A stretch of DNA of 64,000 nt from Bryoerythrophyllum caledonicum (taxonomy: Eukaryota; Streptophyta; Bryopsida; Pottiales; Pottiaceae), in assembly GCA_963971425.1 (NCBI GenBank), contig OZ020517.1:19248904-19312903 (forward strand), given 5' to 3'. Positions 1 to 64,000 of this stretch are shown one piece after another. The notes under the pieces were generated by a model, which saw nothing but the letters and a program-made list of their open reading frames with translations, did not search any database and was not told where the DNA came from. The stretch's first letter is position 1; each line of letters opens with the position of its first letter. Position numbers and translations under genes: made by a program.

Positions 1-353
1 AGTAGCTCTTCCCCTGGAGTAGCTTTCGTGAGGTGTAGTCCTGTGATGATGGTGCGTTGGTCATTTAGTATTTGCTCCATTGACTCCTCTGGCATTGTCT
101 CCATAGGGGCTGGTATTTGATGGATTTGAATTCCTGATTCTTCTAGTATGTTGGCGGCCTTCCTCAGATTGTTAGGATACTTGAGGCCATCTTGGCGGTA
201 TGGTCCTTTTGTTTCTGTGGTTAGGGTCTAACTTACACGGAAGGTGTAGTCAAACTCTAGAAGGTGTGGTTTCACACCAGTAAAGACTGCGTCCCACAGC
301 CATTTTTTTGTATTCCGCCTATCTATTATGTTCGTGCGTTTACTTGCAATCAT
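1..353 (-). pseudogene. 3'-open partial gene of unknown family, one in-frame TAG
   Basis: On the minus strand an ATG at 353-351 opens a frame that runs off the left edge. It encodes a hydrophilic protein with recognisable stretches such as KKWLWDAVFTGVKPH, FDYTF and KYPNNLRKAANILEE. The only interruption is a TAG at 230-228, which would be glutamine if it arose from CAG. A splice acceptor-like tttag lies just upstream of TACACCTTCATG, so the frame may extend further 5' as an exon. I do not recognise the family. The neighbouring broken genes decay in the same way, so this is probably a transposon-derived or captured gene. Alternatively GTAAGTTAG at the stop could mark a tiny intron boundary. 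Confidence 0.45.
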
Positions 354-429
354 GAAGGTGTACTAAAGCAAAAGAGTGCATTAAGGTCTGCATAGGGCCA
401 CCAACATACCTGCTCTGAGTGGACCGTCA

Positions 430-1777
430 ACTTTCTTCTCGCTTGAAGGTCGAGGAAGAGCTGCAAGGTCTCTTTTCAGCTGCAGCTGAATCTCCGTGAT
501 CCTACCTCCGTGCTCCTCTCGCCGTGTGGATCTTGCCTTGCTCGTCCAGATCCCTTGCTTCTTTACTCGTTGTTGATCCGAGGTAGTGGAGTTCCTCCTC
601 TCCCCACCTTTGTTCTTTACCTGCGCCTCTCCAGCACATCACTTTAACCTAGGGAGTGAGTAATCGCTATAGTAATCCTTGTCTCTAGATCTGATTTCGG
701 AAGCTCCTCCTAACCCTAGGTGATTAGATCGGAGAGTTTCCTTCTGAAAACTCAACTTCCTACTTCGAGAATAGTAGCCGATTTTTTATTTTTCCATCAA
801 ATCGGAGCCAGGCAACTTCAAATCGGAGGTGGACGTGGAAGGTGCTAGCGTGATCAAGATATATCAATTGCTTGGTTCTTCGGCACTCGGGTGGCGCATT
901 AGCAAACCAGGAAAGGATTTAGAGTTAGAGGGAAGCTGTAAGTTTCTAACCATGCTAGCCTCTCAAATACTGATGATGTTGTTGTAAGAGTTTGATTGCC
1001 ATTAAGGTTGTAGTACTCTTCAATTGGACCTATAATAACGTGATATTAATTTCTTCTAAAATTTATGAATAATCATCCTGGATATTCATATAATGATTTT
1101 TACCAAAGGTAGTGGATGGTTGACATATTTTTGTTCTCCAGACTTGCAATGTTTATGATTATTAGTTTTGGTATTGCCTATCTTGAGTCCAATGTTGAAT
1201 AGTCAAGTGATCTTTGTTGTTTTCTTAATTTGTGTAATGGAACAAATTATAATTTTCGGCCGGGAAGAGTGGCCTCCAGGGAGCAAGTGAGCAAGCATCA
1301 TAATTTTCTACTGTTAGAGTTGTCCCTAATTCAGAATATTATCATGACAGTGTAGTGTAGTTGGCCGAGGAAATTTGCTTATCAATTACAGCTCATGGCT
1401 GCATTGTTGCTCAATTTGCCTACGCTTTCACCATTCATTTTGAAGTTCACTAATTATATTTGGCTGTTTTGATGTAGGAATTGGCTGATTTTAATGCTTT
1501 GAAAGAAGATGTGTTCCCAAGAATGAAATTGATTGACGCTACCCACACGAGATTGGGGAAGCTTAAGAATCAAGTGAAGATTTGCCCTGCCCAATGCAAG
1601 AATCTTGTCCAAGCATGCTTGCAGGGTCTCAAGCACATGAAAGAGACCTATGACACGGTGATTGAAACATTAGAGAAGTTTTGGGGTCTCCAGAAGGCCC
1701 CCGACGGGCAGCTGCTCCCCTCTCAAATTACACTCCACGTAGGAGTTGGTGACATAGTCACCAATGGTGCCATCTAA
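430..1777 (+). CDS. Small gene or gene fragment with spliced leader; helical N-terminal-like domain
   Basis: A GC-richer leader (about 430-937) ends at a good donor (GCT|GTAAGT) and an intron to 1477 ends in GATGTAG. The exon 1478-1777 is open; the first in-frame ATG is at 1523, giving 84 residues. Upstream, ELADFNALKEDVFPR is also in frame. The protein is helical with heptad-like leucines and three cysteines (ICPAQCKNLVQACLQ), followed by ETLEKFWGLQKA and a TAA at 1775-1777. The 33-bp stretch 1668-1700 (LEKFWGLQKA) recurs with one mismatch, inverted, at 19697-19728, beside a TKL kinase pseudogene. This suggests it belongs to, or is a truncated head of, a lineage-specific gene family. Function unknown; it could be a relic rather than an expressed gene. 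Confidence 0.4.
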
Positions 1778-2137
1778 GATTCAGGGTATGCCATGGTGGA
1801 TGTACCAAAGCTGAAAGAAAATCAGCGGCCGGTTGCGTGCGTGACATGGCCTGGTCACGGTTTTGTCCTTCCTATAAAAATTTGTAAAATATTCTGTTTG
1901 AGGGGAATAAAATATATTGAGCCCGTCTTTCACCATCGAATAAAATATGTATGCTCATGCGGATCATAGTGCTGAGTGGGTCCTTATATTAGAATATATT
2001 TCTGGCGGGAATATTGCTGAGTCAAAGGCAACACACTCGGCCATTGTCACAGACAGGGTTTTGAGTTCCTTGCATTGCTGTAGCAACAATTTTTTACCGC
2101 CTTTGTTGTTTCATTAGAATTTGTTGTTGCAAGGAGC

Positions 2138-3367
2138 ATGTCTCAATCAAAGCCCATTGAGGAAGTTCAGAGTGTTGTGCTTTACAATGATGTAGGTGCC
2201 AAGGGGAGGTGGATCCCACTGCGCGTAGAGATAGGATCATGGGTGACATTGAAAGCGTCAGACATGGGTCCATGGGCGCGGGATGCGCGTGTTCACGGTA
2301 TGGACTCCTTTGCAGGTGCCTGGAAGGCTCAGATCCTGGAGTTTCAATTCAAAGTAATCACGCGATAGGGAAAGGATGTGCTTCAGCTTAATGCTATCAA
2401 GGTGCGACATGCATATCAGCGCCGGCAGTTGCAACTCGACCCAACGGCCGCTGCAAATGAGCCGCGTGCATGTAACCTCCTTTATCTTTCGTACGAGGAT
2501 GATTGGGTTGCTCCATCAGCAGTTTTGGACGTCATTCTTGTGCTACATCATGAGGTTGGAGAGGCCGCACGCAATGGTCGTAGTTACAAACAATTGTTGG
2601 AGAATGGCACCTTTTTCCTGAAAGCTGTGTATGTTCCGCAGTCCGGCTCTTGCTTGTATGGGAAATTAGAGGAGTTGCCACTGCCCAGTCTTAGCGATCC
2701 TCACTGGCCCATTCTAGACATGCACACGTCAGAGGCATTTAGAGCAAAGCTTGCGGTAGACATTGCGGAAGCATTGAAAGGGGGTACATGGAGTAGGGCG
2801 GCGCACGTGAAGTGGTTCATGCCTCAGCACGTTATGGTGGACTTGTTCGCAGTAGCAGAGAACATCCGTCGTACAACCACAATGTATGTCTTCAAGGAAC
2901 CATCGAATGTAGTTTTGGCAAGCCTGATGGACGTTGGATGGGACGAGAAGTTTCAAGCAGGGTAGGACGTGGTGAAGTGTGTCGTCAGCAAGGCCACCAT
3001 GGTCTTCTGCTATCATTTAACGCGACAGGTTCTATATGTCAATTTTCAGTTTGTGCGCTATAGAAAAGAGGGCAGCAGATGGGTGCCTATTGATCAAGTT
3101 GTGATTCCGAACATGATGTCCATCACAGTTGAGTTCAGAGGTAAGGAGCTGCCTAGGTTTGAGGTCGGTTCGCTTTGGCCAGTATTCCACATTCGAGAGC
3201 AAATTTCCATTTTGCTGCCTCGAGAGATCATCCCCGAGTACTACGATCTTGTTGTGCAACGCCCCCGTTTTATTGATTTCAAGGTTAATGCTCGTTTGGA
3301 GCGAAGCATAGAGATTGGTGCAATCTTGATTGGCAAGTCCAATAGATTGAAGATGGTCCCATCCTGA
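2138..3367 (+). pseudogene. 410-codon unknown gene interrupted by two in-frame TAG codons
   Basis: One reading frame runs from ATG 2138 to TGA 3367 with no frameshift, interrupted only by TAG at 2366-2368 and TAG at 2963-2965. Reading each as Gln gives natural protein context (ITR-x-GKDVL and FQAG-x-DVVK). The deduced product is a mixed alpha/beta soluble protein with no signal peptide or membrane segment. It contains conserved-looking motifs such as WIPLRVEIGSWVTL, YLSYEDDWVAPSAVLDVIL and GSLWPVFHIREQISILLP. I do not recognise the family. Its position among transposon-type genes and its decay mode suggest a transposon accessory gene or a captured gene. No ribosomal frameshift or recoding signal was seen. 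Confidence 0.55.
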
Positions 3368-4346
3368 TGCTTCCGCATCACATGGACTGAGCAATTGGCA
3401 ATGAATCTAATGCAGCTTATAATGGAGTGTAGAAGTTTTGAATTATTGTGTCTACTTGAATCAATCAATATATTATACTACAAGTTGCTAGAAGAATTTT
3501 GGATGTAGAATTGTCAGAGCCGGTTCTTTACTATGAAATTAAGAGGTTTTAAAATTGCATGCCTATTGGTTTGATTCAATGTTTGCATTCATTGCATTAC
3601 TTAAGCATTTCAACCATTTATGAATTGTATATGCATGCATGTAATTCATTCTATAGGATACAAAAACAATATAATAAACCAACATCTTCCATTTGGAGTT
3701 CATTTCAATGTCTCAACCTTATGGCATGTTTAAGAATAGTATTATAAGTCTGCAAAGCCTTAGGTAAATCACTCAACATAATAAAAGTAAAAGTAAAAGT
3801 AAAAGTAAAAGTAGAAGTACAATAAAAGAAAAATAAAAATAAAAAGTATAATAAAAGTAAAAGTAAAAGGACAGTAAAAGTAAAAGTAAAAGTATAATAA
3901 AAGCATAATAAAAGTTTAAAAATAAAAGTGAATTAAAAGCAAAAGTAAAAGTAAAAATAATTGTAAATGTAAAGATAATAGTAAAATTAATTCATACGTT
4001 GTACACAACGGGTATATAAAGTAATTAATGGGCTTACATTGATAGTGATTGGGGATTGTCCCTTTGTCCATTGGGTCCAAGGTGAGGTCCACTAAACTAA
4101 ACACTAAATATAGTGTAGAGTCATTGTTGATGTGGATCACCCGTACTATTTTCATAAAAACATGTGCATGTCATGTTCTAAATTCTAATTGAGTATTTTT
4201 TTCTCAAGTAAGTGTGTGTCAGAATGTCAATCAACCATTGCATATAAATTTCCAATTAGTATAGGTTTTTTGAAATAATAATGGTCCACATTATATTCAA
4301 TGTTTTAGTTTAGTATGGGCGTGGTATGGCAGGCCGTAAAGAGGGA
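3368..4346. other. Gene-free AT-rich spacer
   Basis: No supported gene. It contains the purine-rich hexanucleotide tract listed separately, and otherwise AT-rich sequence with short spurious open frames. Confidence 0.6.
3778..3985 (+). repeat. (AAAAGT)n purine-rich microsatellite
   Basis: About 200 bp of imperfect AAAAGT/AATAAAAG units, best preserved at 3785-3825 and 3855-3895. The strand is almost purely purine. No coding content. Confidence 0.85.
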
Positions 4347-4350
4347 TTAA

Positions 4351-5278
4351 CCCCCAAGGTACCATGACAAATTCACACCAAAAACACTTCAAATTTGTTG
4401 GATTCTTGTATAAAGAAGCAAACAAAAACTTTTATTTCTAGTTTTAATCGTAGGATCTCAATGAAGCCTTACTAAGTAACATGGTCACAAATTTTCATAA
4501 ACTTTGACAACACAAGATTGAAAGATTACATTGTAGGAAGTCAAACAAATGGTTCATATTCATCCCTACATTCAATGGATCAGCAAAACTTGACTTCACT
4601 TGGTGTCAATTTTTTGTACGGCACAAGGTCTTTATCCATTACCACTGTATTCAGCATGATGTGAGTTCCTTGTACACCAATTTTTAGAAGTAGAGGAGGG
4701 GTGTAGCATATTCAAAACACTTGTGCAATGAATGGAGGTTCAAAAATTATCAATTCAATTTTTATTTTTGTGTGAACTAAATGTGTTTTAGATTGAGACT
4801 CCAAATGGTTGATAAGAAGGTTTACACCACATATTATTGTGGAAAAAATAAAAGGTAAAAGATATGAAGCTCTCATAGTATTATGTGGAAATGAAGAAAT
4901 TTTTTAGTACCTTGCCCGAAAAGGTGTAACAATGTGTGAAAATGTTTGACTTGAGTTATTATGCTATTTCATATTGCAAAGGAGAACTTTTTGATTACCT
5001 AGGTTTTAAAGGAAATAATATTACTTTCTAATATTGAAAATTTCACATTCAATAGTGTAAGAGCAAAAGTTTTTGGAGATGCCCTACGTGCCTACTCTGC
5101 CCATTTTAAATTCAAAACCCTATCACCTTAAACTCGGAATGTCACATTTGAAAAAAGCCTGTTGTTCTCTCGCTAATATCTTAGTTATGCCCTTCTACAA
5201 TAAAAAATTCCAAAGATAAATGTTAGAAATTGACACCAAAAGAATATGTCCAAACTTTTAAAAAGCCCACTTCTGACC
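4351..5278 (+). mobile_element. piggyBac-like non-autonomous element, right end lost
   Basis: TTAA at 4347-4350 is followed by CCCCCAAGGTACCATGACA, the left terminus shared with the complete copy at 37416-38360. The interior follows that copy closely: the 'caccaaaaacacttc' block, the 'agaagtagaggaggggtgtagcatattcaaaac' region and the 'attgacaccaaaagaa' block near the right end. Homology stops at about 5278, some 20 bp before the expected right terminus, and a TTAA is missing. Non-coding, about 930 bp. Confidence 0.7.
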
Positions 5279-5842
5279 TGCCCTGGTTATCAATCCCAGG
5301 TTATCCCAGCACTTGTCAAGTTCAAGTGAAAGATGAATACGTACTAATATGACTACAACCCTCAATTCAAGCCGACTATATAGGGCAAATTCATTTTAGA
5401 TACAATTCAAGCACATTTGCACAAAAGACACACAAGAATTCAAATCTTTACAACACTAAAAGCGTGGAGAAGGTTGGATGACAGAGTTCTCATCAGTGAA
5501 GGAGTGTGCTATAGCACCTCTTCCAACATCATTTGCAGAATAGATACATACAATTTTCAAGACCTTCAATGCTTCAAAATTTTGGAATAAAAAATCCAAA
5601 AGCATGCTCACTAATCCACAATTGAGTCATAATCGTTTACAATAAAGGTTCGGTCTTCACAGCTTCACATGACTTTGAAGTTGCAGTCTTCTGAGTTACT
5701 CAAAAAAATTGTTTTAGACTTCAAAGCTACTTTAACTACCTTGCGATTGCAGAACCTATATACAAACATACAAAATCAACATCTTCATCTGGAACTACAT
5801 AAACCTCCAACTTCAATTGGGCCGAAGAACCGCCATGAGTTT

Positions 5843-7390
5843 CTAGTGTTTATCACCTAGTGCAATGGCAGGAGTGTTGGCAGCTTGAGGGAGACGATCA
5901 ATTTTGTCTTCTTCAACATTCTTGAGAATGATGGCAAAAACGCTGCACTCTCCACACGCCCGATTGTCCAAGTCACCACCAAATTGGGCCACCCACGTTG
6001 GAGCAAGGTGAATTGGTGATGAAGCAAGGAGAACATCTTTGCATCGCCTGCAATGATAATTCTTGCTTGAAAGTAATTCTGCAACACAAGTGCAATGAAG
6101 AAAGAAACCACAACTGCAGAGGATAGTAGCTTTCGCAATAAATCCAAGGTTACAGTAAGCACACACTTGGATACTAGGCATGCCTAAGGGGGGAATAGAT
6201 TCAGAAGCACAATAGTTAAACACGTGCTTGGGTTGTAGGATAAGATTTTGTCGTGTTGCTTCTCGATGAGCTGCTTCTGCGTCCCACAGTGATGCAAGCG
6301 CCTCATTGTGCTCCCTACGCTGCTCCGACAACGCTGACTTCAGCTCGCACCGCTCTCAACGTGCAACATCCTCTTTTTCGCGATGATCTGTGAGTTTGTC
6401 ATGGAAACTCTTTGCTTCACCGGCTTTAGCAAGATACTCGCCATCAGAGGACGCTTCTCGAGCTAGGCGTCGTGCCTCCTTCAAGGCAGCAGCGTATGCA
6501 ACTTCCCAGCCTTCTACCTCCACATCCTAATCATTTGCTATTGAAAGTGCATCAGCAAATTCCAATTGGCGGGACGCCTTGTCCACATTTGCCGCAGCAA
6601 CCTCCACTCCAACCAAGCGTATTGTCACCATAGCCTTGGCAACGTCAACCTCTTTCTTGTTTCTAGTAGCAGACGGCGTGGCCACATTGCTACTGTTTCC
6701 AGTAGCCAGCGGCGCAACGAGGTGTTTGATGATATTACACAAACCCTCCACTTGGGCGCACGTCCCAATGGGCCCAAGTTTTTGAGGGTTTCGGTTTTTT
6801 TGTCGCAAACGTATCTTCAGGCACGACCGTGCTTCCGCCACCCTGTTAATGGGCTGCTTATGGAGAAATGTAGCATAATATGCTTTGAGAAAACGCAAAG
6901 AGAAATAACCATTATCGGGACGATTACCATACACTCTGTAATACTGCGTACCAAACTGGTGGACTTGCTCCGCACTTGTACAGTTTACAATTTTGTATCG
7001 GCTAGGCTGGCCGCCCGCTCTCCACACCTTTTTGATAGCATTGTCGGTGATGAATGGATACACTTTGGAAACGTCTGCTTAGAGAGGACCCTCGTTGCAC
7101 AGTCCTACGTGCAGCTTGAAGAAGTTATCTCTGTACTCAGCAGCGCGTTCCATCAGCATGGGTGCTGCTGCAACCATACGCACAACAACATTGGCTTGGA
7201 TCCCTGTAAGGTCCATGGCGTCATCAAACTCCCCGGCCCACTTGGGCGCGTCGCGCTCAGGAGAAGATAGATGAGTATCGCTCTCCACGTCGCTTTCGCG
7301 TTGCTCCTCACTAGAGCTGGCCGCGACCCACTTCCGCTTATTTGTTGTCGTTGAGGTTGAACCACGCCAATTCTTCTTTCCTGACGTCAT
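5843..7390 (-). pseudogene. RING-like accessory gene of a transposon-type family (intronless copy), three nonsense codons
   Basis: A single frame of about 516 codons runs from ATG 7390-7388 to 5843. It is broken only by TAA 7081-7079, TAG 6529-6527 and TGA 6358-6356, with no frameshift. Order: Ser/Thr-rich acidic N-terminus; a domain with YYRVYGNRPDNGYFSLRF; a long charged helical stretch (EARRLAREASSDGEYLAKAGEA, then SEQRREHNEALASLWDAEAAHREA); then a cysteine cluster C-x2-C-x11-C-x-C-x4-H-C-x-C with a final C-x2-C (CAYC, CSCGFFLHCTC, CRRC), like a RING or related zinc finger. The gene at 12266-14313 has the same order and the matching YQRVYG..PDNGEF motif, so the two are paralogues. That copy has an intron where this one has none. 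Zinc binding or ubiquitin-ligase activity is inference only. Confidence 0.65.
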
Positions 7391-9660
7391 TGTCCACGGC
7401 ACAAACAAATATTAGTTTGTTATAAGAATAGTTAGATCAGCAGAGGACACGGCACAAATACTATGAACAAAGATGGCAAGACATAGTGTAAATGAAGCAA
7501 CTATAAATTAGTGTGCTGAACCGTTAGGAGACTAGAAGGTGAAACTAAACTTGGACAAAGTTGAAGCAACAATGGCGATGAAGCAATGATGCTGAATCAG
7601 TGACGTGTTAGGCATTGGTGCATTTAGTCACAACAAGCTTGTTGAGAGTCCTGGAAAGGTCTAAGTTTCTAATGATTCTAATTAATTCCAATATGACCCT
7701 TTGAGGACCTCATCAAATCGTATTTCATCAATCATTCTAAGTTCCAAACTTGCTTGTGAGACATTAAAGGTTTGAAGTGTGATAAACAATTAAGGGATGC
7801 TGACTCATTGCTAAGTTACACGCCCGCATCATGAAGTAATTTAAAATGAAGCATGAGAGCCAAGTTTGGGAAGAATGATGAATCAGTGGAACCACCTCTT
7901 GAATAATGAATCACTGGAACTTAGGCCCCTACTTAGGGTAACCCGCCCCATGACTGGCACCATTGAGCAATGTCTATATAACGAAAGCTTAGTATAATAA
8001 TATGTAATTTATTTATCAATGATAGACGATCGAATTGCAATCTCAACCAAAGTGATTCCATAATTTTCCGATGAGAAGTGAATTAGTTATTAATTTTCGA
8101 AGTGAATAAAATATAGAGAATTACCTTCTTTTGAGAATGTAACAATACAACCTTCTTTTCAACAATTGATATCAGAGGATGTCCAATTTTTTGTGAGTTT
8201 TGAGTGTATAGATTGAAAGATGTTTGAAAATTAATCTTCAAAAGAACACTTAGTCATTTAGAGGCTTGTGGATGGTTATGGATTAGTAGTCAATGGTAAG
8301 CCCATAGCCATGGGCCCTTTTTTACTAAGACAAACTGTAATTTGTTATATAATACTAGGGATAACTTGTGACCTCCGGATACAACATTTTTTTGTGTTGA
8401 GTCCCCACCTCCACGTCCCCTAGCCCTTTCCCTTCAATCCATCGTCCCCCCCGTCCTTGTCCCCTTGTAAACGTGTACATGTAAGTGAGCTTGAGCGTGG
8501 TACAACAGGCCGGGTAGGGGGCTTAAATCCGGCACACTACTCTAGGGGCCGCCACATCAACTTATGCAAGTAGCCTACACAAGCCGGGTATACCAAGGCC
8601 CGGTTATTCGAAAGTCATTCAAGGTGCACTTCATTATATTGAGGTTTCCCGCAGTGTCAGCAAACAGTATGGGACAATGCCCCAAGTTGTAAATGGGCAC
8701 CATGCACCTCGCTGATCCTGACCGTTGATCGCGACCGTTGACCGTCAATTGTATCCCACGTGCTGTTGATGAAGCACCCAGATGTTATGACCTTGTTCAT
8801 ATTATGGTTCACATGATACCTGGTACCTCACCGTGAAATACCTACCTTGGCTGCTACAGCAACCATGGTAACATCCAGCTTACTAATTCATGTGTAGTTT
8901 CAAGACCGGTTATACGGATATTCTTAATTATTCTATCAATATACATTAATGGAAATTGTTGAAAATGAAAGTTAACAAAAGTAAAACTCAGCAAAAATGA
9001 AACTTTTTGAAAATAATGCTTTTGAAAGATGAAACTTTTGTGAAATAATAATTTTGGAAAATGAACCTTCAACATCAAAAAAAGCTAGTAAGTGCAAAAG
9101 TATCCTAAGTTTGAAGTAGTGCTTTTGTTAAAAAAGAACAAATCATGTATTATAGATATTACATAAGTTTGACCCTGGCATCACATGGGTATCACTACAC
9201 CACTTTAGTATGCCGCCACTTCTACTCATCTTTGTGAAATTTAACACTAAATATCAACGTGTAAAATTTTATTACCGCCAAAAGCCACTATATGATTGAC
9301 AATTGATGTTGAAGTTCGTATTTATTTTTTGCTACATTAGTAGGGTAATTAACATTTATTTTAGATTGTCCCATCACACACCCCCTCCCTCCCTCTCTCT
9401 TGATTTATTTTTAGATTGTCACTCACTGGTTCTCTCTCTCTCCCCTCATTTCATTTTAGATTGTCCCTCTCCCTCTCATTGATTCCCTCATTGTCACCAT
9501 TGTTCTTAAATTTTTATTTTTTTAATTTTTTCGTTTTTCTTTTTGGGGGGGGTCTAGGGTCTAGGGTCTAGGGTTTAGGGTTTTTGGGGTCCCACTATTT
9601 CTCATTTCTCCCTCTTTGTACTTTTTCCAATTTAATGTTTTGAGTGCCCCTCTTTCCTTC
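7391..9660. other. Gene-free spacer
   Basis: I see no supported gene. 7391-7470 is a plausible upstream region of the minus-strand RING-like gene. 9540-9595 holds a short telomere-like run (TCTAGGG/TTTAGGG units after a G tract). The rest is AT-rich with a few pyrimidine-rich stretches at 9380-9500. Confidence 0.5.
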
Positions 9661-10140
9661 TAGGACACTATTCATCATTTTAGTGTAATGAAAAAGGACA
9701 ATCATTTTATCATTCTTCGTGTGATGTAAAAAAGACACTATTTATCAATTCTAGTGTAATGAAAACAAACAATATTTATCATTCTTCGTGTGATGTAAAA
9801 AAGACACTATTTATCAATTCTAGTGTAATGAAAACAAACAATATTTATCATTCTTCGTGTGATGTAAAAAAGACACTATTTATCAATTCTAGTGTGATGA
9901 AAACAAACAATATTTATCATTCTTAGTGTGATGTAAAAACGACACCATTTATCAATTCTAGTGTAATGAAAACAAACAATATTTATCATTCTTAGTGTGA
10001 TGTAAAAAAGACACCATTTATCAATTCTAGTGTAATGAAAACAAACAATATTTATCATTCTTAGTGTGATGTAAAAATGACACTATTTTTCAATTCTTGT
10101 GTAATAAAAAAGACACTATTCATCATTTTAGTGGAATGAA
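9661..10140 (+). repeat. 69-bp minisatellite, six units
   Basis: The anchor GTGATGTAAAAA occurs at 9721, 9790, 9859, 9928, 9997 and 10066, exactly 69 bp apart. Each unit is itself two diverged ~34-bp halves (TTATCAATTCTAGTGTAATG and TTATCATTCTTCGTGTGATG), and single half-units extend the array at both ends. The short open frame inside it on the minus strand is a by-product of the period being divisible by three. Confidence 0.9.
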
Positions 10141-10351
10141 CAGAACACAAAGAACAAATAAAATACTACAATTGCGTGTGTGAGCCCCAAGAAGGGGCTG
10201 GTTAGGTGTTTAGGGTTTAGTGTTTAGGTTTTAGGGTCAATCTAAGTTAATCCTTACATAGTTAATATGTGACTACAAAAAAATATATTGTTTGACATTT
10301 AGTGGGAAAACTAGCAATCTTGCATTGTTGATTGTTCATTTTTTTACTTTT

Positions 10352-10675
10352 AATTCTTTGACTCCTATGGATCTTTGGTGTATCAATATTATTGTAATTA
10401 TTGTACCCTAAATATTAACCTAAACCCTAAAGATTCTTCACAAACCCTGATTATTCTATTTGTAGCGGCTAATAGCAAGACACATACACTTTTGAACATG
10501 CCCAAACGTGTTGTATCATTATTGTTAATGGACCTCCATGCAAAAGGGACAGTATGCACACCTTTCACCATCCCACTAACATGCCAATGATGGTTCATTG
10601 AACAAGTCACCACATGAAGGAGTACAAATTGTTGACTTAACCATTCTTGAAAGTAAATATTTAGAATAAACATAA
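10352..10675 (+). repeat. Direct repeat copy 1 (about 324 bp)
   Basis: Near-identical (about 97%) to 11709-12032 in the same orientation. The two copies flank about 1.03 kb of AT-rich non-coding DNA. Boundaries are abrupt: similarity begins at AATTCTTTGA and ends at AATAAACATAA. It could be a miniature LTR-type element or a segmental duplication. No clear TG..CA ends, primer-binding site or target duplication was found. Confidence 0.8.
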
Positions 10676-11099
10676 ATTGAGAATCCCAATAGTGAAAACT
10701 TTCAATTTTATATTTTGTAATTTAAGAAAAAAAACAAGTAGAAATAGTAAAATCTTTGATTTTCAACAATTTATTGAATAAATGAAGCATAATGGGATTG
10801 CGTAGTGCTTGAAATTGGGGAATTTTCACAATATTTGAAGGGCCACGTCATTCATCCACTCCTCTTGAAGACATGGTCTTCATGAAGTAGACTTTGAATA
10901 TTACAAAGAAGAGTCATCAGAAACATTCCATTCCATCAGACCAAAAAAAAACAAAAAAACAAAAAAAAAATTAAAAATTAAAAAAAAAAGTAAATACAAA
11001 AAACAACAATAAACTAAAATAAAATAAAATAATAATAATAATTTTAAATATGTGCAAAGGATGCTCTCTAATGAGTAATTGAAGACCAACACTTACTAT

Positions 11100-11580
11100 A
11101 AGCTATAACCTTTCCTCTTTTATTATACCCGGTATTCTAATTATATTATTTGCACTATATTCTAATTGTACTATTTATGCAAAGTATTAATCAAACATTT
11201 TATACTATATACCAATTATACTCTTTATATTATATATTGATTAAACCTTTTATACTATGTACCATTTGTACTATGAACTAATTAAACCTTTTATGCTACG
11301 TACAAATTATACTATTTATAACATGTAGTAATTATACTATTCATATGTCAAGTATACCATATATACTATCATTTTGTATTATAAATATGTATATTGTAAA
11401 TACTATAAATAGAAGTTTGTATTATACAAATTGTGTTCACACATTGTATATACCATAGGCTATATTTACATTTTTTGGTATTTATAGTATCGAACAATTA
11501 ATATTCTTACAGTATGTACCAAATGCAATACAATATATATATATCACATATGATTATATGTGCTATTTTTATATATTGAG
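11100..11580. repeat. Degenerate AT-rich tandem array
   Basis: Loose repeats of TATACTATRTACCAATTATACTAT-like units of 25-35 bp lie between the two 324-bp direct repeats. Very AT-rich and heavily diverged; no coding potential. Confidence 0.55.
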
Positions 11581-11708
11581 ATATGCATTATAATTTCATC
11601 TCTATGAGCTTAGGATGTGTTTACGTTTATCGTAAGTACAAAATTTGCACTCTTGGGCATTTTGGAACCATTAGAATGGGGACTCTTACAAATATCAAAG
11701 TTGTAATG

Positions 11709-12032
11709 AATTCTTTGAATCCTATGGATCTTTGGTGTATCAATATTATTGTAATTATTGTATCCTAAATATTAACCTAAACCCTAAAGATTCTTCACAA
11801 ACCCTGATTATTCTACTTGTAGCGGCTAATAGAAAGACACATACACTTTTGAACATGCCCAAACGTGTTGTATTTTATTGTTAATGGACCTCCATGCAAA
11901 AGGGACGGTATGCACACCTTTCACCATCCCACTAACATGCCAATGATGGTTCATTGAACAAGTCACCACATGAAGGAATACAAATTGTTGACTTAACCAT
12001 TCTTGAAAGTAAATATTTAGAATAAACATAAT
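11709..12032 (+). repeat. Direct repeat copy 2 (about 324 bp)
   Basis: Second copy of 10352-10675, same orientation, differing by a handful of substitutions and a one-base length change. The repeats diverge immediately outside these limits. Confidence 0.8.
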
Positions 12033-12265
12033 TTGTACAAGTCTTTCAGAGTACAAGTAGTGTGTGGAAAAAAACTTTATCCTTTGAAGGCCCAAGCATT
12101 TCTCTGTACTACATCATAAAGTCAGTGTCATGTGATTAATTAAATTCGAGCCCAAGGTCTAATTAGCACAAGCTTACTACTGAATCCTCACATTACCTTG
12201 GCAACAACTCTCACCAAATTTTGCTACAGCACCCATTCACCATTTGCTATAGCACGCATTTAGAA

Positions 12266-14313
12266 TGGGCAAACGTGGGAAACTAGTCAAAGGGTTCCCC
12301 GAAACTTGGGTGGAAACCATGTTGACGAGATTTCTAGCATTAGTAGTGATGGAGCTACTCCTCATTCTCCTCACATTGTCAATCCTAGCATTTGGGCTGA
12401 CCCTTTTGACCTTGGGAATTTGGGACCTAACATTAGAAAGTAACTAACAAAGCGTGCCCCATTTCTCCTTGGTGACAATGCACTCTACAATTTAGAGTTT
12501 TTCCATGAGATAGGAGGGCTTTCTATGAGAGGGATTCCATTCAAGCGCTTGAAGGAAGAAAACGGCATTCCTTTAGAGCAAATCGTGGGCACCTATCCAC
12601 TCAACAGGAGCGACAATCGACATCCTCTACGACACATGGATGAAGAAACTGCAGCAAGGGCGCTTCGAATGTACCAACGTGTTTATGGAGGAATAGTCCC
12701 AGACAATGGAGAATTTGGGACTGCTTTTGTTAGGGGACTGATGCTTGAAGCAAAGAAGTGGAAGATCAACTGGGTAGATGGCATTGCAGAGCTCGCGAAG
12801 GTAATCAATACTTTGTCCTTATGAATTTGTAGCTTTTCTCATGCTGTATTATAGTGGTTATCAATGTAGATGTTATCTTTAAATAGACATAGGAATTAGT
12901 GACCAAGACCGCTGGACTAAACAACAAAACACATGTCTGCAACAAGTTTTGTTGGTATGTGCGTGCTTAATTTGCATGGTGCTCAATGTGCAGGGGTGCC
13001 TCAAGAATCCAAGTAGCAACCCAGGGAAGCTCACCCCGCCCTACTTGCGAGAACAGATCCAATCCATGCTGGATGTGTTCCGCGATCTTCTCTCTCGGGT
13101 GCTTACTCCTGCAAAAAAATCCAGCAGCACTACACAAGATCAGCAGGGGTCACATCCAAATGGAGGTATTGTGCGACAACCACGTTCAAAGACAAATGCG
13201 CCGGAGTCCATGGAAGTACCACTGAAGGGGGCAACTGCATTGATGAAGGCACAGGAGAAGATGGAGTCAACACTACTTCAAACTGGAAAGCGGCTTCAGC
13301 ATGCAAAAATGGAGTTGGCAAAGCGAGAGACGAGGCAACAGAAATTGACCTGTGGTGAGGAAGCAAAGTGGGAGGAATTTGCAGATATCTAACGGTCAAA
13401 ACAAGGCATGGTATTGGACGAGAGCTGCAAAGCAACAATAGATGCTCGCTTGTGCTCTGTGATGAAAGCTGCCGGTTCTGTGTCCGCCGCTTTGAAAGCT
13501 CTGACACCTGAAATCAAACATTGGACTGATGTTGCTGAAGCATTGCGCACGGAAATGGTTCCGCTCCAGGATGCCATCAGTCACCTTAGTGCCAAAATTG
13601 ACGTCTTGATAGTTCAAGAAAGTTGCCTTCGCCCCCAACAATTCTTTCTTGCCTTTCCTATGAATCGTGAGGGAATGGTACCGCTGAAGCAACATCTCCC
13701 ATGCGTCTTCTGTGGACGCTACTGGACAGAAATGGCTTTAGCAAACCTCCCTTGCGGCTGTCTACTTCATCCAATTTGTTTGTATCAGGTTGTGCTGGGA
13801 TCTCACCCTTGTTGTCCTGGCTGTAACGCTAAGCCTACTGGAGGTTGGATGGACCAATGGGGCTTTAAGACTGACGACGCTTCACAAGAGACTGCTGTCG
13901 CAGCACTGCATAAGAAAGGATGGTCACCTCCACTTCGTCGCCATCAACTGAGGTTGCAAGATGTTCAGCTACCCAAATGCAAAGGTATGACATCACCAGA
14001 GTATCCCTCAAAGCGATCATATCAAGTACCCAGCTCTAATTGGGTTCAAGTCCCTCTTAATTCTCCAAAACCTACAGGCAATGTAGTACCCAGCGTTGAA
14101 GCTGGAGATGTAGTGCCTGATGTGGTAGTCGGCAATGTAGAGGGCAATGTAGTACATGATGTACCAGCTGGCAATTTACCTGGTGAGGTAGTAGACTCAA
14201 CAGAGAGTCATATTCACGTCCTTCTCATAGCAGAACCTCAACCTTCAAGTTACTCCGACATCCTCAAAATTGCCACTACTGCCGCCCTAGAGGCGGATCC
14301 TTGTTCAGCATGA
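12266..14313 (+). pseudogene. RING-like accessory gene of a transposon-type family (intron-containing copy), two nonsense codons
   Basis: The frame runs from 12266 (no clear ATG until 12525) through exon 1 to 12800 (GCGAAG|GTAATC). It resumes at 12994 (GTGCAG|GGGTGC) in the same phase and ends with TGA at 14313. TAA at 12441-12443 and TAA at 13390-13392 interrupt it; both fit CAA to TAA, and there is no frameshift. Domains: N-terminal half with MYQRVYGGIVPDNGEFG; a charged coiled-coil-like middle (KAQEKMESTLLQTGKRLQHAK); a cysteine cluster CVFC-x13-CGCLLHPIC-x11-CPGC resembling a RING finger; and a Pro/Val/Asn-rich tail with repeats of 'GNVV'. It converges on the transposase-like gene at 18483-15255, so the two may be the genes of one large element. 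Function is not established. Confidence 0.65.
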
Positions 14314-15254
14314 TGCTTTGTTTAGGGTTCAGAATATGGTATTTAACAACCTCTAGATTTTCATCCGGTTCTCAATAACTTTTTATTCGCTCCAGCTCAG
14401 TTAGTGATATATACAATGAGCGTTGATATTAAATGTGGCTAGCTTCTTTTTACAACATGCACACACATTTTAGGATCTTCACTGCAATGCAAGCTCTTGC
14501 ATTTAGCAGAGTCATATCAAGTTGCTCCTTGAGCTAAGCCAGCTGTTCCAGGCAGAATTGTATGCTTTTATTTGTCAATGGATTGTCTTAACTTAACATG
14601 TTCTATTTATTCTACATGGTTAATACCTTATACCGTGTCTTTTGTTGAGGCATCTTCCCTCATTTTGCAGTCCTTTGGTCTCTTGAAATGTTTAGAATGT
14701 TGGATTGACCAGATATATTTTGACTATTTCTTTCATATGAGTGTAATATCTTTGGAATCAATGTATTATCTGAAAGATATGAAGTGCCATTCTAGGTATT
14801 TGCTTATTCACCGGCTAAAATTTACTTATTGAACTCCTTCAAGGTGCATGCTGTAGCATTCCTACTAATTCTTATTATGAACTATGAATTGAACGTTGTA
14901 TTGATTGGATTAATTAGCAACAAGGTACTTTTCATGCTTGGAATGTATGTCAAAGTTGAGAGTGAGTTGCTTTTTGATGGAAGAACATTTTGGATAAACT
15001 ATATAGTGGGTAGATGCCACGTGAGGTACCCCAAACCTCTATTTTATATTATAAAGTGTGAACTGAAATTCCCAATTCAGCTAGCAATTGCAAAAAAATT
15101 GTACTCTTCAGCACTCTATGTAAGCCTACAATAGCATTTCCACATGTACATTGATGTCGAATCTAAGCCCTAAATCCCAAAATAGTATCAATCCTCAAAT
15201 AGTGTATGTCAATGACACTAAGCCCTCAACTTCAAAATTAGTCTATGGATGATA
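14314..15254. other. Spacer between convergent element genes
   Basis: AT-rich DNA between two convergent genes. Two short open frames (14572-14832 and 14829-15134) are hydrophobic and leucine/isoleucine-rich from AT content and show no family resemblance. I regard them as chance. Confidence 0.5.
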
Positions 15255-18200
15255 CTAAGTGATATCAGTGATAGAATCTATGCTAGTTTGGGACTCTGTC
15301 AGGGACTGGTTATCATCACATGGACTCCTATCAATGTTAACCTCATGATTGAAGTCACTGCATCCACTGTCAGCACTACCTATGGGCTCTTCTACTTCTG
15401 ATGCTTCAGCAACATATCTCTTGCCTTGTCGAGTACGTCCTACCCGCCACGCTTCACCAGCTTCTCGTGCCCCAGACACATACCATGCTTCTCGCCTACA
15501 AGACGTGGCGGCAATGACCACTAGATAAGGTAATGTTTGCTCAGCTTCAAGAATTCGTTTCATCAACTTCGCATCATATCTGTGTTGTATATTTCTACAC
15601 CAAAACTCATGCTGCTGCACAATAACACTAGTCCTCGCTTTTGTCCCTCCATGTTGTTTGTGGTATTGGCTTGATGCTTTGGCTGCATGGTGGGATTTCT
15701 CCATCCGCTGACAATTCCAAACAGACAAACTCCCATATTTCTCCACAAACCACAGTCCATGCTTCACTAGTACATGCTACAATCATTTAGTGTATGAGTG
15801 GAAATGATATTATGCTTTCCCCATTGCAAAAAGTTTCTTGGATATCTGCTTTAGCAACAATCATTAGTCAAGGTCATAAAATTGACTTACAATGTAGTGT
15901 GTTACGTGACCCTCACCATGGGCAGCAATGAAAGCCCTTCCAAACGCTTCAACCAATACTCTACAATTCCTCCTCTGTTCATTTGTTAGAAGCAACCCTG
16001 TAAAGTATGGTTGCAATGCTTCAAGGGTCTCCCATACTCTCCTGCGTTTCACCCTTGCCTGGCCATTCTCAAGGTTATTTGACTCTGAAGCAAGCACATC
16101 CTTCCAGACCCGGTCATTCCCCGACCATGAACTTGGTCCAAACAACTTGCTTGCCAAGACTCCACCAATGCTCGGCTTTTGGACCACATTCCCTGTCTTA
16201 CCAGACAATTGAGGATCATGCTTCAGCACACAATTAGAACCCTCTACACCAATTGCAGACATACTTTTCTCCATAGCATCTATTGCTCTCGATTTCCTCT
16301 CTTCATCTTACATGTTCCAAATGAACATAAAGTGCAGATGGAGGACTTTCTCTGCTATACAAACTAGCACATGCAAAGTACAGATATGTGTCCGGCTAAG
16401 GGGAATTGGCAGAATTCGTTTCCATCAAGGATGTGTGTCGATGTGACAAGGTGCACCTAGAATGCTGGGTGCAAACAGTCCTCCTTGCCAAATTTCTTTT
16501 CCACGAGAGGATGATGTCCGTTCTGCTTCACCTTCTGTACAAACCCTCAAAAGTTCATGCTTTTGCTCGCAATATATGCAATTCATCTTGCATGCGGGTC
16601 CATGTTGTAGCCCGCACATACACTTTATCGTTTTCATATCTACACTTGATGCCACTCGACTGGAAAACTCCCATAGCCCGGCACTTCTAGACGTTCTCCA
16701 TCAGATTGTACTGTAATAACCTTTGGAAACCTTGTTTGCTGAAACACCCAGTCCAAGATATCATAGGACTCTTTCTCCACCTAAAAGCAACCTATTGGCC
16801 ATATTTCTTGCTCAGATTGCACTGTAAAATACCTCTCATCATTTTTTTGAATCTCAGGATCTAGAGCTCGATTCATGAGTGTTAGGGTCACTCGCTCAAA
16901 CTTCTTCCCATGAAGCACTTCCGCCTCGTCCAACTTCAGCACAAATATAAACGATCCACCGTTGCATTCTGAAAGGAACCAAAGTTAGTAGGAAGCACTA
17001 AGCATCAAAGACATTAATGATATACCATGTTGCACCAAAGTAGATCATAGAAGAAATCAAATTCAAACAAATTTTTCACTTACCTTCAACTGTAATGTCA
17101 TAAAACAACACCATTGACCATTGGACAACTTTAATATCAGCAAAGAGGTTATTTTTGTTGTGGAGAATAACCTCCTTGGATTTCCTAACCACCTTCTTAC
17201 CAACCTTGACTTCTGAAATGATTCGCCGTCCATCTATGTGGTAATAATCTCCAATGAACTGCGGAAGTTTACTATTCATTTTCCTTCGCAACTGTGCCAC
17301 CCTTGCACTAGACGGCAGAAAACCTCCCTTCACTTCAGGTGCCACCGTAGTGACTCGATGCTTTATAGCCTTGCACAGTGCATGGTATCCCCTGTGTGTT
17401 ATATTGTTGCCATCACACACTCCCAACATTACTTTCTCACTCAACTCCCTTTGTATCTACTTTAAGGTAGTCTTTGTTGCAATCGCATTTGCCTGACTCA
17501 TCCTAGGCTGCTCTCCCAACCTCAAAGCCTCACCAGTGGACATAACACTTGCAATAGCACGTGCTGTAGCAATCTGAGAATCCCCTACCGCGCCCAATCT
17601 TTTCTTCTGCCCACGTGCTTTATTTGATTGTTGTAGGAGATTGACTAGTCGAGGTTGAATCTGTGCCCTCAATACTGTCCGGCGCCGTTTGGCATTGCCT
17701 GAACCTGCCATGTAAATTGAAGTACCCTATTCAGATTCATAGATAGACTCGAGACCCAACATGCAACAAAAGAGGATCAACGCTCAAACCTGGTGCAAGT
17801 TCATCTACGTTCTTCATGCTCCCGACGTGTACACGTTTACGGAGTCCCCTTGGAGTTTCTACCATATACTGAACATCAACTTGTAGCTTCTCGTATGATG
17901 CCTTGCATCTTGACAAATCCGCCTCCAAAGAATTCATTGTCTCCTGGTTTCTTTGAGCTACTGTAGTGAGTAACATCGTCAATTCTTCACATGTTGCTTC
18001 TAAAGTGTCCACTTTGCTTTGCAATTGATTGCGCTCCTCTACAAGCTCAGTTGTACTCTGTGACATACTTTCAACTATACCACGTTGGACCTCGTATTCT
18101 TGTTGAAGACGGCAAATATCTGCTTCATAAACTCGAATTGTTGACTGCAAGTCCATCAAGGTGCCATTCATGCCAGCACCTCGACTTAAGCGCTTTGTGT

Positions 18201-18483
18201 AGCCCAACATACCCCCTTCGCCATGGCATAAAAACTCTAAATATGTTTTTGTTGTATTAAAGCATGGAGGAGAATTTGTAGCTGGATCCACTGGATACAA
18301 GCCACCGTTAACCCAAAGATCAATGTGAGTTTCACCTGCTGCCCTCCTTGTTGCAAAATTTGCACAACTATCTTGATTTTCTAAGAGCACTCATCTCTTG
18401 ATAACTGGAGCATATCTAGAATTCAACTTCACCTGAGGAATATAACTACCATTGTTGGTATTTGTAACGTCCCTTAGTGCCAT
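15255..18483 (-). pseudogene. Transposase-like gene, four exons, five nonsense codons and one frameshift
   Basis: Start ATG 18483-18481 lies in the loop of a perfect hairpin. Exons: 18483-17790, 17704-17084, 16968-15891 and 15776-15255; all junctions are GT-AG and in phase. Product is about 970 residues. Exon 1 ends in a long coiled coil (CRLQQEYEVQRGIVESM...). Exon 2 holds a basic stretch NAKRRRTVLRAQ and the motif VCDGNNITHRGYHALCKAI. Exon 3 carries a zinc-ribbon-like CxCGLQHGPACKMNCIYC. Exon 4 has GLWFVEKYGSLSVW followed by EKSHHAAKASSQYHKQHGG. The layout resembles large eukaryotic transposases, but I cannot assign a superfamily. Lesions: TGA 18393, TAG 17459, TAG 16783, TGA 16427 and TAA 16310, plus a frameshift near 16650 between PVEW and ASSVDMKTIK. 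No active copy here. Confidence 0.6.
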
Positions 18484-18502
18484 GTTGAAGGGACGTTACA
18501 AA
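18461..18502 (-). promoter_or_regulatory. Perfect 15-bp hairpin enclosing the transposase-like start codon
   Basis: Arms TTTGTAACGTCCCTT (18461-18475) and AAGGGACGTTACAAA (18488-18502) are perfectly complementary around a 12-nt loop. On the minus strand the loop reads CAACATGGCACT, so the AUG sits in the loop and the 3' arm encodes residues 4-8 (RDVTN). It may regulate translation, or be a binding palindrome for the element's protein. Confidence 0.7.
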
Positions 18503-18503
18503 T

Positions 18504-19503
18504 TATGCACAACTAAAGCTCACGAGAAAGTTTCAATTGAAGAGTGAATCTAGGACACATAATATGACGTCTATACTTTAGACCATTAACATTAAATGGT
18601 TCCTGTTTCTTAGAGTTGAAGCAACTTGAAGAATTTTTTTATGGAAACCACCACTTAATCGCTTGTTCACTTAGACATGAAGTTAGAAGTGATGTTACTT
18701 TGTAGCAATCTAACGATTGAGGAAAGAAATTTTTGTCATGATTCAAGTAATTTGAATTCAACTCTTGAGTCTTAACTGATCTACTCTTGGCATTTGGAAC
18801 TTTTTTCTGACTACACTATATGAAATTCTTCTTCAAGTTTTCAATTAATTTTAGGAGAAAACTTCACTTAACACTACAATGCAAGAAGTGAATCACCAAG
18901 CGAAGCACTAGACTTGACCACAGACAGCGTGAAAACAAGAACTTTGATCTAAGCAAAAACTTTGCTGCAGCAGGAAAATTAAAGACAACAATTCTGCAAG
19001 ATGTAACCTCATTAGAAGTTCTCCGCAAACAACACATATGGTTTGTATCAACAATGAAGGTTACGGTGAAGGAATACAAGCAAACCCCTACACGACAGAC
19101 AACATGAAAATAAAACTTGCTTTGATCCATGCAAGAAGGCTGTGCTGCAGCAAAATTCAAGGAATAGACCGAAAGTTAAGGAATACTTGGGGCATCCAAA
19201 AACACGCCACATCCCACATATCACATGTCTTCCCGCCACTTCGCATTTCTCCTTCCCGCCCTACTAACATCTTGTTGGCATATTATACTAATATTTAATT
19301 TGTACACTAAGGCCTTGTCGGCGTATTTTACTAACATTCACTTAGTACACTAGTGCCTTGTTGGCATAATATACTACTATTTCTTTAGCACAGTAGGTTG
19401 ACTTTGAAGTTAAAAACTCATTTTGGCAAGTACGACTGCTGATCTTCTCATTATAATATTTTTAGAAAGGACAACATTAATTCCAATCACGAATAAAATG
19501 GAC
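18504..19503. other. Gene-free spacer upstream of the transposase-like gene
   Basis: About 1 kb of AT-rich DNA with no supported gene. It probably holds the promoter side of the minus-strand transposase-like gene. Short repeats of 'ccttgttggcatattatactaatatt' type occur at 19270-19385. Confidence 0.45.
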
Positions 19504-19731
19504 TTAACTGATTGCTGCCACGATGGCCAGAAGGGCCAACATGGCCTTGCCCCAAATGCCACGACATGTACATTGCTGTACCATGCACTGGTACATTGCG
19601 CCTGATAATGATGCCCATGAGGCTCCCCCGAGCTGAGTCATTGCTGCCCATGCGTCCTTGGCACCGAATCTAACCTGCCTCACTTGGCCTTGCAGGGCCT
19701 TTTGGAGACCCCAAAACTTCTCTAATGTCAA
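19504..19731 (-). pseudogene. Inverted fragment related to the 1478-1777 exon
   Basis: On the minus strand, LTLEKFWGLQKALQGQVRQ is followed by a Gly/Ala/Trp-rich stretch and a hydrophobic end (GKAMLALLAIVAAIS), with a stop before 19504. The first 33 bp match 1668-1700 with one mismatch, then the two diverge. It is opposite in orientation to, and abuts, the kinase pseudogene starting near 19739. It looks like a rearranged piece of a gene family that also contributed the fragment at 1.5 kb. Confidence 0.45.
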
Positions 19732-19738
19732 TGGTTAT

Positions 19739-21028
19739 TTGTGGAAGCTGTTTTCTTCCAAGAAATTAAGGTATCTCATCCGCTCTCTGGACAATTTTTT
19801 GTTTATCCTTGAGACCATTGAAGACTTAGTGCGGACTTGTGGAAGGCGGTGGAGCAGAATGGGGCTTTATGTATCAGCTCTTCCATTTACACTCTCGGAG
19901 GAGAAGACAATCACCAAGTTTGATATCCTTCTTAAAGAGTTGAGCTGGAATCTTGACGTAATCCATTATGTATTGGCCCTGTCAGAGTCTGCAAAATTGG
20001 AATGGAATGAGGATAAAAGCAGATATGCAGACAGAGATGTAGCTGCAACGAAAATTGAACCCAGTGGAACAAACTCTCTTTATGTTGAAGATCGTAAACG
20101 TCTTTTGATCCAAGTAACGAATGAAACTGCTCCGAGTGAGGAGACATTTGCCTGCGTCATGGCTTATCAGAGGGGTTATCCATCGCATTTTGAAAATAGA
20201 CACTATTTTGCAAGAGAAGTTCTACAGTGCAGGTTGGAAGATTATGGTAAGACCAGCCAGTCTAATGGTGCTGGCGCAGTTCCGGACTGCTTTAAGCTCA
20301 ATCCTCTGCACTTGGATCTCATTGACGAGTTGCGCGATGGAAACCGGAAGAGAATCTACCGTGGCAAGTGGCGTGGAGAGGATGTGACAATTAGTGAGAC
20401 AAAACATCTTGATCAAGGGTCGGATCGGGGAACTAGTATAGAAAACAGTCAAAAGGAAGCAGCTCTCCTTCTGAAGCTGCAACATCCCAACGTAGTGGAG
20501 TTTTTTGGTTATGTATTTGCAGACAAGGCCCTCCACCTGTGTCCGCAAGTTACCTTGTGATGGAGCTGATGCAAGGGGACCTTGATAGAGAAATCACACG
20601 AATTACGAAGAAAAAACCTGGGCGTCCCTTTCCTGACGACGTATATATATCCCTTTCCTGACGACGTATATATATCCCTTTCTTGACGACGTATATATAT
20701 CCCTTTCCTGACGACGTATATATATCTGGGCGTCCCTTTCCAGACGATATACTGCTTCAGATTCTTGAATCCATGAGTCACATGCACAACTGTGGGGTGA
20801 TATATCGTGATTTGAAAGCAAGCAATTGTTTGGTGAACTTGAGGTTGCTGGTCCCAGAAACCCAGTGATCGGCCCTACTTCGATGAGATCAGGAAGGTAC
20901 TATGGACTGTGAAGTATGAGGTAGAGTTTCAGTACTGTACGAGTAGTAGTCGACTTGTGAAGGTTCTCAGCACCCTCAGCATATCCTCACCCATATGCCG
21001 TAGTAGCTTATTTTACCCTAAACCGTAG
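19739..21028 (+). pseudogene. TKL/MLKL-type protein kinase pseudogene
   Basis: An N-terminal helical region (KKLRYLIRSLDNFLFILETIEDL...) leads into a kinase N-lobe: RKRIYRGKWRGEDVTISETKHL, then EAALLLKLQHPNVVEFFGYVFADKALHL. Three lesions follow. (1) A TG duplication (20539-20542) shifts the frame just before YLVMELMQGDLDREI. (2) A 108-bp insertion of 25-bp repeats at PFPDD introduces stops. (3) After the catalytic-loop segment VIYRDLKASNCLVN (Tyr replacing the usual His of HRD) the sequence jumps to CWSQKPSDRPYFDEIRKVL of subdomain XI, losing the DFG motif and activation segment. The VAIK lysine also appears to be Thr/Ser (VTISE). Frames of this kind resemble bryophyte TKL kinases with MLKL-like heads (from memory). 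Clearly non-functional as a kinase. Confidence 0.8.
20620..20733 (+). repeat. 25-bp tandem expansion inside kinase pseudogene
   Basis: Four near-identical 25-bp units (CCCTTTCCTGACGACGTATA plus TATAT) lie between two copies of GGGCGTCCCTTTCC, 108 bp apart. The net length is a multiple of three, but the units carry stops in the kinase frame. Confidence 0.85.
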
Positions 21029-21106
21029 TAGCTGAAACCCTAAAACCTAAACTTCCGTGCCATTCTCGAGCTGAAACCCTCCCAGAAACCCTGCCTCATC
21101 GTCCAC

Positions 21107-22358
21107 CTACTCATGCACCAGACCGACCGCATTCCCCCCGCTCCGATCCTCGAACCACAGCTTGCTGCTGCTCCCGTACGTGATGGTGAGCTCCTCCTGC
21201 GCGGCGATGTCGCGTGCCGCCCTGTACTTGATCAGGAGCCGCTCGTGGTCCACCGTGTAGTTGAGGTTGGGGTGCTGGCTGTGGTTGAAGAGCGAGCCCA
21301 CTCCCAATGCGAGCAGCATCGCACCGTGCTTGCTCACGTACAGGTAGTGCTCCAGCACGCTTTACCTGGAATGCTGATCATGTTAGCACAGCGGGTTTAG
21401 GGTATAAGATTGCCTCAGATGATCCTCGGAAAACGGGGTTCACTATATTATCTCACGACATGGAGAAAGCTAGTAGCGGTTTCAGGGTTTAGGGTTTAAG
21501 ATCGACCTCATACTCCTCCTTGAAGATCTGAATTCTCGCCAGATTCTCTACCGTCTCATGGGATTCAAAGAGTTCGCTGTCGAAAATATGGGGTTTACGT
21601 TTACGTTTTAGGCTTCAGGGTTTTAGGGTTTAGCGTAATATCTGGAGAGGCCTAAACCTAAAACCTAAAACCTGGAGGGGCTTGACTGTAGAAATGATTC
21701 ACGAAGAGTATTCATGCTAAAACCCTGTACACCCTAAATCCTTAGCCCTAAAACATGACATGAAGAAAGCTAGATGGGGTTTCAGAGTTGGGGTTTAAGA
21801 TCGACCTCATACTCCCTCTGAAATCGCTAGATTCTCTATCGTCTCATGAGATACAATGAGGTATATGTCGAAAATATGGGGTTTAGGGTTCAGGGTTAGG
21901 CTTTAAGATCACCTCAGCCAAATTCAATACATCCTCTATCATATCAGTACGTAGACAGAGCTACAGGGATTTTAGGATTTAGTATGCAGTGTGTAAGACC
22001 AACTCAGATTATGTTCATACTCATCCTAATTCACTGCATCCTCAGAACACAGACAAAGCCACAAAACCAAACAGGAAGGTGGTTCACCTCAAAAGCTGCT
22101 CATACTCCTCCCTGGGAATCCGAATGCAATGAGCCACCTCCACCAGCGCGCCTCTGCCGATGTTCCCCTTCGCCCTCACCCCTGTCAGAAACAAAACCAG
22201 CTCACTGATCAGCCTGCTGATAATCTGATTGTGCTCATGTACTACTTCCGTAAGTAAGTATGAAGATGGCGCCTCTTACCTCTGGCGACGTCCTCGCCGG
22301 TGTATGGAGTGCTGACAACCTCGTACATGTCAGCCACGACGTCCTCGCAGGACTCCAT
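21107..22358 (-). CDS. Small SET-domain protein methyltransferase, three exons
   Basis: Exons 22358-22280, 22181-22088 and 21359-21107 join in phase to a 141-residue protein (426 nt including TAG). It is nearly all SET domain. The N-terminal SET strand is VRAKGNIGRGALVEVAHCI. The cofactor-binding core is LGVGSLFNHSQHPN, with the invariant NHS. The C-terminal catalytic part is EELTITYG followed by KLWFED. SET proteins transfer methyl groups from S-adenosylmethionine to lysines of histones or other proteins; the target here is unknown. Start chosen at the first ATG of a GC-rich exon before MESCEDVVADMYE. The acceptor of exon 3 (TAAAG|CGTG) is weak, but no alternative keeps the frame. The intron between exons 2 and 3 is full of degenerate TTTAGGG motifs. 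Unusually short, but the core motifs are complete. Confidence 0.7.
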
Positions 22359-22410
22359 TTTTGCAATCCGTGGGTGAAGTGGGGTTGGGGTTTAGGGTTT
22401 AGAGCCTGCT
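21385..22410. repeat. Interstitial telomere-like motifs and an internal ~299-bp duplication
   Basis: GGGTTTAGGG-type and CCCTAAAC-type motifs recur at about 21395, 21487, 21620, 21650, 21880 and 22390, in both orientations. Two diverged copies of a ~150-bp block (starting at GACATGGAGAAAGC near 21458 and GACATGAAGAAAGC near 21757) lie 299 bp apart. Most of it lies in the SET gene's second intron. Confidence 0.7.
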
Positions 22411-22649
22411 CAGGGGCTGACTATCGTACTTACCAATGATGAACAGTCTCACTCAATCGTGTTTGTCAACCGAGGTTACGCAATTGACCCCTTTTAGCTG
22501 TTATCGCTAGGAATGGCCAATGGCTGTTGTGTTCAATCAATCAAATTTGCAAAATATTGAACTTCACTTCAGTTGGCATTCATGTGCAAAGAATTTACAT
22601 GTGAAGGAAAGTTGCAAATGGAAGCTCAGGCTATATTATAATAATATCG

Positions 22650-23210
22650 AATAATTAAAGAACTAAACAGATCAATTCATTAATTATTCGATTACAATTT
22701 GGAGTCTGAGCTTGCATTTGCAGTTGATCCTGAAGAGATTGCATGGTAGTGTTCAACTTGTCGTACTCCTCATCACTCATATTATCGAGCTCCAACTTTG
22801 CTGCCTTCCGCTCAGACTCCACTTGTTTGAGCTTCAGTGCATTCTCCAGAGCCTCGCGCTAACCCATCGCCAGTTCATTGACTTGGGCGATAAGTCGAGG
22901 TGCATTTGCACGGACAGTATCGCGAGGTGACTGAGGCTGTTTGATGTCCCTCATCAACTGCTGAATCTCCTTTATCAACGGAATCATTTCATGCTGAATA
23001 CGCAATTCTATGGGACTCAAGATCCTCCAGCTCTAACGTCGTCGGTATGTCCCAGCTCTTCCGACCGCACTATCGACCGCCTTGATCTTTCTTCAGACTT
23101 TCTCGTAGAGAAATGATCTGGTCGGGCTTCTCGCGCTTCTTCAGAAACCAATCCCGTTCAACTTGACGGGCACCCTTGCGCTTCTTGAACGCTTCGCTCC
23201 CGTGACTCAT
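22650..23210 (-). pseudogene. Decayed coiled-coil gene
   Basis: ATG 23210-23208 opens MSHGSEAFKKRKGARQVERD, continuing through LKKREKPDQIISLRESLKKDQGGR to TAG 23072-23070. After a frame change near 23015 the minus strand stays open: IQHEMIPLIKEIQQLMRDIKQPQSP, then MG-TAG(22861-22859)-REALENALKLKQVESERKAAKLELDN and a Gln-rich end, terminating near 22655. The product would be about 180 residues, strongly helical and charged. The family is not recognised. Two nonsense codons and one frameshift make it a relic, perhaps a piece of the same transposon gene set. Confidence 0.5.
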
Positions 23211-24730
23211 CCTACCTCCTCAGGCCGGTTACCTAATACGTACCACTACACATACTAGAACTAGTCTCTGTATATAAAAGATTACGATCTCTTATCCATC
23301 TTAGCAAAAGTCCAGGATTAGTGTCAAATCTTCCAGAAAGTGATGGGCTCCAGTCATGTTGCCAAGAACAAGGAACTGCAACAGAAGAAACCGCATTGGA
23401 ATCCCAGAAGCAAAACAGAGGAACAGAACTCCAGCACTGACTCATGATGCTATAAAAACACACATGCACCTTGATCAGTCATTCGACGCCTACGCCAGAA
23501 TGTGGAGTTGAAGACGACCACATTCCTCTAGTGACACATGGTATGTAGCACCGTGAATATACGGAGACGCCGAATTCCAAAGTGACGCACCTGCTTTGCC
23601 ATGGCAGGGCAAAAGTAGCTAGAGGCGGGGAAATCCCATGTGTCACAGCAGATTGGTTGTGTGCTTGCGCAGCGCAGACCAATGCATGCAGCCGTGTCAA
23701 TGAATGCATGTCAACCAAGCTGGCAACCAACGGCAGCAAGCAGAAAAAGAGGCCGAACGTACTCTGATGACGTGCTGGGCAGATGCCGTCCAATCCTGCT
23801 GATCTCCTAACTCAAGTCAGTTGACTCGACTGCTAGTTTATCTCGCGATTGGACATGGTAATCTCCGCCATCAGATAGGATTTGCTTGCTTTTTCCACCA
23901 CTGAGTCTCAAAGTTAACTCGCAGTTCAATCCTCTTCACATGGCTATTTTAATTCCCATGCACGCTCAATCTCATGTGACGGATTGCGGAGTCTAGTGGA
24001 GCTCCGAAGGAGAGTTCGAATTTGAGGTGTGTGTAGGGAGGCGGAGGTTGCTGGAACGGGAGCGTCGGCAAGCGTGACTTCATTCTCCTGGCCGTCGAGG
24101 AGAGCTCATGCAGGTGTGTTTGTATGATAAGAGAGCTGTTGCGACAGATATTTGTGAAGAGGGGGAAGGTCCTGTAGGAGGTGTTGTGTGAAGTGAATTG
24201 TAGGAGTCTTTTTGTCAATTCTAGTCATTGTGTCTTCGCATGTGTTTGGATCCGATGTGACAGTTTGCAGTTGCCATCGTCAGGCGTCCTATTTCAACTG
24301 GGGTGGGAGGTTAACAGATATGATGTAACTCTCCGTGTCCACCGTGAGTTGGTGTTTGTAATCCCTGCGGTGCATACTTCCACAGTCCTATTACCATACA
24401 TGCTAGAATCTCTAGCGTATACTCCACGCTTTTTAATCCTGACGGCGTTGTTTCCATCTGTATTCCATCTGAATCAGCGTGTGTAGGTTCCGTTGTGCCC
24501 ATCTCTGCTAGCAAGCGTCGGCCGAGGACTTACCATACAGCAACTTTAACTTCCAGCCGCTTTTACCTACAGCAACTTCTGACGCCTCAGCAAGTGAGCA
24601 CAGCCAGGTACTTATGGTGTGACCAATCATGACCCAAGCAGAGAAAATGTCAAACATGCAGAGTCTGAAACAATTAAGTGAAAGAACAATGCCGTGTGTG
24701 CGCTGTGAAACAACAAGTTTTGTATAAATA
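23211..24730. other. Gene-free spacer
   Basis: Both strands were read and no gene could be supported. Several frames of 60-100 codons overlap on opposite strands and lack family resemblance. 23500-23780 is GC-richer with mixed composition and might contain a leader of an unrecognised transcript. Confidence 0.45.
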
Positions 24731-24943
24731 CTACACTAAACATCGCATTTAGTGTTGCGCCCAGTAAATGACTTGTAAATGCGGTAAGTTTTTACTCTTT
24801 TTACCAAGAGCACAACTCTCTATAGTATTCAAATAAGAGGATCATCATAAACATAGTTGGTAAAAATATTCACTTAAAGTAAAAACTTATAGCATTTACA
24901 CGTCATTTACTAGGCGCAACACTAAATGTGATGTTTAGTGTAG
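24731..24943. mobile_element. Foldback MITE, CTACACTAAA family
   Basis: 213 bp. The ends CTACACTAAACATCGCA... and ...GATGTTTAGTGTAG are inverted repeats, and pairing continues inward for about 65 bp per arm (AGTAAATGACTTGTAAATGC against GCATTTACACGTCATTTACT). A near-complete hairpin is possible. The middle (CATAGTTGGTAAAAATATTC) is shared with the element at 37407-38576. Confidence 0.85.
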
Positions 24944-25261
24944 TTTGGAGATATTAAGTATATGTTGGTACGCTAGTTCCCAAAGGATACTGCAAGCTCA
25001 GGTTAAGTTCAGGTATGGTATTTAGCATAGTGAATTTCGATCATTTGCTGTTTGTTTTTTTGTTTTTTTGTTTTTTTTGTTTTTTGTTTTTTTGTTTTTT
25101 TTTTGTGTAAGATGTGACGTTCGTGTTAGGCATGCTTGTAGGAATCTGTGAATTTGAAGAAGTCATACTTTTAGGATATAGTCTAGTATGGAATTTGCAA
25201 AAGATTGTGAGAGTTTTATATTTGATATATTTTGGGGTTTTTTTTCTCGTTTTTAGTTGCG

Positions 25262-26518
25262 ATGGCAAGTGGAGCACCAATTGGAAATGTATCCTCGAGT
25301 GCTATTCCTACAGGGAGGAAGGCATTTGTCCCACTGGCATTGGTGACCATTCTCTTCTTCTTGTGGGGTTTTGCTTATGGATTACTGGACGTTTTGAACA
25401 AGCATTTCCAAGAGGTTCTTCATGTGTCCAAGCTCAAGTCCACGGGGCTTCAAGTAGCTTATTTTGGAGCGTATATTGTGTTTCCACCGATTGGGACGCT
25501 GATCGTGAAGAGATTTGGATATAAAGTCTCTATTTTGGTTGGGCTTATGCTTTATGTCATTGGAGCGATTCTCTTTTGGCCGTTTGCTCAAATCATGAGT
25601 TTTGGAGGATTTGTTGCTGCAACATTCATCATAGCATGCGGATTGTCAAATCTTGAGGTTGCAGCAAACACTTATGTCACAGTTTTGGGGAAAGCTGAAT
25701 CCGCTTCATTCCGGTTGAACTTTTCCCAATCTTTCAATGGGTTGGGAAGCTTTGCGGGGCCTTTGATTGCATCAAAGTATTTCTTTGGTTCGGAGCATGC
25801 AGGCAATTTGACTTCGGTCAAATACATCTATGCTGGGATAGCATGTGGAGTTTTTCTTGTGGCTGTTGGCTTCTTCTTTGTAACTCTACCAGAGATTACA
25901 GATGACATGATGTCAGTGGACTCTGATCTTCCAACAAAACCTTTTTACAAGGAGAAGCATTTTCTTGGCGGAGTATTGGCGCAATGGTTATATGTTGCTT
26001 CACAAGTCACGGTCGCAACTTTCTTCATCAACTTGGCGAATGAAGATGGTATACATTCAGATTCAAAGGCTTCTCAACTCTTGTCTTATTCTTTGATTCT
26101 TTTTACTGTTGGCCGCTTCTTTGCTACATTTCTGATGAGGTTCGTTCAAGCTAGGTATATCTTGGGAGTTTATGCAGTCCTTTGTACACTTTTGTGTGCT
26201 CTTTCAGCTGGCCTACATGGGCTCCCAGGCATCATATGTATAATGATACTCTTCTTCTTCGAGTCATGTATGTACCCGACAATCTTCACACTAGCTCTTC
26301 AAGATTTAGGGAAGAGTAGCAAGACAGCAGGAGGTTTCATAGTGATGGGTGTCGGTGGTGGTGCAATCTTCCCGCCTATTGAAGGTGCTATTGCAGACAA
26401 AGTGAGTACTAGAATTGGTCAAATTGTACCAACATTGGGATTTTCTTATCTCATTGTTTATGCATTCTTCCTTGCAAAACCACCAAGTCAACCACTCAAG
26501 GATGTTGAATCTCATTGA
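25262..26518 (+). CDS. FucP-type MFS sugar:H+ symporter
   Basis: 418 residues with about 12 hydrophobic segments, intronless in the coding region. A pyrimidine-rich CGTTTTTAG just before the ATG suggests a 5'-UTR intron. Family signatures: FFLWGFAYGLLDVLNKHFQ near residues 32-50 with the acidic residue at D43 (matching E. coli FucP Asp46); RFGYK loop; GLSNLEVAANTYVTVLG with E132 (matching FucP Glu135); and FRLNFSQSFNGLGSF near 150-163. FucP couples uptake of L-fucose or related sugars to protons at the plasma membrane; substrate here unknown. It is most like the fungal and bacterial branch in my memory ('LETAANPYLTVxG' and 'FNGxG'), and lack of introns contrasts with neighbouring genes. Horizontal acquisition is possible. 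No lesions seen, so it is probably functional. Confidence 0.85.
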   Translation: MASGAPIGNVSSSAIPTGRKAFVPLALVTILFFLWGFAYGLLDVLNKHFQEVLHVSKLKSTGLQVAYFGAYIVFPPIGTLIVKRFGYKVSILVGLMLYVIGAILFWPFAQIMSFGGFVAATFIIACGLSNLEVAANTYVTVLGKAESASFRLNFSQSFNGLGSFAGPLIASKYFFGSEHAGNLTSVKYIYAGIACGVFLVAVGFFFVTLPEITDDMMSVDSDLPTKPFYKEKHFLGGVLAQWLYVASQVTVATFFINLANEDGIHSDSKASQLLSYSLILFTVGRFFATFLMRFVQARYILGVYAVLCTLLCALSAGLHGLPGIICIMILFFFESCMYPTIFTLALQDLGKSSKTAGGFIVMGVGGGAIFPPIEGAIADKVSTRIGQIVPTLGFSYLIVYAFFLAKPPSQPLKDVESH

Positions 26519-27537
26519 GTTAGACTCTACCAAGCAATAGATTATGATGGTCTAGTTAGTTAGGATACACTAACTAGAAATTTTGAAAAGATTCAATACT
26601 ATGTATCATACATATTATATGAGTATATATTATATTTTACATTTAACATGTGCCTCCACTACTTACTATAAAAATAAGCTGGATTACTTGACATGGTCGA
26701 AACCCCTAAACCCTGACCCACATTCAAAAGCATAACAAATATCCAATTGACCACAGCAAACCAAAAGAACCCTCCCGCCAAAAATCAACTCTCAAAAGAG
26801 AACACCAAACAAAGACCTCCACCAAATCCAAGCCAAAATCAAGCCCACCCGTAGATATCAGCTGCATACATGTTCATTTCACTTGTATCGTTTAGTGGAC
26901 AGTACTATCAATTGACATGTAGGTGTGGTTGACGACAAAAATGTTGCTTTTAATGTATAAGGCAGTCTTGGTTTGGGATCTGCTCTTTCTAAGTATCTCT
27001 ACAACGCCTGAAATCAATAAATTACTGAAAGTACAGCCAAAAGATTTGTGGACAGTGAAGCATGAGCCAGAGTCACAGTAATTTCTAGCGTCATGGCAAA
27101 TTGATCCGATATTCTCACCATAATGTTCCGCAGATTATTGTGTCTAGTATCACACTTAGAACTGCACGTACCATTGTAAGCGAGACACGGAAGCACAAGC
27201 CACATTGCAAAAGAGTGCAGATCCGAGCCCCAATTGCTCAGTAAAATAGGAGCTTTTTGCAACCACAAGAATTAAGTTTTCACGGTTGAGCTTCCAAATG
27301 ACCAGAATGTTTGAAGGCTTGAAGGCTCTAAGGGCACTGTCATTTTTCAGCGCCAATTCTCCATCACCCACTATTTCACCTAAGTAGCCTCGTTCGGAAA
27401 AAACCACGAACAAGTATCTGACAGCTCTGGGAAAGCTATGAAATGTCGTGCAAACTCCAATATCGTACAAAGGACCTATTGGTGTGCATATTCAACGACA
27501 TAATTCTGCAACTCTTTAGTGTCTAGACGAGCATGTT
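26519..27537. other. Convergent intergenic region (3' UTRs)
   Basis: Lies between the transporter (plus) and the esterase (minus), which converge. No gene is supported. Minus-strand open frames at 27014-27470 fall where the esterase 3' UTR is expected. Confidence 0.5.
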
Positions 27538-30323
27538 CTAGTCATTCCCTGAGGCTCGATTTTCAAGCTCAAGGAGCTTAATGGAATCTTTTATATGTGC
27601 AATCAAACCTGCTCCTTCAAATTGCACCGGCCACACATACTTCACCTGGAATGGAAAGTCAAACTAAGTTATATGCATGCAAACTCGCCTGTAAAGCCTA
27701 ATTGATAAACTCACGCCTCTGATTTTAAAAGGAAGATAACTAGTCTGCTAAAGCGAAATGGACAAAGTACGACTTGGGAGGGGAACTAGAAAGAAAAAGG
27801 CGTACATGAAAATGGTTGTGCGCAAGAAATGGTATTGCAGCCGAGTGGAAATTCATGTCAACCTTATTCCAGCTCACTTGCTGCAAGCCTCGTATCATCT
27901 CCTCTGTCCCATAGCAGAAAAGGAAATAAACAAAGCATCCTCAGTTAATCAAATCTAGGTCACAATAGATATACAAGTAAAATAAATTAATGACAGACAT
28001 TACCTTCGACAGTTTTATGATAAGAGATGCCAATTATTGAGCTTCTAGGTGCAATTTGCGCAATCGCTTTCTTCTTCGCAGTTTCTGGCTTAAACTTCGG
28101 TTTGGCGCTCGCTACTGCAGGGCAGAATGTTTCGCTGACAATGTGTCGATAGCCATCTAATGACCTGTGAGGCGGCTGCACACTCAAGGAAAAGATTATC
28201 AGTACTGTAGTGCATTACTCCCTATATGAGAAGCAGTTCAAAATAATGGGAGCCAAGGAACATACTGAAGTCAGCTCAGCCTCTCTTCGTATAGATGATG
28301 TCCGCCAACCCACCATCTCTGAAATGATCAGTTAAGTGATCAATGTGTACTTTCACAAAACTGAAGTGATAGCTTTTGTAGCTTCTATAAACAATGTACA
28401 ATACTTTGAAAAACTGGCATCGACACCCGGATCAGGAAGAGGATACGGTCAAAGGTGACATTCGCATATGTCACTCTTGAATTGAAAGCTCGCAGTGCAG
28501 ATCTGCAATCTCAACCAGGACACGAACAACCATATGACCAAAGATGCAAATATTCATGAGTACTTTATGCTTGCCAATATCTACGCGTTCATGTCCAGAG
28601 ATTGCTTACTAAACTGCCTAATTTAGGAGAACTGCGAATAGTGAATAACCTAACGAAGCTGTCATCTCCAACAGCGAGCTTCACACCTTGCAGAAATTGG
28701 ATATGATGTTCAGTATTGGTTAGAATGCTTACATGAAGCGACCTTCACTGCAATCGGTGGCCATTCGCAACAAGAGAGGGGACTCATCGGGCTCTCCATC
28801 TGTAAGAAACAGCTGCCGCGCTGTCCTCCCCACAGTGAACACGGCTGCAAGCTCCTCCAACACCGGCATTCCAAAAGCCATGGGTAGCTGTAGCAATCTG
28901 CCCCTCAGTTACAAAGACCGACCTGCTTGAAATGGAAAATTAAAGCGCCCCATGGATATCAACGACTGCAGCTCCTACACAGAAAAACGTGGAATCGCTT
29001 CAAGTAGGCAAGACATACCGACTTGTTCCCTCGCATTCCCAGATGCGGAGTGGCGATGGTGACGAACTGCACGGGCTCAAGACCAGCTATGGTGCAGTCC
29101 TTGGGGTTGTAGAGGCTGGCAATGGCGTAACGCTGGAAAAGACCTCCCAGTGAGTGTGCCAGAAAAGATATCCGCTTCAATCCAGGTTTCGTCCTCGCGA
29201 TCTGCCACACCTGGAAATTCCCTTTTAAAGCTCAGTACGATGTTTCCATATTTGAACTTAAGAGAATTAGGATTCAGCTCACCTCATCTGCCAAGCGCTT
29301 TCCAGCCAAGTCCACTCCAACAAACGTTTGGAACGTCGGGTTGGCGCTGCTTGCTGCAATTCCAAAGCGAAGATATAAGCATGATTTGCAATTCAAGAGG
29401 AAAGTCTTGGTTTGGAGAAAAAGAACCCTTACCATGAATCAAGAAACTGCTCCCAAGTTCACTTTGAAATACTTCGGTCACGTCGTCCCAATCTTTAGGG
29501 CTGCGAAACACCACAAATCCTTAAACCTGCCGCTGTTGGAAATGAACACACTGCCAAATCAACCGAAGTGAAAAGAAATGCCAACCCTGCATTGATCCCG
29601 TGGACGAGAACAAGGAGATGCTCCGCCAACGAGCTCCTCTGGCTTCGTTTCCGATTCCGATTGATCGTGATTGAGCTTTGGACCTGAGAGGAAGTACTGG
29701 TTTCACTTCGGAAAACCTCCCCACTTTGCACCATCCCTCGTGCATCTTGGCTCACTACAGGCTTCGCTGCACAACTCAACACACATCAGACATCAGTCCT
29801 CAAACACCCAAATCGGACAAGTGCTACAGCTCTCAAAAACTGGAACCATACTTTTCCACAAACAAAACATCGTAGCATGAGAGGCCCTACGCATCAAATA
29901 TAAATGGGCCCAGAAATGGAGCAAGTTCACTTGAATCCTCTCAACCCACTGATTAACCTAAAAGTTACTATATCACACCCCAAGCCTTGAAAGAAATGCC
30001 TGCACCAACATCCAACTGAAATGAAGCCATACAGCGATGGAATCCTCAACCGGGAAGCCTTCTCTATAATACAAAACTACAATCAACTCCTTATCGGCAA
30101 CATATGTACTAAATTCGTGCATAAAATTTCCAGATGCGAAGTCTAAGCATAGCTGCCAGAAACAAACCGAATCATGCAGCATGGCATCATATTCATCACC
30201 TCGAAGCTCAGACGAGACCTTGCAACATCTCCACCGGCTCAGTTTTTTTCTAGTGAACCATGATCCACCAGGTACCGCATTCGCCACAAACTCGGAGCTG
30301 GGAATAAGCGCGCTTGCTGCCAT
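27538..30323 (-). CDS. DUF676-type putative serine esterase/lipase, 11 exons
   Basis: Exons: 30323-30200, 29766-29586, 29500-29433, 29353-29283, 29210-29019, 28887-28733, 28502-28447, 28318-28266, 28175-28004, 27903-27806, 27645-27538. Phases close throughout, giving 425 residues. The alpha/beta-hydrolase fold is shown by HLLVLVHGINAG (oxyanion region), the nucleophile elbow ISFLAHSLGGLFQRYAIA (GxSxGG, catalytic Ser), VTIATPHLGMRGNKS, GRTARQLFLTDG, the acid region ANVTFDQMVGWRTSSIRR and the likely catalytic His in FHSAAIPFLAHNHFH. This order and the late EEMIRGLQQVSWNKVD motif match plant DUF676 'putative serine esterase' proteins. Such enzymes hydrolyse ester bonds of lipids; substrate unknown. 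The first ~60 residues (MAASALIPSSEF...) look transit-peptide- or linker-like. Start is the first ATG of exon 1. No lesions seen. Confidence 0.85.
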
Positions 30324-30674
30324 GATCAGCAGCTGGAATCTGATCTGATAAGGTAACTATCTTATGTCAGGTTTGTTCCATCACATGACATGATCCATGG
30401 AAGTTTCATGTTGTGGGAGAAGTCTTTCAGTTGTTTTGGTTGTGTTGATGTGCAAGCGGAGGTGATTCATGATCTGCAGTGGAGGTTTGTTGATTGAAGC
30501 CGCGATCCATGTGCATCACAGGTTTGGCTTTCATGGAGATGTGCTGGATTGCACTCCACGCCGCCCAACTTGTGGAGCCAACCAGTGAGTGAGTAAAAGG
30601 TTGGATCACCCAAAACCACTGGACCTAAAACCACATAGTTCTTAGAGCTCAGGAGAAAGAACCTAGGCTGTCAC

Positions 30675-31701
30675 TAAGGTAAGACAACCCAAAACCGATT
30701 GGCGACCGAAAACTGACTGGCGACCCCAGTACTGTAGTTGGGTCGCGCACATACTCACTAGCGGGGCAGGTTTGGTGCCTAATCCATGTCCGATGAGAAA
30801 GAAACGTCCTGACATGCTGAACAGACCAACATGTGAAGCAATTGCTTTTCCCGTGATTTGGCGGCCTAACGGTGGTTTGCTCCCCAACTCGACGTGTTGG
30901 TCGGTTCGGCACTTCGGGATACTAACATCCCACCTATGCCCTAGGCTGGTGGATTTGCTCCCAAACGACCCAAATTTGCTGGCCTTCAAGTGGTACTACA
31001 CACGTACCCAAGCACAGCCCCAACTGGAACTCAACGTCATTGGTGGGCCCCAGGTGACCTAGAAAAATCTAGGTCTAATAATGAAAATTCTACTTTGGCT
31101 TGTGTGAACGCAGCTCGGTACTATCCTCTCAGGAACGCATTGGGAACTCATAGGAAATGCAATAGAACTCTTAGAGAACACTTTGGGAACGTTTAGCCGC
31201 CAAAATAATTGTGAAGTAATCGACGTCTTGTATGAAGCAATTGGCAATTACTGTGAAGCGATTGACGTTCAATTTGAAGCAATTAGCTTTTTCTATGAAG
31301 TGGTCGGCAATTACTGTGAAGCAATTGACGTTTACTATGGAGACCTAGGCAAAAATCGGTGTCAATTTCAGGAATTCGCAGCAGATATGGTAAACCAAAC
31401 CAAACTGCTAGCTTGCATGTGCGGGGTGCGGTCTACCGTTGGGCCCAACTTTGGTAGGGCATGTCACTGGCACCGCAGGTCCAGAGGGCAATCGTTCACC
31501 AACATGTGTGTAGCCCTACTGCTCCCTTCTATATCCTTCCTAAATTTCAAGGAGGAACTAGAGCTTGTCATCACATGACTTATAAATCCATTGGTCAATG
31601 CATATGTCATGTAATTTTCTTCCTGAAATGATGAAATCTAGGAATTTGTATGGAAGGAAGTGGTTTTGGATTGCCAGTCTATTTTGGGTTGTCCTACCTT
31701 A
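30675..31701. mobile_element. Non-autonomous element with TAAGGTARGACAACCC ends
   Basis: TAAGGTAAGACAACCCAAAA at 30675 is the inverted counterpart of TTTTGGGTTGTCCTACCTTA ending at 31701; related GACTGGC/GCCAGTC stretches continue inward. About 1.03 kb, no transposase. Related end sequences occur again at 31757-31833 and, inverted, at 32322-32416, so termini of this family are clustered here. Confidence 0.6.
31210..31356 (+). repeat. Seven 21-bp units encoding heptads
   Basis: Units begin at 31210, 31231, 31252, 31273, 31294, 31315 and 31336 with consensus TATGAAGCAATTGRCAATTAC/TGTGAAGCAATTGACGTTYAC. In one frame (open 31183-31578, no ATG near the start) they read CEVIDVL, YEAIGNY, CEAIDVQ, FEAISFF, YEVVGNY, CEAIDVY, YGDLGKN. 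They may be non-coding. Confidence 0.8.
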
Positions 31702-31734
31702 TATTACTTACGCAATTACCAACTAATACACAAG

Positions 31735-32416
31735 TGATGTTATGATGCCTTACATTTCCATCGTGAAATCTAGGAATGGCATAGAAGTTGGTGGGGTTAG
31801 GTGAAAGGTGGTTTTGGGTTATTCTACCTTATTGTGGATATAAAAAAGGTGAGGTCTTTGGAGGTACCTTAGAATATGCCCTATAGTTGTGAATTTGAGG
31901 TCATTTAAGTGGGCTTTTAGAAGGGCTATTTTTAGGACGTGGGAAGAAGTTGTATGTGCTTGTCCCACAAGTCCTAGAAATCTTGCCCTCAAATTTTCTT
32001 TAGGCCCATGAGTGACAAGAACAAGTGAACACTAATGTTGAAGCCAAGAATGAGGGCACTCTATAGAAGCTTCACTATAGGGTGCACCTCTATTTTTACA
32101 AGGACTCACGGGACGTGTTGATGCAAGTGTTGGTGGGGAGCGGTCAGCATGTTCTTCGGCTTGCTAGTCTAGTGGTTTTCAGCGTTTCAGTGCTCAGTTG
32201 CGTGAACTATTTGCGATGCTCTTACTAGCATCTTGGATTGTTTTGGGATATGGATTGAAGACAAAATGGGCCTATTTTTAATTTATTGTGGATATTGGGA
32301 TTGGATGAAAGCATTATGAGTAAAAGAACCCAAAACCACCAACTCCCCTAAATCCACCAACTTCTATGTAATTCCTAGATTTCATAATGAAATAGTAGGC
32401 CTTCATAACATCACTA
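31735..32416. mobile_element. MITE-like segment with ~95-bp inverted termini
   Basis: GTGATGTTATGATGCCT... (31735 to about 31830) is inverted as ...AGGCCTTCATAACATCAC (about 32322-32416), sharing TTTCATRATGAAATCTAGGAAT-type and CCAAAACCACC-type blocks. The 490-bp interior has no gene. Confidence 0.6.
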
Positions 32417-32762
32417 ATGAGGTTTTTTTTTATCTTAGGGGACATGATTCAAGTCCTAATTAGTTATATGTACCTTTGGTGGCATTTCATGAAATTCTGT
32501 ATATGGAAAATCTTTGAAATTTGGATGTTGTTATGGATCAATGTTTGTTGAACGTTGCCAAAGTAATGGATGTCTTGTTTATACACGTTGAATTCATTCT
32601 TGTCACCCTCAATAAATCATATCATCATGATTTATTTAATATCATGGATTTTAATTTAATATATTCCAAGCATAATCAAAATTCTAGATCCAAAGCAGAA
32701 TAATAATATTATGTTGGATTACAAATATTTCTATTTAATTCAAAATGGATTCATTACTATAT

Positions 32763-33262
32763 GAGCATCTCCACTATGGCGACACTTATCCTAGCAGAAA
32801 TGCTAGGGGACGCCTCCACGTAAAGATGCCCCACCTTCTGATTCCAGATGTAAGCTACAGCATAGGTCCGGGCAACAAGGTCGCTCACGCAAGGCCGAGG
32901 CACCATCTTTATTAGCCCTCGTTGTTTGTTGCGAGCCGCAAGTGCATTAAACCGTCCGAGTCCCGTAGGATTATATCTAAATTCAATTACATGCACGGTT
33001 TGCTTATTCACATGCCTTTTCAAATGCAAGAACCGCCGCAACCACTACCGCCCTGCCATGTGACGACACGAAAGTGGTAGGCGTACCTGGAATATTTTAC
33101 GTCCCCACGTCAAAAGCAAGAATATCTTTGACCCCGCGCCACGCCGGAGCAAGCCCCTAGAGGGAGATGGCGGCACACTTGGGCACGATGGGGGGCCCAT
33201 TTGTTGAAGATCCACCAGCCCGGACATTCCTATTGGGACAGCGAGGCTTGATGGAGATGCTC
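32763..33262. mobile_element. MITE with GAGCATCTCCA termini
   Basis: Begins GAGCATCTCCACTATGGC and ends GGCTTGATGGAGATGCTC: 11 bp perfect at the tip, then a weaker match. 500 bp, GC-richer than its surroundings. GAGCATCTCCA tips are common in plant hAT- or PIF/Harbinger-type MITEs (from memory). The target duplication is unclear. Confidence 0.6.
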
Positions 33263-33539
33263 TAACACCTTTTTACATCTCTACATGACATTTTGGCCTT
33301 AGGGCGGCATTTGTTATTTTGAGCGGGTTCCTACGATATCACTACATTCATGTTTCACATTGCACTTCTAGAATAAAGTTATGGTATATTAGTGCAAATT
33401 TGTTGGACTTTTTTCGTCCTAAGCATATTCAATGTTTTTGCTACAACCTTCAATACACGTTGAGATTTTTGGCACGGATACAAAATATCATTTTGTTTGA
33501 GATTGTCAAACAAAAGTATTGCCTTTAACATAAGAAATT

Positions 33540-33935
33540 TGTTTTAACATAGATCAAACAATTTTGAAGTAGTGAACATAGTTCTTTGTAGAATTGTTTC
33601 AAATATGCTACATCCGTCTTCTACCTCTAAAAACTTGTGTTCAAGCAAGTGACATCATGTAAAATATGATGGTATAAATCTAGAACTTGTGTGATTATAT
33701 AAATATTTGGCACAAGTGAAGTCAAAGTCTGTTTGATCTCTAGTACCTTTTTAATTACTTCAAATAGTATAATATACCAATTAGTGCGGTCAATTTTTGT
33801 GAGCATGTAATTTTATTAGCTTAGATTAATACCATATTGTAAAAAAATGGACAAAAAATTGTTTGTTTCCATTCCAACTCTCTACATAAGATTAGGCCAT
33901 TTCAAAGTGTTTTTGGTGTGAAATTGTTAAGGAAT
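33540..33935 (-). mobile_element. Truncated piggyBac-like element copy (inverted)
   Basis: The 'caaatatgctacatccgtcttctacctctaaaaac' and 'tttcaaagtgtttttggtgtgaaattgttaagg' blocks match, in reverse, the left half of the 37416-38360 element. The far end is absent. Confidence 0.6.
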
Positions 33936-34515
33936 TTTAGAGGATTGAGAAAAATATTGTATTAAACACGCAATTAAGCAATTATGCACTTGGCCATTTA
34001 AAAGTGCACTTGGGTACAACGACGGCCATTGCAAACAAAAGTGGCAAAATTGAAAAAAAAAATGTTTTTCAAAGAAAAAACGTTGAGCTTTTGCAACAAT
34101 ATTATGTACAATCATGGTTGTTAATATTGGAAGCAATTTTTTGGCATTTTCAACTAATTTTTGGTGGCCCCCCGTTAATACTAGATAAATGTGTATTTAA
34201 TATAGTTTTACAATATTTCAAAGATAGATTTGAAGGATTGTAGTATACAAACAGGCGTAATCCCAAAAAAACATACTTTATGCAAGGGTTGGAAGTTGAT
34301 TAAAAGATATTCTACGTGGTACATAATGCATACAATGGTGGAAACTAAATATAGATGCTTCTACAAATGGACTTAGCACCAATAGTAAAAACACCTTTAC
34401 TCTATAGGATTAATGATATAACGTCTAACATCACCCTTAGAATATACTACTCTTACACATACACTATATATCAATTACCATACACAACTAGTATACTCTC
34501 ATAAAGGCACACTAT

Positions 34516-34779
34516 CTACTTCATAGAATTTAGGGCTACTTGCAAACGGTCGTCATCGATAGCTTGGGTTTGCATTGCAATATATTGTAGTATGTGAGCA
34601 TTTGCCGATTGAAGAATGCGAATCATGCTTTCAACCTGCACTCCCAATACATTGCGCTTTCTCCACCCGCTGGCCCTAGACATGGTTCTTTCCGGTGTGT
34701 CTACCCAAGAAAGCATATTGTCCCTTTGGATGTGTGGCCGTATCGAAGGAGTCTGAATCGTGCGGCTCTCCATTATCAA
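34516..34779 (-). pseudogene. Possible fragment of a transposon-type gene
   Basis: An 87-residue frame ends IRILQSANAHILQYIAMQTQAIDDDRLQVALNSMK before a stop. The amphipathic helix and preceding basic GWRKRN look protein-like rather than random, but no upstream exon could be joined with confidence and no family is recognised. Confidence 0.25.
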
Positions 34780-34924
34780 TATTGAAAAAATCTGAACATT
34801 ATGGCTGCACGTTAGTCAAAATACATGTACTAATTGTTAACCTTCAAAGCACCATTCATCTGATAAAATATATGTTTCTAAACACATATATAAAAAACTT
34901 TTAAAACCAAGTAAACTGAACTCT

Positions 34925-35036
34925 CGTAATTGACTCAGCCTAGGGAAGAAAATGAACCATGTTGTCTATTACAAAAACTTTAATCCTTCAATCCGTATTG
35001 TCAAATCTTTTGAAAGCTTCTGAGTATGTTACTAAA
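34925..35036 (-). mobile_element. piggyBac-like fragment (inverted) interrupted at its internal TTAA
   Basis: 'gggaagaaaatgaacca', 'caatccgtattgtcaaa' and 'gagtatgttac' follow the reverse complement of the 37416-38360 element up to its internal TTAA site, where the next copy (starting CCCTTGAAG at 35037) begins. The other half was not found. Confidence 0.5.
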
Positions 35037-36605
35037 CCCTTGAAGAAACAAGGCATTTTCACAACAAAATACTTCACAATTGTTCATTCTAGTAAAATGA
35101 CTACTAAAGAAAAACATAATTTTTGACACATCTAATTATATGACTTCAATTCATACTTATTAGCCATTAAAGGACCAAGTGTCCGGAATTGACAATTTGA
35201 AAGATCAGCCAGACTCCTATGGCGTCAATTTCTAACATTTTTCTATTAAACATGTACTGTAGATGGGCATTACTAACACCTTAATGGGAGATGAAATTTT
35301 TCTCCTATCCAATTTTCATGACAAAATTCTAGGCTTTTCAGTTTTATTTGGCAAAATCGGGCACGTCGGGCACCTGAAAAAACATTTATTAGGATATTCT
35401 ATTGAAAGTGAGAATTTTAATACTAGCAAGTAATATTGTTTCCTTTCATATTGTACTAAAACTTATTATCTTTAGTGAAAAATAGCATATTAGCCTAAGT
35501 CAAACATTCTCACACATGGTAACACATTGTCGGGAGAGGTCCCAAAAAACTTCTTCCTTTGCTCATAAAACTTAGAGGTCTTTGTATTTTTTTGCCCTTA
35601 TTTATTCCACATCAATATGTGGTGTGAACTTTCCTATTGACCATTTGGATTGTCAATCTAAAATATCTTAAGTTCACAAAAAAATAAAACGTTAATTGAG
35701 AATTTTTGAACCTCGACTTCTTGCATAGTTGTTTTGAATATGCTACTAAACTCTTCTACATCTAAAAATTCGTGTATAAGGAACTAACATCATGTTTAAT
35801 ACGATGGTATTGGATTTAGATATTGTGTAGTGCAATAATTTGATACCAAGTGAAGTCAAAGTCTATTGATTCGGTAAACGCAGGAAAGAAAATGAACCAT
35901 TTGCTTGACTTCAAATACCATAATTTTCTGATTGGTGCGGTCATACTTTATAAAAAAAAATTGAATATGTAATTTACCACGTCTTCATTTAGATCGTACG
36001 GTAAAAAAAAGAGATAAACAATTTTTATTTCCTTCTTTATACATTGCACTAGAATCAAACAGTTTGAAGTGTTTTTGATGTGAAACTGTCACAATACCTT
36101 AGGAGTTAAGCACGTCCTCACAAATTTTCGTAAATTTTCACCGCACGGATTGAAAGATTATAGTGTTCAAAGTACAGAATACATAATGTTAAAGTACATT
36201 ACCATCCTATTAATTTTGATGTTATTTCTTTTTACACGAATTTTAAGAGGTAGACAAAGGGTGTAGCATAGTCAAAACAGTTGTACAAGGAGTGGAGATT
36301 CAAAATTTACCATCCTATTGTGCTTTATTTTTTGATGACCTCATCATGTTTTAATATGAGAATTCAAATGTTCAAAAAGAAGGTTTACACCACATCATTT
36401 TATAGAGAAAATAAAATGAAAATTATATGAAGATCTCTAAGCTTTATGTGGAAAGGAAGAAGTTTAGTTTGTACCTTGCCTAACAATGTGTGACCATGTG
36501 TATGTGGAATTGACTTAGGTTAATGTAGAAAATTTCACTAAAGACAACAAACGTATTTTATTGATACGAAAACAAATAATATTACTTACTATTATTGACA
36601 CCATT
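35037..36605 (+). mobile_element. piggyBac-like copy split by a nested copy
   Basis: The left part, 35037-35159, carries the 'tacttcacaattgttcattctag' head of the family. The rest resumes at 36110 ('cctcacaaattttcgtaaattttcaccgcacggattgaaag') and runs to about 36605. The break falls at the internal TTAA that precedes 'gtaatat..cacaaaatttc' in other copies. The right terminus is not intact. Confidence 0.7.
35164..36105 (-). mobile_element. piggyBac-like element nested in another copy
   Basis: Starts CCATTAAAGGACCAAGTGTCC and ends ...GTCACAATACCTTAGGAG, the family termini in reverse orientation. Flanks are TTAG (35160-35163, one change from TTAA) and TTAA (36106-36109). 942 bp, non-coding. Confidence 0.75.
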
Positions 36606-37406
36606 AGAACAAAGGGATTGTACATCCACAGAAAGGATATTCTACAAACAATATAGTATAGAAGATCGATCAAGAATCAATCTGAAATATGTATAGAAAT
36701 AATTGATTACCTCAAAGTATGTTGCAGGTGTTAGTGATACAGACATCATTGTTTGATGGCGTTCAACATTAAATCACCATTCCGTTCTTGTTGTTGGACA
36801 TGTTTTCAACTCTTCCAAGAAACCTGCAAAATGTGCATAAATTTTTTATGGTGATTTGTTAAAATCATATGATAAAAACTAACAAGTATCTTCATATTAT
36901 TATTTATATATTATTAGACCAAAGGTTTAATATAATATGTAAAAAAATTATACAGTAGAAAAAACAAAGTCAAAAGTCAAAAGTCAAAAGTTAAAATTGG
37001 ACAAATCAGTTTGAGGCACAAGGTTTGAACTTCCACTTAAGGTTTCTTTACAAACCCTAGAGGTCTCTTCTCTTCCCAATTTCAAAGGTGATCTCTCTTG
37101 CAATCATGTTGAAGCCATGTCAATTTTTATTTTCATGTACTAATTTTTGTGGGCTTTGCATGTGATGTGCAGACCGGAGGAGGAAATTTGTGCTTAGAGG
37201 GAACTTATGGGAACAAGGTAAGTTTTCCTAACTTTGTTTATTTGTTGAATTAGAAATAGGCAACCCAAAGTTAAATGATAGTTACAATTTACAATAGCGT
37301 AAGGTGAGGCAAAATCAATCTATAAGCACACAAAAAGGACACCAAATAATATGTTCAAATCAAATTTAGAAGAAGTTGAAAGTTTATAAAAGGTGGAAAA
37401 CATCAA
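36606..37406. other. Gene-free spacer
   Basis: AT-rich, with a short run of GTCAAAAGTCAAAA repeats near 36970-36990 and no supported gene. 37030-37215 has moderate composition (plant UTR-like 'acaaaccctagaggtctcttctcttcccaatttc'), but no open frame follows. Confidence 0.4.
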
Positions 37407-38576
37407 CTACATTAACCCCTAAGGTACCAAGACAGTTTTACACCAAAAACACTTCAAAATTAATGGATTCTAATGCAATGAATAAAGAAGGTAACAAAAA
37501 CTTTGATTTTTAGTTCTGACCGTAGGATCTCAATAAAGGCTTATTAAGTAATACATGTACAAAATTTCATAAACTTTGACTGCACGGATTAAAAGATTAT
37601 AGTGTTTGAAGTCAACCAAATGGTTCATTTTCTTCCCTGCGTTTAGTGGATCAGCAGACTTTGACTTCAGTTGGTGTCAAAAAATTTCACTACACAAGGT
37701 CTAAATCTATTACCATCTTGTTAAGCATGATGTTAGCTCCTTACACACCAATTTTTAGAGGTAGAGACGGGGTGTAGCATATTCAAAACAAGTGTGCAAG
37801 GAGTGGAGGCTCAAAATTTGTTAATTCAAACTTTAATTATTTTTGAACTTAATATGTTTTTGATTAATAATCCGAATGGTCGATAAGAAGGTTTACATTA
37901 CATACTGTTGTGGAAAAAATAAAAAGTGAAAAATATGAAGATATCTAGGTTTTATGTGGAAAAGAAGAAGTTTTTTTGATACCTTGCCCGACAATGAGTG
38001 ACAATGCATGAAAATGTTTGACTTGGGTTGGTATGCTATTTTTCACTAAAGACAAGAACTTTTTTTTGACAACATGAAGGGAAGTAATATTACTTGCCAG
38101 TATTGAAAATCTCACTTTCAATAGAGTGTCCTATCAAAAGTTTTTGGAGGTGCCCGAGGTGCCCGCCCTCCCCATTTAAAATTCAAAACCCTATAACTTT
38201 TTCATCAAATGTCCAATTTTGGAAATAATTGTTTTTCCACTGATCTCTTGGTAATGTCTTTCTATAGTAAAAATTTTAAAGTGGAATGTTGGAAATTGAC
38301 ACCATAGGAACCTGACCGGACTTTCAAAAAGCCCTTTTTGGACACTTGGTCCTTTAGGGGTTAAAGATGATATTTAGTGTAACCACACTAATGTTTTTGG
38401 ATAAGTAATAACATTTTTCTTTAGAAGAAGATTTTTACCGAGGGCACGCTTATCAATACTATTTAAAGAGAGTTATCATTGTTAACATAGTTGGTAAAAA
38501 TATTCGTCAAAATTAAACACTTATAGCACTTTTAAACAAATTAGTGTGGTTAACACTAAATATCATCTTTAGTGTA
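37407..38576. mobile_element. CTACACTAAA-family MITE interrupted by a piggyBac-like element
   Basis: The left tip CTACA-TTAA (37407-37415) is separated from AGATGATATTTAGTGT (38365 on) by the inserted element. Rejoining at TTAA restores a terminal repeat matching the right end ATATCATCTTTAGTGTA (38560-38576). The interior shares CATAGTTGGTAAAAATATTC with the 24731-24943 copy. MITE length without insert is about 220 bp. Confidence 0.8.
37416..38360 (+). mobile_element. Complete non-autonomous piggyBac-like element
   Basis: 945 bp. The left end CCCCTAAGGTACCAAG and right end CTTGGTCCTTTAGGGG are inverted (14 of 16 matches). Both flanks are TTAA (37412-37415 and 38361-38364). piggyBac elements are known for TTAA duplications and CCC..GGG ends. 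No transposase; internally AT-rich with no conserved frame. This is the reference copy for the family in this window. Confidence 0.85.
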
Positions 38577-38768
38577 CTGAGTGACATCAAAACCACTACA
38601 ACTGAAGCCATGTGTAGCTACACAAATCAGCCCACAAATTCAAACCCTAGCCGCCACAAAACAAAACCCTAGCCGCCGCCACTAGGAATCCAAACCCTAA
38701 ACTAAAAAACCCTAGCCATCGCGTTCCCATGAGATCCTAGACGATCCCATGGAATTCCGTAGACTAGA

Positions 38769-39900
38769 GGTGTGCGCGCGCACACCCCCAACTGCGCACA
38801 CCCCCAACTACTGGTGCTCCTCCATCTAGCACATCCGGACGAGATCTTGGACAAAAATTTCTGAGAGCATTAGCAGCTGATAATTCTGAGAGATGAACAC
38901 GCTTACATGAGGATCAATGATTCGAATTGACACACTATCGGAGCAGACGTGGAGTCATTGGAGCGGATGGTTGGATCTATAGAGTCTCACAACGAGGAGG
39001 CCAACTCCCCTACATCTGAAAGCAACGAGAAGTAGACGAGAAGAACATCCCTGTAAAGATCAACAAGCTCGGTTTCCTCTTGTGAGCATAATTTCAGTGA
39101 GATTAGATTAGGAACGGAGCGCATGAACTAGACTCGCGCGAGACAGAAGAAGCGCTGGCACGTAAGCGCAAGAACGTATACTCCCTGCTGATCATCGTGC
39201 ACTCGCAGCGAAGCTGCAGAAAAGAAGGCCCGAAGATACTTCCACCAACTAGGCGACGGTCGATGCGGCGCAACTCCAAGAATTACCTGTGAAGACGTCG
39301 GGTCATCTTCACCGTGACGTCTTCAGCGGACGTCAGGTCATCTTCACAGGGTCGGGTCATCTTTAACAGACTTCAGGTCGGAGGTCATCTTCACAGGTCA
39401 TCTTGACAGGGTCGAGTCATCTTCAACGGACGTCGGGTCAGAGGTCGTCTTCGCAGGTCATCTTCACAGGGTCGGAGGTAGGTGCGGAGGTCTTCACAGC
39501 AACGTTGCTCGTCGTCTTCACAGGTCATCTTCACAGGGTCGGAGGTAGGTGCGGAGGTCTTCACAGCAACGTTGCTCGTCGTCTTCACAGGTACCACGTG
39601 CGGCCTTCACCCGCGCGCAAGTTTCCCGACCTCGTTGCCATTAGTACTTGGAACGGCGCAAACACGGAGGTCTGCGCAGGACTCGGGTCGGCGGAGGTTG
39701 GCGCAGACGTGCAGGTTGGCGCAGACGCGATGGTCTGTAGAGGTCGGCGCAGAATCCCTCTCTCTCAAACCCCTCTTCCAAACCCATCTCTCCCGAATTC
39801 TAGCCGCCTACATCTTCCCTCTCCTCCTCAACTCTTCTCCATTGTCCTCCCTCACAACCTCCCTCACAATTACTGCCAGGGGTGTGCGTGCGCACACCCC
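38769..39900. other. GC-rich block bounded by GGTGTGCG palindromes
   Basis: The left boundary GGTGTGCGCGCGCACACC (38769-38786) is a perfect 18-bp palindrome. The right boundary GGGGTGTGCGTGCGCACACCCC (39879-39900) has perfect 10-bp arms around TG. Between them the DNA is GC-rich and repetitive. Two open frames at 39403-39946 derive from the 67-bp repeats and show no family resemblance. It could be a mobile element that captured plant gene leader sequence ('aaaccctagccgcc' lies just outside). Nature unresolved. Confidence 0.55.
39300..39600 (+). repeat. 67-bp repeat and related GTCATCTTCACAGG motifs
   Basis: AGGTCATCTTCACAGGGTCG begins perfect 67-bp units at 39455 and 39522, and a third start is cut at 39589. 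Shorter variants of GGTCATCTTCA recur from 39300 to 39450. Confidence 0.85.
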
Positions 39901-40099
39901 TCGTAGGACTACCCAACGGTGCAATGGATTGATACCCGCATTTTGAAATCCTAATCCGAAACCCTAAAATGATACCCGAAGTTCATATTGTGGTTGATAA
40001 CCGGGTAGTGGTACCCAGGAAGTCATACCCTGCTGGTGATACACTTGTTATTGATACCCAATGTACATTGGTCCATGAATTATGTTGAGAATATCTCAT

Positions 40100-40480
40100 C
40101 CAAAAATCGTAAAAAATGCTTGTTTTTGTGCAATTAGCAAGGAAGAAAGAGTAAAGTTTTTTTTGTGGTTCCAACCGTAGGATCTCAATAATGACTTATT
40201 CAGTAATATGCTCACAAAATTTCATAAAGTTTAACCGGTCAGATTGAGAGATTATAATGTTTGAAGTAGAGAAAAGGCTCATTTTCTTCCCTACGTTTTC
40301 TGGATCAGCAGACTTTAACTTCAATTGGTGTCTAATTTTTGCACTATAAAAGGTTTCAAATAATTACCATAATGTTAAGCACGCTGTTAATCCCATGCGT
40401 ACCAATTCTTAGAGGTAGAAAAAGAGTGTAGCACATTCAAAAACATTGTGCAATGAGTGGAGGTTCAAAAATTCTCAATT
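40100..40480 (+). mobile_element. Truncated piggyBac-like element copy
   Basis: 'ccgtaggatctcaataatgacttattcagtaatatgctcacaaaatttcataaag' and 'ggatcagcagactttaacttcaattggtgtc' match the left half of the 37416-38360 element. Both ends are missing. Confidence 0.65.
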
Positions 40481-40499
40481 CACGTTCGGTGGGTGGTAT

Positions 40500-42490
40500 A
40501 TATTTATATATTGGCTGGTCCATATGATATGTTTGATTTTGGAATCCCTCTGCAATAGTGTGGAATTGCTTGATTATGTATGTTTTTGCATTATAAAATA
40601 CAGTGAGGTACTTTACATTGTCTTAGGAAATTGCATATATATTTTTGTATCTCTTATACATTGTATTTGTAGTGCAGTACTCTAAAATCTTATAATAACT
40701 CAAAACACATTTATAATCTCTTTGGCCACATGATTATTATTTTGTAGCACGATTTGCAAATTAGATTAGAAATCTTATATTTTCTAAAAAAAGGTAGCAA
40801 ATATAAAAAATATATCACTTATATGAACATGAAGATGTCAATGTTTGACACGACAAACACCAAAATTTTGTCACAAAAAACAAACTAAACTCTTGCCAAA
40901 TTTTGATTTTTTTAAAGTTAGGAGCAAAAAACTTGCGGCTTTCTACCAGCAATCAGTGCACTTGGCTAAGTGCATAATTGCTTAATTGCGTGTTAGTAGA
41001 GTTTTCAAATCATTGTAGAGCATACCCTCAAATTCTTAATGTAATAAATAAGGTTCACAATCATTTCAAATGAATATAGAATGGGTCTTTTGTTATGATA
41101 TCTTCCTTGTACAAATATGCGATTGTCAAGACATGTAATAAATTATATCAAAAGAATTTTTAAAAAGAATTGTTTTGCTCATACAACTATATAACTAGCA
41201 AACAAAATCTAGATATTGATATCAATGGTATTAGAGGTTATCCATGGTACTTTTGAATGCTTTTTAAATAGTTACTATAGTTTATACACATTAAAAATAC
41301 AAGCAAAATAATGCAAATTTTCCTTTTAAGTTATTAGACATTATTTCATAAAGTTTATCTATATTAAGTTCTTTTTTGTATTCAATAATGTTATGTTAAG
41401 TCACATTAAACAATAAATTTATAAAAAATTCAATTAGTTTTAGAAAATGACAAAAAATAAGAGGCTACAAACATTAAACAAATAACATATAATTTTGTAA
41501 TTTATAAACTTATCAAATATTTAAAATATGTACATGATATAAATTAAATCCAAATTTAAATGAGATTATTAAAACTTAAACTGTACCTTTAGATATGATT
41601 TTTTAATATATAAATTTAGCTAAATTAACTTTTTATAGATAACTTCACAATGTAGTAAATTTGATTATGCAAAATATAAGCAATGAGAACTGAAATAAGT
41701 TTTGTTGCATTATGATCTTAATGTTATGTAAATGGCAATATAGCAAAAAAATTAAAGATGAAAAATATTTTTTAAGATTTTGAATTGCCTGATGGAATTT
41801 TAAAATAGATAAAACTAAAAATTGGCATTAAAATATATATTTTAAAAATTACTAGCACAATTATATCCTTTTATGTTTGAAATGTTTAATGCTTTCATGT
41901 ATATTCAATAATTCGATATTGTAGTGTATAAAAATTGGTTAATATTTCAAGATGAGAAACTTTAAATTTCAGCATTTATTATCAAGTATGCCCCTCTATA
42001 CACTGAAACTTATATGTATAGATGAGCCGCTTAAATATAACCTTAAGCGGCAAGGTACTATAGAGATGAATCGTGCTACTGTAGAGTTGACCATTGCACT
42101 TTTTTGAGGCGGATACTTTTATTTTGGCTACCTTCATTGTTTTCACTCAAAAACACATAGAAATTAAGGATTCTACCTTTTTTGAAAAATAGTTTTTCTA
42201 TTTTTAGATCAAGTTATAATAATTCTATTCACTATTTGGATTTTAGATCCAAAAATTATATATTTGTTTAAAAAATCAAATTTTTTTCCTAAGTAAAGAG
42301 CGACTTTCTATTCCCCTAGTTGTTGTAAGTCCATTTTTCTTATTGTAAACACCTCCATTATTTGTGATTTCTGGAGGTGTCTACCTCAGAAGGGGGAAGT
42401 AGTTCTAGACCACTTACCCTTGCCAAGTACGCATGGACATAGTTGTGGAACAAACATACACTTTATTCATGCCAACCCCCCTCTAGGGAC
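40500..42490. other. Very AT-rich gene-free region
   Basis: Nearly 2 kb of strongly AT-rich DNA with no convincing frame, repeat array or element end on either strand. Confidence 0.5.
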
Positions 42491-42497
42491 CGACGTC

Positions 42498-43175
42498 CTT
42501 CTTCTTCTTCTTCTTCTTCTTCTTCTTCTTCTTCTTCTTCTTCTTCTTCTTCTTCTTCTTCTTCTTCTTCTTCTTCTTCTTCTTCTTCTTCTTCTTCTTC
42601 TTCTTCTTCTTCTTCTTCTTCTTCTTCTTCTTCTTCTTCTTCTTCTTCTTCTTCTTCTTCTTCTTCTTCTTCTTCTTCTTCTTCTTCTTCTTCTTCTTCT
42701 TCTTCTTCTTCTTCTTCTTCTTCTTCTTCTTCTTCTTCTTCTTCTTCTTCTTCTTCTTCTTCTTCTTCTTCTTCTTCTTCTTCTTCTTCTTCTTCTTCTT
42801 CTTCTTCTTCTTCTTCTTCTTCTTCTTCTTCTTCTTCTTCTTCTTCTTCTTCTTCTTCTTCTTCTTCTTCTTCTTCTTCTTCTTCTTCTTCTTCTTCTTC
42901 TTCTTCTTCTTCTTCTTCTTCTTCTTCTTCTTCTTCTTCTTCTTCTTCTTCTTCTTCTTCTTCTTCTTCTTCTTCTTCTTCTTCTTCTTCTTCTTCTTCT
43001 TCTTCTTCTTCTTCTTCTTCTTCTTCTTCTTCTTCTTCTTCTTCTTCTTCTTCTTCTTCTTCTTCTTCTTCTTCTTCTTCTTCTTCTTCTTCTTCTTCTT
43101 CTTCTTCTTCTTCTTCTTCTTCTTCTTCTTCTTCTTCTTCTTCTTCTTCTTCTTCTTCTTCTTCTTCTTCTTCTT

Positions 43176-43205
<30 letters not shown>
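42498..43205 (+). repeat. Perfect (CTT)236 trinucleotide tract
   Basis: 708 bp of uninterrupted CTT (GAA on the minus strand), with no variant unit seen. The long Leu, Ser, Arg and Lys runs predicted in its frames are artefacts of the repeat. Homopurine-homopyrimidine mirror tracts of this kind can form triplex DNA (established for GAA/TTC). Confidence 0.95.
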
Positions 43206-43206
<1 letters not shown>

Positions 43207-43630
43207 TTTCTGGCGTGCAATGACCTAACACAACGTAGAACATAGATCCATTGATTTTATGCAATGTGTAATGGAAAAATATGCCATTATCTCGAGTCAA
43301 AGTACATTGATCTTGTCCGGGCATAGTAGAAACGAATCAATTTTGCACTCTTCAAATGCATATATCTTTCAATCCGTACGGTCAAATTGTACAAAAATTC
43401 TAGGGTTTCTTCTTGTAGTAGTTAGCTTGAAGATCCAATGGTTTAAAATAGTAAGAAAGTGTTCAAATAAGTCTAATAATATCTCATTTCAAAGTGGCAG
43501 ATTTGGGGTGGTTTTGGTGAAGCACAAGGCCCGGTCTTTTCGCGGTTAAATTGATCACAATATGTGACACGTCAAAAGGAATGATTCATGATTTTGGGAT
43601 ATGATACTTGGTTATGTGCATATAAAGAGT

Positions 43631-43938
43631 CTACACTAAACATCGCATTTAGTGTCGTCTACACTAAATACGAACCCTTACACTAAATGTAAGAATTACA
43701 ATTAGTGTAATGACACAACATTACACTATATGTGAATGGCAATACAAACGGGTGTTTTTTTTTTTTTTTTACTTGTGCACAATTAGTGTATAAAAAAGCT
43801 TGCCGCAGTTTATAAAATCACTACTAGTGTATGAAAAAGCTTGCCGCAGCTAACACTAATTGTGAACAAGTTTGCAAATAGTGTAGTAGGGTAATTACAC
43901 TATTTGTGTGACTACACTTAATGCGATGTTTAGTGTAG
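43631..43938. mobile_element. CTACACTAAA-family MITE, 308-bp form
   Basis: The ends CTACACTAAACATCGCATT and AATGCGATGTTTAGTGTAG are perfect inverted repeats, identical to the tips of the 24731 copy, but the interior is different. It contains paired ACACTAATTGTG motifs, a T16 run and two direct copies of AAAGCTTGCCGCAG. An isolated tip (TTACACTAAACATC) lies at 44468. Confidence 0.85.
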
Positions 43939-43981
43939 TGTATAAAAGTGACTGTAGCCAAAGTACCACTAAAGTAAGCCT

Positions 43982-44459
43982 GCCTAAAACCGCCAATATC
44001 CCATGGCCGCCAGCTACTTTTTCACCAAAAACCGCCACTATTTTGCACATGTAACCGACTCTCTATTTTTAATGGTGGGAGAAAAGGATAGGGTGGCATG
44101 AATTGGATGCACAGTTGGTGGTTTTAGGAAAATGGGATCTTCTAGACTTATTGTACATGCAAGAGTGGAGAAAATGGAATATTTCTAGAATTAGTTTATG
44201 GTTGACTCATTGCCGGTTTTTAGTTGTTATGCATGCGGTTTTAGGCCATTTGTGGGAGGGTCATGGCCCCCACCTACTGACAGTGACCCAACATTCTTCA
44301 CATGGACCTTTGAAAAATCATAACTAATTCACATTTAATCGGAAAAATATAAAATCACTTGGGTTGAATTTGTAAGTCTATTGGCTACTACTGAAAAATA
44401 AATGTAATATTGTTTGGGCTTTCTATACATACACATTGCTTAACTTGGCGGTTTTAGGC
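43982..44459. mobile_element. Inverted-repeat element with GCCTAAAACCGCCAA ends
   Basis: GCCTAAAACCGCCAA (43982-43996) and TTGGCGGTTTTAGGC (44445-44459) are perfect 15-bp inverted repeats bounding 478 bp. Internal ACCGCCA/TGGCGG-like copies occur. No gene inside. Confidence 0.6.
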
Positions 44460-44869
44460 ATAACGACCTTACACTAAACATCAAATTCAGTGCAGTTACT
44501 ACGATGTCCTTCGACGTAGATCACACAGGCCAAGAAATATGGATCAAGTGCCAGAACGCTTCACATTTGGACGAAGCAGCAAATGCATGGCGCGAGGGAC
44601 AGATGGCCGTAATCACAAATGCCACGTCCTCGGGTCACACAATATTTAACATAATTTACAGGTCCAGTTCTCTTCTTCGTTAACAGGCCATTGATCATTA
44701 CAACACTTGCTGAACATTCTCTTCTATCGATTGACTACGTCTTTGTACGAGCAGGCTAAGATTTTTCTGAATCCAGCAAGACCTTCAGTTGCAGTTCGGA
44801 GTAGAATTCTTTCATACTAAGCTTCATTGTAGCTAGCTGCTGTTGTTGATCGATTTTCAGTAGTTGAAG

Positions 44870-46041
44870 ATGGCGGAAGTGTTGCCTTCCGGTGACAAGA
44901 TCAAGGACTATGACACGAGAGTGGACCCCGACGCGCCCAAAGAAGTTGCAGAGGTAGACTCACGTCCTATCTCACATGATACTTCACGAATCACCATGAG
45001 GATAGATCTAGAATCCGTGTTTCCCATTATCAGAAATAATTTAGTACTATCACCATCTAGATGATTCATGGCTGTGAATTCACGTGTACTGATGTCGATC
45101 TTCTTGAGTAGCTAGTCACTATTTCTTCAACATGATGAAACGATCGATATGGAATTCGTTTCACAACCGATTGGCAGTTTCTTGCAAGTTTCTGGCAGTT
45201 TAGGAAGCCCTTTCTAAACATAAACCTGTAGTGTACGAAGGACCGTTAATGGACCCGAAACACTCGGTGTGAATGAGAATTACCCTCGATGTGAATTGAT
45301 TGTTTGAGCATGTGAGATTTGCAGGAGCAAGCAGCGAAGAGGCAGAATTCGCACAGCATTCTGGGTCACTTCTCCCTGGTGCAGGTCCACGTGATCACTC
45401 TGATCCTGGTCCTGGCCTCCAGCGGTCTGGTCCCGCTGCTAGACCTGGCGTTCGCCGTCCTCACCACCGCCTACCTGATCTTCCTCAACATCTCCATCTT
45501 CCAGCGGCCCATCCGCGGCGCGCCGCCGCCCGACGTGCTCGGTAAGATGGGCCTCGTCCAGCGCTGGACGCTCTTCACCGCGCTCATAGGCCTACTCCTC
45601 CCGACCGGGTACGTGCTGGGCGGGTTCGTGCACGGCGACCAGGCCGCGCTGAAGGCCGCCGCGCCGCACCTGTTCCTGCTGGGCTGCCAGATCCTGACGG
45701 AGAACGTCACGTTCCGGCACGGCGCGGTGTCGCTCCCCGTGCGCGCCCTCACGCCCGTGTTCTACAACGTCCGGCGCCTGTTCACGCTCCTGGACTGGGT
45801 GAAGGTGGACATGAGCAAGGGCACGGACGCCGTGGGCATGCACGGCGCCGGCACCGGCCCGTTCTCGCCCGAGCAGTGGATCATGTTCGGGCGCATCCTC
45901 GCCTTGACCAACTTGGTCGTGTGGTCGCTCAACCTCTTCTTCTTCCTCATCCCGATTTACCTTCCGCGGGCGTTCAGGAAGCACTACGAGCTTGAGTTCT
46001 CCGCGGCTGAGGCGCGGGCCAAGGACGCGCAAGACTCTTGA
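44870..46041 (+). CDS. DUF7733-type plant membrane protein, two exons
   Basis: Exon 1 44870-44953 (28 codons, GCAGAG|GTAGAC) and exon 2 45325-46041 (TTTGCAG|GAGCAA) give 266 residues. The N-terminus is hydrophilic and acidic. Then VHVITLILVLASSGLVPLLDLAFAVLTTAYLIFLN forms the first membrane segments, followed by a Pro-rich loop, LFTALIGLLLPTGYVLGGFVHGD, LFLLGCQILTENVTF, PVRALTPVFYNVRRLFTLLDWVKVDM, and a last pair ending FFFLIPIYLPRAFRKHYELEF. This order matches the plant-specific DUF7733 membrane family as I remember it; function unknown. Exon 2 is far richer in GC, especially at third positions, than exon 1 and its flanks. Start is the first ATG after a leader with no upstream in-frame ATG. 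Intact. Confidence 0.8.
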
Positions 46042-46359
46042 ATTTGCTAAAGAATGTCACAGCGTAGCTGTTTTTTTGTATTGTAGAGAATGGATCTACC
46101 CTCGACGAGAGACAATGGTTATATTCTGCTATCTTATGTTGGTCTTTTCCAAAAGTTGGAGATAATCTTTTGTTTTTTTCAACACAGAGAATGGATTTTT
46201 ATTCTCAGTTTGAGCATGAGTAGGATAAAGTGGGCCAAGACGTTGTAAGTATTGTTCAAGTATATTGAATTTAGGACATATAGAAAAGGATTTTGAGAAC
46301 TTTCATTGGTGTTTAATGTATGGGTTCATCCTTCACTTTAGAATTATGTGATGGTTTGA

Positions 46360-47421
46360 CCTCTATTGAAGGATCAAGTGTCAAAAATGGGCTTTTTGAA
46401 AGTTCCTATCTTGTCAATTTCTAACATTCCTTTTTGAAATTTTTACTGTAGAAGGGCATTAGTAAAACCTCGGTGGGAGAACAGTTTTTTTTTTTTTCTA
46501 AGTCCAACATTTAATGAAAAAGTTATAGGGTTTTGAATTTAAACGGGACACGTCGGGTACCTCCAAAAACTTTTGCAAGAACATTTCACTATTGAATGTG
46601 AGATTTTCAATACTAGCAAGTAATATTATTTCCATTTATATTTTCAAAAAAGAGTTCTTGTCTTTAGTTAAAAAAAAATAGCATATAGGGCCAAGTGCAT
46701 TGATTGCCAAACATTTATTGGAGCATAAAAAAGGGATATGAACTTCGTCATGCTTTCTTTCTTTCCGTTTTTAAATCTCATACAGTCTAGCACCATATTC
46801 CTCCTGGCTTGCCTCTTTGGAAAGAGCTTTCAAGAAAACTCTATTGTCACTCATTGTTAGGCAAGGTACCTAAAAAACTCCTTCCTTTCGACATCAAACT
46901 CAGATATCTTTGTAATTTTTACTTTTTATTTTTTCCACAACAATGTGCAGTGTAATATCTTGTTGGCCATTCAGATTATCAATCTAAAGCATAATTAAGT
47001 TTACATGAATTGGCAATTACTGAACCTCTACTCCTTGCAAAGTTGTCTTAAATATGCTACACCCCTCCTCTACCTCTAAAATTGGTGTATAAGGTACTAC
47101 TAACATCATGCTCAGTACAATGGTAATGAATTTAGACCTTGTGTAGTGCAAACATTTGATACAAAGTGAAGTCAAAGTTTGTTGATCCATTCAACGTAGG
47201 GAAGAGAATGAACCATTTGCTTGACCTCAAACACTATAATATTTTGATATATGCAATCAAAGTTTATGGAATTTTGTGAGTATGTTACTTAATAAGTCTT
47301 ATCTGAGATCCTACGGTCAAAACTAGATATAAAAGCTTTTGTTTCCTTCTCTATTAATTGAACTAGGATCCAACAATTTTGAAGTGTTTTTTTGTGTGAA
47401 ATTGTCATAATACCTTACAGG
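46360..47421 (-). mobile_element. piggyBac-like element (inverted)
   Basis: Left flank TTGA (46356-46359, one change from TTAA), then CTCTATTGAAGGATCAAGTGTC. It ends GTCATAATACCTTACAGG followed by TTAA (47422-47425). The interior matches the 37416-38360 element in reverse. About 1.06 kb, non-coding. Confidence 0.75.
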
Positions 47422-47561
47422 TTAAAAAAGAACTTATGCTATGAGAAACAAGATGCTTAGAGGAATTTTGGTTTCCAAAGGAGACTAGTGTGAATAAGGT
47501 GCCTTTTCATTCCACCCTGAACTATGCTTACAATGGTATTTTTGGTAAAGTAAATACACTA

Positions 47562-48126
47562 AGGGCCACTTCACACCTAACGCCCAAGTCGAGAGTCCGT
47601 TGCTTTCCACCAATGAGATTACTTGAATGGCCAAAGTCCGGCCTCTCGGCCTTCACACCAAAGGCCAAAGTCCGAAGGCCGTCGTCTTCCAATGTGCATA
47701 CATGGCAGTATTTTTGGAGAGTTTTGGTGCCAAGGCGACAAACTCTCGAGCAAAACTTGGGTCGCCGTTTTTTAGTCGACCCAAACTTCCTTCGAGAGTC
47801 CGTCGATTTTTCTTTAGAATAATCAAAATCTGACAAGATCCGGACCATTACTAGATGAAAGAGGCCAAATTTTTTGGCTGATTTTTTAGGCTAATTTTTT
47901 TGGACTCAATTTTAATGGCTGATTCTTTAGGGCTGATTTTTTTGGGCATAACGATATGGGGTTTGGACTTTGGACTTGGGCTTTGGGACTTCACACCACA
48001 ACCGCCCAAGGGCTTCGATATACATATTTTAATGTTTTTTTTAATCCAAAAGTTTGAACTCTCGCCATAGTTTGGGCAGAATTTTGACAGATGGACTCTC
48101 GACTCGGCCTAGTGTGAAGTGGCCCT
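47562..48126. mobile_element. hAT-like MITE with AGGGCCACTTCACAC ends
   Basis: AGGGCCACTTCACAC (47562 on) is inverted as GTGTGAAGTGGCCCT (ending 48126), and AAGTCGAGAGTCC/GGACTCTCGACT extends the pairing to ~38 bp. Flanks aatacact and aatacctc match at 6 of 8 positions, compatible with an old 8-bp duplication. Short open frames inside are not conserved. Confidence 0.65.
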
Positions 48127-48293
48127 AATACCTCTATTATCGTTGGCTTAGGATCGTTGGCTTAGACCTTGAATAGAACACTGGACACATTAGTTTTTGA
48201 GCCCCAGAATTCCCAAACTCCAGTTTGAGCCTGGCTTTATTGAACGCCGAGTGTTGTCACAAGTTCCACATGGGATGTTGTGGGGTGTCAGAT

Positions 48294-48459
48294 CTGATGT
48301 GCTTGGTATGAGGTGATGAACTGATTATGTTAGTTTGTATTGCGAGTTTTATGAACTAATGTGCTTGGTATGAGGTAACACAGTGCATGCAAACAAGTAC
48401 ATCAGATCATACCAAGTATAAAACTCATGCACTCTGTTACCTCATACCAAGCACATCAG
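48294..48459. repeat. 34-bp hairpin plus direct copy
   Basis: 48356-48389 (CTAATGTGCTTGGTATGAGG...) and 48426-48459 are inverted with 32 of 34 matches around a 36-nt loop. A third copy of TGATGTGCTTGGTATGAGGT lies in direct orientation at about 48296. Confidence 0.8.
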
Positions 48460-49169
48460 TTTGCTGATTATGTTAGTTTGTTGCTTGAATTAGTTTGTTC
48501 ACATGCAACCATGCATTGAATATGCATGCCATAGTCCATGGCCGGAACACATGTGATGTGAAGTAATGGGGGTTCTAGGAAGGGGGGGTTGTTGAGTGGG
48601 GTGGAGCCACATGTAGAAGCTAGATTTGGTATTGCCATGAAGCATGGCCCTTGTGGTGTCAGGAAGATTCTTGTTTGTTTTTGGGAGATTTGTGCCATTT
48701 GTCGTAACTGACACCTCCATAAAACCCTCAAATCCTGAATTTATTTCACAGGATTACTTTGCGGCTACACTCAAATACAAGTTAGATTTTCAATTCCATG
48801 AAAAAAGGAGGACAAAAGACCGGTTCCCTTTACAAATAACTCTATTTTGTAACTTTTTTTCCCAAGAATTAAAATTATTTATTTAAAAGATTCTTTAAAA
48901 ATGATGAAGGGTAACAAGTACAATATATTGAATCCACCAAAGCTTAAACTTTTAAACTTATAATTTAAAAAGAAATAAAATTCTTGGTGAGGCAAATAGA
49001 ACACAATATTCAAGAAAATTTCAGTGGGAACCGAACTCCAAAGGAACTTTTGCAGTGTAAACGAGTGAGCCGATCACCAAAGAAACTCTAAACCTAAAGC
49101 TTGAGTTCGATTTGCTGGCTATGGCGATGGCGACGGAGTGAATCCGTCCGCCTCGAGAAGTTTGTCGCC

Positions 49170-51526
49170 ATGGCCAGAGGCCGCAAGAGCGACCGTTCTA
49201 TCGAACTTCACAAGCGCAAGAAAGCCGCGTCGCAAGCGCAGGAGGACGATTCCGTTGCACTGCAGGAGCGACGGCCGAATCCGTTCTTGCGCTCCTGGGC
49301 GTGGAAGCGCGAGCACAGGTAACTCACACAACTCCACTTCTGCAAATCCATCAGGATAAGTGTTGGATTATCGATGAGGAGCGGATTGATGCAGGTGCTT
49401 GAGTTGCGTGAGGATGTAAGACTTGGTAATGTAGAGAGAGTTTGGCGAAGAATGCGTGAGCGATTTTTTGTACGGATTGAAGAGAGGCTTAATTTATGTA
49501 AGAATGCACCGCTGAATGCTGTGTAGAGTACAGTTAGAGTTCGAGTGATGATGAATCGTGAATCGAATGAGTTGCTTTTTTAGTCGCTTGACGAGTTGAG
49601 ACGACGACGTGCAGAAATGGTGTGGTGCAATATGCGTGAGTGATGTTTTTCTAGTTGGAGAGTCGTAATGACGACTTGCCGAAATAGTTTGGTGCAGTAT
49701 GCGTGAGTGATTTTTTTTGGAGAGTCGTAAGGACGACTTGCAGAGATGGTTTTGTGCAGTAAGCGTGAGTGGTGTTTTTTTAGTGGGAGAGTCGTAACGA
49801 CGACTTGCAGAAATGGTTTGGTGCAGTATGCGTGAGTGACCTTTTTCAAGTTTTCTTCTAGAGATTGTGATGGAAGACCTACCTTAAATACATCTAGAAT
49901 AAGAGCACAACTCACTAACTAGAGCACCAATGCTTTCTGTCATTGCTTCTTGGCACCGCACACAGTTGCAATTGCTTCCTAAAATCTTGAAGTTAAGGTA
50001 GTGTTGTACAGCAAAAGATTCCAATATTTTCTTGAAAGACAGCCGAGCGCATTGTAGTTTATTGCGGATTCTTCACCAATTTGGAAAATGCATTGGCCAT
50101 AGTGCAATGCGACTTCACTGACATTTTTGTGTCAAGGCTTGTGTTTGATCAATTTTGAAGATTGATGCCAACATTGTTTCTAAAACTTACGTTGTAAATG
50201 GCGCAGTTCTTTAGCAATGCTTGCTGCTTTTATGTGCGATATCCTTTCCGTATAATTGTGCTGAAAAATGAATGTCAGTTAGAGTCATGTTTTGTGTCAC
50301 GAATCCTATCTGACGTCCATAATCTGATCCAGGCCTGACAAGGATCGCTTCAAGAATCCTTACCATCATAATGTTACAGTAGGTGGAGAGGGACGGGCCC
50401 TGGTGCTTCATCAAGCTCCGTTTTCTACTGCTGGCTTCGCTTCAACAGGCAGGTAACTCAAATCTATGTGATGATTAAAGTGTTTTGAAGGAATTTCGTG
50501 AAAGGCAGCATGTCTAGAACTGTAATTTTGATCATAGTGGTATTCAAATATATGATACTTTCGGTTTAATATTGTTTGATGAAGTAACTTGTTTGAATCT
50601 AATATCGATCTTCGTAGACTCTTCAATTGTTGCAAAGGACGTCGTTGTGAGCCTCGTTATGGACTTCAGAGTCTCAAACTTACTGTAATAAGTCTTGTCT
50701 GCAGTGTGGGATAGTGCAATTGTACTAGCAAAATACCTCGAAAAGTGGCCAGAAACGGTGATTGGAAAACAGTGCATCGAGTTGGGGGCAGGCTGTGGAT
50801 TAGTAGGTAAATTGTTGAAGCTCTTTGCAGGTCTCATGTATTTTGTTTTCGCTAAGGTTCCGCATTTATTCTTGCAGGAACAGTCAGTTATTCTCAATTG
50901 TCTTGCTTTCAACTTTATGGTTACATTAGTCTGTGTGCCATACATCTTTACACGCATGGTCTTGCTACATGTAAAAAAATTTGCTTCTTGCAAAAGAACT
51001 GCATGCTCCTTGCAAAAGAACTGGGACATGTAAGTGTGAGAAGAGTGAAAGAATGGCTTTTCCATCAATTTCAATATTCGCCTTTCTATGTGCAGGTATA
51101 GCAGCAGCTGCCCTTGGAGCCAAGAAAACGATCCTTACAGATTTTCCAGATAACCTCCCTTTGTTGGACCGGAACGCTGCCGCCAACAACTTGACCGATG
51201 TCGCATCAACAGCCCCTCTAACATGGGGTAATGAACTCACTCTAGAGGTATCAAATTTCGATGTAGTATTAGCCACGGATATCATGTACTACGATGATGC
51301 TGTGGAGCCATTATTGTTGACATTGCAAGGCCTTTCAGGGAAGAACACAAAGATATTCATAGCGTATGGGAGGAACCGGCAAGCTGAGGTAACCTTCATG
51401 AAGGGAGTGGGAAAATCAACTTTGACCATGAGAAAACTTCCAGATTCAGAACTTGACGATGTATATCAGTGTGTGGATGTAGATGTTTATGAGCTAAGCC
51501 AGCGAGAAAATGGCATCGTGGTTTGA
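49170..51526 (+). CDS. METTL21-like protein methyltransferase, four exons
   Basis: Exons 49170-49318, 50333-50448, 50705-50806 and 51096-51526 give 265 residues with phases closing. The basic N-terminus MARGRKSDRSIELHKRKKAA leads to DRFKNPYHHNVTV, then TVWDSAIVLAKYLEKWP (the family's 'xVWDxAxxLxxYL' entry), IELGAGCGLVG (SAM-binding motif I), KTILTDFPDNLPLLDRNAAANN (motif II), DVVLATDIMYYDDAV (post-II DxxY-type motif) and a C-terminal YGRNRQAE. METTL21-type enzymes methylate lysines of cytosolic proteins using SAM; target not predictable here. Exon 2 to exon 3 only works with a GC donor (CAACAG|GCAGGT); the nearby GT would cause a stop. Intron 1 holds a minisatellite. Start is the first ATG in frame. 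Confidence 0.8.
49585..49860 (+). repeat. Four-unit minisatellite (62-67 bp) in intron 1
   Basis: GAGTCGTAAYGACGACTTGC recurs at 49660, 49722 and 49789, with a diverged first unit near 49595. Each is followed by TGGTGCAGTATGCGTGAGTG and a T run. It lies wholly inside intron 1 of the methyltransferase gene. Confidence 0.85.
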
Positions 51527-52775
51527 TATCAGTGCCCCTTTTGTACAACTCCTGGTAGTCTGACATCACGCTGGAGCTACTTAGATCTTCTGTGCTGTTG
51601 TCTTCGGTTTTCTGATAAGCTTCGTCAGTTATTACAATTCTGACCGCTGCCCGGTACGTGGAGTCAGATTTCTCACTGAAGCCATTGTGACCGAAACGGC
51701 TTCATCTTGCTGATGATACACTTCCCGTACATGTGGTATCAAACTTGGATCTACTCCGCATCCTGACCTAATTGCTTTGCCCAAACTTGGAGGCTCTCTC
51801 TGCAGACTTTTGTTTCAAAAAGCTCTACGAGTATTTCATTTTCCCTTTATGTTATCTCACTGTGCTAGAGCCTGCATTGGTACAGCTCTGATGCGGTTCA
51901 TTCCGGGACGTGAGGACCTCATACAAAGTGCACGGTGAAAGGTACCTGGCCCACAATCAACCATCCATTCAATGATTGATTCGCGTTCAGAAATAGTAAA
52001 ATTCCTGCAAATTCCTAAAAGCCAGATTCTCCAGCCTGTTTAGAATTACGCTGATCCCAGCCTTCCTAACTAGACCAATCCAGGCTCCACCTTTAGATCT
52101 TAGTGAAGCCACATCCTCACCGTTCACTGTTGCTTGTCTCCATGCAGCAAGACAAGTCCTAGTAACTGCCTCTGAGAAAGATAAGAGAAAGACATGAACC
52201 GTGGAGCCGTCGAGATTGAATTCAGGCTCCATCTTTTGATCTCAGCCGTCGGATGGGAAAGACAGCCGCTGCTGCTTACCAGGGGGATTGTGGGCGGGCG
52301 GTGGAGGGGGTAGACTGGTGAGAATTTCGGGTTTGGGGAGGAATATTGCAGCTGTTGACGCGCTGCATTTGTTGGGGGTGATCAAGCAATGCAAGCAATG
52401 CTAAGTTGGGCTAACGAGAGATGAGGGCTGGTACGTGGGGACCAGTTTCGAAATGTTCCACGTCGTGAGAGTGTCGCGGGGCGCAGTCGTGGTGAGCCTC
52501 ATGTGCACCAGTGAATGTTGTGGACTAGAAGTACCTGCAAGTGGAGGATCTGCCCTGCGAGATTCGTGTTTGTGCTCAGCCTTCTTTCTCTCGTCAGGGT
52601 TGGTTTAGACGTCAGCGAGCTTTTCTGTGAAGAGTAGTTTTTACAAGGAGTTGGTGGCGCGATACGTTTTGTGGTGGTTGTGAGAGGCCTTTCTGTTTGA
52701 GGAATTGGGTTTGGAGAGGCTTTAGGTTGTGAGGATGGGTTTTGAGAATGGGGCTTGAGGTCGTTGTGCCTGAAG

Positions 52776-55700
52776 ATGGCTCAGATGGCGGCGAATTCTT
52801 TGGGCTACACGCCGCTGACTGGCGCCAGGAGCTTGTTGTTGAAGTCGTCCGTCGATGCGGAGAGGTTGGGGTCTCTCTCGCGGTTTCGGACGCCAAAGCT
52901 AGCTGCTCCGCTTTTCGTTCGCAATGCTGGGACGATGCGATGGAGCAGCCTTGGTCGAATTTCGCGAGCAGAGTATTCCAACGGTGCGGCAAGGGCTGAC
53001 GGCGGAGCTCCGCGAGAGCCCATTAGAACGTTAATTCTGGACAATTACGACAGCTATACTTACAATCTTTTCCAGCTTCTCTCGGTCATCAACGGAGGTT
53101 TGTTTCACCCCAATTGTTATGTAGTAGGGTGCCAGCCGTTGAATTGGGCAGGAGAACCGCAGCGGTAGTTGCTCGGAAAGGCGTTCTCACTCGAGGATTA
53201 TGATATAGTCTGCTCTTGAGAGGCAGCATTCCAGATCTTACGCAGGAGTGAGAGGTTTTTGCTTTTTCGTACGTTGAGGAGCCAGCGACCGCGTGCGAGG
53301 CTTTTTTTTTCACTGATGCTCTACTCTTATGGCAATTAGGGGTTTAAGATCTGCTTTTTAGGGTTTAGGGTTAGAGTCGAAGTTTAATTTTGTTGTTTGA
53401 CGAGTGCATTCGGGTGAAACAGTAATTGGTAGTCACAAGGCGTTTCTTGTGGTTGAATGGAAACAGCTGTTCCGGTGGTGCTGAAGAACGATGAGATAAC
53501 ATTCGAGCAACTGCGGACACTGCTGTATGAAGAGCGAGCGTTTCACAATGTTGTTATTTCACCGGGTCCAGGCTCACCTACACGTGCTGAAGATATTGGT
53601 ATGAACCACTTTTGCTGCTCGCCTCTTATCAGATACACTGTTGTAGCCAGGTGATTCCAGGGAAGAGTCACGATCCTGTGTGGCTGGTTTCGATGAAAAT
53701 CAATGTAAATTGGTGCTCGATCGGTTAGCATATTAGGGTTTTAGTTTGAGATCGGAATACTGGATCTTGACTCCAACTTACATTTTTATTCATTGCTATT
53801 TGCTTCTGATCCAGGTATAAGTATGCGGCTGCTTAAGGAATGCCCAGATATACCAATATTAGGAGTTTGTTTGGGCCATCAGGTTCAAAATCCTTACACT
53901 CTTACTAATGATTGGGTTTATATATATTAAATGACGGTGCATCAGTCAGTTTGAAGGCAAATTTTAACGCCTGACATATTGGTTGGTTTCGCTGGGTTTT
54001 AGGCCCTGGGAAGTTGTCATGGTGCGAAGGTTGTGCACGCTCCTGAACCTGTTCACGGCCGTTTAAGGTGAAGTCTTCAATTTCTATCGTCGATCTCAAT
54101 GTATCTCCACTTTCTTCTCGAATAGATGTTCTTACAAACGTGGGAGAGTTGCATCAGGTAGATTCTGCGTCGGTTCTTTTCAACGGTACATCTTTGTCGA
54201 GTGACGAGAGAGGTTTATGAGATTCTTGTTCATCTCAAAAGCTTGTTACCTCGCTGATAACTTGTGGTTTTTGGGATATTGGCAGTGAAGTTGAACACAA
54301 TGGCCATCCACTTTTCAACGACATTCCATCTGGAGCTGGCTCCGGATTTAAGGTCGTGACATTCAATAAGTCCTAGTCCCTCCTTGCTTAATAAGGAGAC
54401 TTCATTTTTAGTCTCAATTGCGTCTGGATGGAATTTAACTCACTCCTATCTTGACTGTCTTTTGCAATTATGGCACTTTCGAGAACTTTTTCTGCTGCTC
54501 ATCTTATGACATGAACGACAAGCTTAAAGTCTGATTTTCTGTTGCTTTCTGATGTATCTGCCTGGTCATGCTGACCTTGAGTATTTGTACCGTTTAAAGA
54601 AGAGGTATGGGCTTCTAAATGGGTACGTCTTCCTGTAGGTTGTGCGCTACCACTCTTTAGTGATTGATGCAGCTACGCTTCCGGAGGATCTGATTCCTAC
54701 AGCTTGGACAATGCTTTCAGATGCCCCTGGGGTCGATTGTGTAAATGGATCCTCGTCTGGCTTTTCTGATCAGGGATATTGGATGACGGGACGCCCAGCT
54801 CTTAGTACTGGTAGAAGCCAGGAGAGAGTGCTCATGGGTATGTCTCATAGAAATCGACCACATCACGGAGTTCAGGTGCATTTTCATTACACTTTTAACT
54901 ACATATCTGATAGTTCGAGAGTTTTGAGGATACTTTCCGATTCGGATGTATTCCAATACTTCTCATCACCGCTTTTTTCTATATCATACATCATGTGTAC
55001 TCTATTTGTGCCTCTAATAATTGGTTCGTGTTGACTGCAGTTTCATCCAGAGAGTGTTGCCACAGCTTACGGAAAGCAAATCCTGGAGAACTTTCGCAGG
55101 ATCACTCAGGAGCATTGGCAGAGACATGAATGGCAACCTGGGAGTAAAGTAATAATATTTGCCTACAAACAACTTCTGTGCCTTTTCATAGTAAACATAT
55201 GTGTGATGTGATGCTATTATCACTTTGGCAATCTGCATTAGGACTCGAACAAAGAACTCTTGTCATAACTTAACGCCATCTGCTTGTACGACCCTGGAAA
55301 CTTTATTCTAAGAAATGCCTGTGGCTTTGTCATATTATCACTGCTCGGGACTCACCTATTCACGTTGTTTGTTTTCCTGACAGAGTTCTCAAGCTTTTCG
55401 AATTCCTGCGTTGCCAATCAATCAGGGGAATCCCTTCAACTTACCGGATGAATCACGAATCTCTGATTACGCAATGAATTCTAGCGGTGATTCAAGCTCT
55501 ATTCAATTGAGAGTTTGTTGGGAGAAGCTACCAGGTTATGCCTCAACGGCTGGAGGCTCTGAAAACATTTTTTGTGATTTGTTCGGGAAGGAAGCAGCTC
55601 AAGATACGTTCTGGCTTGACAGTTCAACAAGAGAACAGGTATGTGGTTAATTCATGTGGAGTCTTTCAGACATATTTACTGGGTTGCTGGGAAAGTTGTA

Positions 55701-58269
55701 GGCATGGTGTAGGTCATGAAACACTTCCAGAAGTTATATTTTCTTCACAATGGGCTTGTTAGACAAAGTGACTAGTTTTACGGTCATCGTTATATTCATT
55801 TTTAACGGGGAAAAATTCCTATATTTTAATCAGGGTGGAGCGCGCTTTTCTTACATGGGAGGTAGAGGAGGTGTCTTGTGGAGGCGCTTGACGTACTCAC
55901 TGTAAGAGTTTCTATTAGGATTGTTTTAAAAAAATTAATTTTGATTTTGAATGCACATGGCTAATAGAAGGTTTGAACTCAGCTGTATCTCTGATATCAT
56001 GAGTGTGCACAGCGGGGGTGCAGGGGCAAGTGGGGTCATTCAAATTGAAGATGCGTCTGGCAACAAAGAAGAACATTTCCTTGAAGACGGCTTTCTTAAC
56101 TATCTTAACAAGGTATACGCCATTTTAGATAATTAAAAATGTGCAGAGTTTGATGTTTTCAGGGTTGTTCAGGATGGTTGTAGGATGGGGACATCTTTGG
56201 TACCTCTCATCTCCATCTTCCTCCTTGCAAGTAGTTTGCTCAAGCTGGTGTTTATCAAGTGCCTGACTCAACGCATATGTAATTTTAATAAAATAAAAAA
56301 AGGATAATGAGCTGTAACTAAAATACGGGGTTTGCAGGAGATGGAGTTGGCCTCCTGTGCACAGGCTGATTATGAGGAACTCCCCTTCGACTTTTGTGGG
56401 GGCTTTGTTGGATATTTAGGGTAAGTTACCTTTCTATTTATGTAGTCCATCTTTCTATATTGGTCATGTTCTTAATCTCGAATATTTTACTGATGATTCA
56501 CTGTGGCGCTGAATATATATTTCCAGTTTTTGCGAATCACCTTAAGACTCAATTTAGTTGGAACGTAATCAAGTTGCAAACATCTTTCTCCGCAGATACG
56601 AGTTGAAAGTGGAGTGTGGAGTTCGATCAAATCGGCACAAGTCTAGGCTGCCTGATGCGGCGCTGTTTTTGGCGGACAGAGCAGTGGTGGTTGATCATAG
56701 CAATGATGATGTCTATGTATTGGCCCTATTCAAGCAAACGACATCCATACGAAATGCAAGCACTGCTGTTGATAGGATGGGCTCCAGCAATGGGAGTTTT
56801 TTGAAACAAGGCCAGAATGGTGCAGCGAATGGTTGGAGTCCTAAGATGAATGGCTCTTCGAACGGGAATGGCTGCGCAAATAGGACTGGAAGTTTGCCCC
56901 CTGTATTGAATCATGAGAAAAGTGCAGCAGAAGAATGGGTTGCGACAACCCTGAAGAAGATCTCCAGCTTGGGAAAGAACGGTGTACATTTAGCATCTGA
57001 GAGGAGGCAGTCATCTCAATTCTCCTCTGTTATTGATACTGGGAAGGAGAAGTTTACTCCTCCTTTCACGTTAGAAAAGTCTAGGACGACGTATATCAAT
57101 GACGTCAACGAATGCAAGCGTTATATTAATGACGGGGAGAGCTATGAAGTTTGCTTGACAACACAGCTTCGGCGAGAATCACATGACCTTGACACTCTGG
57201 GGCTCTACCTTACTCTTCGGAAGATGAACCCTGCCCCATATGCGTCGTGGCTTCACTTTGGTGAACACGGCCCTCAAGTGTGCTGTTCTTCTCCTGAGCG
57301 TTTCCTGCGCCTCGATCGTGGGGGAACTTTGGAAGCGAAACCCATCAAGGGAACTCTTCCTCGTGGGACCTCACCAGCTGACGACGAAAGACTCCGCTTT
57401 GAGCTCCAACACAGGTATGAATATCTCATGTTTCATTTATATCATCTTTGCTTTTTATCATCTCACTTTCTTTTTGTTACGGCCAATGTCCAGCGAAAGA
57501 TGTTGAGCCATGTCCGTTGGACTAGCTACTTGATGTTGAGACTAAAACGTTGATAGGTGACGAATCCCTTGCCTTTGCCTAAATTTTAACCAGGCTGTAT
57601 GATATGAAAAGCGACCATAACCGTTGAAAGAACTCACATGAATCTTACCGACAGCTGCCACTCGCAAACTGTTTTATTTCCGCGACTTTCATTAACTTAC
57701 TGCGGGTACGAGTTCGCTTGTTTTCCAGTGAGAAGGACTTTGCAGAGAACTTGATGATTGTGGATCTGTTGCGGAATGACCTTGGGCGAGTGTCAGTACC
57801 GGGTTCTGTACATGTGCCGAGCCTCATGGCGGTGGAGTCCTACACCACAGTTCACACTCTTGTAAGTACCGTAAGGGGCAAGAAGAGGGACGATGTGACG
57901 CCCATCGAATGTATCAAGGCAGCGTTTCCAGGAGGTTCGATGACTGGGGCACCCAAGCTGCGGACCATGGAGATTTTAGATGGAATAGAAAGCGGAGCGC
58001 GAGGGATATACTCGGGTACTGTGGGATTCTTCTCATTCAATTCTGCTTTCGATTTGAATATAGTCATTAGAACATTGGTTTTCTCCGACGGGGAGGTGTG
58101 CATTGGCGCTGGAGGTGCAGTCACTGCACTCTCGGACCCCGAAGGAGAGTACGAAGAAATGTTGTTGAAAACCAGAGCCCCCATTCGGGCCATGGCCAAA
58201 TTTGAAGGAGATTATACTACCTCCAACCGTCAAGGGAATAGAGGTGCAGCTGCTGCCCTACCCAATTGA
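52776..58269 (+). CDS. ADCS: Aminodeoxychorismate synthase (fused PabA-PabB), plastid-type, 13 exons
   Basis: Exons: 52776-53097, 53467-53598, 53815-53882, 54003-54067, 54286-54352, 54639-54875, 55041-55148, 55384-55638, 55834-55901, 55968-56112, 56338-56420, 56596-57414, 57729-58269; 969 residues. About 85 Ser/Arg/Ala-rich residues look like a plastid transit peptide. The glutamine amidotransferase half follows ([33 protein letters not shown] with catalytic Cys near 171, GMSHRN, FHPES near 298). The chorismate-binding half has [24 protein letters not shown] near 768 (PIKGT lysine typical of PabB rather than anthranilate synthase), LLRNDLGRV and [11 protein letters not shown] near 862. It converts chorismate plus glutamine to 4-amino-4-deoxychorismate, the step before p-aminobenzoate in folate synthesis. 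A Ser/Asn/Gly-rich insert (about 560-605) is unusual. No lesions. Confidence 0.93.
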
Positions 58270-58787
58270 GCTGGTTGGTTGGTTTCATATTCGGGCGTCT
58301 CTCGCATTCGCTTCCTTATCGCTGCTTCAAAGATGATTGGACTCCCTTATCACGTAAAAGTAGAAACAGTAAATTCGCATATCGACAGTGAGTATGAAGC
58401 TCTGGTAGCAAGTATACATTTGGAACAAATGGAAGCAGTGCGTATGTCGCGGATGATAACAATTGTCTGATTCCAAGAGTAGCAATCTCTTACAGTTAGT
58501 ACGGTAAACGACATAGTTGCACTCTCGAAGCTGTGACTGTTTTGAGTATAAATTCTAGTGATAGTCGAAACTCTTCTCAAATTCGAAGATGCAAAACGCT
58601 GTTTCAGTCATACATTTATACAGAACCCGAAATTCATTGATAGTAAAAGATGTGCAATGGCACCGAAAACATCGTCACATGACAAAAATACTGCGGTCAC
58701 TTGCAGTGACCAACAGTGCCGCTCCATTACAGCAATTCTAGAAGTTAGCAGCCCTCATTTCGAGATGTTTCCATAACATCAGTGCGC

Positions 58788-60375
58788 TTAATCGTATGCG
58801 CTTCTGCCGGACTGCAGGGGCTGTGTGACGTCCGAACCGCCGCTTCCATTGTACATCCAGATATACGCGTTAAGCGACGTCGCCACGGTAACCCTGTTCA
58901 CCACGAACACAAGCAACAAAGTAAGTGCCCAATCAAAAAATAGAAACCATTGTTGACGACAATGAATAATTCCTGTATTGGAGAGAAAACTTTCTTCTCC
59001 CTATTGGTGTACAATTATGATTCGAACATCGGCAGTATCTTCCATGCCATGAGTCCTCCCTTGCTGAGTCAAAATGTAAAGCTTAGAAAAGAGCCGATCC
59101 ATGCAAGCCCTCTAGAGAAAAATAGCGACATTCTACGTATGTTCAAACTACCCCATATTATATGGCAAGCCTTTTTATTTCCACTCATACACAATTTGGG
59201 CCCTTCCTGAAAGTTTCTACTGTTTCACTTGCAGTTTGATGAGCTGTGGCAATGGACACATGGGCACTGAGAAGAGACGTACCAGGCGATGTAGGGCACC
59301 AACAAGTAGGCAGCGATGGGGTCGACAGGGAAGAAGAGATACATTGTCACAGCGATAGCCACCCAGAGAATCACAATCTCCACAAGTGCATAGCCCTGAA
59401 AGATGAAGGTAAATGCTCCCCATAAAGCCCTCAACCTTTCAACACAACTCTCAATAAAAATCTTTTCTTCTAATAAGTAGGTTGCCTACTTTACAACCAA
59501 TGGAATCGTAAATACGGCATAGAAAACATGAAACTTACAGGACGGTGCAGGCCGAAGAAAAGCGGAGTCCAACAAAAGTTAAGGGCCAGCTGCATGATCC
59601 AATATATGTACATGAATAAGTCACACAAATAACAGAGTTCACTGAGATAATTATCCGTGTTGGCATCTTCTCCAATGGCGATAACATCAGAGGTGTAGAA
59701 ATATACCTGGAATAGGTACGCTCCCAGAGGGTACCCTTGCACAGAAAAACCTGCAAAGTTTGGAAAAGGTTATACATCAATTCAAATGCCCAGTGACTAT
59801 AGCTCATTAAATCTCAAATAAAATCACTCCAGAGGTTCAAAAATATACCAAGTTTTTCTTTGAACATAGTTTCCGTACTTGTTAAGTTAAGGTGAGACGT
59901 TACAGCGATAAAACTTCAGATGAAAGGTCATGCCATTCACATACAATCTACCCAAGTTCAAGACGAGGGTAAGCTGTGCACCTCCTTCTCTCCACACAAG
60001 CCACGATGCAACGCCCATCAAGATGTACAGAGTTGTCCACATGACAGGGAAGACCCAAGGCTGCAACAACGATTTTCCATCTCAGAAAAGAAATGAAAAT
60101 GATAAAAGCCTGCAGCAGAAAGAAGCGACCTATCTCTTAGAAAGTGATCAAGGTCCGTACCGGAGGAGTCCATGGGGCCTTGTTCAATGACTTGTACCAA
60201 TCTGCACAGCAAGTCACACACAAAAATTACTCCAGAAACTCAAAGGAAAAAGCTGCAATAGAACTGATCACCTACCCGAGTCTCCTCCGGCCCCAAGGAA
60301 GCTCCCGGAGAAGCCAACTGCCACCGGAAAGGCCACGGCCACCACCAGGGCGCCAATCTCCCACAAACTCCACAT
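58788..60375 (-). CDS. TSPO: TSPO/MBR (tryptophan-rich sensory) membrane protein, seven exons
   Basis: Exons 60375-60276, 60201-60161, 60060-59952, 59750-59707, 59589-59539, 59395-59283 and 58893-58788 join to 187 residues; all phases fit and donors/acceptors are GT-AG. Five membrane segments: LWEIGALVVAVAFPVAVGF; then WYKSLNKAPWTPPPWVFPVMW, the Trp/Pro-rich signature, with TTLYILMGVASWLVW; GYPLGAYLFQLALNFCWTPLFFGL; YALVEIVILWVAIAVTMYLFF; and AAYLLVPYIAWVTVATSLNAYIW. TSPO proteins bind tetrapyrroles and sterols; plant members act in porphyrin scavenging and stress responses at ER/Golgi or other membranes (known for the family). The ATG follows directly on a GGCAG acceptor of a 5'-UTR intron with donor AAG|GTATGT near 60534. 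The C-terminal cholesterol-recognition motif lacks its usual basic residue (AYIWMYNG). Converges with ADCS, 518 bp between stops. Confidence 0.9.
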
Positions 60376-61006
60376 CTGCCACCATAGCTCAACCAAGGTC
60401 AAACTCACAACCAAAAAACAACAAACAACAAACAGCCACACTCATGATAATACCTTCACCAACAAAAGGTGGGAGTTTTGGCCAGGGAGTTGGACAGAAT
60501 GCACACAGACAGATGGGATTTTGCGACATACCTTGTGAGCTGCAAGCAAAAAGGGGAGGTGTGTGTGCAGTTGGAATGAGGAGGGAGAGCGAGGTGGATA
60601 AGCTGGTTGGTGGAACTGCGTCTTCTGTGAGAGCTTTTTACTTATGAGTGCGGCGCTAATCTTTCTTAGTGTTTGGTTTCTTTAACCTCTGGGCACTTGA
60701 GTCAGAAGGCAGTCAGGCGTGTTTTTTCCAGTGTGGACCAGGGCTTTTATTTATTTCTGGCGTCAAACTGACGAAAGAGCATTGCTGTTTGCTAATAGTT
60801 TGGAGGGATGTTCTGTCAGTGGCCAGTTGAGAATGTGGCCAAAAAAATTTAATATTTAAAAAAACAAAAAAAATAAAAAAACGTCGGTGTGGAAACTTAT
60901 GGAGAGAGTGGGGCTTTTGAGTTGAGGAGTTTCGTTTGAAGACTGTCACCGATGGGTTCCAATTCTTTGATGGAAATCAACAACTGGAAGGAGGGAATAT
61001 GTTTAA

Positions 61007-61847
61007 CCCCTAAAGTCGAAATCGACCAGAATGTGGTCGATCTGACTCTGGTCAGGCTCTCAGTTACTAAATTTAGATCGTATGAAGTTATTACCGTTGC
61101 AGATTGTAGAGTTTTCCCAGACCTTTAAAATGACACCATTCATGCTTCAAAATTCCTCATACTTTAGGAGATATTCACGGTCAAAGTTTGAAAACACTGT
61201 TAGGGCATGCTGAAATCTGCCCAGAACTGCGGTATATGCTCAATTATTCTCAAAATCTGCCCAAAATCAATTAGATCGCAGTAACTTCAAAAATTCACCA
61301 AAAATTGAGATTTTATTTTTTTTCAAATTTTGTTTTTCGTACATGTAAAAGACGTAGTAAAGCATGATCTCACCGTTTGGATTTTCAATCGGATAATTTT
61401 TTACATGCCTTTTTAATTGTTGAAAATGGGCATTTGTATTTGTATTTCAGCATACCTCCATGTGAAAAATGAAGCATTTCTTTAGGTTTTATAGGTCCTA
61501 TGAGGGTAAAAATTATATGGACATATTCCTTACTCACATAGAAACAAGAATTTGAAGAGCCTCATGTCAAATTTCCTTTCAAAATTGGTTTTTTTGGCCC
61601 CCAAAACATTAGTTTTCCATTCTATAGCAAGGAAAAAATCTTTTTTTTCAACTTTGAACATTATGATCTCCCAAATGGAGAGGAATTTGAATCTAAGATT
61701 CGGTATGCATGTACATGTACAAGTTAGGTACTAGATCTTACGGTTACATACTCGAAAATTTGTCAAAAGTTAAAAATTTTCACCTTGCATTGAAAGAGGG
61801 CAGTTTTGAGGGTTTTTGGCAGTTTTGAGGGCTTTCGACTTTAGGGG
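61007..61847. mobile_element. piggyBac-like element, second subfamily
   Basis: 841 bp with perfect 15-bp inverted ends CCCCTAAAGTCGAAA and TTTCGACTTTAGGGG, flanked by TTAA at 61003-61006 and 61848-61851. The interior differs from the 37416 family and carries no transposase. Confidence 0.85.
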
Positions 61848-61851
61848 TTAA

Positions 61852-62829
61852 CGGTCCCCTGAAGGACCATGACAGTTTTTTTAATTTCTTTTTGGCACAC
61901 ACTAGTTGTTATATTGGCAACTTGGGGCCGTCTCCTCAAGTTAGAGAAGGTTTTTATAGTCATGGATCAAACGCGCAACCTCATGTCTTTGGGTATATCA
62001 CACTATCACCTGGGTAGTTTAGGGTCATCTCGGATCGGGACTGAGACATTTTAGCACCCAAACTCACTGAAAACTACCAGTTTCAATGCAATCAACACAA
62101 ACTACAAATACACACGGTTTTTACATATTTAACTGTAGGTTTTTGTACTGCGATTGTACAAATGTGTGTGGTAAAGTTTTTGTTCGGCTTGACCACACGG
62201 ATTGAAAGATATTAGCCTTTGAAGTGAGACATAAATTCTTCTTGAGGTCATACTAAACACCTTCAACAAACTTTGACCACCTTCTATGGCAAATTTTTGC
62301 ACTACAAATCGTGAAGTTCTAATTCTAACTTAAAAAGGATCATGTTCGGCACATGTAAACCAAATTTTAGGAGTAGAAGAGGGGTAGAATATGTCCTTAA
62401 AAATCCTGCAATGCAACTATGTGCTGAGAATCAACAATACACTAACAAGTTTTGCATGTATCATTTCCTTCTCATATTTTGAAATTCAAAAATCCGTATG
62501 GTAGATGCAAAGCTTTCCATTCCCTTTTCAAGAGGATTTAAAATTAAAAAAATTGACAAAAACTCAAATGTCTATTGAATTTTAAATTAGTTAAAGTTTT
62601 GCTTCATGACACACTATCCCGCTACACTATTTATATATATTATTGAAAAATGTTTGTAACTTTTGAACCATGAGTCCAATTCCTACAAAAAAAATTATGT
62701 CAATGGAAAGCTATTGAAAAGTTCCACATTTGATTAAAATATGCCTTAAAAAATCATGACGAGATTTGAGATTGAGGGATTCAATTGAAACTCAAAGTAT
62801 TCTTCAAGGAGACTCTGATCTTTTAAGGG
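61852..62829 (+). mobile_element. piggyBac-like element adjoining the previous one
   Basis: Begins right after the shared TTAA (61848-61851) with CGGTCCCCTGAAGGACCATGACAG, the family head. It ends ...GATCTTTTAAGGG with TTAT in place of TTAA (62830-62833). The interior 'ttgaccacacggattgaaagatattag' matches the 37416 family. 978 bp, non-coding. Confidence 0.65.
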
Positions 62830-62859
62830 TTATAGTAGTATCTATTCTTGTGGATTTAA

Positions 62860-63540
62860 CCCTTTAAGGACAAGAGGCCTACACGTGGTCACTTTTGGAA
62901 TAATTTGCAAATTTGGTGGACCGGTCCATAATCACGAATGCTATCTTGTGAGCGGTGAGCAGTGAGCGTCAAGCGGTGAGCAATGAATTTACGTCAATTT
63001 TTTGCATGATTTTTATTATGGAATAAAAAGGATTGCCTATAGCCGTGGCTATAAGCAAACTATTTTTACAAATGCAAGAAAAAATTGTAGAAGGACAAGA
63101 AAATGCGGACCTCGAGTTGCATTATATTTTTTTAAATGTATAAGTGGCGCCTATGGCGGTCGCTTACATTTAGATTATTTGGACAAATTTTAAAATAGAA
63201 TGAAGAAGGACTAGAGTTGAGGACGTAGGTTCCCAATGACCTTCTACGAAGAGCTGTAGTTGTCAGATGGAGGAGGAAAATATAATTCAATAATGGAAAA
63301 TACCGTTTGTAGATTTACGGATTAGGGATTGTAAACGTCAAAACAAGACAATTACTTTAAGCATTTATAAACTTATTTCAGTATTCATAATGCAGTAATT
63401 CTATATCTATTGTCAAAATTAAGATATTATCAATAATTTATTCCATCCATCAACAATAAATTAAGGAATGTTGTGAGGCAATTGCAACTACAAATCAAAA
63501 TCCTCATGAAAATAACCAACACAAAGAAACAAAATGGAGG
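62860..63540. other. Gene-free region, possible further TTAA element start
   Basis: TTAA (62856-62859) then CCCTTTAAGGACAAGAGGCC resembles another element's left end, but no matching right end was found. 62950-62985 has GTGAGCGGTGAGCAGTGAGCG-like short repeats. No gene supported. Confidence 0.35.
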
Positions 63541-63542
63541 AA

Positions 63543-64000
63543 TTACCATTCCTCTCCAGACAATTCTTCATTGCTCACCTCGAGGATAAATGGTTCACCA
63601 CTACTTGATCCATTGCGGCTGTGACAACAACAACCTCTACTCCGTACTGACAAACACGCTTGCAATGCGAGCCAACACTCCAACTTGAAGTGTTGATGGA
63701 GAAGCCATCGACAGCGAGAACCGTCTGCAGACAAATATGATTAGAGATGCGACTTGATAGAATACAAAAAACAAAAATCAATTTCAAAAGAAGAGAAATT
63801 ACTTAAAATTTCACTTTGGCGCAACCTAGATCTTAGGCTCGTCATCGATATCCTCCAATGGCCGCTTGCGAGAAGGCTCCTCCACAAGCTCTGCATTTGC
63901 CTATTCTACCTCCACCGTGAGGGATATAAGAGGTCGGAGCACCTCGTCAACCAAGTCCTTGTCCGCCTCTAAGGCAAGGATATGGCACTTGAGGGCCTTG
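63543..64000 (-). pseudogene. 5'-open partial gene, one in-frame TAG
   Basis: On the minus strand an open frame enters at 64000 (KALKCHILALEADKDLVDEVLRPLISLTVEVE), meets TAG 63903-63901, continues ANAELVEEPSRKRPLEDIDDEP and stops at 63828-63826. KRPLEDIDDEP looks like a basic/acidic nuclear-type tail. A second minus-strand stretch (63731-63580) could be a downstream exon (TVLAVDGFSINTSSW...), but phase cannot be confirmed. Family not recognised. The decay mode matches the broken genes in the left part of the window. Confidence 0.35.

Follow-up and report, generated by a model that had tools for sequence, protein, structure and literature searches.

Element A and its insertion site

The window, that is, the whole stretch of 64,000 nucleotides that was analysed, carries on its forward strand a non-coding, piggyBac-type element of 945 bp (37416..38360), here called element A. 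Its ends read CCCCTAAGGTACCAAG...CTTGGTCCTTTAGGGG. The termini are thus CCCC...GGGG, each directly abutted by a TTAA copy, at 37412..37415 on the left and 38361..38364 on the right. The terminal inverted repeat (TIR; 37416-37431 and 38345-38360) is 16 bp long with 14/16 positions matching and begins CCCCTAA; the arms taken together with the TTAA copies (37412-37431 / 38345-38364) are 90% complementary. The first-pass annotation gave CCCCTAAAGG as the end sequence, which holds for the right end but not for the left, which reads CCCCTAAGGT. In the consensus of 40 copies the longest stop-free stretch has 61 codons, so element A is non-autonomous.

Element A was inserted into an older, palindromic CTACACTAAA MITE, which it interrupts at the tip. 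The tip CTACA is found to the left (37407..37411, forward strand) and the remainder to the right (38365..38576, forward strand), and the two halves of this host MITE pair at 71% over 230 alignment columns. When 37416-38364 is removed, the flanks read CTACA-TTAA-AGATGATATTTAGTGT and pair with the right end of the host MITE, with one mismatch at the tip (CACTAAAG at the right end, CATTAAAG at the insertion site). Both ends of a second host-MITE copy in the window (24730-24944) read CTACACTAAA; the mismatch, a C to T change, accounts for a TTAA site being present in the interrupted copy. Both the placement of the element between two TTAA copies inside the left terminal repeat of a MITE and the restoration of the tip on joining the flanks at one TTAA, as first proposed, are borne out, the latter with that one mismatch.

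Other copies and features in the window

BLAST and profile searches found copies B, C, D and F of the family in the window, together with fragments E, G, H and I. Copy B (35164..36105, reverse strand) is 76% identical to A, with TTAA at 36106-36109; its right flank (35160-35163) reads CTAA, or TTAG on the forward strand, one change from TTAA. Copy C (4351..5277, forward strand; 78% to A) has TTAA at 4347-4350 and has lost its right tip. Copy D (46368..47421, reverse strand) has TTAA at 47422-47425, TCAA as right flank and some 130-160 extra bp in mid-element. All four readable left tips, those of A to D, have TTAA, and the right flanks of the old copies B, C and D are degraded. Copy F (35037..36600, forward strand) is split by B into 35037-35159 and 36110-36600. 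B sits where the consensus reads TTATTAAGT, where it has one TTAA, and the halves of F, joined over one site copy, match the consensus at 71% in one block and at 73% in another. This is a second nested insertion, independent of that of A in the host MITE. The remaining members are E (40098..40484, forward strand), G (33584..33942, reverse strand) and H (34898..35036, reverse strand). I, a distant relative with the tip GGTCCCCTGAAGGACCATGACAG, occupies approximately 61852..62860 on the forward strand (profile match 62037-62559).

A second TTAA MITE family, with the TIR CCCCTAAAGTCGAAA, has a window copy of 841 bp at 61007..61847, between TTAA at 61003-61006 and at 61848-61851. This copy is 95.7% identical over 830 bp to one nested in a transposase-bearing element. 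With its target sites (61003-61851) it abuts the left end of distant relative I.

The window also holds a perfect (CTT)236 array (42498-43205; 708 bp, 100%), unusually long and pure, in which either strand carries long frames free of stops, and a 69-bp tandem array (9664-10133) of 6.8 copies with 94% matches. At 54639-58266, a weak GATase trace, below the cut-off, is followed by chorismate_bind exons. The candidate name anthranilate synthase was dropped, as the weak trace and the sequence fit aminodeoxychorismate synthase more, and the gene looks like the latter.

Dof (PF02701) is a green-plant family. Its genome-wide search returned 58 matches, with 11 strong (E 6e-19 or lower), which agrees with the plant host first suggested; a flowering plant would usually have more. 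Among the weaker matches, Dof-like zinc-ribbons occur several per frame on contigs C15 and C7, for example three in one C15 frame of 667 residues, which would be unusual for ordinary Dof genes.

Copies of the family across the genome

The genome searched comprises 437 Mb in 894 contigs, and the window corresponds to C4:19248904-19312903 in it. Element A belongs to a repeat family. Scoring the best 40 of 6653 first-look candidates gave 41 matches, of which 40 are full length, and the true copy number is higher. Being the copies with the best scores, these 40 are young and similar to one another and do not sample the family at random.

TTAA stands on both sides of 35 of the 40. The other flank pairs, each seen once, are TTAG/TTAG, TTAA/TTAG, TTAA/TAAA, ATAA/TTAA and one with a one-base insert; CTAA on both sides was found in none of the 40 best-scoring full-length copies. 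When sets with shared flanks are counted once (L001-L003; L029, L033, L037 and L038), 35 distinct sites remain. TTAA/TTAA is found at 31 of these and TTAA on at least one side at 34, the remaining site having TTAG on both. The background of TTAA in the flanks is 0.0075 per position, so chance is not a sensible explanation for the double flanking of 35/40 copies or 31/35 sites. The first T of the site is conserved in 39/40 left and 40/40 right flanks. Beyond the TTAA there is no comparable conservation, the commonest base in any column reaching at most 20/40. Two loci, L018 and L024, have copies lying in or beside the end of another member, as close neighbours with a common TTAA.

At ordinary TTAA sites, duplications of 2, 3 and 4 bp look identical. 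L005 departs from this. It has TTAG on both sides, and a paralogous empty site in L026, aligned at 83% over 441 columns, has a single TTAG. The fourth base is therefore part of the duplication; by the symmetry of TTAA, the first base is probably duplicated as well. Weaker paralogous empty copies were found for L011 (TCAA), L025 (TTGA) and L029 (TTGA, with TGGG in a second relative). At L010 the empty copy has an indel, and at L012 and L013 the site has gaps or altered bases. L024 is a copy abutting another and not an empty site. These paralogous empty sites attest unfilled sites and are not taken as evidence of excision.

Transposition with duplication of TTAA, proposed from the single locus, is supported by the 35/40 copies and by the duplicated TTAG of L005. 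The first-pass annotation had also named copies without TTAA flanks, or ends not conserved elsewhere, as observations that would speak against it; the 40 best-scoring full-length copies carry TTAA-type flanks, with ends conserved at other loci. The empty sites it suggested looking for are present in paralogous form, for L005 in L026 and for B in the family consensus, at the place where B entered copy F.

Copies lie 1.3-3.5% from the consensus, with a mean pairwise difference of 3.3%. The surroundings of A recur on C4, C8 and C14 (L001, L002 and L003), with 96% identity across 3.9 kb and 98% across 3.05 kb, and the three copies of A differ by 1.06-1.69%. This stretch is a segmental or larger duplication, placed after the insertion of A because all three loci hold A. 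The order would then be the host MITE, A within it, and duplication of the segment to the two other chromosomes, C8 and C14. The earlier statement that the nested insertion dates the family stands for this relative order, but not for anything beyond it.

Transposase elements in the same genome

A profile search of the genome with PF13843 gave at least 120 matches, all above the curated cut-off, after scoring 116 of 305 candidates; a few loci give two pieces. Of these 120 matches, 47 have no stop inside. The same search gave zero matches in 14 control genomes, whose identity is not stated.

Extension of two transposase loci yielded complete elements: on C3 lies X, of 6547 bp, and on C9 lies Y, of 6468 bp. 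Each is bordered by TTAA copies and has TIRs starting with CCCCTAAA. Their mutual homology ends at the element borders, so their flanks differ. In each the coding frame is unbroken, counting from the first Met 793 residues in X and 785 in Y. The X protein (P0001) matches PF13843 at 1.9e-81 and, in the PDB, Trichoplusia ni (T. ni) piggyBac (6x67, 1.3e-28) and piggyBat (9c0f, 1.4e-24); an NKG2-D chain also matched marginally over a short length (0.00098), which was taken as chance. Its three Asp motifs, DE, DN and GVDxxDQ, are in line with piggyBac, and the aligned Asp residues are what we take to be the catalytic residues of piggyBac. X and Y each also contain an intact second-family MITE of 879 bp with the TIR CCCCTAAAGTCGAAA. 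This MITE, with TTAA on both sides, lies at 6679-7565 of both L051 and L052, within the transposase elements of 6.5 kb.

The transposases are diverse. Frames with the motifs were obtained from 15 of the 18 loci compared, and these fall into 9 groups with less than 70% identity. Movement or duplication of some elements was recent, since L055 agrees with L056 at 99.8% over 5.5 kb. CCCCTAA or CCCTTAA stands beside TTAA at one likely end in 7 of 13 loci examined (L048, L049, L055, L056, L058, L059 and L062). The tip of L061 is CCCCTCAA, and among the same 13 no tip was recognised in L050, L057 and L060. L041 and L042 have such a tip 3' of the transposase, which may belong to a nested element.

Relationship between element A and the transposase elements

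Element A aligns with both ends of the X/Y lineage from the outermost base. Its left 341 bp match the left 345 bp of the element in 226/381 columns (z 31.9), and its last 232 bp match the right-hand 235 bp, down to the terminal base, in 162/248 (z 5.2 under loose scoring). Under strict scoring of the terminal 200 bp, z is 8.7 for left against left and 18.6 for right against right; in the swapped controls it is -0.7 for the left of the MITE against the right of the element, and 2.4 for the converse pairing. Reversed controls under loose scoring gave z 10.6 for the 5' part and 2.8 for the 3' part; the former is read as a probable further inserted remnant.

The ends of X and Y are only 59-65% alike to those of A. 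None of the 18 transposase loci read (10 + 8) holds an element with the full TIR of A; the end of the L055/L056 element shares CCCCTAAAGG-CCA with it, at a z of only 2.4. The autonomous copy anticipated by the first-pass annotation was therefore found in part. Elements with a DDD piggyBac transposase and CCCCTAAA ends do exist, but they are cousins of the A family and lack its full TIR.

We consider that A is a non-autonomous, MITE-like piggyBac element mobilised into TTAA by the transposase of related elements (probability roughly 0.93). Its alignment with both ends of X and Y argues that it is a non-autonomous derivative of their lineage, and the PF13843 elements with related ends and TTAA flanks in the same genome uphold the superfamily first assigned. 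On this model, a C-to-T change in the older MITE tip would have created the TTAA site. A piggyBac transposase encoded by full-length relatives at other places in the genome would bind the ends of A, cut it out and join it into TTAA, which would be duplicated on either side. Such a transposase probably moved A, by cut-and-paste chemistry. Judging from the aligned ends, the 945-bp form may be a longer element that lost its coding middle and kept about 341 bp on the left and about 232 bp on the right.

Alternative explanations

The origin of the body leaves the most room for another account, in which it came from the 3' non-coding part of X/Y-like elements and not from simple internal deletion. 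Positions 22-886 of the MITE are indeed 95% identical to 5314-6172 of X and Y, positions ~22-857 are 95.5% identical to sequence beside the transposase in 5/10 loci (L043-L047), and in L042 positions 16-677 are so placed at 80%. However, the block in X and Y has no MITE tips, and X matches MITE 778-945 once more, at its terminus. Since both tips are lost and the block repeats sequence already at the right end of the element, we read it as a putative MITE inserted in the element and then decayed, a nested remnant that would not reflect descent. Older window copies, 76-79% identical to A, already have the body and the tips. We regard this account as unlikely. That no transposition took place at the locus, the flanks and repeats coming from duplication or misassembly, is the least probable of all. 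Sets with common flanks (L001-L003, and likewise L029, L033, L037 and L038) do each represent one insertion, yet the other sites have distinct flanks, which refute it: TTAA borders 34/35 flank-distinct sites on one side or both, TTAG borders the remaining one on both, and one copy has a clean empty site.

A MITE of the PIF/Harbinger (3-bp TAA/TTA) or Tc1/mariner (2-bp TA) type that prefers TTAA, with A/T counted as part of its ends, appears very improbable. The host-MITE case by itself gives the same empty site for 2-, 3- and 4-bp readings, and L005 alone leaves some room for a duplication of 3 bp, TAG, preceded by a conserved T. The TTAG duplicated at L005 and empty in L026 fits neither the 3-bp duplication of PIF/Harbinger nor the TA duplication of Tc1/mariner (Stowaway). 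Furthermore, the first T is conserved in nearly every flank, and the ends of A are common to piggyBac elements. Sola3 elements, too, duplicate TTAA, with a Sola transposase. Both PIF/Harbinger and Tc1/mariner are common plant MITE types according to the available text of one review (PMC10004981). Slimmer still is the chance of a Kolobok-type element, from another TTAA-specific superfamily. Kolobok likewise duplicates TTAA, so TTAA alone is no proof of piggyBac, but its termini are given as 5'-RR..YY-3', against CCCC..GGGG in A, and the plants named as having it, in the part of the source available, are only green and red algae (PMC9587614). The transposase elements with ends related to A are of PF13843, which also goes against Kolobok.

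Comparison with known systems

In the available part of a 2022 review on land plants, the TIR superfamilies named are six (Tc1-Mariner, hAT, Sola, MuDR, PIF-Harbinger and CACTA), piggyBac not being among them (PMC9033089). In their accessible text, two other reviews list PiggyBac by name for plants (PMC10794571; PMC10004981), the abstract of an animal survey states that piggyBac was isolated from plants (PMC10813416), and a fern annotation reports 1230 PiggyBac copies (PMC6890710). Since these four sources name it, piggyBac is not to be called unknown in plants. It is little described there, as the first-pass annotation put it, and no paper devoted to it in plants was among the matches listed from licence-limited literature. 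The families described here are new within a known superfamily, and come from a host group with few descriptions of piggyBac; they do not amount to a new mechanism. We give even odds to piggyBac being a major, long-resident and recently active superfamily in this green-plant lineage, in view of at least 9 transposase groups, near-identical recent copies and swarms of TTAA MITEs nested within one another and within the transposase-bearing elements. Such copies may be missed, or assigned to other groups, by standard plant pipelines. The genome offers a worked plant case that brings together a swarm of non-autonomous copies, elements with a transposase, an empty site and a variant of the target site, and its families could help in studying the entry of piggyBac into plants or its survival there.

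With T. ni piggyBac and piggyBat, the elements described here share the TTAA duplication, a short TIR starting with CCC and a PF13843 DDD transposase with related ends in the same genome, although this transposase belongs to a cousin family of A. They differ in the green-plant host, in the long frame (785-793 aa) with a low-complexity N-terminal part, and in a TIR that reads CCCCTAA rather than CC[C/T]T. The latter is given as the terminal motif of the superfamily, with TIRs of 12-19 bp, in the portion of the coral CMITE paper available (PMC2872659). The 16-bp TIR of A lies within this range, and its fourth base is C and not T, as in CMITE family III, which also starts with CCCC (PMC2872659). 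The coral CMITEs are, according to the same text, also short, flanked by TTAA and bounded by TIRs starting with CCC, and new elements arose among them by insertion of one copy near another; they differ in length (about 100 bp, against 945 bp here) and in host, which here is a plant (PMC2872659). Finally, the survey of animal piggyBac families covers animals, its abstract mentioning plants in passing, and the text available describes TIRs that begin with CCC, as here, and rare TTAG, TAAA, CTAA and TCAA sites, each of which also borders copies in this genome (PMC10813416).
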